Positions 1 to 29,216 of a stretch of DNA of 29,216 bases are shown here, piece by piece. Source of the stretch: Promethearchaeota archaeon (GTDB taxonomy: Archaea; Asgardarchaeota; Lokiarchaeia; Sigynarchaeales; SOKP01); NCBI GenBank assembly GCA_019058515.1, contig JAHPYY010000061.1:1-29216 (forward strand), written 5' to 3'. Position 1 is the first letter of the stretch, and each line of letters begins with the position of its first letter. The notes under the pieces are model-generated. The model worked only from the letters and a program-made list of their open reading frames with translations, ran no database searches and was not told where the DNA came from. A program made the translations under genes and the position numbers.

Positions 1-2483
1 AAACGAGTCAGTCTTCTTTCTTGAGAAATAGATATGTTATCGATTCCCTTTTCTATTAATTCATTAGTCACTTCTAATAATTTTGTCCTACTCTGATGAA
101 AAAAGCAAACACATTTAGGTTCCAAGGTGTTTACCATCTCAAATAGCTGAACTTTATCTGCATGCAGTTTAATTTTTATGTTGGGAGTAAAAGTATTAAT
201 CAATAACGCTCTTAATGGAATTTTCCAAGTTTCAGAAAACACGATTTCGGATGAGCCCTCTATTATCGAGACTCCTGGTTTTTCGTGGATGGACCCCGCT
301 AGGAATATTAAATTATGCGGATTAGGCGCAATTCTCGAAATAATGTTTCGAATAATGCCATAGGAAAGATCCGGTGGATGGGAAATAATTATATTATTTC
401 GTTTTTTTAAAAAGTCAAGATCCGTTAAATCAAACCATCTGAATTTAATACTATTAAACGGGTTAGCTTTGTCCCTGATTAATTTAGAGATTGGTCCATA
501 AATATATTCGTAACGATGGTTAATAACTTGAATGTTCTTGCGCACCATCGCATCTACATAAATATTAGGTCGATTTTTGTAATTTTGTTTCAACTGAAGT
601 TTCCTAAAATACCTCCAAAATCTCAACATAAAAGATATTGCGAGGCTCGATGGATCAGCGCCAATTAGCGCACTATCCCCGTATTCTGCTTTTTGTTCGA
701 GAAACAATATAAGGCTATGAAATTGTTGAGAGGGATCTCCGTATTCTTCATAAGCCGAAGTTCCATCAATCAAAAGAAAATCGATTGGCCTCGATATTTG
801 TTCAAGGAATCTTCTCGTTCCAGCAAAAGGAGTAATATCCCAGTAGGTGTAATCTCCAGTAAATAAGAACCGAAAATCTTTGTTTTTAACTAATAACATT
901 AGTGCTCCCGGCATGTGACCTGCGTGGAAAAAGGACAAAAAGCAATTTTTCTCTTTAAATTCTAATTTAGTGCCATTTTCTACATAAATAACATTCTCGA
1001 CTATTTTTCGGTAGTCTTCCTCCTCTACTATAGAATGATCTTGCTGTTTTAAGAAATTCGAGTCTCTAAGCAAGTATAGGTCAAGCGTGATTCTAGAGCA
1101 TAAAATTGGGACATCTGGGAATAAATTAATTAATGTCTTCAAACCTGATACATGATCATAATGTGAGTGAGAAAGAAAAATTAGATCTATTTTATAATCA
1201 GCTTCAAATCTATCAATTATGTATTTCTCAATAGTGAAAGATGTCTCCTTGGTAAGAGAGTCTAAATCTTCTTCCTCTTTTAGATTAATGGTATCTTGAA
1301 TGTCCGCAATTACATTTTCTTCGTCTCTCTTTTCTAGTTCTGATTCTTCTGATGGGTTGCGTATAACTTCTGGCTCATCGTTTTTTTGCAACTCTTTATC
1401 AAGATCTTCAACTGACACTCCGGCTGGGGATTCATTTGAGTCTTCTACTTCTTCGCCACGAGAAGACAAAATCAAATCGCGATTTTGAAGGAAAAACTTT
1501 AGGAACTTGAAATCTTCCTCGTGGATTCCGCAATCTAATAAAATGTTAATCGGACCAATTCCTAGTAAAATACAGTTAAAATTTGGTTTTAAAGAAATTG
1601 GATACAAAAACATAGGAATGTCTCCGGTCTCATCAACTTCACCTACTACGGAAATATTATTAAAATCGCTCTCGTCAAATCTTCGTGGAATATTATCGAT
1701 TGCTATAGAAATGTCGCTTTCACCAACGGGAACCCCCGTTATATAAAAATACCAACCAAACTCTTTAACCAAATTCTCTAAGTTTTCGTACATGTGATCC
1801 CCGATAAGTGATTTAACTACAATTACCTTAGAATTTTGATAATATACAATTTTACGGATTGATTTTTTCTCTTTATCAGGAATCCTTTCTTGATTACTAA
1901 AAAACGCTTTTAATACATCCTCTATAGGTTTTTGCTTAATTTTTTTTTTGGTAAGAAGATTCTGATAAAACTTATATTCACGAGTTTTATATAAAGGTCT
2001 CATGTTAGATTTTTGCTCAAGGGTGAAAGAATAGTCTGCATATGATACTTCTGAAGACGATAATAAAATTTCCTCTTTTTTTGGTGCTTGCTTCGATTTT
2101 TTTGGTTTCTTTTTAGCTTTTTTCTTAGTCTTACTGGGTTTAAGCGTGACAAAGAAAAACCATCCATACAAATTCGCAAGCTTGGCTCTGTTCCAGATAA
2201 TGTCGTTTCTTTTCGAGTTACCTTCTCTAATTATCACATTGAGAATTCTCCCTTCAGTGGAGTATTCTATCTTGTTTATTGTTTTTTTAAAATTAGAAGT
2301 GATCAACCTATTTTTATTAAAAAAGTGATCTAGTACTTCATTTAGAGGTTTTAACTTAATTTGTTTTCTCTTAAATTGTTCTAAAGTTTGCTTGTAGGAT
2401 CTTATTTTATACGAAGAGTTGATGTCAATAATTTTTTCTAGGATAACTGATTGGTCCAAATATTTGTAAGTCTTCGCATTCAT
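1..2483 (-). CDS. beta-CASP metallo-beta-lactamase protein with duplicated N-terminal module (partial, runs off left edge)
   Basis: An open frame of 827 codons runs leftward from ATG at 2483 without a stop and leaves the window. After an unusual N-terminal region, residues ~275-320 resemble the start of a metallo-beta-lactamase fold (LLDCG), the metal-binding HSHYDH lies near residue 439, GHMPGA near 519 and the TGDYT aspartate motif near 544. The late HAD/FFHQ segments fit the beta-CASP half found in CPSF73/RNase J type nucleases and DNA nucleases. Residues ~23-115 and ~161-250 are two diverged copies of one module, each ending in an aromatic GW(F/Y)(F/Y)F strand, joined by a Lys-rich linker. 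An acidic, low-complexity insert (~339-410) sits inside the MBL domain before the histidine motif. The zinc ligands are present, so activity as a phosphodiesterase on RNA or DNA is likely; the substrate is unknown. Confidence 0.85.
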   Translation of the reverse strand, partial: MNAKTYKYLDQSVILEKIIDINSSYKIRSYKQTLEQFKRKQIKLKPLNEVLDHFFNKNRLITSNFKKTINKIEYSTEGRILNVIIREGNSKRNDIIWNRAKLANLYGWFFFVTLKPSKTKKKAKKKPKKSKQAPKKEEILLSSSEVSYADYSFTLEQKSNMRPLYKTREYKFYQNLLTKKKIKQKPIEDVLKAFFSNQERIPDKEKKSIRKIVYYQNSKVIVVKSLIGDHMYENLENLVKEFGWYFYITGVPVGESDISIAIDNIPRRFDESDFNNISVVGEVDETGDIPMFLYPISLKPNFNCILLGIGPINILLDCGIHEEDFKFLKFFLQNRDLILSSRGEEVEDSNESPAGVSVEDLDKELQKNDEPEVIRNPSEESELEKRDEENVIADIQDTINLKEEEDLDSLTKETSFTIEKYIIDRFEADYKIDLIFLSHSHYDHVSGLKTLINLFPDVPILCSRITLDLYLLRDSNFLKQQDHSIVEEEDYRKIVENVIYVENGTKLEFKEKNCFLSFFHAGHMPGALMLLVKNKDFRFLFTGDYTYWDITPFAGTRRFLEQISRPIDFLLIDGTSAYEEYGDPSQQFHSLILFLEQKAEYGDSALIGADPSSLAISFMLRFWRYFRKLQLKQNYKNRPNIYVDAMVRKNIQVINHRYEYIYGPISKLIRDKANPFNSIKFRWFDLTDLDFLKKRNNIIISHPPDLSYGIIRNIISRIAPNPHNLIFLAGSIHEKPGVSIIEGSSEIVFSETWKIPLRALLINTFTPNIKIKLHADKVQLFEMVNTLEPKCVCFFHQSRTKLLEVTNELIEKGIDNISISQERRLTR

Positions 2484-2500
2484 ATTAAACTAAATTGACC

Positions 2501-2510
2501 AGCTATTTAA
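2501..2510 (-). promoter_or_regulatory. Possible TATA element of the beta-CASP gene
   Basis: On the minus strand TTAAATAGCT lies about 20-27 bp before the ATG at 2483 and no Shine-Dalgarno sequence is visible, so a leaderless transcript is plausible. The call rests on position and AT-rich composition only. Confidence 0.3.
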
Positions 2511-2652
2511 TGAGACCTTTTGTTCCCAAGCATTTACTAAAAATTAATAATATCAAAAAATATTTACGATTCTATACTGATATTTATTTAATTTGTTGGA
2601 ATCAATTTGAATTTTTATAATATTATAAAATTATTTCACTCAGGTTGGACAA

Positions 2653-3210
2653 ATGTTTAAGATAATGTGGGGAATGACAGGTACCGGATTTCTAATTAAA
2701 GAATCAATCGATCTAATGAAAGATTTATTAGATAAAATGAAGGATGAAATCAAAATAACAGTTATGTTATCAAAAGAAGGAGCAGTGGTAGTTAAATGGT
2801 ATAAACAATGGGATTACTTAAACGAGGTGTTATCTAAAGTTAAGGTAGAGAAGACCGCTAATTTACCCTTTTTGGCAGGACCTCTGCAATTAGGTAAATA
2901 CGATTTATTCGTGGTTTGTCCTGTCTCTGCTAATTCGGTTGCAAAAATTGTTTATGGAATTGCCGATACTTTAATTACCAATTGCGTCGCGCAAGCAATA
3001 AAGGGAGGGGTGAAAGTTCATCTACTACCCTCCGATCAGCACGTGGAACCAATCGTAACTTCAAGACCCGACGGCGATCCTTTGGTACTTAAAATTAGAG
3101 ATATAGAAATAGAAAATGTAAAGAAATTAAAGAAAATGGAAGGTATTAATGTAATTCCAGATTTTCCTAGCTTAACAAAGCTTATTTACGACGCAGTTGG
3201 GATAGAGTAG
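2653..3210 (+). CDS. afpA: Archaeoflavoprotein AfpA-like flavoprotein
   Basis: A 185-residue protein of the flavoprotein/decarboxylase fold (FMN-binding, Rossmann-like). The N-terminal WGMTGTGFL loop, the CPVSANSVAKIVYGIADTLITN segment (~residues 95-117; the PATANTVAK-type signature of the family) and the PSDQ segment match archaeal AfpA-type proteins. AfpA of Archaeoglobus was described as an FMN electron carrier that accepts electrons from ferredoxin. The convergent polyferredoxin ends only 13 bp downstream, which fits that role. Length is normal for the family. ATG at 2653 is preceded by a weak AGGTTGG Shine-Dalgarno sequence. The physiological electron acceptor cannot be seen from sequence. 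Confidence 0.8.
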   Translation: MFKIMWGMTGTGFLIKESIDLMKDLLDKMKDEIKITVMLSKEGAVVVKWYKQWDYLNEVLSKVKVEKTANLPFLAGPLQLGKYDLFVVCPVSANSVAKIVYGIADTLITNCVAQAIKGGVKVHLLPSDQHVEPIVTSRPDGDPLVLKIRDIEIENVKKLKKMEGINVIPDFPSLTKLIYDAVGIE

Positions 3211-3223
3211 AACTAATACGAAC

Positions 3224-3664
3224 TCAAGCCTCGAATTTTACTAGTTTAATTGCGCCCTCGGGACATGATAACTCGCATTTCAAACAACCTTGACAATTGG
3301 CAATCTCTTTAAACTTAAACCTTATCCCTTCTTGTTCAGTTTTATCCTTTTTCACAGAATCTTTATAGAATAAATTTTTAGGGCAGAATTTGCCATTCTC
3401 ATCGAGACATTTTTCGCACATATTGCATTTTTCGTGATCTAGTTTAATTGAAAGGATTTGTTCTGGTTTATCAACCGAAGTAACTACAATCGCGTTCCGA
3501 GGACAAACTTGCACACAATTTAAACAAGCTTTACACTTTGCATAATCTACGAGACGTACGCTGTCTTCAAAGTAGATTGCTTTAGCGTTACACGCACGCA
3601 AACACCTTTCGCAATGTAAACAGAGCTCTTGATTTATCTGAACTGGAATAAAATATTCTTTAAT
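3224..3664 (-). CDS. Polyferredoxin with four 4Fe-4S motifs; non-standard start
   Basis: Four cysteine sets are visible: CLHCERCLRAC, CKACLNCVQVCP, CNMCEKC followed by a seven-residue spacer and CP, and CQGCLKCELSCP. All fit 4Fe-4S cluster ligation, so this is an electron-transfer polyferredoxin. The only usual start codon in frame is TTG at 3601, which falls inside the first cluster motif and would remove three of its four cysteines. The frame stays open up to a TAG at 3668-3670. Upstream there is no ATG, GTG or TTG, only ATT codons at 3664 and 3649 and an ATA. I therefore extend to ATT at 3664 (146 residues); 3649 is equally possible. Either a rare AUU start or a base error must explain this. 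Its stop faces the stop of the AfpA-like gene, its likely redox partner. Confidence 0.8.
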   Translation of the reverse strand: MKEYFIPVQINQELCLHCERCLRACNAKAIYFEDSVRLVDYAKCKACLNCVQVCPRNAIVVTSVDKPEQILSIKLDHEKCNMCEKCLDENGKFCPKNLFYKDSVKKDKTEQEGIRFKFKEIANCQGCLKCELSCPEGAIKLVKFEA

Positions 3665-3786
3665 ATACTATACACCAAATTCAATTCTTAAATCTGTGCA
3701 AATTATACCGTTAAAAGGAATTAAACTTAATTTTTATAAAATATTGAGAAGATATTAATAAAATAGAGAGATATTTAATGTAATAT

Positions 3787-4587
3787 CTACTTGTAATACT
3801 GCGTGTATCCTTCTTTAGCGCTTGTTAATTGCTGCTGCTGATATTGTTGGGCTTTTTCAGCTAACTCCATCATTTTAGCTTTAATTTCCTTCCCCTCCTC
3901 AATCAAGCTGGAAGTATCGACGCTTAATCCGTAGATTTTGTTCAATAATTCTAATATGGAAGCTGCACCTTCAGGTGTAGGGATCTCCAAAACAGGGGTA
4001 AATAACGCATACGCATCTAGCCTATTACTGAGAGCCTCGTTTAGTAGCGTTGCTTCAGGTCCTACAATAATTCCTTTATCCACTTTTTGAATTTGAAATG
4101 ATTCCAATAATTGTTTCAGCTTTTCTTCAGCTGCGTAATACACAGGATAATCATCGATAATTCCTCTCTGGGGTATACCCTGAAAGATCACTAACTGCTT
4201 CGCTTTAACATCGTCAGAAAGCGCCCAATTTAAAATTGTTTTCGATAAGTCATTGTAAGCTGAAGAAATTTGAAATGGAACTTCACAGATACCAATTATT
4301 AGATTCTTCTCGAAGGAATAGTACAGTCTAAATGGATGCTTTAAGATTCCGTTGTAAAACACTGCAATTGGTGGAAGTTGGTCGCTGGCAATATATCCAA
4401 TTTCCACAATATCAGGTATTTGTTCTATTAACGAATTAGCGACTATGGGACCAATTAATCCCACGCCAGCAAACCCCAAAATAAAGGTTGCTCCCTCCTT
4501 TATTTCCACGCTTAAATCATCAACAATTAGACTCGAGTTTTCACCAGGATCACAGATATATTCTTTCTTATATGGCATTTCGTTCAC
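3787..4587 (-). CDS. PAC2-family proteasome assembly chaperone (PbaB-like), copy 2
   Basis: A 266-residue PAC2 family protein (archaeal PbaB/COG2047 type). The GFAGVGLIGPIVANSLI segment near residues 38-54, the GIPQRG motif and the PTPEGAASIL segment are typical. Archaeal relatives assist assembly of the 20S proteasome alpha ring or act as ATP-independent activators. The C-terminus is a Gln-rich flexible stretch ending in Gly-Tyr-Thr-Gln-Tyr-Tyr-Lys, a good HbYX motif (hydrophobic-Tyr-any) for docking into proteasome alpha-ring pockets. It lies 144 bp downstream of a close paralogue on the same strand, evidently a tandem duplication. No proteasome subunit gene is nearby. ATG at 4587 is the chosen start; a second ATG follows at codon 4. 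Confidence 0.87.
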   Translation of the reverse strand: MNEMPYKKEYICDPGENSSLIVDDLSVEIKEGATFILGFAGVGLIGPIVANSLIEQIPDIVEIGYIASDQLPPIAVFYNGILKHPFRLYYSFEKNLIIGICEVPFQISSAYNDLSKTILNWALSDDVKAKQLVIFQGIPQRGIIDDYPVYYAAEEKLKQLLESFQIQKVDKGIIVGPEATLLNEALSNRLDAYALFTPVLEIPTPEGAASILELLNKIYGLSVDTSSLIEEGKEIKAKMMELAEKAQQYQQQQLTSAKEGYTQYYK

Positions 4588-4731
4588 TTTGCTTATGATT
4601 TAATTAAAGTAATATTATTCTCTTAATGGTGTTTTATAATTTATATTAAAAAACCTAAGATATTATAATTTTTTACTCAAGATAAACGCTTAGAGAAAAA
4701 ACTAAAAGAAATAAAATAAGGTAATATAATT

Positions 4732-5523
4732 TTATTGATAATATTGCGTATACCCTTCGCTGGGTTCTTGAGGTAGTTGTTGTTGACGCTGATATTGTTG
4801 AGCTTTTTCTGCTAACTCCAACATTTTAGCTTTAATGTCTTTTCCTTCGTCGATTAAAGGTTGAATATTAATCTCTAAGTTATATCTCGTATTTAGGATG
4901 CTAATTATTGCTGCAGCCCCCTCGGGTGTCGGAATTTGATATACAGGCGTAAATAAAGCTAAAGCATCTAGTTTGTTGGTCAATGCTTCGTTAATAACTG
5001 TTGCCTCAGGACCGGTAATGATTCCTTTACTAAATTTTTTGACATCGTGATCGTCAAATTCTGGGATTGATTTTTCAGCTGCGTAATATACTGGAAATTC
5101 TTCGATCATGCCTCGTTGGGGGATTCCTTGAAACACTACTATTTCTTTCGCTTGTACATCCTCGGAAAGAGCCCAATTTAGGATGGTTTTAGCTAAATCG
5201 TTGTACGCAGAACTAAGTTGGAAAGGTACTTCCGAAATTCCCACTATAAGGTTATGTTTTGGACTATAAAACAATCTAAAGGGATGTTTAAGGATGCCGT
5301 CGTAAAACACGCTAATGGGAGGAAGCAAGTCCGAAGCTACAAATCCGATTTCTTTAATGTCGGGAATTTGATCGACTAAGGTATTAGCAATTAAGGGTCC
5401 AATCAATCCTACTCCCGCAAAACCTAATATAAACGTTGCATCTTCTCGTATTCCTACAGATAGATCTTCGATAACTACTCTACTCTTATCGCCTGGCTTA
5501 CAGACATAAGTCTTCTTTACCAT
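4732..5523 (-). CDS. PAC2-family proteasome assembly chaperone (PbaB-like), copy 1
   Basis: A 263-residue paralogue of the downstream PAC2 gene, alignable along almost its whole length (shared GFAGVGLIGP, ILKHPFRL, SSAYNDL, GIPQRG and PTPEGAA blocks). It also ends in Tyr-Tyr-Gln after a Gln-rich linker, so the HbYX proteasome-docking tail is conserved in both copies. The loop around residues 172-180 (FDDHDVKKFSKG) and the middle of the C-terminal helix are where the copies differ most. The ATG at 5523 has a GAGGTG Shine-Dalgarno at 5534-5539. Two such proteins could form a hetero-oligomer, as eukaryotic PAC1-PAC2 do; this is inference. Confidence 0.87.
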   Translation of the reverse strand: MVKKTYVCKPGDKSRVVIEDLSVGIREDATFILGFAGVGLIGPLIANTLVDQIPDIKEIGFVASDLLPPISVFYDGILKHPFRLFYSPKHNLIVGISEVPFQLSSAYNDLAKTILNWALSEDVQAKEIVVFQGIPQRGMIEEFPVYYAAEKSIPEFDDHDVKKFSKGIITGPEATVINEALTNKLDALALFTPVYQIPTPEGAAAIISILNTRYNLEINIQPLIDEGKDIKAKMLELAEKAQQYQRQQQLPQEPSEGYTQYYQ

Positions 5524-5634
5524 GATAGATTAACACCTCGGTGTATTATGTTTATCAAGAAATTAATGAATATAATCGTTTGTAATATATTTTATAGAGT
5601 AATAATTACGATTTTTACTCCTGTATTAAGAAAT

Positions 5635-5667
5635 TCAACAATTTTGCTATAATGGATAAATTGTTGA
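5635..5667. promoter_or_regulatory. Inverted repeat in the PAC2/MntA divergent intergenic region
   Basis: Ten-base arms TCAACAATTT (5635-5644) and AAATTGTTGA (5658-5667) are perfect inverse complements separated by 13 nt. They lie between two divergently transcribed units, so the repeat cannot be a terminator of either. It is a candidate operator for the PAC2 pair or the toxin-antitoxin operon. Confidence 0.45.
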
Positions 5668-5724
5668 TGCATATAGTCGTTGATAACTTACTAAATTTTT
5701 AAAAAACGATTAGAGATAAAAACA

Positions 5725-5732
5725 TTATATAA
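5725..5732 (+). promoter_or_regulatory. TATA box of the mntA-hepT operon
   Basis: TTATATAA is followed by a start about 60 bp downstream, giving room for a short leader with GGAG at 5776-5779 before the mntA ATG. This is a good archaeal TATA match in position and sequence. Confidence 0.5.
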
Positions 5733-5789
5733 GGTAAAACTAATAATTGTTTAAGATATATATTAATCAAATATCGGAGCGAATAGAAA

Positions 5790-6194
5790 ATGAATGACTC
5801 AATTACGATAAAGAAGATAGCTGAAGAGTACGATCTAATGTTAATTTACTCATTTGGATCGCGAGCTACAGATACAGATACGCCTTTGAGTGACGTCGAT
5901 ATTGCGATTTTAGTCGATGGCCTTGGTAACAGAGATTTTAAAGCGTTAAGTCTTAATTTAATTTTTAAATTTAGCCAACTATTCGATTCTGATAAAATCG
6001 ATTTATTAATACTTAACAAAGCTTCCCTCGCCATCCAATTTAAGGTAATATCCGAAGGTAAAATTCTTTATCAAAGGAAACTAGAAATTAGAACAGATTT
6101 CGAAGAGAAGGTTATTAAATTGTACTTGGATTTTAAGAAATTTGAAGTCGAATATTATAAGGTAATGTATAACCAAATATTAAAGGGTGAGTGA
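5790..6194 (+). CDS. mntA: MNT-domain nucleotidyltransferase antitoxin (MntA-like)
   Basis: A 134-residue minimal nucleotidyltransferase. Residues G23-S24 and D35-x-D37 form the family signature GS-x10-D-x-D, and a third acidic residue is at D71 (KIDLL). In type VII HEPN/MNT toxin-antitoxin systems this enzyme adds AMP residues to a tyrosine of the HEPN toxin and so silences it. The hepT-like gene follows directly, with the stop codon overlapping a possible GTG of the next gene, so the two are translationally coupled. All catalytic residues are visible, so it is likely active. GGAG at 5776-5779 supports the ATG at 5790. Confidence 0.88.
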   Translation: MNDSITIKKIAEEYDLMLIYSFGSRATDTDTPLSDVDIAILVDGLGNRDFKALSLNLIFKFSQLFDSDKIDLLILNKASLAIQFKVISEGKILYQRKLEIRTDFEEKVIKLYLDFKKFEVEYYKVMYNQILKGE

Positions 6195-6199
6195 ACCTT

Positions 6200-6625
6200 A
6201 TGAAAGTCGATCAAAATGTTATAAATGCGCGAGTCAGTAAAATTCGAGAATATATTAAAATTTTGGAAGAGATACAAGACGAACCGAAGCAGGCATTTAT
6301 GGATAATTATAAAATTTATGGATTGGCAGAAAGATACCTACATTTAGCAATTGAATGCGTACTTGATATCGGAAATCATTTAATATCCAGATTAGAGCTC
6401 CAAAAACCAAACAGATATCAGGAAATATTTCTTATTCTTGGTAAAAACTCTATTCTTCCAATGGAATTTGCTGTAAAAATTGCAAAGATGGCTGGATTTA
6501 GAAACATTTTAATTCATAGTTATTTAGAGATTGATAGAGAACTAGTTTATGAGCATTTACATCATGATATTTCTGATTTTAATGAATATATTAAATATAT
6601 TATCAAATACATCAAGGAACTATAA
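6200..6625 (+). CDS. hepT: HEPN-domain toxin RNase (HepT-like)
   Basis: A four-helix HEPN protein with the catalytic RNILIHSY segment: the R-x4-H RNase motif and the following x-Tyr, the residue that MntA modifies in characterised HepT-MntA pairs. Length (~141 residues) is typical. The frame opens with GTG at 6191 overlapping the mntA stop, but I prefer ATG at 6200 because AAAGGGTGA at 6182-6190 is then a well-spaced ribosome binding site. The toxin is expected to cut RNA when not AMPylated. All key residues are intact. The target RNA, and whether the pair serves defence or stability, cannot be told. Confidence 0.88.
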   Translation: MKVDQNVINARVSKIREYIKILEEIQDEPKQAFMDNYKIYGLAERYLHLAIECVLDIGNHLISRLELQKPNRYQEIFLILGKNSILPMEFAVKIAKMAGFRNILIHSYLEIDRELVYEHLHHDISDFNEYIKYIIKYIKEL

Positions 6626-6661
6626 TTTTGTATTATTTTAAAAAAAAATGAGGTTGATATT

Positions 6662-7588
6662 TTGAGAAATAATAAAATTCTACCAGCGCATACTTACTCC
6701 ATCGTGGCAAGAGATCCAAAAACCGGAGATATGGGAGTTGGCGTGCAAAGTCATTACTTTTCAGTGGGCTCCACAGTTCCGTGGGGCGAATCTGGACTAG
6801 GAGTGGTAGCTACGCAATCCTTTGTTAACAAATCGTTTGGTCTCCGAGGGCTTGAATTATTAAAAAAAGGAAAAACACCGCAAGAAGCAATAGATATACT
6901 CCTAAGCGACGATGAAGTACCCAAAATGCGTCAATTGGCAATCCTTGATGTCAAAGGTCGTGTAGCTGTACATACGGGTTCGAAATGCATCAAACACGCA
7001 GGTCACAAGTTAGGAGAAGGCTATTCTGTCCAGGCTAACTTAATGTTATCTAATAAAGTGTGGTCAAAAATGGCTGAATCTTTTAAAAATAATCATAAAC
7101 TTCCCTTAGAAGAAAGAATTTTAGAGAGTATGAAAGCGGCAGAAACCGTAGGAGGAGATATACGCGGAAAACAATCTGCTTCAATCTTAATTGTCAGAGG
7201 AGAACCTGTTAAAAATAAATGGGACGATCCTTTAGTAGATTTAAGGGTTGAGGACCATATAGAGCCGTTAAAAGAGTTAGAAAGGTTATTGAAGTTACAT
7301 CAGGCGTACGAGTATTTGGATCAAGGGGATGAAGCGATGGAAGCTGGAAACAAGGAAAAGGCGCTAATAGAGTTTAACAGGGCTTTAGAGATGTTTCCTG
7401 ACAATCTTGAAATGAAATTTTGGACAGCCGTGAATTTAGCAAATAACCAAGATTTAGATATAGCCATCCAATTATTTAAGGATATCTTCGAAATCGACAA
7501 AAATTGGCAAACTCTCATTGAGAGACTTCCAGAAGTGGAATTATTAACCCTGGAAAAGGAACAATTAGAAAAGATATTATCTCTTTAA
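6662..7588 (+). CDS. DUF1028 Ntn-hydrolase-like protein with C-terminal TPR
   Basis: A 308-residue protein. Residues ~8-200 are a DUF1028 domain: HTYSIVARDPKTGDMGVG, the AVGS-like FSVGSTVPW, and GVVATQSFVN and VQANLML blocks. DUF1028 proteins belong to the Ntn-hydrolase superfamily; their substrate is not established. Residues ~218-300 are helical TPR-like repeats (an EYLDQGDEAMEAGNKEKALIEF type unit and a second, weaker copy), in the position where other members carry different accessory domains. Start is TTG at 6662 with a GAGGT Shine-Dalgarno at 6650-6654. No partner gene is evident. Confidence 0.82.
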   Translation: MRNNKILPAHTYSIVARDPKTGDMGVGVQSHYFSVGSTVPWGESGLGVVATQSFVNKSFGLRGLELLKKGKTPQEAIDILLSDDEVPKMRQLAILDVKGRVAVHTGSKCIKHAGHKLGEGYSVQANLMLSNKVWSKMAESFKNNHKLPLEERILESMKAAETVGGDIRGKQSASILIVRGEPVKNKWDDPLVDLRVEDHIEPLKELERLLKLHQAYEYLDQGDEAMEAGNKEKALIEFNRALEMFPDNLEMKFWTAVNLANNQDLDIAIQLFKDIFEIDKNWQTLIERLPEVELLTLEKEQLEKILSL

Positions 7589-7667
7589 TTAATCATTCTT
7601 AAGAAAAGTTGCTATAAACCAAATAATCTTAAAAACTCAATAAATAGAAAAATAAAGAAGAAATAAG

Positions 7668-8168
7668 TTAACCAAGACTTAAGCCTACTATTTCAATTAG
7701 CGGTGATTTATCCCATAAGAACAAGGATTCTTCGGACTTTTCTCCAAGCATTATTATTGGTCTTAATGCTTGGTACCAAAAATTTGATGCATGCTCTATT
7801 GAATATTTTACCCCTTCTAGTTTAAGAATTACCTCAGTTCGATGGTTTCTTAGTTCCTCAATTACAGATTTGCAAGTAAACTCTTTTGCGTTAACTAAAG
7901 TCCATCTGCACAAGGGATTTTTGTAAGGCTCATGCATATCGGTTCCTACACAAGGACCAATTTCAGGGTGATGTCTTCCGAAGTTATAGCTCTCGTAGTC
8001 AACAAGCGATATATCATCATCCCAATTGGCACATTCTATTAAATCTACGCTCCATTCTAACAATTGTTCTCTAGTTGGGTGAGTGGTCATTCGTGGTAAA
8101 TCCGAACCGTGTCTAGGCCATGCTGACCAAGGGAAGTGGCAGGCGGGCCACAAATCCTCCTTTATCAT
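7668..8168 (-). pseudogene. PHP-domain phosphoesterase, C-terminal part (frameshifted)
   Basis: This frame holds the second half of a PHP-domain protein: CHFPWS (metal-ligand His), ECANW, and VGTDMHEP with the late Asp-x-His metal ligands. The first residues of this frame before ACHFPWS make no sense as PHP sequence; they are the out-of-frame reading of the upstream half. An apparent start ATG at 8168 lies inside the other half. Removing one G of the GGG run at 8145-8147 would fuse the two as ...GGFVA-ACHFPWS..., giving one protein of about 277 residues. So it is a single gene broken by a one-base insertion, unless the assembly is wrong or ribosomes shift at GGCCCGCC. Confidence 0.75.
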
Positions 8169-8502
8169 GAACTTTTTTAATTGCTTGTTTTATTTGATCG
8201 TTGGTTGGTCTTGTTGAGATTTTTTTACAGTCCCAGTCTGTAATTCCTATCAAACAAATATGAATCCGCATAGTAGTATACTCGACTCCAGGAATTAAGT
8301 TAAATTCCTTTTTATATTTCTCTTTTAATTCTAACACTTTTCGTACATTTTTCATTGTATTATGCTCAGTAATTACACAAGCGTTGAATCCTACGCTTTG
8401 ATGGTATTTGATACATTGTTCTGCCGTTAATTTACCGTCGCTAGCTTTTGTATGGATATGAGAATCCAAAACCACATTCCACTTGGTTTTATCATAACTC
8501 AC
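8113..8502 (-). pseudogene. PHP-domain phosphoesterase, N-terminal part (frameshifted)
   Basis: The N-terminal half of the PHP gene: DSHIHTKASDG (first His-x-His metal motif), CVITEHN and the GVEYTT glutamate are all in place, as in COG0613-type PHP phosphoesterases. After KGGFVA the frame runs into unrelated residues and stops at 8113. The ATG at 8502 is the natural start. The downstream half continues in another frame. Upstream, a small two-helix membrane protein gene ends 45 bp away on the same strand, probably in one transcript. Substrates of this PHP subgroup are small phosphoesters or nucleotides; nothing here narrows that further. Confidence 0.78.
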
Positions 8503-8547
8503 TTCGTGATTTTTAGTTGAATCTTCCCAGTCCTCCAGTTTATATTT

Positions 8548-8721
8548 TTATCGAGATGGTCTATAGAACATAATTATCACTGTTGAGAAGATAATTACGA
8601 AAGCTACGATAACAAATATTAAAAACCTAATCCAAATTAGAATCCTTACAAAGAAGGAAAGGAACAATACAATAACCGCAAAAATTCCAAACAATAATCC
8701 TAAAAACCAATATTTTAACAT
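8548..8721 (-). CDS. 57-residue membrane protein with two hydrophobic helices
   Basis: A 57-codon frame running from ATG at 8721 to TAA at 8548. The translation starts MLKYWFLGLLFGIFAVIVLF, has basic/aromatic residues RILIWIR in the middle and a second hydrophobic run, and ends FYRPSR. Two membrane segments linked by a short Arg-containing turn are predicted by eye. AGGAG at 8728-8732 lies 6 nt before the ATG, a strong Shine-Dalgarno, which argues it is a real gene. It sits just upstream of the PHP gene on the same strand. Function unknown; no family recognised. Confidence 0.6.
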   Translation of the reverse strand: MLKYWFLGLLFGIFAVIVLFLSFFVRILIWIRFLIFVIVAFVIIFSTVIIMFYRPSR

Positions 8722-8873
8722 TTTATTCTCCTATACATATGATATTTGTATTAATTCCATAAAATCACAGCCTCGGTCAAATTTTCACTAATCTTACCTT
8801 CTTCAAATTTAATATTAAATTTAAAATTGAATTATTAACTAAATATATCAATGAAATAGTGAGAACACCGACA

Positions 8874-8881
8874 AAGGAGGT
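8874..8881 (+). promoter_or_regulatory. Strong Shine-Dalgarno of sufC
   Basis: AAGGAGGT ends 5 nt before TTG at 8887. It decides the TTG start, which lacks an ATG alternative nearby, and shows that this genome uses leadered SD translation alongside leaderless genes. Confidence 0.7.
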
Positions 8882-8886
8882 AAAAG

Positions 8887-9684
8887 TTGCTATTAGAATT
8901 GGAAAATGTAACGGTTCCAACAATTGATAACAAATCAATAATCATAAACGATATATCGTTTGGAGTTAAAGAAGGTTCCATTCACGCTGTTATAGGCCCA
9001 AATGGTTCAGGGAAATCGACCTTAGCATACACTATAATGGGTTTAGATAGTTATAAAATCACCTTAGGTAAATTAGTATTTGATGGTATTGACATTACTA
9101 CTAAAACAATTACGGAGCGAGCGAAACTAGGCATTACATTAGCATGGCAAGAACCTGCTCGCATCGAGGGACTTTCCGTACCCAAATACATTTCTCTTGG
9201 AATGAAAGATAAATCTAATCTCAAACAAAAAGTGGTTGAAGCCCTTGAGATCGTTAACTTAGACCCAGATAGATACTACAATCGAACAGTGGACGAGTCC
9301 CTTAGCGGAGGCGAGCGAAAGCGAGTGGAATTAGCCGCGTCAATAGCGATGAGACCACGATTAATAATCCTCGATGAACCTGATTCTGGCCTCGATATGA
9401 TCGTGATAGAGGATTTCCTTAATATCTTTAACAAAATCAAGGAGCTGGATATGACTATCCTATTAATTACTCATCGAGAGGATATTGGTATGGTTGCTGA
9501 TTACGGTACATTATTATGGCAAGGTGAATCTTTAATAACAGATAATTTTCCAAAAGTTATGCTTCAATATTGTCACAAAGCGGGATTAAAAGAATTTTGT
9601 AAACGTACACTATTTAATGGGGAAGGAAAATGTTTCACTGATGATTATATTGATAAAATTTTCAGTGGAGAGGAAGAACTATGA
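8887..9684 (+). CDS. sufC: SufC-type ABC ATPase of the minimal Suf/SMS Fe-S assembly system
   Basis: A 265-residue cytosolic ABC ATPase: Walker A GPNGSGKST (37-45), Q-loop WQEP (87-90), signature LSGGE (139-143), Walker B LIILDEP with D163-E164, and H-loop His196. The DEPDSGLD form and the absence of membrane partners fit SufC, which drives the SufB/SufD scaffold in iron-sulfur cluster assembly. It has a C-terminal extension with three cysteines (C229, C238, C249), not typical of bacterial SufC and possibly cluster-binding. The gene overlaps the next by ATGA, so they are coupled. No SufS, SufU, SufE or second SufB/D is adjacent, so this is the two-gene archaeal arrangement. Confidence 0.92.
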   Translation: MLLELENVTVPTIDNKSIIINDISFGVKEGSIHAVIGPNGSGKSTLAYTIMGLDSYKITLGKLVFDGIDITTKTITERAKLGITLAWQEPARIEGLSVPKYISLGMKDKSNLKQKVVEALEIVNLDPDRYYNRTVDESLSGGERKRVELAASIAMRPRLIILDEPDSGLDMIVIEDFLNIFNKIKELDMTILLITHREDIGMVADYGTLLWQGESLITDNFPKVMLQYCHKAGLKEFCKRTLFNGEGKCFTDDYIDKIFSGEEEL

Positions 9685-10640
9685 GTGATACGAAATATCC
9701 AGAGGAAATTCTACAAAGTCTTGAAGATTATAATATCGACATTAGAGACTTTATGCCTGGACACGGAAGGGGCGCCAAACTTTTACTAAATTTCAACAAG
9801 ATTTCCGGTGTTGAGCAAGTAGATGGTATAATTCTAAAAGGACGTGAAATACCCAATGGAATCGTGGCTGATGTTCTAATTAAAGAAGGAACTAAAATTG
9901 ACGAACCAGTACATCTTTGCTTTGGCGTGGAAAAAGAAACTGGAGTGCAGGAAATTTTCCCTCGAATTATCGCAGAAGATAACACCGAAGTTACGATACA
10001 AGCACACTGTAGTTTTCCTAAGGCAGATGGGTTAATTCATAAAATGTTTGGTCATTTCTACGTCGGAAAAAATTGTAAATTTACCTATAGCGAAACTCAC
10101 TATCATGGCGAGAAAAGCGGAGCAACAGTAGCTCCTGTAGGATATATGTATATCGGAGAAAATAGTACTTTTGAAAACAATTTTAGCCTCACAAAAGGCA
10201 CTCCCGGTAAAGTAAGGATCATGCTCGACATCTACGCGATGAAAAACAGCGTTATACGATCTACGATAAGAGCGTTCGGAAAAAATAAAAAGGATTCGAT
10301 ACGCATAAGAGATTCCATCTTTCTCGAAGGAGAAAACGCAAGAAGCGTCCTGAAAATGAAAGCAGCTGCGAGAGATGGTGGAGAAGTACTAATGTATGGT
10401 ATAACAGAAGGGAATGCGCCTCGATGTAATGGTCATGTAGAGTGTAGCGAAATTGTTTTAGGAAGAGGGTCTATATGTCGTGCTCGACCTTTTATTCGAG
10501 CAATTGATTCTACCTCGAGCGTGTCTCACGAAGCTTCATTGGGAAGATTTCCTCAAAAATGGTTGGACGAACTCCAAGCCAAAGGATTGACGGAGGAAGA
10601 AGCTATAGAAATTCTAATTGAAGCTATGTTAAATGAATAA
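9681..10640 (+). CDS. sufB: SufB/SufD-family Fe-S cluster scaffold protein
   Basis: A 319-residue SufB/SufD family protein made largely of the family's right-handed beta-helix (central region ~60-270) and ending in the hallmark SHEASLGRF segment (His283) followed by the helical KWLDELQAKGLTEEEA tail. It is shorter than bacterial SufB (~490) and lacks its long N-terminal region, as in archaeal single SufBD/SmsB proteins that probably form a homodimer on which SufC acts. Cysteines at 80, 110, 132, 249, 255 and 266 are candidate cluster ligands. Whether it is closer to SufB or SufD cannot be decided by eye. Confidence 0.88.
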   Translation: MSDTKYPEEILQSLEDYNIDIRDFMPGHGRGAKLLLNFNKISGVEQVDGIILKGREIPNGIVADVLIKEGTKIDEPVHLCFGVEKETGVQEIFPRIIAEDNTEVTIQAHCSFPKADGLIHKMFGHFYVGKNCKFTYSETHYHGEKSGATVAPVGYMYIGENSTFENNFSLTKGTPGKVRIMLDIYAMKNSVIRSTIRAFGKNKKDSIRIRDSIFLEGENARSVLKMKAAARDGGEVLMYGITEGNAPRCNGHVECSEIVLGRGSICRARPFIRAIDSTSSVSHEASLGRFPQKWLDELQAKGLTEEEAIEILIEAMLNE

Positions 10641-10690
10641 AAAAACTAAATATTTGTAATTTAAAAGAAATTAAAAAAAAAGTGTAAAAT

Positions 10691-11209
10691 ATGGGAAAAG
10701 AAAAAATTAAGGTTGGCGATCCTGCTGTACCTTTCGAGCTCGAAAGTTTTAACCAAGGGACGATAAAGTTAGAAGATTTTTTCGGCAAGCAGAAAGTGGT
10801 GTTGATTTTTTCTCGGTATTTTGGGTGCCCTATTTGTCAATTAGATTTAAATATATTACTCGAATACCAATCACAAATCGAAGCTAAGGGCGCTAAGATA
10901 TTGTATATTACGCAATCTGAAGAAAAAGTGGCGAATGAGTTCATTTCGCAAAAAAATATAAGTTTTCCAGTTATTTATTCCACTAAAGACGAGTTATACG
11001 CCAAATATGGTTTAGGAATGATGACTCCGGAAGCCTTTACGAAGGTACGAGGGAGACTTAAAGAAGCTCTATCACAAGATATCCAGCACGGTGAATTCGA
11101 GGGTTGGGAAAAACAAGGACCGGGACAGTTCGTAATTGACGAAAATGGGTTAATCGTCCACGCCTTAAAAGGATGGCTAAATGTAAACGAAATATTGGAA
11201 GTTCTTTAA
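10691..11209 (+). CDS. Peroxiredoxin-like thioredoxin-fold protein (AhpC/TSA superfamily)
   Basis: A 172-residue redoxin-fold protein. It begins with the KVGDPAVPFEL strand typical of peroxiredoxins and has FGCPIC with Cys46 and Cys49 at the active-site turn, so it carries a CxxC rather than the single peroxidatic PxxxT(S)xxC of classical Prx. The later GPGQFVIDENGLIVHA segment is the family's C-terminal beta-strand signature. A thiol oxidoreductase or peroxide-reducing role is likely. It lies 50 bp after sufB on the same strand, which suits protection of Fe-S assembly from oxidants, but co-transcription is not proven. Confidence 0.8.
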   Translation: MGKEKIKVGDPAVPFELESFNQGTIKLEDFFGKQKVVLIFSRYFGCPICQLDLNILLEYQSQIEAKGAKILYITQSEEKVANEFISQKNISFPVIYSTKDELYAKYGLGMMTPEAFTKVRGRLKEALSQDIQHGEFEGWEKQGPGQFVIDENGLIVHALKGWLNVNEILEVL

Positions 11210-11231
11210 TCTAAGCTTAAAGGTGAAAAAC

Positions 11232-11879
11232 TTGAAAGAATCCACCAAGTACAACTCCTATCGATTTGTAGGAAAAATAAACATAGACGAGATTATGCCC
11301 TGGTTCGATTTTGATTCGGGAAAACCGTGGGACGAGGGAGAGATTCCCTGGCCGCTCGAGAATAAGGTGAGAAGAGAAATACTCTTAATTCTTTCGAACA
11401 CTGGACCTAAAACTTTCGATGAGATTTATAATTTGATAAATTTTTCGCCTAAACCCTTATTAATCACGGAGCAAGAACATCGAGCAAAAATAAAATACCA
11501 ATGGACCAAAATAACCGTCGAAAATCACTTGCTTAATTTAGAATGGTACAATCTAATAAGAAAAATTGACGATAAGTACGAAGTTACTTTTCCGGTCTTT
11601 AAAATGGAAAACCTTAGCGACATGCGTAAATACATAGAGGTTATTGCAAACAACTGGATTGAAGTTATCCGCTCAAATAAAGAAGAAATAAATAGAAATT
11701 TGTCTAATTACGCTGATACTTCGGATTTATATCAAGTACTTATCGACAAGGCTATTGAACGACTATATACTCTGCTGAAAAGCGAAAATTTACTTCCAAA
11801 TCAAGCAAATATTAAGGTTTTATGGGCGGAACAGCTCCGAGATATCAAATTTGAGAAATGGGTGGAAAAGAACTTCTAA
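11232..11879 (+). CDS. Winged-helix (ArsR-like) archaeal protein of unknown function
   Basis: A ~215-residue protein. Residues ~45-120 look like a winged helix: a helix with NKVRREILLIL, a turn GPKTFDEIYNLI, a recognition-helix-like stretch and a wing ending in KYEVTFPVF. The N-terminal part is Trp-rich (PWFDF, KPWDEGEIPWP) and the C-terminal half is helical with no recognised domain. GTG at 11223 lies within AGGTGA, which is better read as the ribosome binding site for TTG at 11232, my preferred start. It follows the redoxin gene by 20 bp and may regulate the same unit; that is inference from position. Confidence 0.65.
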   Translation: MKESTKYNSYRFVGKINIDEIMPWFDFDSGKPWDEGEIPWPLENKVRREILLILSNTGPKTFDEIYNLINFSPKPLLITEQEHRAKIKYQWTKITVENHLLNLEWYNLIRKIDDKYEVTFPVFKMENLSDMRKYIEVIANNWIEVIRSNKEEINRNLSNYADTSDLYQVLIDKAIERLYTLLKSENLLPNQANIKVLWAEQLRDIKFEKWVEKNF

Positions 11880-11884
11880 ATTCA

Positions 11885-11921
11885 ATTTTATTAAGTTTTA
11901 TTTCTCGTTTTTTATTTTTAT
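11885..11921 (+). terminator. T-rich terminator after the redoxin/winged-helix unit
   Basis: Several T runs (AATTTTATT, GTTTTATTT, CGTTTTTTATTTTTATT) follow immediately after the stop at 11879. Archaeal RNA polymerase terminates at such T stretches without needing a hairpin. Confidence 0.5.
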
Positions 11922-11972
11922 TCGAATTAAATTAATAGAAGGATAAAGAATATAGTTAAAATTGGAAAAAAC

Positions 11973-12494
11973 TTAATTTACACACAAGAAAGCATTTTTG
12001 CAGTTTGCTTTGGTTTCAGAATCGCAAGAACAATGCTCAAAATCAAATTTCATGGGCAAAATTAAATCGTACTTTATATCTGTAACAATATCCATGCTGA
12101 CTTTTATTACATCGGGGTTGTTCCGGAAGTAAAGGTTTACAATCTCGTCGAGAATTTTATAATCGTAACCTACAATTAGAACGGTCATATTTATCGTACC
12201 ACTTAACCTAAACGCGTTAAGCATAAACGGACAATTCTCTATAATTTCAAACAATTTTTCTGGTTTATTGGACTGGATCTCGACGCGTGCAAAACACATT
12301 TCAGAATTTTTCATATTGATTCCCGCTTGAAATTGCAATACTCCTGATTCTTCGAGTTTCTTAATTCTCATTCCTACAGTTGGCTGCGACCTATTCACTT
12401 TTGTTGCGATTTCTGTGTGGGTTAAATTGGGTTCCTTTTGTAGCAAGCCTAAAATCTGTCGATCAACCTCATCCATCTTAAAAACTTGAGTCAT
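11973..12494 (-). CDS. Lrp/AsnC-family regulator with a cysteine-rich tail
   Basis: A 173-residue Lrp/AsnC transcription regulator: helix-turn-helix at ~9-55 (DRQILGLLQKEP, SQPTVGMRIKKL) and an alpha/beta ligand-binding (RAM-type) domain at ~65-145. Beyond the usual C-terminus is a short tail with His154, Cys155, Cys157, Cys165 and Cys171. This spacing could bind a metal or an Fe-S cluster or act as a thiol sensor; it is not part of ordinary Lrp proteins. The gene diverges from the arsR-like gene across a 394-bp interval with two palindromes. Confidence 0.87.
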   Translation of the reverse strand: MTQVFKMDEVDRQILGLLQKEPNLTHTEIATKVNRSQPTVGMRIKKLEESGVLQFQAGINMKNSEMCFARVEIQSNKPEKLFEIIENCPFMLNAFRLSGTINMTVLIVGYDYKILDEIVNLYFRNNPDVIKVSMDIVTDIKYDLILPMKFDFEHCSCDSETKANCKNAFLCVN

Positions 12495-12643
12495 ATCGAT
12501 TACCTAATTTTTTCGAAATTTATTATCTATTAAATATAAAACTACTTTTATTATTATTTTTCTAAAAAATATCTTATTTTTGTTTTGGGAAGAATATCAC
12601 AAATTTTTTTGGTGAAAAAGTGGTTTTTAGGAGACTTTCGTTG

Positions 12644-12661
12644 TATCGGCATATGCCGATA
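12644..12661. promoter_or_regulatory. Perfect 18-bp palindrome, candidate operator
   Basis: TATCGGCATATGCCGATA is a perfect palindrome and more GC-rich than its surroundings. It is about 150 bp upstream of the Lrp-like start and followed by another ATATCG half-site. It suits a dimeric regulator such as the Lrp-like protein. The rest of the 12495-12888 interval is AT-rich with no ORF I can support. Confidence 0.5.
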
Positions 12662-12807
12662 TATCGTTATTATCAATATTCCACAATCCTATTTAAATCT
12701 ATCGATCGATGAAAAACTGTGGCTTAATAATTGAATTGACATCTTAAGAAAATTGAGACTATTAACGAATAAATAATATAATTAATACATTGTAAGGACA
12801 AATTTTA

Positions 12808-12827
12808 AATACCATTAAGATGGTATT
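12808..12827. promoter_or_regulatory. Operator-like inverted repeat at the arsR promoter
   Basis: AATACCAT and ATGGTATT form perfect 8-bp arms around TAAG. The left arm overlaps a TATA-like TTTTAAATA (12803-12811), so a bound dimer would block or shape the promoter. A further stem, GAGATG (12831-12836) with CATCTC (12848-12853), lies in the presumed leader. Autoregulation by the ArsR-like product is the simplest reading. Confidence 0.5.
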
Positions 12828-12888
12828 AAAGAGATGGTGTGTGTAGACATCTCAAACACAAGAAAACCAAATAAAATGTTTCATTGAT

Positions 12889-13230
12889 ATGAGCGAATTT
12901 CTTGATTATACATCTGATTTCCTTAAAACAATAAGCGATACTACTAGATTACAAATTCTCGAGTTATTAAAAGACAACGAAAGTGGATTAAGTGCAAAAC
13001 AAATAGAAACTCAGCTTAATAAAGTTCAATCTACAATTTCTCAGCACTTAAAAATGCTAGATGAGCAGAATTTACTATTGATTGAGAAGAGGGATAATGT
13101 AAAACACTACAAGATCAAAGATCCGGTCATATTTAAAATTCTAGCGCAAATAAGGTCATTTGTTGTTAACTTACAACAGGAGAAATTAAAGGAATTGCGA
13201 GACATCCATCGAAGGGATGCTCTAATGTGA
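12889..13230 (+). CDS. ArsR-family winged-helix transcription regulator
   Basis: A 113-residue ArsR/SmtB-type regulator: helix 1 FLKTISDTTRLQILELL, helix-turn-helix SAKQIETQLNKVQSTISQHLKML (~34-58) and a wing LLIEKRDNVKHYKI. No CxC metal-binding pair or other metal motif of arsenic or zinc sensors is present, so the signal is unlikely to be a metal bound in the classic site. The C-terminal helix is charged and ends at RRDALM. The palindrome at 12808-12827 is its likely operator. A small GTPase gene follows after 30 bp and probably shares the transcript. Confidence 0.85.
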   Translation: MSEFLDYTSDFLKTISDTTRLQILELLKDNESGLSAKQIETQLNKVQSTISQHLKMLDEQNLLLIEKRDNVKHYKIKDPVIFKILAQIRSFVVNLQQEKLKELRDIHRRDALM

Positions 13231-13260
13231 AATGACATAATAAACGATGGTAAGACCTAA

Positions 13261-13782
13261 TTGGAAGCTAAAAAAATACTAGTGTTAGGACTACAGGAAG
13301 CAGGAAAGAGTTCTATTGTTCTCAGTTTGATGGGTAAAATAAATCTAGTTAATTATTGTTCCTTAAATCCAACCAAAGGTTACGATATCGAAAACTTTGA
13401 AGCGTTTTCCCAAAATTATAATGTTTGGGATTTTGGGGGACAGGAATCGTTTAGAGAGGAGTTTATCAAACGATTCTCCGACTTTATGCACGATTGTTCT
13501 AAATTAATATATGTTATCGATACGCAAGATATTGACAATTACGACTCAACAATTCACTATTTTTCAAAAATTGTTGAACTTTTAAGAGATTATAATTATA
13601 GCGTTTCGTTATCGGTGTTTTTACATAAATACGATCCAAATTTGTTTGAGATTAAGCCAGAGCTTAGCCAAGAAATAATAGATAAACTTATAGAACGGAT
13701 TAAACAACTAATTCCCGACGAGTTGGAACACGATATTTGTAAAACAACCATCTACACTGTTTTTGAGAGAGAAATTATATAA
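13261..13782 (+). CDS. Rag/Arf-like small GTPase (Asgard type)
   Basis: A 173-residue Ras-superfamily GTPase. G1 is GLQEAGKS (10-17), a switch I Thr is near T38, G3 is WDFGGQ (56-61, with Q61) and G4 is HKYD (122-125) in place of NKxD. The HKxD form and the G3 context point to Rag/Gtr or Arf-like proteins, abundant in Asgard archaea. No prenylation-type C-terminus is present. The protein ends shortly after TTIYTVFE, so the usual last helix is short or absent. TTG start at 13261 with no ATG nearby. It lies between an ArsR regulator and a two-component pair whose response regulator carries a possible longin-like domain, a known partner fold of such GTPases. Confidence 0.88.
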   Translation: MEAKKILVLGLQEAGKSSIVLSLMGKINLVNYCSLNPTKGYDIENFEAFSQNYNVWDFGGQESFREEFIKRFSDFMHDCSKLIYVIDTQDIDNYDSTIHYFSKIVELLRDYNYSVSLSVFLHKYDPNLFEIKPELSQEIIDKLIERIKQLIPDELEHDICKTTIYTVFEREII

Positions 13783-13897
13783 GCAAATCATGGAATTGTA
13801 ATCTATTCCATCTTAGTTTTAGAAATAAAGTTTAAAATATTCATGGATATAACCTTAATTATTACTAATTAAATTGATATAGATTAGTTTGATAATA

Positions 13898-16174
13898 ATG
13901 TTACCTCAAGAAGAGAGTAAGAAAGCAAGTAAAAAGCGCTATAATTACACATTAGCGGTATTAGTGTCTATTTTAATCATTGGAATCTACGCTTCAAGCT
14001 TTTATAACTATTTATTATTTCACACTCTAGCAGAACTTTTTAGTATTTCTATTGCGCTTGGAATCTTCATGATAGCTTGGAATTCCAGAAAGTATATGGA
14101 GGATTCGTTTTTTTTGATTATTGGGGTTTCCTCTCTGTTCATAGGGATTATTGATCTACTTCACACATTAGCCTATACTGGCATGAATATATTTATTGGT
14201 TACACCTCAAATCTACCTGCTTCATTATGGATTGCTGCGAGATATCTTCAAGCGTGTTCAATTTTAATGGCCATTTTAATTAGAGACAGAAGCATCAACA
14301 CTTCATATTTGGCGATCGGATATGGTATTACATTTTCAATCTTGGTTTTCGTAATCTTTTTTAATTTTTTTCCGGTTTGCTATATTGAGGGAAAAGGATT
14401 AACTCCATTCAAGATAGTCAGCGAATATGTAATTATTTCGATTTTCGCAGTTTGTTTAGCCCTGATTTATAAAAATCGGTCACATTTCAATAAAAGGACA
14501 TGGTTGTTTATTTTACTGTTTATACTTGTGAGTATGTCTTCCGAATTTGCCTTCACATTGTATATTGGAGTGTACGATTTCCCAAATTTAGTTGGACATC
14601 TCCTCAAAATCGTTGCGTTCTTTTTTATTTATAGAGGAATCATCGTTGTGGGATTAGAAGATCCTTATAATTCAATCTTTAAACGACTAAAAGATAGTGA
14701 ACAGGAACTCGTGAAAAACGCAGATGCACTTACTCATGCCTATGCCGAAACGGAACAAATTTTCAACGCATCTCTTCCATTGCGATTGATTGATATTGAT
14801 TTTAATATTGTAAGAGTCAACGATACTTTTTGTGACCTATTTGAAGTAAAAGCTGATGAGGTTCTCGGAAAAAGATGCTATGATGTATTCCCACTTGAGT
14901 TTTGTAATACTAGTAAATGTACTATGAAACAAATTAAGAATCATCGAACAAAAATCGAATACGAAGCTAATTATACGCTTAAAAATGGAAGGCAGTTAAC
15001 ACTTTTAGTAAATTCCGTCCCGAAAAAGGATACAAAAGGAGATCTTGTGGGTTTAATTCATAATTATACAGACATTACGGAAAGAAAGACTATTGAAACC
15101 CAACTGAATGAATCAGAAGAAAAATTCCGTTTGACGTTTCAAAATGCAGCTGATGCGATATTTTGGGCTAATGCTGACACAGGAATTATATTAAATTGTA
15201 ATAAAACTTCAGAATTGCTGGTGGATAGACCTAAGGATAAAATTATTGGACAACATCAGTCTTTTCTGCACCCCCCTGATACAGTAGAATTATATAAGAA
15301 TATGTTTAGCGATCTCGCAAAAAGAAGGGGTATTCTTAATGAAGAAGCAGAAATAATTACTAGCTCAGGGAAAATAATTCCAGTTCAAATTACTGCAAGT
15401 TACACTATAATAAACAATATACCTATTATTCAAGGAATATTTCATGATATTAGAGAGCGTAAGAAAGCAGAAAGAAGATTGAAACAATTAATTTCCACAA
15501 TTTCCCACGAATTGAGGACTCCAATAACTGTATTATTGATGTCCCTTGATTTCCTGCGACAGGAAGGTGAAAAGATTACCCCTGATGTCGAACGCAAACT
15601 TCTTGATGGAATTTTTAGAAATGTCGAGTTACTCCATAACTTAGCCAATGATATTCTAGAAGTGGCAAAACTAGATGAGCAGCAAATTGAGTTAGAGTGG
15701 ATCGAGTATAATCCTTTAGAGGTAATTAATGATATCTTAACTTTAATGACTCCAATTGGTAATGAAAAGGGAATTTCATTCGTGGTTAATGTAGATAAAA
15801 ATTTCAATTTGAAAGGAGATCCTAAAAGAATTGACCAAATTTTTCGGATTCTAATCGACAACGCAATAAAGTACTCTAAAAGTAATTCTACTATTAAAAT
15901 TGAAGCCATAGAGAATTACAAGGGAAAATTCAATCCAAAAAATATAAATGGGGTACTTTTTGAGTTTAAGGATAATGGAATTGGGATTAGACGAGATGAG
16001 ATTCCTCATCTATTTGAGAGATTTTTTAGGTCGAGTACCGTTAGTGAAATTCCCGGTACTGGCTTAGGATTAGCAATTGCGAAGGATTTAATTCAACTTC
16101 ACCAAGGTGATATTTATGTTGAGAGCGAATTTGGCAAAGGATCGACTTTTTCTGTATTTTTTCCTTACTTATAA
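13898..16174 (+). CDS. MASE3-PAS-PAS membrane sensor histidine kinase
   Basis: A large sensor kinase (758-761 residues). Residues ~20-255 are a multi-helix membrane sensor; the IDLLHTLAYTGMNIF segment is characteristic of MASE3. Two PAS domains follow (~285-400 and ~410-525), the first with a Cys cluster (C330, C339, C344, counted from the longer start). The HisKA box STISHELRTP has the phospho-acceptor His540. The HATPase_c domain has the N-box (IDNAIKYS), DNGIGI, and the GTGLGL G2 box, ending at ~755. TTG at 13889 opens the frame but ATG at 13898 is likelier. The cognate response regulator follows 72 bp downstream with its own TATA element. Confidence 0.92.
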   Translation: MLPQEESKKASKKRYNYTLAVLVSILIIGIYASSFYNYLLFHTLAELFSISIALGIFMIAWNSRKYMEDSFFLIIGVSSLFIGIIDLLHTLAYTGMNIFIGYTSNLPASLWIAARYLQACSILMAILIRDRSINTSYLAIGYGITFSILVFVIFFNFFPVCYIEGKGLTPFKIVSEYVIISIFAVCLALIYKNRSHFNKRTWLFILLFILVSMSSEFAFTLYIGVYDFPNLVGHLLKIVAFFFIYRGIIVVGLEDPYNSIFKRLKDSEQELVKNADALTHAYAETEQIFNASLPLRLIDIDFNIVRVNDTFCDLFEVKADEVLGKRCYDVFPLEFCNTSKCTMKQIKNHRTKIEYEANYTLKNGRQLTLLVNSVPKKDTKGDLVGLIHNYTDITERKTIETQLNESEEKFRLTFQNAADAIFWANADTGIILNCNKTSELLVDRPKDKIIGQHQSFLHPPDTVELYKNMFSDLAKRRGILNEEAEIITSSGKIIPVQITASYTIINNIPIIQGIFHDIRERKKAERRLKQLISTISHELRTPITVLLMSLDFLRQEGEKITPDVERKLLDGIFRNVELLHNLANDILEVAKLDEQQIELEWIEYNPLEVINDILTLMTPIGNEKGISFVVNVDKNFNLKGDPKRIDQIFRILIDNAIKYSKSNSTIKIEAIENYKGKFNPKNINGVLFEFKDNGIGIRRDEIPHLFERFFRSSTVSEIPGTGLGLAIAKDLIQLHQGDIYVESEFGKGSTFSVFFPYL

Positions 16175-16186
16175 CCTAAATAAAAA

Positions 16187-16195
16187 TTTATATAG
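16187..16195 (+). promoter_or_regulatory. TATA box of the response-regulator gene
   Basis: TTTATATAG sits about 52-60 bp before the ATG at 16247, in the short gap after the kinase stop. It implies that the regulator can also be transcribed on its own. Confidence 0.45.
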
Positions 16196-16246
16196 ATTTA
16201 ACGAATAAATGATAATGATAGTAAGATCCCAATTAATCGATCCCAA

Positions 16247-17152
16247 ATGATATCAGAATATAAACCTTCAATCTTGATTTTAGACGATAACGAGGATATT
16301 CTATTCAATATTGGGCTTTTGTTAGAAACAAAAGATTACGAGGTTATAAAAGCTAAAAGCGCAAATGAAGCTTTAACCTTTTTAAAAACTTCAAATCGAG
16401 TTCCTGATCTTATTTTAAGCGATATTATGATGCCAGAGATGGATGGTTACGATTTTTTTAAGCGATTATCGCAAAATCCTAAGTGGAGCCTAATACCCTT
16501 CGTTTTCCTTACTGCTAAATCAACACCAGAAGACATTAGACTTGGTAAACTTTTAGGTGCTGACGATTATGTTACGAAACCTTTTAAAGAAGATGATTTG
16601 TTAGCAATAATTCAAGGCAAAATCAATCGTAATAAGAAGAGAAAATCAGTAAACGATCAAATCAATAAATTTTTAAACAATTATTTCCAGAAAGATGGAA
16701 AGTTTAGTCAAGAGGGAAAAGAAGACGGTGAGTTATACTTATTTGTCATGCAATGGGATGATAAAGTAGGACCTAGATTAACAACCTCTTTCCCAGAATC
16801 GTCAAAGCTAAAATACTCTCTGGAAGAAATAGGCAGACAGTTATTTCACGCAGCGACGACGATATATGGGTCAAGTATGATAAATAAACCGGAAGAACTA
16901 TTAATTAACATTAAAAACATAAATAAACAAAGCCTAATTTACTTCGATTCTTACGAATCCAGCGAGTCGAGGACCGGACGAGTAGAATACATGCTCGCAG
17001 TAATCGGTCAAAGGGTAAGCATATTTGAGTCGTTAAAGATTAAGCCAATTTTGCAAAAATTATCGTCTGACATTAAAAACCAGTCTTCTCAAGAGTTAGA
17101 GGTATATTGGAACGAAATTAGAAACGAATTTATTGGTGCACTGTATCTTTAA
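16247..17152 (+). CDS. Response regulator with a C-terminal longin-like (tentative) domain
   Basis: Residues 1-125 are a CheY-like receiver: acidic pair D13-D14, phospho-acceptor D59 (LILSD), T89 and K111 (VTKPF), all intact. After a charged linker (~128-160) comes a domain of ~135 residues starting LYLFVMQWDDKVGPRL and containing a SLIYFDSYES strand and a MLAVIGQRVSIFE strand. It is not a DNA-binding or enzymatic output domain that I know. Its YxFVxxWDxxxGP opening resembles longin/roadblock-type small alpha/beta folds used by Asgard GTPase systems, but that is a guess from strand pattern. The stop overlaps the convergent SRPBCC gene by 4 bp. Confidence 0.82.
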   Translation: MISEYKPSILILDDNEDILFNIGLLLETKDYEVIKAKSANEALTFLKTSNRVPDLILSDIMMPEMDGYDFFKRLSQNPKWSLIPFVFLTAKSTPEDIRLGKLLGADDYVTKPFKEDDLLAIIQGKINRNKKRKSVNDQINKFLNNYFQKDGKFSQEGKEDGELYLFVMQWDDKVGPRLTTSFPESSKLKYSLEEIGRQLFHAATTIYGSSMINKPEELLINIKNINKQSLIYFDSYESSESRTGRVEYMLAVIGQRVSIFESLKIKPILQKLSSDIKNQSSQELEVYWNEIRNEFIGALYL

Positions 17153-17622
17153 TCACTTTCGTCTACTATTGCTGGAAACACTATTCCATGAGTTTCAACG
17201 AGATTCTTAAAAGTGACTAGTTCAGCTTTTGCGTGATTAGTAATTTTACTTTTCATCAATCTAAGGATAAATCTGGCGAAAAGAGATTTACTTGTCCCAT
17301 TCCAGCTCATTTTCATACTTGTACCGCTGGAATGTGGTTCAAAACTTGTTTCAACCTTTATAATCATTCCCTGACCACTAACCCGGGATAAGATTCGTTT
17401 ACCCTCCTCGTATTCAAGCAGTTTATCTTCAAGAATATAAAGCCGACCTTTTTCTAGATAATGTAAATGTGCTGTAGCACCTATTTCCCCAAATTCCCCT
17501 TTAACTGTCTCAACTTTCTCTAAATATTTAGTGTATTGTAGCATGTTTTGGGGATTAATGTAGGCATCCCATACATTTTCAGGAGATTCATCTATTATTA
17601 GGGTTATCGCGAATTTGGTCAT
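17149..17622 (-). CDS. SRPBCC (START/Bet v1-like) family protein
   Basis: A 157-residue helix-grip protein. It opens with the family pattern of a beta-strand then SPENVWDAYINPQNMLQYT (residues ~13-31), followed by antiparallel strands and a long C-terminal helix (KSKITNHAKAELVTFKNLVE). Such proteins enclose a hydrophobic ligand cavity and serve as polyketide cyclase-like enzymes or lipid/ligand carriers. No catalytic residues can be pointed out. It converges on the response-regulator gene; ATG at 17622 is the start. Ligand unknown. Confidence 0.82.
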   Translation of the reverse strand: MTKFAITLIIDESPENVWDAYINPQNMLQYTKYLEKVETVKGEFGEIGATAHLHYLEKGRLYILEDKLLEYEEGKRILSRVSGQGMIIKVETSFEPHSSGTSMKMSWNGTSKSLFARFILRLMKSKITNHAKAELVTFKNLVETHGIVFPAIVDESD

Positions 17623-17827
17623 TTAATCACCATCAATCAAAGGTCAATTCATTAATAATTAAGCTATTCTATTATATATCATTTTAAATTAATGAGGGTA
17701 AGCGCACTTATTATTTTATCGTCTTTTTTGAAACTAATACTAAACATCATCATATTTAGTAATTATTCTCTGCATAATACCCGGATATTATTTTGATTAA
17801 ATACTTGACTTCTACTTTTACATATAT

Positions 17828-17851
17828 AGAGATATCTTGTGAAGAGATATC
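17828..17851. promoter_or_regulatory. Paired AGAGATATC repeats at the hinge-gene promoter
   Basis: AGAGATATC occurs at 17828-17836 and 17843-17851 (15-bp spacing), each with the palindromic GATATC, just after a TATA-like TACATATATAG (17818-17828). They may be regulator sites for the gene at 17871. Evidence is limited to this repetition. Confidence 0.35.
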
Positions 17852-17870
17852 AGAATAATATACTATCCTT

Positions 17871-18869
17871 TTGATAAAGAAAATGGAACGAGAAGAGCCC
17901 TTTCCGGATGTTATAGAGAACTTGCACAAAGATTTTCAAAAAATTAAAGATTTGAATTCGGAATTTTTCCATAGAAGTCAATACCTGCAAGCACTCCATC
18001 AGTTAAATAAAGTTAATCGAACCCATCTTAAAAAAGCCCTTATAACTCGCAATTTTCCTCAAATTCCTAGAATTCCAGAAAATGTTTTCAAGATCTATCC
18101 TGATTTCTTGGTGTTAAATAAAGCTAGATTAGAAAGGAGAATTGGACGATTGCATCAATCAATCAAAATTAATATGGAGGAGTTAAGTGCCATGCAATCA
18201 CAATTGACGGAAAGATTCAATCAATTTGATACACCAACTCTTAAAATTCTGCATATGAAAGCGGATCCTCATCTCAAAGATTTTTATAATATTGATGGTA
18301 AAATTTATGGAGCCATTAGCGAATTGATTAAAGTAAAGGAAGAGTATAAGACAGCAGTTTTATCTGCGATAAAAGAGCATTTGGAAACGATCATAGTTGA
18401 CGATCAAAAAACGGTTAATCAGTGTATTAATTATTTAAGGGAAAATTCTCTTGGAAGGGCTTCCTTTATTCCATTAAAGGATATAAAAAGGCAACCATTT
18501 AATCTACATCTGAACACTTCTAAAAGTATATTGGGAACTGCATTAGATTTCATCGAGTACGACAAGAGATTTAAATCTGTAATGGAATACTTTTTTGGAA
18601 GAATTATAGTGGTAAAAGATATAAACACTGCACTTCATTACGAAGTAAACGCCACGAGAGTGACCTTAGATGGCCAAGTTGTAGAGCCTAGCAATTTAAT
18701 ACATGGAGGTATTAGCTACGATGACGAACAAAAAAACAAGATAAAATACATCGAAAATAAATTACATGTTCTTCAAAATTCTATAAGTAAATTAAAAGAG
18801 AAACGAATAAAAACCATTCGCAAACTCCGCGACATTTATCAACTTGAAAAATCGATATTTGTCTCGTAA
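17871..18869 (+). CDS. Stand-alone SMC hinge-domain protein without ATPase heads
   Basis: Residues ~139-281 of 332 match an SMC hinge: IDGKIYGAISELIKV, the YKTAVLSAIKEHLETIIVDD strand-helix block, INYLRENSLGRASFIPL (family RaTFiPL), the LGTALDFIEYD and FFGRIIVV blocks, and TRVTLDGQVVEPSNLIHGG. Short coiled coils flank it (~80-118 and ~284-328). There is no Walker A before it and no ABC signature or Walker B after it, and a promoter-like element and a terminator-like hairpin bracket it, so it looks like an independent gene rather than a piece of SMC (~1180 residues). Residues 1-78 are helical and unrecognised. Dimerising with itself or with a full SMC hinge is the obvious possibility. TTG 17871 or ATG 17883 may be the start. 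Confidence 0.8.
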   Translation: MIKKMEREEPFPDVIENLHKDFQKIKDLNSEFFHRSQYLQALHQLNKVNRTHLKKALITRNFPQIPRIPENVFKIYPDFLVLNKARLERRIGRLHQSIKINMEELSAMQSQLTERFNQFDTPTLKILHMKADPHLKDFYNIDGKIYGAISELIKVKEEYKTAVLSAIKEHLETIIVDDQKTVNQCINYLRENSLGRASFIPLKDIKRQPFNLHLNTSKSILGTALDFIEYDKRFKSVMEYFFGRIIVVKDINTALHYEVNATRVTLDGQVVEPSNLIHGGISYDDEQKNKIKYIENKLHVLQNSISKLKEKRIKTIRKLRDIYQLEKSIFVS

Positions 18870-18885
18870 GTTATAATCTTTTGTT

Positions 18886-18907
18886 ATAGGGCAAATTCCC
18901 TATTTTT
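18886..18907 (+). terminator. Hairpin plus T-run terminator of the hinge gene
   Basis: ATAGGG and CCCTAT (6-bp stem, loop CAAATT) are followed directly by five Ts, 17 bp after the stop at 18869. Confidence 0.55.
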
Positions 18908-18927
18908 ACAACAGTTCCCGTATCACC

Positions 18928-18945
18928 GTAATACCCTCGTATTAC
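18928..18945. repeat. Short inverted repeat between hinge gene and small ORF
   Basis: GTAATAC and GTATTAC form perfect 7-bp arms around CCTC. It may be a second termination hairpin or an operator for the small downstream ORF. Confidence 0.4.
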
Positions 18946-19025
18946 TCTTATTAAAAAGCTATTCTAATATTATCTCAATATAGATTTATGTAAGTTATAG
19001 ATATTACTGTTATAGCTCTATTCAA

Positions 19026-19295
19026 GTGGTAAATTTGGGTACAAATTCGTCTAATATGAACTCATCTAGGATTAATGTCCAAAACCATGAATCTAACATT
19101 GAAGATAGCTTAGAAATTCCTCAAATCCTAACAACTGAATTGAAACAGAACGCTAATAATCTGAACTTAAAAATCCTAAAAAGAATAAACTCTCTATTGT
19201 TAAATAATTCAGAGTTGTCCTATCAACAAAAGCTTAATTTTTGTAGGGATCAAAGGTATTTCATGAAGCTGTACCTAAGAAAGCTAAATCGGTGA
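19026..19295 (+). CDS. Small hypothetical protein, Asn/Ser-rich
   Basis: An 89-residue frame from GTG at 19026. The N-terminal third is polar and low in complexity (Asn/Ser-rich); the C-terminal part (LKILKRINSLLLNNSELSYQQKLNFCRDQRYFMKLYLRKL) could form two basic helices. No family is recognised and no strong ribosome binding site is visible; a later in-frame ATG (19056) is possible. It overlaps the convergent VWA gene by 12 bp. It is probably a gene because of its ordered helical end, but this is weak. Confidence 0.4.
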   Translation: MVNLGTNSSNMNSSRINVQNHESNIEDSLEIPQILTTELKQNANNLNLKILKRINSLLLNNSELSYQQKLNFCRDQRYFMKLYLRKLNR

Positions 19296-21023
19296 GTACC
19301 TCTGTGTTACTTCTCGGATAACTAGGTTTATCAATTCTTTAGGATTTTTAATGGGGTAGAAAGCTATTTTTTCTGAAAAATCCTTAAATTTGGTTTTTGG
19401 AATATGTTCGCTTCCTATAAAGAATCCTACGATTTGATGGCCGTTTAGAACTAATCTATTCATCGAATTTTTGGTTTTTACCCAGTTGTAGATTCCAAAA
19501 TCCGTAATAATCATGATCAAAATGGAATTTTCGCTTTTTCGACACATTTCTTCGATCTTTTTTGTAGGCAAGACAGTTCCACTTCCTTGATACTTTAAGA
19601 GCACTCTTTCTGCTTTGTTAAAGTCATAAGTCCAGTCGCAGATGATAGGAAGTCCCGAAAAGTTTATGATTCCAAATTTTACACCCCGTCGAGAAGCAAA
19701 GTGAAGCGCCGCAAAAGCTGCGATTAAAGCAATGTGATATTGACCTTTATTTGTTCTGTTATTGAAATTCCATCTCATTGAGCCAGAAGAATCTATTACA
19801 ACTAATAGATCTGGCAAAGTTTTACTTTGTTGAATTCCAATACCTTCTTGTAGGTGCCATTTTCTCGTGGTTATGTTTGGGACGATTATCTGAGAGTTTA
19901 ACAAAGTTTGCGTTATATCAAGTTCTTCGAAAGGATCTCCCAATTTCCATGTTTCAGTATATATAGGCATCTTTCCAGTTATTTTCTTTTCAAAAATTTC
20001 TATTCTAAGAAGATCTTTAGCTTTTCCTCTATACCACATAGCAAGAGGGTATCCATCGCATAAAATGCCCGCTAAAGCTGCTGGTGAGCCGAACTCAGAG
20101 TATTGGGAGTCTTTAGCGTACTGTTCAGCAACATATGTCAGACGATCTCTATTTTCGCGTTTTATTTTGTCGATGTTTCTGTTTTCTGTGGGATTGTCTA
20201 ACAGTTCTAATACATCGTTGGGGATTTCGACATATTTGTCCGTTCCTTCAACATATCTAACAGAATTACCAAGCCTGGGCAATGTGTTTTTACCAATGAT
20301 AGAAAAGCTGTCGTTAACAATCGATCTAAGGTGATAAGCAATCTTTCTTACCTTTTCCTCCCATGTCGTCTGGTTCTCAAAATTCGATAATACAAGATTA
20401 GAAATTCGTTCTACTAAACGGTTATGAGTCGCAGATTGGTTAGATTTTACATTAATTTTAACGTTCCACATTTTCTCGTAAATCCCGATTAGTAGATCAA
20501 ACAATCCACTGGATTTTGACTTAGCAGTATGAGTAATATTATTCCAAGTCTGAAAAAGTTCCCATTCCATTAATCTTGGAAATTTTTGGAAAAGCCGATA
20601 ATCTATCACTAAATCAGCAAATATATTGACAACAATTGAGGAGAACGACGCGCTAACATGCTTCATAGCTGCTCGTAATAATTTGGCGTTGGTTAAACCG
20701 TCGTAAGGAATGACTTGATAATGAGAAACCTCGTGTAGTAAAATTGCAAAATAATAATCTTCATATTCCCAATCGTATTTAAAAACCGGTGAGTGCGCCA
20801 AATTCATGGTAATTTTCCACTTTTGCTGTGGATCTATGTAAAAGCTCTCCCGATGGGAGAAGTCAAAAATAAAGTTTGGTTCCTCTAACGGAGGATAGTA
20901 AAACTCTCTTATAGCTCTCTCCCATGCTTTTTTAGCTATGTAGATAAGATTTTCTTCTTTTTTAGAAGATAATTTTTCTTCTTTTGATTTTATTGAATAC
21001 ATATTTGATACTTCCTTTAACAT
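19284..21023 (-). CDS. DUF2201-type metallopeptidase-like/VWA protein, partner of MoxR
   Basis: A 579-residue cytosolic protein with no signal peptide. Residues ~20-300 are a putative metallopeptidase-like domain with HEVSH (97-101) and a later IFADLVIDYRL segment resembling the acidic third-ligand region. Residues ~400-575 are a VWA domain with an intact MIDAS start D411-S-S-G-S415, plus a conserved-looking threonine/Asp site further on (GSGTV; IMIITDFG). This pairing (DUF2201_N plus VWA-like) is regularly encoded next to MoxR AAA+ ATPases. Here the MoxR gene lies on the same strand beyond the TIR receptor gene, which sits between them in reverse. The start region diverges from the TIR gene with 141 bp between starts. 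Confidence 0.88.
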   Translation of the reverse strand: MLKEVSNMYSIKSKEEKLSSKKEENLIYIAKKAWERAIREFYYPPLEEPNFIFDFSHRESFYIDPQQKWKITMNLAHSPVFKYDWEYEDYYFAILLHEVSHYQVIPYDGLTNAKLLRAAMKHVSASFSSIVVNIFADLVIDYRLFQKFPRLMEWELFQTWNNITHTAKSKSSGLFDLLIGIYEKMWNVKINVKSNQSATHNRLVERISNLVLSNFENQTTWEEKVRKIAYHLRSIVNDSFSIIGKNTLPRLGNSVRYVEGTDKYVEIPNDVLELLDNPTENRNIDKIKRENRDRLTYVAEQYAKDSQYSEFGSPAALAGILCDGYPLAMWYRGKAKDLLRIEIFEKKITGKMPIYTETWKLGDPFEELDITQTLLNSQIIVPNITTRKWHLQEGIGIQQSKTLPDLLVVIDSSGSMRWNFNNRTNKGQYHIALIAAFAALHFASRRGVKFGIINFSGLPIICDWTYDFNKAERVLLKYQGSGTVLPTKKIEEMCRKSENSILIMIITDFGIYNWVKTKNSMNRLVLNGHQIVGFFIGSEHIPKTKFKDFSEKIAFYPIKNPKELINLVIREVTQRYSPI

Positions 21024-21164
21024 ATCTTTTACTACCGTAGTTCTTTTTAATACAACCTTAGTTTTCCAAATTTTAATAATGTTTAAATTATAAAAAAGTA
21101 AATACTATTTTAACAATCCAATAACAACCTAATAAGTTAATTCGAATAATTCAGATTACGAATA

Positions 21165-24100
21165 ATGAAACCTAGCCATTTTAAGTTTCAGATTAAGATT
21201 TTAACTTTAATAGTAATACTCGTTTTTATTATTAATTTGAGCCTAACAGACTCCACTTCTATAAAAAATCAAATAAAAGAGGATTTTTCTTTAAAAAACC
21301 CTCCCAAACAATCTAATACAATACTGGAAGCGTGGACTCCAAATGGTAATGTAATAAGTAACGAAATTAGTACGCAATCAAGCTCTAAACTCTGTAGCGA
21401 TGGAGTAGGAGGGGTGATAATCACGTGGTATGATCAAAGAGATAATGCTATAACTGGTGCTGACATCTACGCTCAACGGATTAACTTTACTGGAGGTGTT
21501 GAGTGGACTCCAAATGGTACTGTAGTAAGTAACGCTATTAATGGTCAATATTCTCCTCAACTCTGTAGCGATGGAGTAGGAGGGGCGATAATCACATGGC
21601 AAGATTACAGAGATAGTGCTACAACTGGTTATGACATTTACGCTCAACGAGTTAACTCTACTGGAGGTATTGAGTGGGCTCCAAATGGTACTATAGTAAG
21701 TAACGAAATTGGTACGCAATCAAGCCCTCAACTCTGTAGCGATGGAGTAGGGGGGGCAATAATCACGTGGTATGATTATAGAGATAGTGAAACGACAGGT
21801 GTTGACATCTATACTCAACGAATTAAGTCTACTGGAGACATTGAGTGGAGCTCTAACGGTCTTTTATTTTGTAACGCCAATAATACTCAAACTACTCCCC
21901 AAATATGTAATGATGGGAAAGGAAACGCAATAATTACTTGGACGGATTATAGAGATCTTGCTATTACATCGCACGATGTCTATGCTTTAAAGATATCCCC
22001 AGTCATACCGTTATCGCATAATTGGACTGTTGGCGGTATCGATATTTGGAGAAATGATACAGCTATGCAAAGACCACAGATTTGTAGCGATGGAGTAGGA
22101 GGGGCGATAATCACGTGGCAAGATTATAGAGATAGTGCTACAACTGGTTCTGACATCTACACGCAACGAATTAACTCTACTGGAGGTATTGAGTGGACGG
22201 CTAATGGCTCTGTGATATGTAATGCGATAGAATCTCAACATGATCTTCAAATCTGTAGCGATGGAGTAGGAGGGGCGATAATCGTGTGGCGAGACTCTAG
22301 AGATAGTGCTACATCTGGTTCTGATATCTACGCACAACATATTAACTCTACTGGAGGTGTTGAGTGGACAGTTAATGGCACTCTTATATGTAACGCAATA
22401 GCTACTCAATATAATGTTCAAATTTGTAGCGATGGGGTAGGAGGAGCGATAATCGCGTGGCAAGATTCTAGAGATAGTGCTACAACTGGTTCCGACATCT
22501 ACGCGCAACGGATTGATTCTACTGGAGATGTCGAGTGGATGGTTAATGGCACTGTGATATGTAATGCCACCAAATATCAACAATATCCTCAACTATGTAG
22601 CGATGGAGTTGGAGGGGCGTTAATTACTTGGGAAGATCGTAGATATACCTATTATGATATATTCGCAAGTCGAATTATTTTATCCACTCCTATTTCGAAT
22701 AATCCTGAACCCATAACTACTTATACATCAACACCTGAAGAGATTAACTGGATATTAACAGACTATTTCGGCGGAGGAAGCTATCGGGTTATAGTTAACG
22801 ATTCATATGGAAATAATTATACTTATATCAATTGGACATCTTGGAATAGTAATCCTGCCAATTTATATTTTCCAATCAATCATACTATTGCAGGATTATT
22901 TTACTATACAATAGAATATTACAATGAATTCATGCTATATGGCATTCCCAACACAGTAAATGTTACTATACTCGAGGATAAACCTCCGTATTGTAATCAA
23001 CCTGGAGATGTGTTAATTCATTATGGAAATAAGCAAAATATCACGTGGATTTTATACGATGATGATTGGGGAGGAGGAAGTTATTGTGTTAAATCTACTC
23101 ATGAAAAGTATGGTACTCAAGTCTTAAAAGATTGGACAAGTTGGAACAACGAAACGGAAATATCAATAGAAATTAATAGTACTGAATATCAAGAATTAGA
23201 TTATAAAATTGAATATACAGATTTTTATGGGCAATTTAGAAGTGATAATGTGCATGTTACAATTACTGATCTTGTAAGTCCGATAATAGAAGTAAACCCC
23301 TCAAGTAATAACGATCTTTTTGGGAAAAGGGCACCAGATCTTTATCTAGAGATAACAGAACCCAATTATAATAATACATGGTATACACTTGACGGTGGAA
23401 TTACTAATTTCACTTGTACAACTAATTTAACGATAGATCAAGAATCTTGGGACAAGTATGGTAATGGAACAGTAGATATTTTAATCTTTTCTAAAGATGA
23501 TTATGGAAATATCGGATTTCTAAATTATACCGTGAGAAAGGATATTATACCGCCGGATATTACAATTGAAGGGATAAAGTTGAATGATGAATTTTCTGAT
23601 ATCGCTCCAAGTTTCGAACTCACCGTAATAGATCCAAATTTAGAAAGTGTCTGGTATACATTAGATGATGGAGCAACAAATATTTCACTTTCCTCCTTTC
23701 AGGATCATATTAATCAATCTCTTTGGGATGAATTATCATATGGACAAGTAACAATTAGATTTTATGCAAACGATACAGTTGGAAATATTGGTATGGAAGA
23801 AATAAGGATCATAAAAATAAACGAAGGAGGCTTAGATTTGGGAGTGATAATTTTGGGAGCCTCTATTGCTGGAGGTGCTGGTGCCATAATTGGAACAGCT
23901 ATTATAATTACACCACGGATTAAGAAGCAAAAGTACATAAAGAATTTAAAACTTAAAGCAAAGGAGGATTTACAATTTTTTGAGCAAAAAATCCAACAAT
24001 ATCTTGTTACCCAATTAGAAGATCATTATGGCGATGAATGGTGGGAAAAAGGCGTTCCTGAAAATCTCCGAATTAATATCAATACTAAATTGAAGGCAAA

Positions 24101-24749
24101 AGGGATACCCCCGCCAAAATTAGAAGCTCAAAATATGACACACTTAGAATATAATGATTATTTCCCGATCATTACCGAAGATGAGAACTGGAACGATTTA
24201 TTCTCCGATGTTTTTGTCGATAAAGATAGCCTTGGAGAAAATTTCGAAAACCTAAGGAATTTCAAATCCAATCTAGAGAAAGACATTGTCACGGTTGAAG
24301 AGTTAAATGGATATCCTCTATTTTTATACAGCATTACTAATTGTTTCACCAAAACATTTAATGTGTTTTTAAGCTATTCGACGAGAGATACCGATCATTT
24401 TAACATCAAGGAGATTTCGAAACGCTTGGAGGAATACCCTAAGATTGATACAGTCTTTTATTGGGAAGAAGATAGCGGCGAGGATATTGTGAAATACATG
24501 GAGCGAGCCCTTAAAATCAGCAGAGTATTTATATTATTTTGTACAGAAAATTCACTAAAATCTAAGGCAGTCACTGACGAGTGGGAATCTGCATTTCAGT
24601 TAAGAAAGGAAGGGATGATGAAAATCTTACCTGTATACGAACAAGATAAAAATATTCCTGTTTTGCTTAAACCAATATTAAATGTTAAATACGACAAGGA
24701 TAACTTTGACGAATTCATTGAGAATTTATATAAAGAAATAACAAGATAG
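21165..24749 (+). CDS. Transmembrane repeat/Ig-like receptor with cytoplasmic Swt1-HEPN-like and TIR domains
   Basis: A 1194-residue membrane protein. A signal peptide or anchor occupies ~1-30 (basic, then a long Ile/Leu/Val run). Residues ~53-508 are eight ~57-residue repeats with the core CSDGVGGAIITW and DIYAQRINSTGG, possibly a beta-propeller, rich in N-x-S/T sequons. Two to four Ig-like domains follow (~510-885; WILTDYFGGGSY, WYTLDGG-type strands). One Gly-rich membrane helix lies at ~893-917, then basic residues (inside). A cytoplasmic domain at ~935-1050 resembles Swt1-like HEPN (GDEWWEKGVPENLR; NWNDLFSDVF), but its R-x4-H is R1031-x4-N1036. A TIR domain (~1066-1194) starts NVFLSYSTRD and has a Glu (~E1139, in TDEW) where NADase TIRs carry the catalytic Glu. 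No Shine-Dalgarno is seen. Confidence 0.88.
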   Translation: MKPSHFKFQIKILTLIVILVFIINLSLTDSTSIKNQIKEDFSLKNPPKQSNTILEAWTPNGNVISNEISTQSSSKLCSDGVGGVIITWYDQRDNAITGADIYAQRINFTGGVEWTPNGTVVSNAINGQYSPQLCSDGVGGAIITWQDYRDSATTGYDIYAQRVNSTGGIEWAPNGTIVSNEIGTQSSPQLCSDGVGGAIITWYDYRDSETTGVDIYTQRIKSTGDIEWSSNGLLFCNANNTQTTPQICNDGKGNAIITWTDYRDLAITSHDVYALKISPVIPLSHNWTVGGIDIWRNDTAMQRPQICSDGVGGAIITWQDYRDSATTGSDIYTQRINSTGGIEWTANGSVICNAIESQHDLQICSDGVGGAIIVWRDSRDSATSGSDIYAQHINSTGGVEWTVNGTLICNAIATQYNVQICSDGVGGAIIAWQDSRDSATTGSDIYAQRIDSTGDVEWMVNGTVICNATKYQQYPQLCSDGVGGALITWEDRRYTYYDIFASRIILSTPISNNPEPITTYTSTPEEINWILTDYFGGGSYRVIVNDSYGNNYTYINWTSWNSNPANLYFPINHTIAGLFYYTIEYYNEFMLYGIPNTVNVTILEDKPPYCNQPGDVLIHYGNKQNITWILYDDDWGGGSYCVKSTHEKYGTQVLKDWTSWNNETEISIEINSTEYQELDYKIEYTDFYGQFRSDNVHVTITDLVSPIIEVNPSSNNDLFGKRAPDLYLEITEPNYNNTWYTLDGGITNFTCTTNLTIDQESWDKYGNGTVDILIFSKDDYGNIGFLNYTVRKDIIPPDITIEGIKLNDEFSDIAPSFELTVIDPNLESVWYTLDDGATNISLSSFQDHINQSLWDELSYGQVTIRFYANDTVGNIGMEEIRIIKINEGGLDLGVIILGASIAGGAGAIIGTAIIITPRIKKQKYIKNLKLKAKEDLQFFEQKIQQYLVTQLEDHYGDEWWEKGVPENLRININTKLKAKGIPPPKLEAQNMTHLEYNDYFPIITEDENWNDLFSDVFVDKDSLGENFENLRNFKSNLEKDIVTVEELNGYPLFLYSITNCFTKTFNVFLSYSTRDTDHFNIKEISKRLEEYPKIDTVFYWEEDSGEDIVKYMERALKISRVFILFCTENSLKSKAVTDEWESAFQLRKEGMMKILPVYEQDKNIPVLLKPILNVKYDKDNFDEFIENLYKEITR
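21321..22698 (+). repeat. Eight tandem ~171-bp coding repeats in the TIR receptor ectodomain
   Basis: Repeats 1-3 and 5-8 stay near-identical at DNA level in their core (around TGTAGCGATGGAGTAGGAGG and the GAGATAGTGCTACAACTGG stretch), while repeat 4 (~21840-22010) is strongly diverged and repeat 8 is shortened. The variable stretches lie between cores (after NG(T/S)VICNA). Such conservation of synonymous sites indicates recent duplication or gene conversion, so copy number may vary between strains. Confidence 0.8.
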
Positions 24750-24848
24750 AATATTTAGAAAATCCTAAACTTTTTCCTTTTTCAGATAGGTCTCTTAATA
24801 TTTTAGAATTTATCTTACTCAAATACAATTTTATCGTTATTTACGATG

Positions 24849-26225
24849 TTAGACTTCTTTTTCGATATAGGCTAATTTTTCTAATAGAGATTTTAATTTT
24901 ATTGATTCAAAACCTCCTGAAAGCTGAATGTTCACCAAAGATTCGTCACTCGTACCAGTTACATTTATTTCAATTAGCAGATCGTCTGTTCGAATTTGTT
25001 TTGTTTGACGTTGTTGAAACGCAGACTTTATTGGCTCGTCTAATTTTGGAAATTCAGCGGCTATTTCTGCCCATAAATCTTTCCAAAAAGAGTATTTGAA
25101 CACAAAATCCGTAACTGTTTGCTTAAATAGTTCTAAGTTAACCCGATTTATCAAGTCCGCTCTATTTGGTACCTGTAGATCCTCAATCAATTCATTTCTG
25201 ATTTCGGCTAACTTTTCAATGTTACCTACTTTGGATTGAGTGATGATTTCACTCACTAGCTTTTGATAGGACTTATTGTTAATACTCTCAATAAATGGTA
25301 ATAAGTCGTATTTAATGATAAGGTCGTTTTTTTCGTAGTTTTTAATTTCAGTTAAATCGGTTTTATTCGAAGTACCGTTTCGAATTCTTTCGGTAATTTC
25401 GTAGCAGATTTCTCGGTTTTTAAATCGTCGAGTGATTTTTTCCATTAATGACTTGCTAAACATATACTCATCTCCCCAGAACGGAGATTTATCTAATTCT
25501 CGAGAGGAATAAGTAACCCGATGCGATAATATGTAAGGAGCAAGAGTGTCGACAATGCTAGTTTCAATCTCGTCAATATCCAATAGCCAAGATATTGCTT
25601 TTGAATATCGGAGCAAATCTTTGGCAACTCTCACGCTTAATACGCTATCGATTTTATTACAAATATTTTCGGCCGTGTTGTAATGACAACCCGAACACAA
25701 TCCTGTGCTAGGTTTTATTCTTTCGGAATTTTCTTTTTCGATGCGAGCACACAATGTGAATTCTCTTACAATAGCGTGAATATAGTTATTAAGTTTATCG
25801 TTAGATTGTTTTTTATTTACAAAATACCAAATTTCCATTAGTTCATCGATAGTTAAGATTCTTGGAACTTGTATTAACTCGTCAAATCCGCTATATTTTT
25901 CGTCTTTACCTTCGAGTATTAAGTTTAAGTCAAGACTACTGGGCATTGAGACCGGGACGGAAATTCCAAACCTATCCAAAAACGGATTAGATAATTCAAA
26001 TGTTCCCACATCTTGAGGATTTATCGTAGCATACAGGCAATATTTATTAATGTCTGTAATAGAATCGTAATACTTAACTGTTCCTTCTGCCAACAACGAC
26101 AATAAGATATCCTGAGCATAGGGAGTCAAACGATTGACTTCATCGATGATCTTCCAAAAATCTAAGATAAAATTTCGCCATACTACTTCTTCAACTCCAT
26201 CGTGCATTAATTTTCCTAGTTTCAA
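24849..26225 (-). CDS. MoxR-type AAA+ ATPase, C-terminal part (after the insert)
   Basis: Contains the Walker B of a MoxR AAA+ ATPase (IIDEVNRL, ~27-34), sensor-type segment YATINPQDVG and the arginine-finger region NPFLDRFG, followed by a helical lid and a long C-terminal extension (residues ~180-458) with a CSGCHYN cysteine/His site. Walker A is missing and lies in the preceding ORF. In the same reading frame PQLTEEKLVGT continues up to 26258, directly after the stop-bearing insert. If translated alone, TTG at 26225 would start it, without a clear ribosome binding site. The fused protein would be ~572 residues. It probably remodels the VWA protein encoded beyond the TIR gene. Confidence 0.85.
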   Translation of the reverse strand: MKLGKLMHDGVEEVVWRNFILDFWKIIDEVNRLTPYAQDILLSLLAEGTVKYYDSITDINKYCLYATINPQDVGTFELSNPFLDRFGISVPVSMPSSLDLNLILEGKDEKYSGFDELIQVPRILTIDELMEIWYFVNKKQSNDKLNNYIHAIVREFTLCARIEKENSERIKPSTGLCSGCHYNTAENICNKIDSVLSVRVAKDLLRYSKAISWLLDIDEIETSIVDTLAPYILSHRVTYSSRELDKSPFWGDEYMFSKSLMEKITRRFKNREICYEITERIRNGTSNKTDLTEIKNYEKNDLIIKYDLLPFIESINNKSYQKLVSEIITQSKVGNIEKLAEIRNELIEDLQVPNRADLINRVNLELFKQTVTDFVFKYSFWKDLWAEIAAEFPKLDEPIKSAFQQRQTKQIRTDDLLIEINVTGTSDESLVNIQLSGGFESIKLKSLLEKLAYIEKEV

Positions 26226-26258
26226 GGTCCCTACTAATTTTTCTTCGGTCAGCTGGGG

Positions 26259-26288
26259 TTAATCGCTAAGAGAGAAATTCTTTTAACT
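26259..26288 (-). other. 30-nt in-frame insert with two stop codons inside the MoxR gene
   Basis: The frame reads RGH, then the insert (Ser, stop, seven codons, stop), then PQLTEEK. MoxR homologues have RGHP(Q/E)-type continuity here, so the insert looks precise. On the coding strand GTTAA (26287-26283) pairs with TTAAC (26262-26258) at its ends, and AAGA (26282-26279) with TCTT (26271-26268), with a 7-nt loop. GGTCA (26294-26290) and TGACC (26251-26247) outside can form a further helix. Intron, bypass element or disruption remain open. Confidence 0.6.
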
Positions 26289-26597
26289 ATGACCCCTCAC
26301 AACTGACATTTCAATCTCGCTAAGTGACCTTGATGTAAACATTCGTCCAAGTAATTTTACAAGGGTGGTTTTTCCTCCTCCGTGACCACCAATAAGTAGC
26401 ATTGCTGAATTAGGTACAATCGCATTTAACACACATAGCGTTAAAATCTCTGGTAAAGTGCGTCTGATTAGCCTTTTAGCCTTACTTTCAGTATATTTAA
26501 CTTCAATACTCTTTGAATGCACAAATAGTTGGTTTGCTTGAAGAATGTTAATAATTCTCCACACTTTTTTCCTTAGATCGTGTTCTTCCAAGCTCAA
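26283..26597 (-). CDS. MoxR-type AAA+ ATPase, N-terminal part with Walker A
   Basis: A 104-codon ORF holding the N-terminal helices and the P-loop GGHGGGKTTLVK (~residues 69-80) of the MoxR AAA+ ATPase, ending at SVVRGHS just before the homology resumes downstream. TTG at 26597 has a GAGGT Shine-Dalgarno (26605-26609) and no ATG alternative, so expression is intended. Alone it cannot bind and hydrolyse ATP normally, since Walker B and sensors are in the second half. It lies 39 bp after the HNH-like gene stop on the same strand, probably in one transcript. Confidence 0.85.
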   Translation of the reverse strand: MSLEEHDLRKKVWRIINILQANQLFVHSKSIEVKYTESKAKRLIRRTLPEILTLCVLNAIVPNSAMLLIGGHGGGKTTLVKLLGRMFTSRSLSEIEMSVVRGHS

Positions 26598-26636
26598 TTC
26601 TATGACCTCTTAGAAATAATAAATATAATACAATTG

Positions 26637-28466
26637 TTATTTGTTTCTATAATAATTTCTAAAATACTGAATTATTTCTATATACAATTTACCTAGATCA
26701 GTCAATTCATAAATATTTTTATTACTAGTATCATGTTTAGGATTTTTATAAGTGACTGAAATAAAGAGATTTATAAACTCCGCGTGTCGCTTAAAAAAAG
26801 CTGAAACCCCTCCAATACTTAAATTCAGATGGTTCATTACTGATGTTAAAGTGATCTCATTACCCTGAGATGAAATTTCATAAAACGCATCTAGATATTG
26901 CAAAATATCATTGGAAATTCTAAGATCTGTTGATAAAGGATTTTCTATTACATTGATAGTGTTGATCTTTTTAAAATTATCAATTACGAACTGATAATCT
27001 TTTATAATAGCATCTATATAATTCCTTTCCTTGAGTATTTCTTTTAGAGGAGATCTCTCTGGTAAGGAATATTCAATTACCGAATGACAGTTTGAGCATA
27101 AATACCCTCCGTTCTCAAAAGATAAAATCTTAATAATATCCGAACAACTATAACCCTTCTGATATAATTGGTTAGGAGTGTAGATACTACCGCTGTGTTC
27201 TGCCTTTATATATGGATTTCTATCAAAACGATGATCTTCCAAATGATGAAAAGCGAACACGGGTAAGTGGTCTTTCGTGTTAAATTCTCCACATATACAA
27301 GTTTTACCAAGAGATTCTAATATGAATCGTTTTTTTAGGTACATTATAATACTATTACGAGCAGAATGAGTAATCATTTTTGGTTTTGGTTCTCCTTTTG
27401 GGTTAAAATAATTAACTACTGCAACCCAAACGATAAAGTGGATTATCTCAGGTGGTATAAGGAAGATATCCTGTGGAAAATTATCAGGTACATTTTCCCA
27501 GTTAATTAATTGCTTAAAATCATCATAATAATTTGCATGTAAAATACAATGATGAGCAGAACATATTAAAACGACATTTTCAGATTCCATCTGTTTGATT
27601 ATCTTTTCTAACACTCGAGGATCATACTGATTTTTTTTATACAAGTTAAATAAATTCCTTGCTGCATAGCTACTTACTTTTTCTGATTCATGGTGAAACT
27701 CTAATGAATTTATTCGAATTTTATCCGTATTTATTTTAAATCTTTCTTTTAGGCATTCAGGACACATTATTTTACCATTTCTAACATATCGTCCAAAATA
27801 TATGTTTTCAATTATATACAATTTAATATTGTTACCTACAAGCGAACGATATGCTGAGCGATTCTCGAATCCAGAATTTGATTTAAATCGTTCAGGTAAA
27901 TCATAGGGAAAGTTTTTCTTTAAAAAATCGTAAATTTCCAATACAGAAATGTAAAAAATATCAGCACTTTTAAATAGATTAATATTTCTACGATACAAAA
28001 TTGAAGAAAATTTTTTTATACTAAATCTATCTCCGATTATCAGAGCGACATGTGTATATTTGATAATGTTTTTAACGACAGCTAATAAATCATTGAAGTA
28101 CTTAATAAATTCCTTTTTCAGTTTCATTAGTTTAAATAAATATTCAACCTCTTCAGAATATAATTTTTTTAAATATAGAGAGTCAAAATTAGGATTCTCG
28201 TACTCAAAAAATATATCCAATATGTTAATACTCACATTTTTAATTAAAGATTCAAAAAAATTAGATGCTAAAACATTCCTAATAGTTCTTAAAACACTTG
28301 TATGTTGGAATGCTGATGCATTGGGTGAGGGATTACCCTTAGATTGGGACTTTTCTGAAATGTCATTACATTCTATTAAAAACTCATTGTTACAGTGATT
28401 ATTATCAAAATTTATATAATCCAAATGTTTTCGATGAGGGTTTGGACAATATTTTTTATCTCTCAT
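26637..28466 (-). CDS. Large protein with two HNH-like zinc modules and a C-terminal winged helix
   Basis: A 609-residue protein. HNH-like module 1 (~231-312): C235-x2-C238, HH258-259, N297 and C302-x2-H305 with H310. Module 2 (~385-465): C390-x-C392, HH407-408, N452 and C457-x2-C460-H461. The second fits an HNH/ENxxxLCxxCH fold well; the first has a CxxH variant. A further Cys/His patch occurs at the N-terminus (C7, H11, H14). Residues ~520-605 look like a winged helix (ITLTSVMNHLNLSIGGVSAFF...IYELTDLGKLYIE). It could be a nuclease or a zinc-dependent regulator. It lies upstream of MoxR. Few CG-containing codons compared with sufC/sufB suggest foreign origin, judged by eye. Confidence 0.75.
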   Translation of the reverse strand: MRDKKYCPNPHRKHLDYINFDNNHCNNEFLIECNDISEKSQSKGNPSPNASAFQHTSVLRTIRNVLASNFFESLIKNVSINILDIFFEYENPNFDSLYLKKLYSEEVEYLFKLMKLKKEFIKYFNDLLAVVKNIIKYTHVALIIGDRFSIKKFSSILYRRNINLFKSADIFYISVLEIYDFLKKNFPYDLPERFKSNSGFENRSAYRSLVGNNIKLYIIENIYFGRYVRNGKIMCPECLKERFKINTDKIRINSLEFHHESEKVSSYAARNLFNLYKKNQYDPRVLEKIIKQMESENVVLICSAHHCILHANYYDDFKQLINWENVPDNFPQDIFLIPPEIIHFIVWVAVVNYFNPKGEPKPKMITHSARNSIIMYLKKRFILESLGKTCICGEFNTKDHLPVFAFHHLEDHRFDRNPYIKAEHSGSIYTPNQLYQKGYSCSDIIKILSFENGGYLCSNCHSVIEYSLPERSPLKEILKERNYIDAIIKDYQFVIDNFKKINTINVIENPLSTDLRISNDILQYLDAFYEISSQGNEITLTSVMNHLNLSIGGVSAFFKRHAEFINLFISVTYKNPKHDTSNKNIYELTDLGKLYIEIIQYFRNYYRNK

Positions 28467-28641
28467 ATGAGTCTATTTTATCTATTTTGTTGAATTTAAA
28501 TATTTTTAGCAAATATTGCAATTCATTAATTTATATTAGAATGAGATAAAATATAGTTGAGAAGTCTCACTTAATTTTCTTATATTACACTAATTGAGCC
28601 CATATTTTCTCGTTTTTAAAAAGAATTCTTATTATTGATAA

Positions 28642-29142
28642 TTATAAATCTAACAATTCATACAAACTTTCAATTACGATATCTGGTTGATATTCCCATC
28701 CTTTTATCCCATCGCCATATTTGTCCTTGTCTCTTTGTATCAAGCATGCCGTTATTCCCGCTCTTTTTGCTGCGTAAACATCTACTCTCGAATCTCCAGT
28801 CATAATTGCCTTTGAACGGCGTGAATCATAGTATAATCCATTTAATACCGTTTGTATTCCTAGAGGAGATGGTTTTGCAAGGGATTCTGGCTTATTATCA
28901 CCTAAAGCGATTACTTTATCGAAGAATTCCTTCAATTCATACTCCCCTATTATATGAGAAACGATGTAATTAGCAGCATTAGAAACTAGAGCAATTAATT
29001 TATTATGTTTTCTCAAGATTTTCAAAACATCAACTACATCGCTGTAAAGTGGTAATTGGTTGTTTTGAATGAGTCTTTTTCTTGCTTCATAGTCGTATAT
29101 ATCAAAATAATACCAAAATTTATCTACTTTTTTACATCCCAA
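28642..29142 (-). pseudogene. HAD-family hydrolase lacking motif I (N-terminally truncated)
   Basis: A 166-residue HAD-type fragment with cap region (residues ~1-35), motif II LVSNA, motif III lysine KPSP, and motif IV GDSRVD, then the usual QPDIVIESLYELL end. The catalytic DxDGT motif I is absent. TTG at 29142 starts the frame directly after an in-frame TAA, and the 74 bp to the window edge hold no DxDGT in any frame. About 60 residues would be expected before this point. Either the gene is truncated and inactive, or the missing part lies in another frame beyond the right edge. Confidence 0.7.
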
Positions 29143-29216
29143 TTATCGGTGAATATTATGTAAAACAAATCCCTAAGGCAAAAATTTATTAATTACATTA
29201 TTTGGGGGTATATTTA

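What the first reader, a model, noticed from the sequence alone, without database searches (positions are those of the whole stretch)
21165..24749. A Toll-like receptor architecture in an archaeon: repeat/Ig ectodomain, one TM helix, cytoplasmic TIR
The order signal peptide, eight surface repeats, Ig-like domains, a single membrane helix, then a C-terminal TIR puts a TIR domain inside the cell behind an extracellular recognition part. Prokaryotic TIRs are mostly soluble (Thoeris, TIR-APAZ, TIR-STING). A putative catalytic Glu suggests NAD+ cleavage or signalling. If the genome is Asgard, this bears on the origins of eukaryotic innate immune receptors.
Basis: partly seen in the sequence, partly recalled or inferred. 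Interest (0 to 1): 0.88.

Follow-up and report, generated by a model that had tools for sequence, protein, structure and literature searches.

The report
Asgard archaeal cell-surface TIR receptor
A gene from an Asgard-type archaeon encodes a predicted cell-surface receptor with a sensor outside, one membrane helix, and inside the cell a TIR domain of the kind used in immune signalling, and it belongs to a larger, apparently undescribed archaeal family whose outer parts are swapped while the inner TIR part is kept.

The parts
21165..24749 (+). whole gene, 1194-aa predicted single-pass TIR receptor
21165..21254 (+). N-terminal hydrophobic signal (res 1-30)
   Evidence: hydropathy 2.51 at res 10-28; no dedicated signal-peptide predictor was available
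21318..22688 (+). beta-propeller of eight 57-aa repeats (about res 52-508)
22689..23822 (+). four Ig/PKD-like beta-sandwich domains forming a stalk (about res 509-886)
   Evidence: strands in AF2 model; unit count by eye; no Pfam match
23835..23912 (+). transmembrane helix (about res 891-916) followed by a K/R-rich stretch
   Evidence: AF2 pLDDT below 50 over model residues 1-29
23970..24260 (+). HEPN_Swt1-like helical domain (res 936-1032), no R-x4-6-H motif
   Evidence: helices with mostly high pLDDT
24354..24746 (+). TIR domain (res 1064-1194)
24579..24581 (+). putative catalytic glutamate E1139
   Evidence: invariant in 19 of 19; aligned with plant TIR Glu

Best explanation
A cell-surface receptor of an Asgard (probably Lokiarchaeia-related) archaeon. 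The propeller and sandwich stalk meet a ligand outside; clustering passes through one helix and the HEPN-like domain and brings TIR domains together inside, where they cleave or cyclise NAD+ to give a signal or shut the cell down. Supported by computation: architecture, predicted topology, TIR fold, conserved Glu, interchangeable ectodomains. Inferred: glycosylation, ligand binding, oligomerisation, NADase chemistry, defence or recognition role.
For: Fold. Topology: sequons 29 observed vs 12.0 expected outside (0 of 1000 shuffles reach it), 1 vs 1.9 inside; 7 K/R after the helix; 53 of 59 relatives from another search have a single pre-TIR helix, all 53 with more K/R after than before. Chemistry: Glu in 10 of 10, 19 of 19, 94 of 96 rows (the two Q rows are overlapping pieces of one gene), 59 of 59; these sets overlap. 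Interchangeable sensors. Several paralogues per genome. Ectodomain divergence in P0008/P0009.
Against: No experiment. The membrane helix is Gly/Ala-rich and AF2 gives it pLDDT below 50. Sequon enrichment is clear in 6 of 10 family proteins and absent in 4. The HEPN match is under Pfam's cut-off. I saw no recurrent partner gene in the loci I read, but made no systematic neighbourhood survey. The ectodomain type is common on proteins without TIR, bacterial ones included (1602 hits, 120 listed), so it may be a general adhesive module. Of three close pairs compared, P0008/P0009 show strong ectodomain divergence, P0001/P0002 divergence in the first repeats and repeat number, P0004/L001 none (90-100% throughout). 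A Glu at this position occurs in over 70% of all TIRs (PMC7075850 passage), so it does not prove activity.
Confidence: 0.55

Rival explanations
1. The TIR is a non-enzymatic scaffold that recruits other TIR proteins, as animal TLR TIRs do.
For: Foldseek's first hits are MyD88 and Hydra TRR-2 TIRs; many other TIR proteins in the same genomes could be partners.
Against: The putative catalytic Glu is kept in 59 of 59 and 94 of 96 rows. This is weak against a scaffold, since over 70% of all TIRs keep it (PMC7075850 passage).
Confidence: 0.2
2. A surface adhesin or partner-recognition receptor (symbiosis, kin or nutrient sensing) with a TIR output, not defence. It overlaps with the best explanation, which leaves the role open.
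For: Ectodomains include solute-binding SBP_bac_5 and Peripla_BP_6; ectodomain relatives without TIR are common; no link to a defence locus was seen.
Against: Many paralogues, one TIR remnant of 54 aa just after the intact gene in G001 and one pair with a strongly divergent propeller resemble conflict genes, but do not prove it.
Confidence: 0.4
3. Effector of a MoxR-vWA conflict system: the gene lies between a vWA gene and a MoxR-type AAA gene.
For: Position in window; MoxR-vWA ternary systems can carry TIR (PMC8195603 passages).
Against: Of 98 genomes with matches to both genes on one contig, 89 have a gap of at most 500 bp and 9 a larger one (from the rows). Four of these nine gaps were read (L148-L151) and hold no TIR ORF even at E=10; the other five were not read. 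In the window the AAA gene is itself interrupted by stops.
Confidence: 0.05

Closest known systems
Animal Toll-like receptors / IL-1R family
   Same: Single-pass receptor, extracellular recognition part, cytoplasmic TIR (as described in PMC7075850 passages).
   Different: Propeller and sandwich ectodomain instead of LRRs; HEPN-like juxtamembrane domain; catalytic-type Glu kept; TIR_2 is the better Pfam model.
SPARTA (TIR-APAZ)
   Different: No Argonaute or APAZ match in the protein or the scanned neighbours; membrane receptor.
Thoeris ThsB
   Same: TIR related; ThsB_TIR weak match E=0.082, 3 of 7 members at E up to 0.01.
   Different: No ThsA-like neighbour in the window; STALD matches 14 of 227 phylum genomes, of which only G001 and G107 are among the TIR-positive genomes.
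LRR-TIR, WD40-TIR and TPR-TIR proteins of the same archaea (L006, L008, L029; L039, L093, L111; L066, L088)
   Same: Same TIR family; L029 also matches the HEPN model built here (E=2.7e-39), though Pfam HEPN_Swt1 does not list it at 0.01.
   Different: No hydrophobic helix before the TIR by hydropathy.

Membership tests
TIR domain (Pfam TIR_2) | profile match over curated cut-off and TIR fold | tested here: met
NAD+-cleaving TIR | catalytic Glu | tested here: met
   E1139
NAD+-cleaving TIR | NADase activity | not testable with these tools
   needs an assay
Toll-like receptor | LRR ectodomain | tested here: not met
   no LRR match; propeller model
Toll-like receptor | single membrane helix with cytoplasmic TIR | tested here: met
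   by prediction only: hydropathy, charge, sequons
Toll-like receptor | common ancestry with animal TLRs | not tested
   no tree was built
Thoeris | ThsA partner beside the TIR gene | tested here: not met
   20 window neighbours scanned; STALD survey
SPARTA | short Argonaute/APAZ | tested here: not met
   no such Pfam match in the protein or the 20 scanned neighbours
HEPN_Swt1 | Pfam match | tested here: inconclusive
   7 of 7 members match at E up to 0.01, best E=1e-5, but the window scores 26.2 against cut-off 27.5
HEPN ribonuclease | R-x4-6-H motif | tested here: not met
   absent from 9 of 10 sequences including the window; P0003 alone has one match, not shared by the others

The most novel reading that the evidence does not exclude
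Lokiarchaeia-related Asgard archaea carry a receptor-based immune-type repertoire: surface TIR receptors with fast-changing, interchangeable ectodomains, and cytosolic LRR-, WD40- and TPR-TIR sensors built on the same TIR cassette, parallel to TLRs and NLRs.
Probability: 0.35. Interest if true: 0.95.

Novelty: new variant of a known kind. Interest (0 to 1): 0.82.

Why it matters
Single-pass surface receptors with a cytoplasmic TIR are textbook animal receptors; the TIR survey of which I read passages describes them for metazoan groups. A large family of the same layout in archaea regarded as closest to eukaryotes makes it testable whether archaea sense the outside world with TIR signalling, and whether the layout arose independently.

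Tried and rejected
Own-genome search: none held for the window. Viral contigs: 304 pattern stretches, no relative confirmed. Profile search of solved structures with A3: at E up to 0.01 only Cat1 (E=0.0016). MoxR-vWA link: not supported. Thoeris link: not supported. Promoter-like sites no more than chance (17 vs 19.3; sigma-70 scan, not made for archaea); no tRNA or Rfam match in the window. Pseudogene cluster: I first took the stops reported for the G005:C38 matches as decay, but three further TIR ORFs there are open (451, 595 and 590 aa), so those stops lie outside the TIR frames; the only remnant I can point to is the 54-aa piece in G001. Caspase as an intracellular effector: in P0027 and P0120 the caspase-like part precedes a late hydrophobic segment, so it looks extracellular (by eye). 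No phylogeny with eukaryotic TIRs was built, so ancestry stays open. The HEPN part was not folded or searched alone; the VIA rows cover the TIR only.

Full report

Topology. Sequons: 29 vs 12.0 expected in the ectodomain, 1 vs 1.9 in the cytoplasmic part. Of ten family proteins tested, six show ectodomain enrichment (P0001, P0003-P0007, p up to 0.017) and four do not (P0008-P0011). All ten have 5-8 K/R in the 15 residues after the helix and 0-2 in the 15 before it.

Family. Searching with residues 890-1194 gave 11 proteins including the window's own, with beta-helix or FG-GAP ectodomains besides the propeller. The genome-contig scan gave 8 loci, all 8 titled Lokiarchaeota or Lokiarchaeia. In G001's phylum 65 of 227 genomes match at E up to 0.001, with up to 11 matches each, weak ones included. 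From 80 chosen regions plus earlier loci, 96 TIR ORF rows were taken (at least two are pieces of one gene): 27 fit ectodomain + helix + TIR, 52 have no helix before TIR, 12 are multi-helix, 3 fragments, 2 other. Pfam on 22 of them shows beta-helix, SBP_bac_5, Peripla_BP_6, fn3, LVIVD, SBBP, LRR, WD40, TPR and kinase partners. A search with another member's TIR gave 59 proteins; 13 rows carry a taxon name and all 13 are Asgard. Of the 59, 53 have one pre-TIR helix, all 53 positive inside, 40 of the 53 with a signal-like N-terminus; of the other six, five carry hydrophobic segments nearer the N-terminus and P0184 is an LRR protein.

Ectodomain relatives. Residues 45-890 gave 1602 proteins, 120 listed. 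Named ones include Asgard archaea but also bacteria (for example Kiritimatiellae, Krumholzibacteria), so this sensor type is not Asgard-specific and mostly not tied to TIR. Three of those I read do carry TIR (P0015, P0018, P0036).

Variation. P0008 and P0009 are 94-100% identical from residue 501 on but 40-62% over residues 1-350 (50-residue windows). P0001 and P0002 are identical from about residue 251 on apart from a 229-residue repeat insertion in P0002, and diverge in the first repeats. P0004 and L001 show no such contrast. The sources, where named, are metagenome assemblies, so mis-assembly is possible.

Context. The gene stands alone on its strand between a vWA gene and a MoxR-type AAA gene. 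These two lie within 500 bp of each other in 89 of 98 genomes that have both on one contig, and four of the nine wider gaps were read and hold no TIR, so the insertion seems local. No Thoeris partner was found.

Literature. Eight searches of the held library found no paper describing Asgard surface TIR receptors; the whole-word term may have been too strict. I read passages only of PMC11249213, PMC7075850, PMC11291487, PMC8195603 and PMC10732462; the rest I saw as listings. The two passages of PMC11291487 that hold the word TIR name known TIR defence systems, not this architecture. Subscription papers are mostly not held and bioRxiv preprints are not held as a library, so prior description cannot be excluded.

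Judgement. Architecture and fold are well supported by computation; enzymatic TIR signalling is likely; an immune role is plausible but unproven.

Noticed in passing
window 26225-26597 (-): The MoxR-type AAA gene next door is interrupted by stop codons in a short stretch; many relatives have open frames of about 575-600 aa.
   Followed up: partly
P0027, P0120: A very similar propeller-sandwich ectodomain is joined to a caspase-like domain that appears extracellular.
   Followed up: partly
P0012: A Hermodarchaeota protein has the same kind of ectodomain and helix but ends within what looks like the HEPN part, without a TIR (by eye).
   Followed up: no
L006 (G005:C38): Four TIR ORFs within about 10 kb, one of them an LRR-TIR protein.
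   Followed up: partly
L155 about 13746 (G001): A 54-aa TIR remnant lies just after the intact receptor gene.
   Followed up: no
window 13889-17152: MASE3-PAS histidine kinase followed by a response-regulator gene.
   Followed up: no
window 5790-6625: Nucleotidyltransferase/HepT-like pair, the make-up of a toxin-antitoxin module.
   Followed up: no
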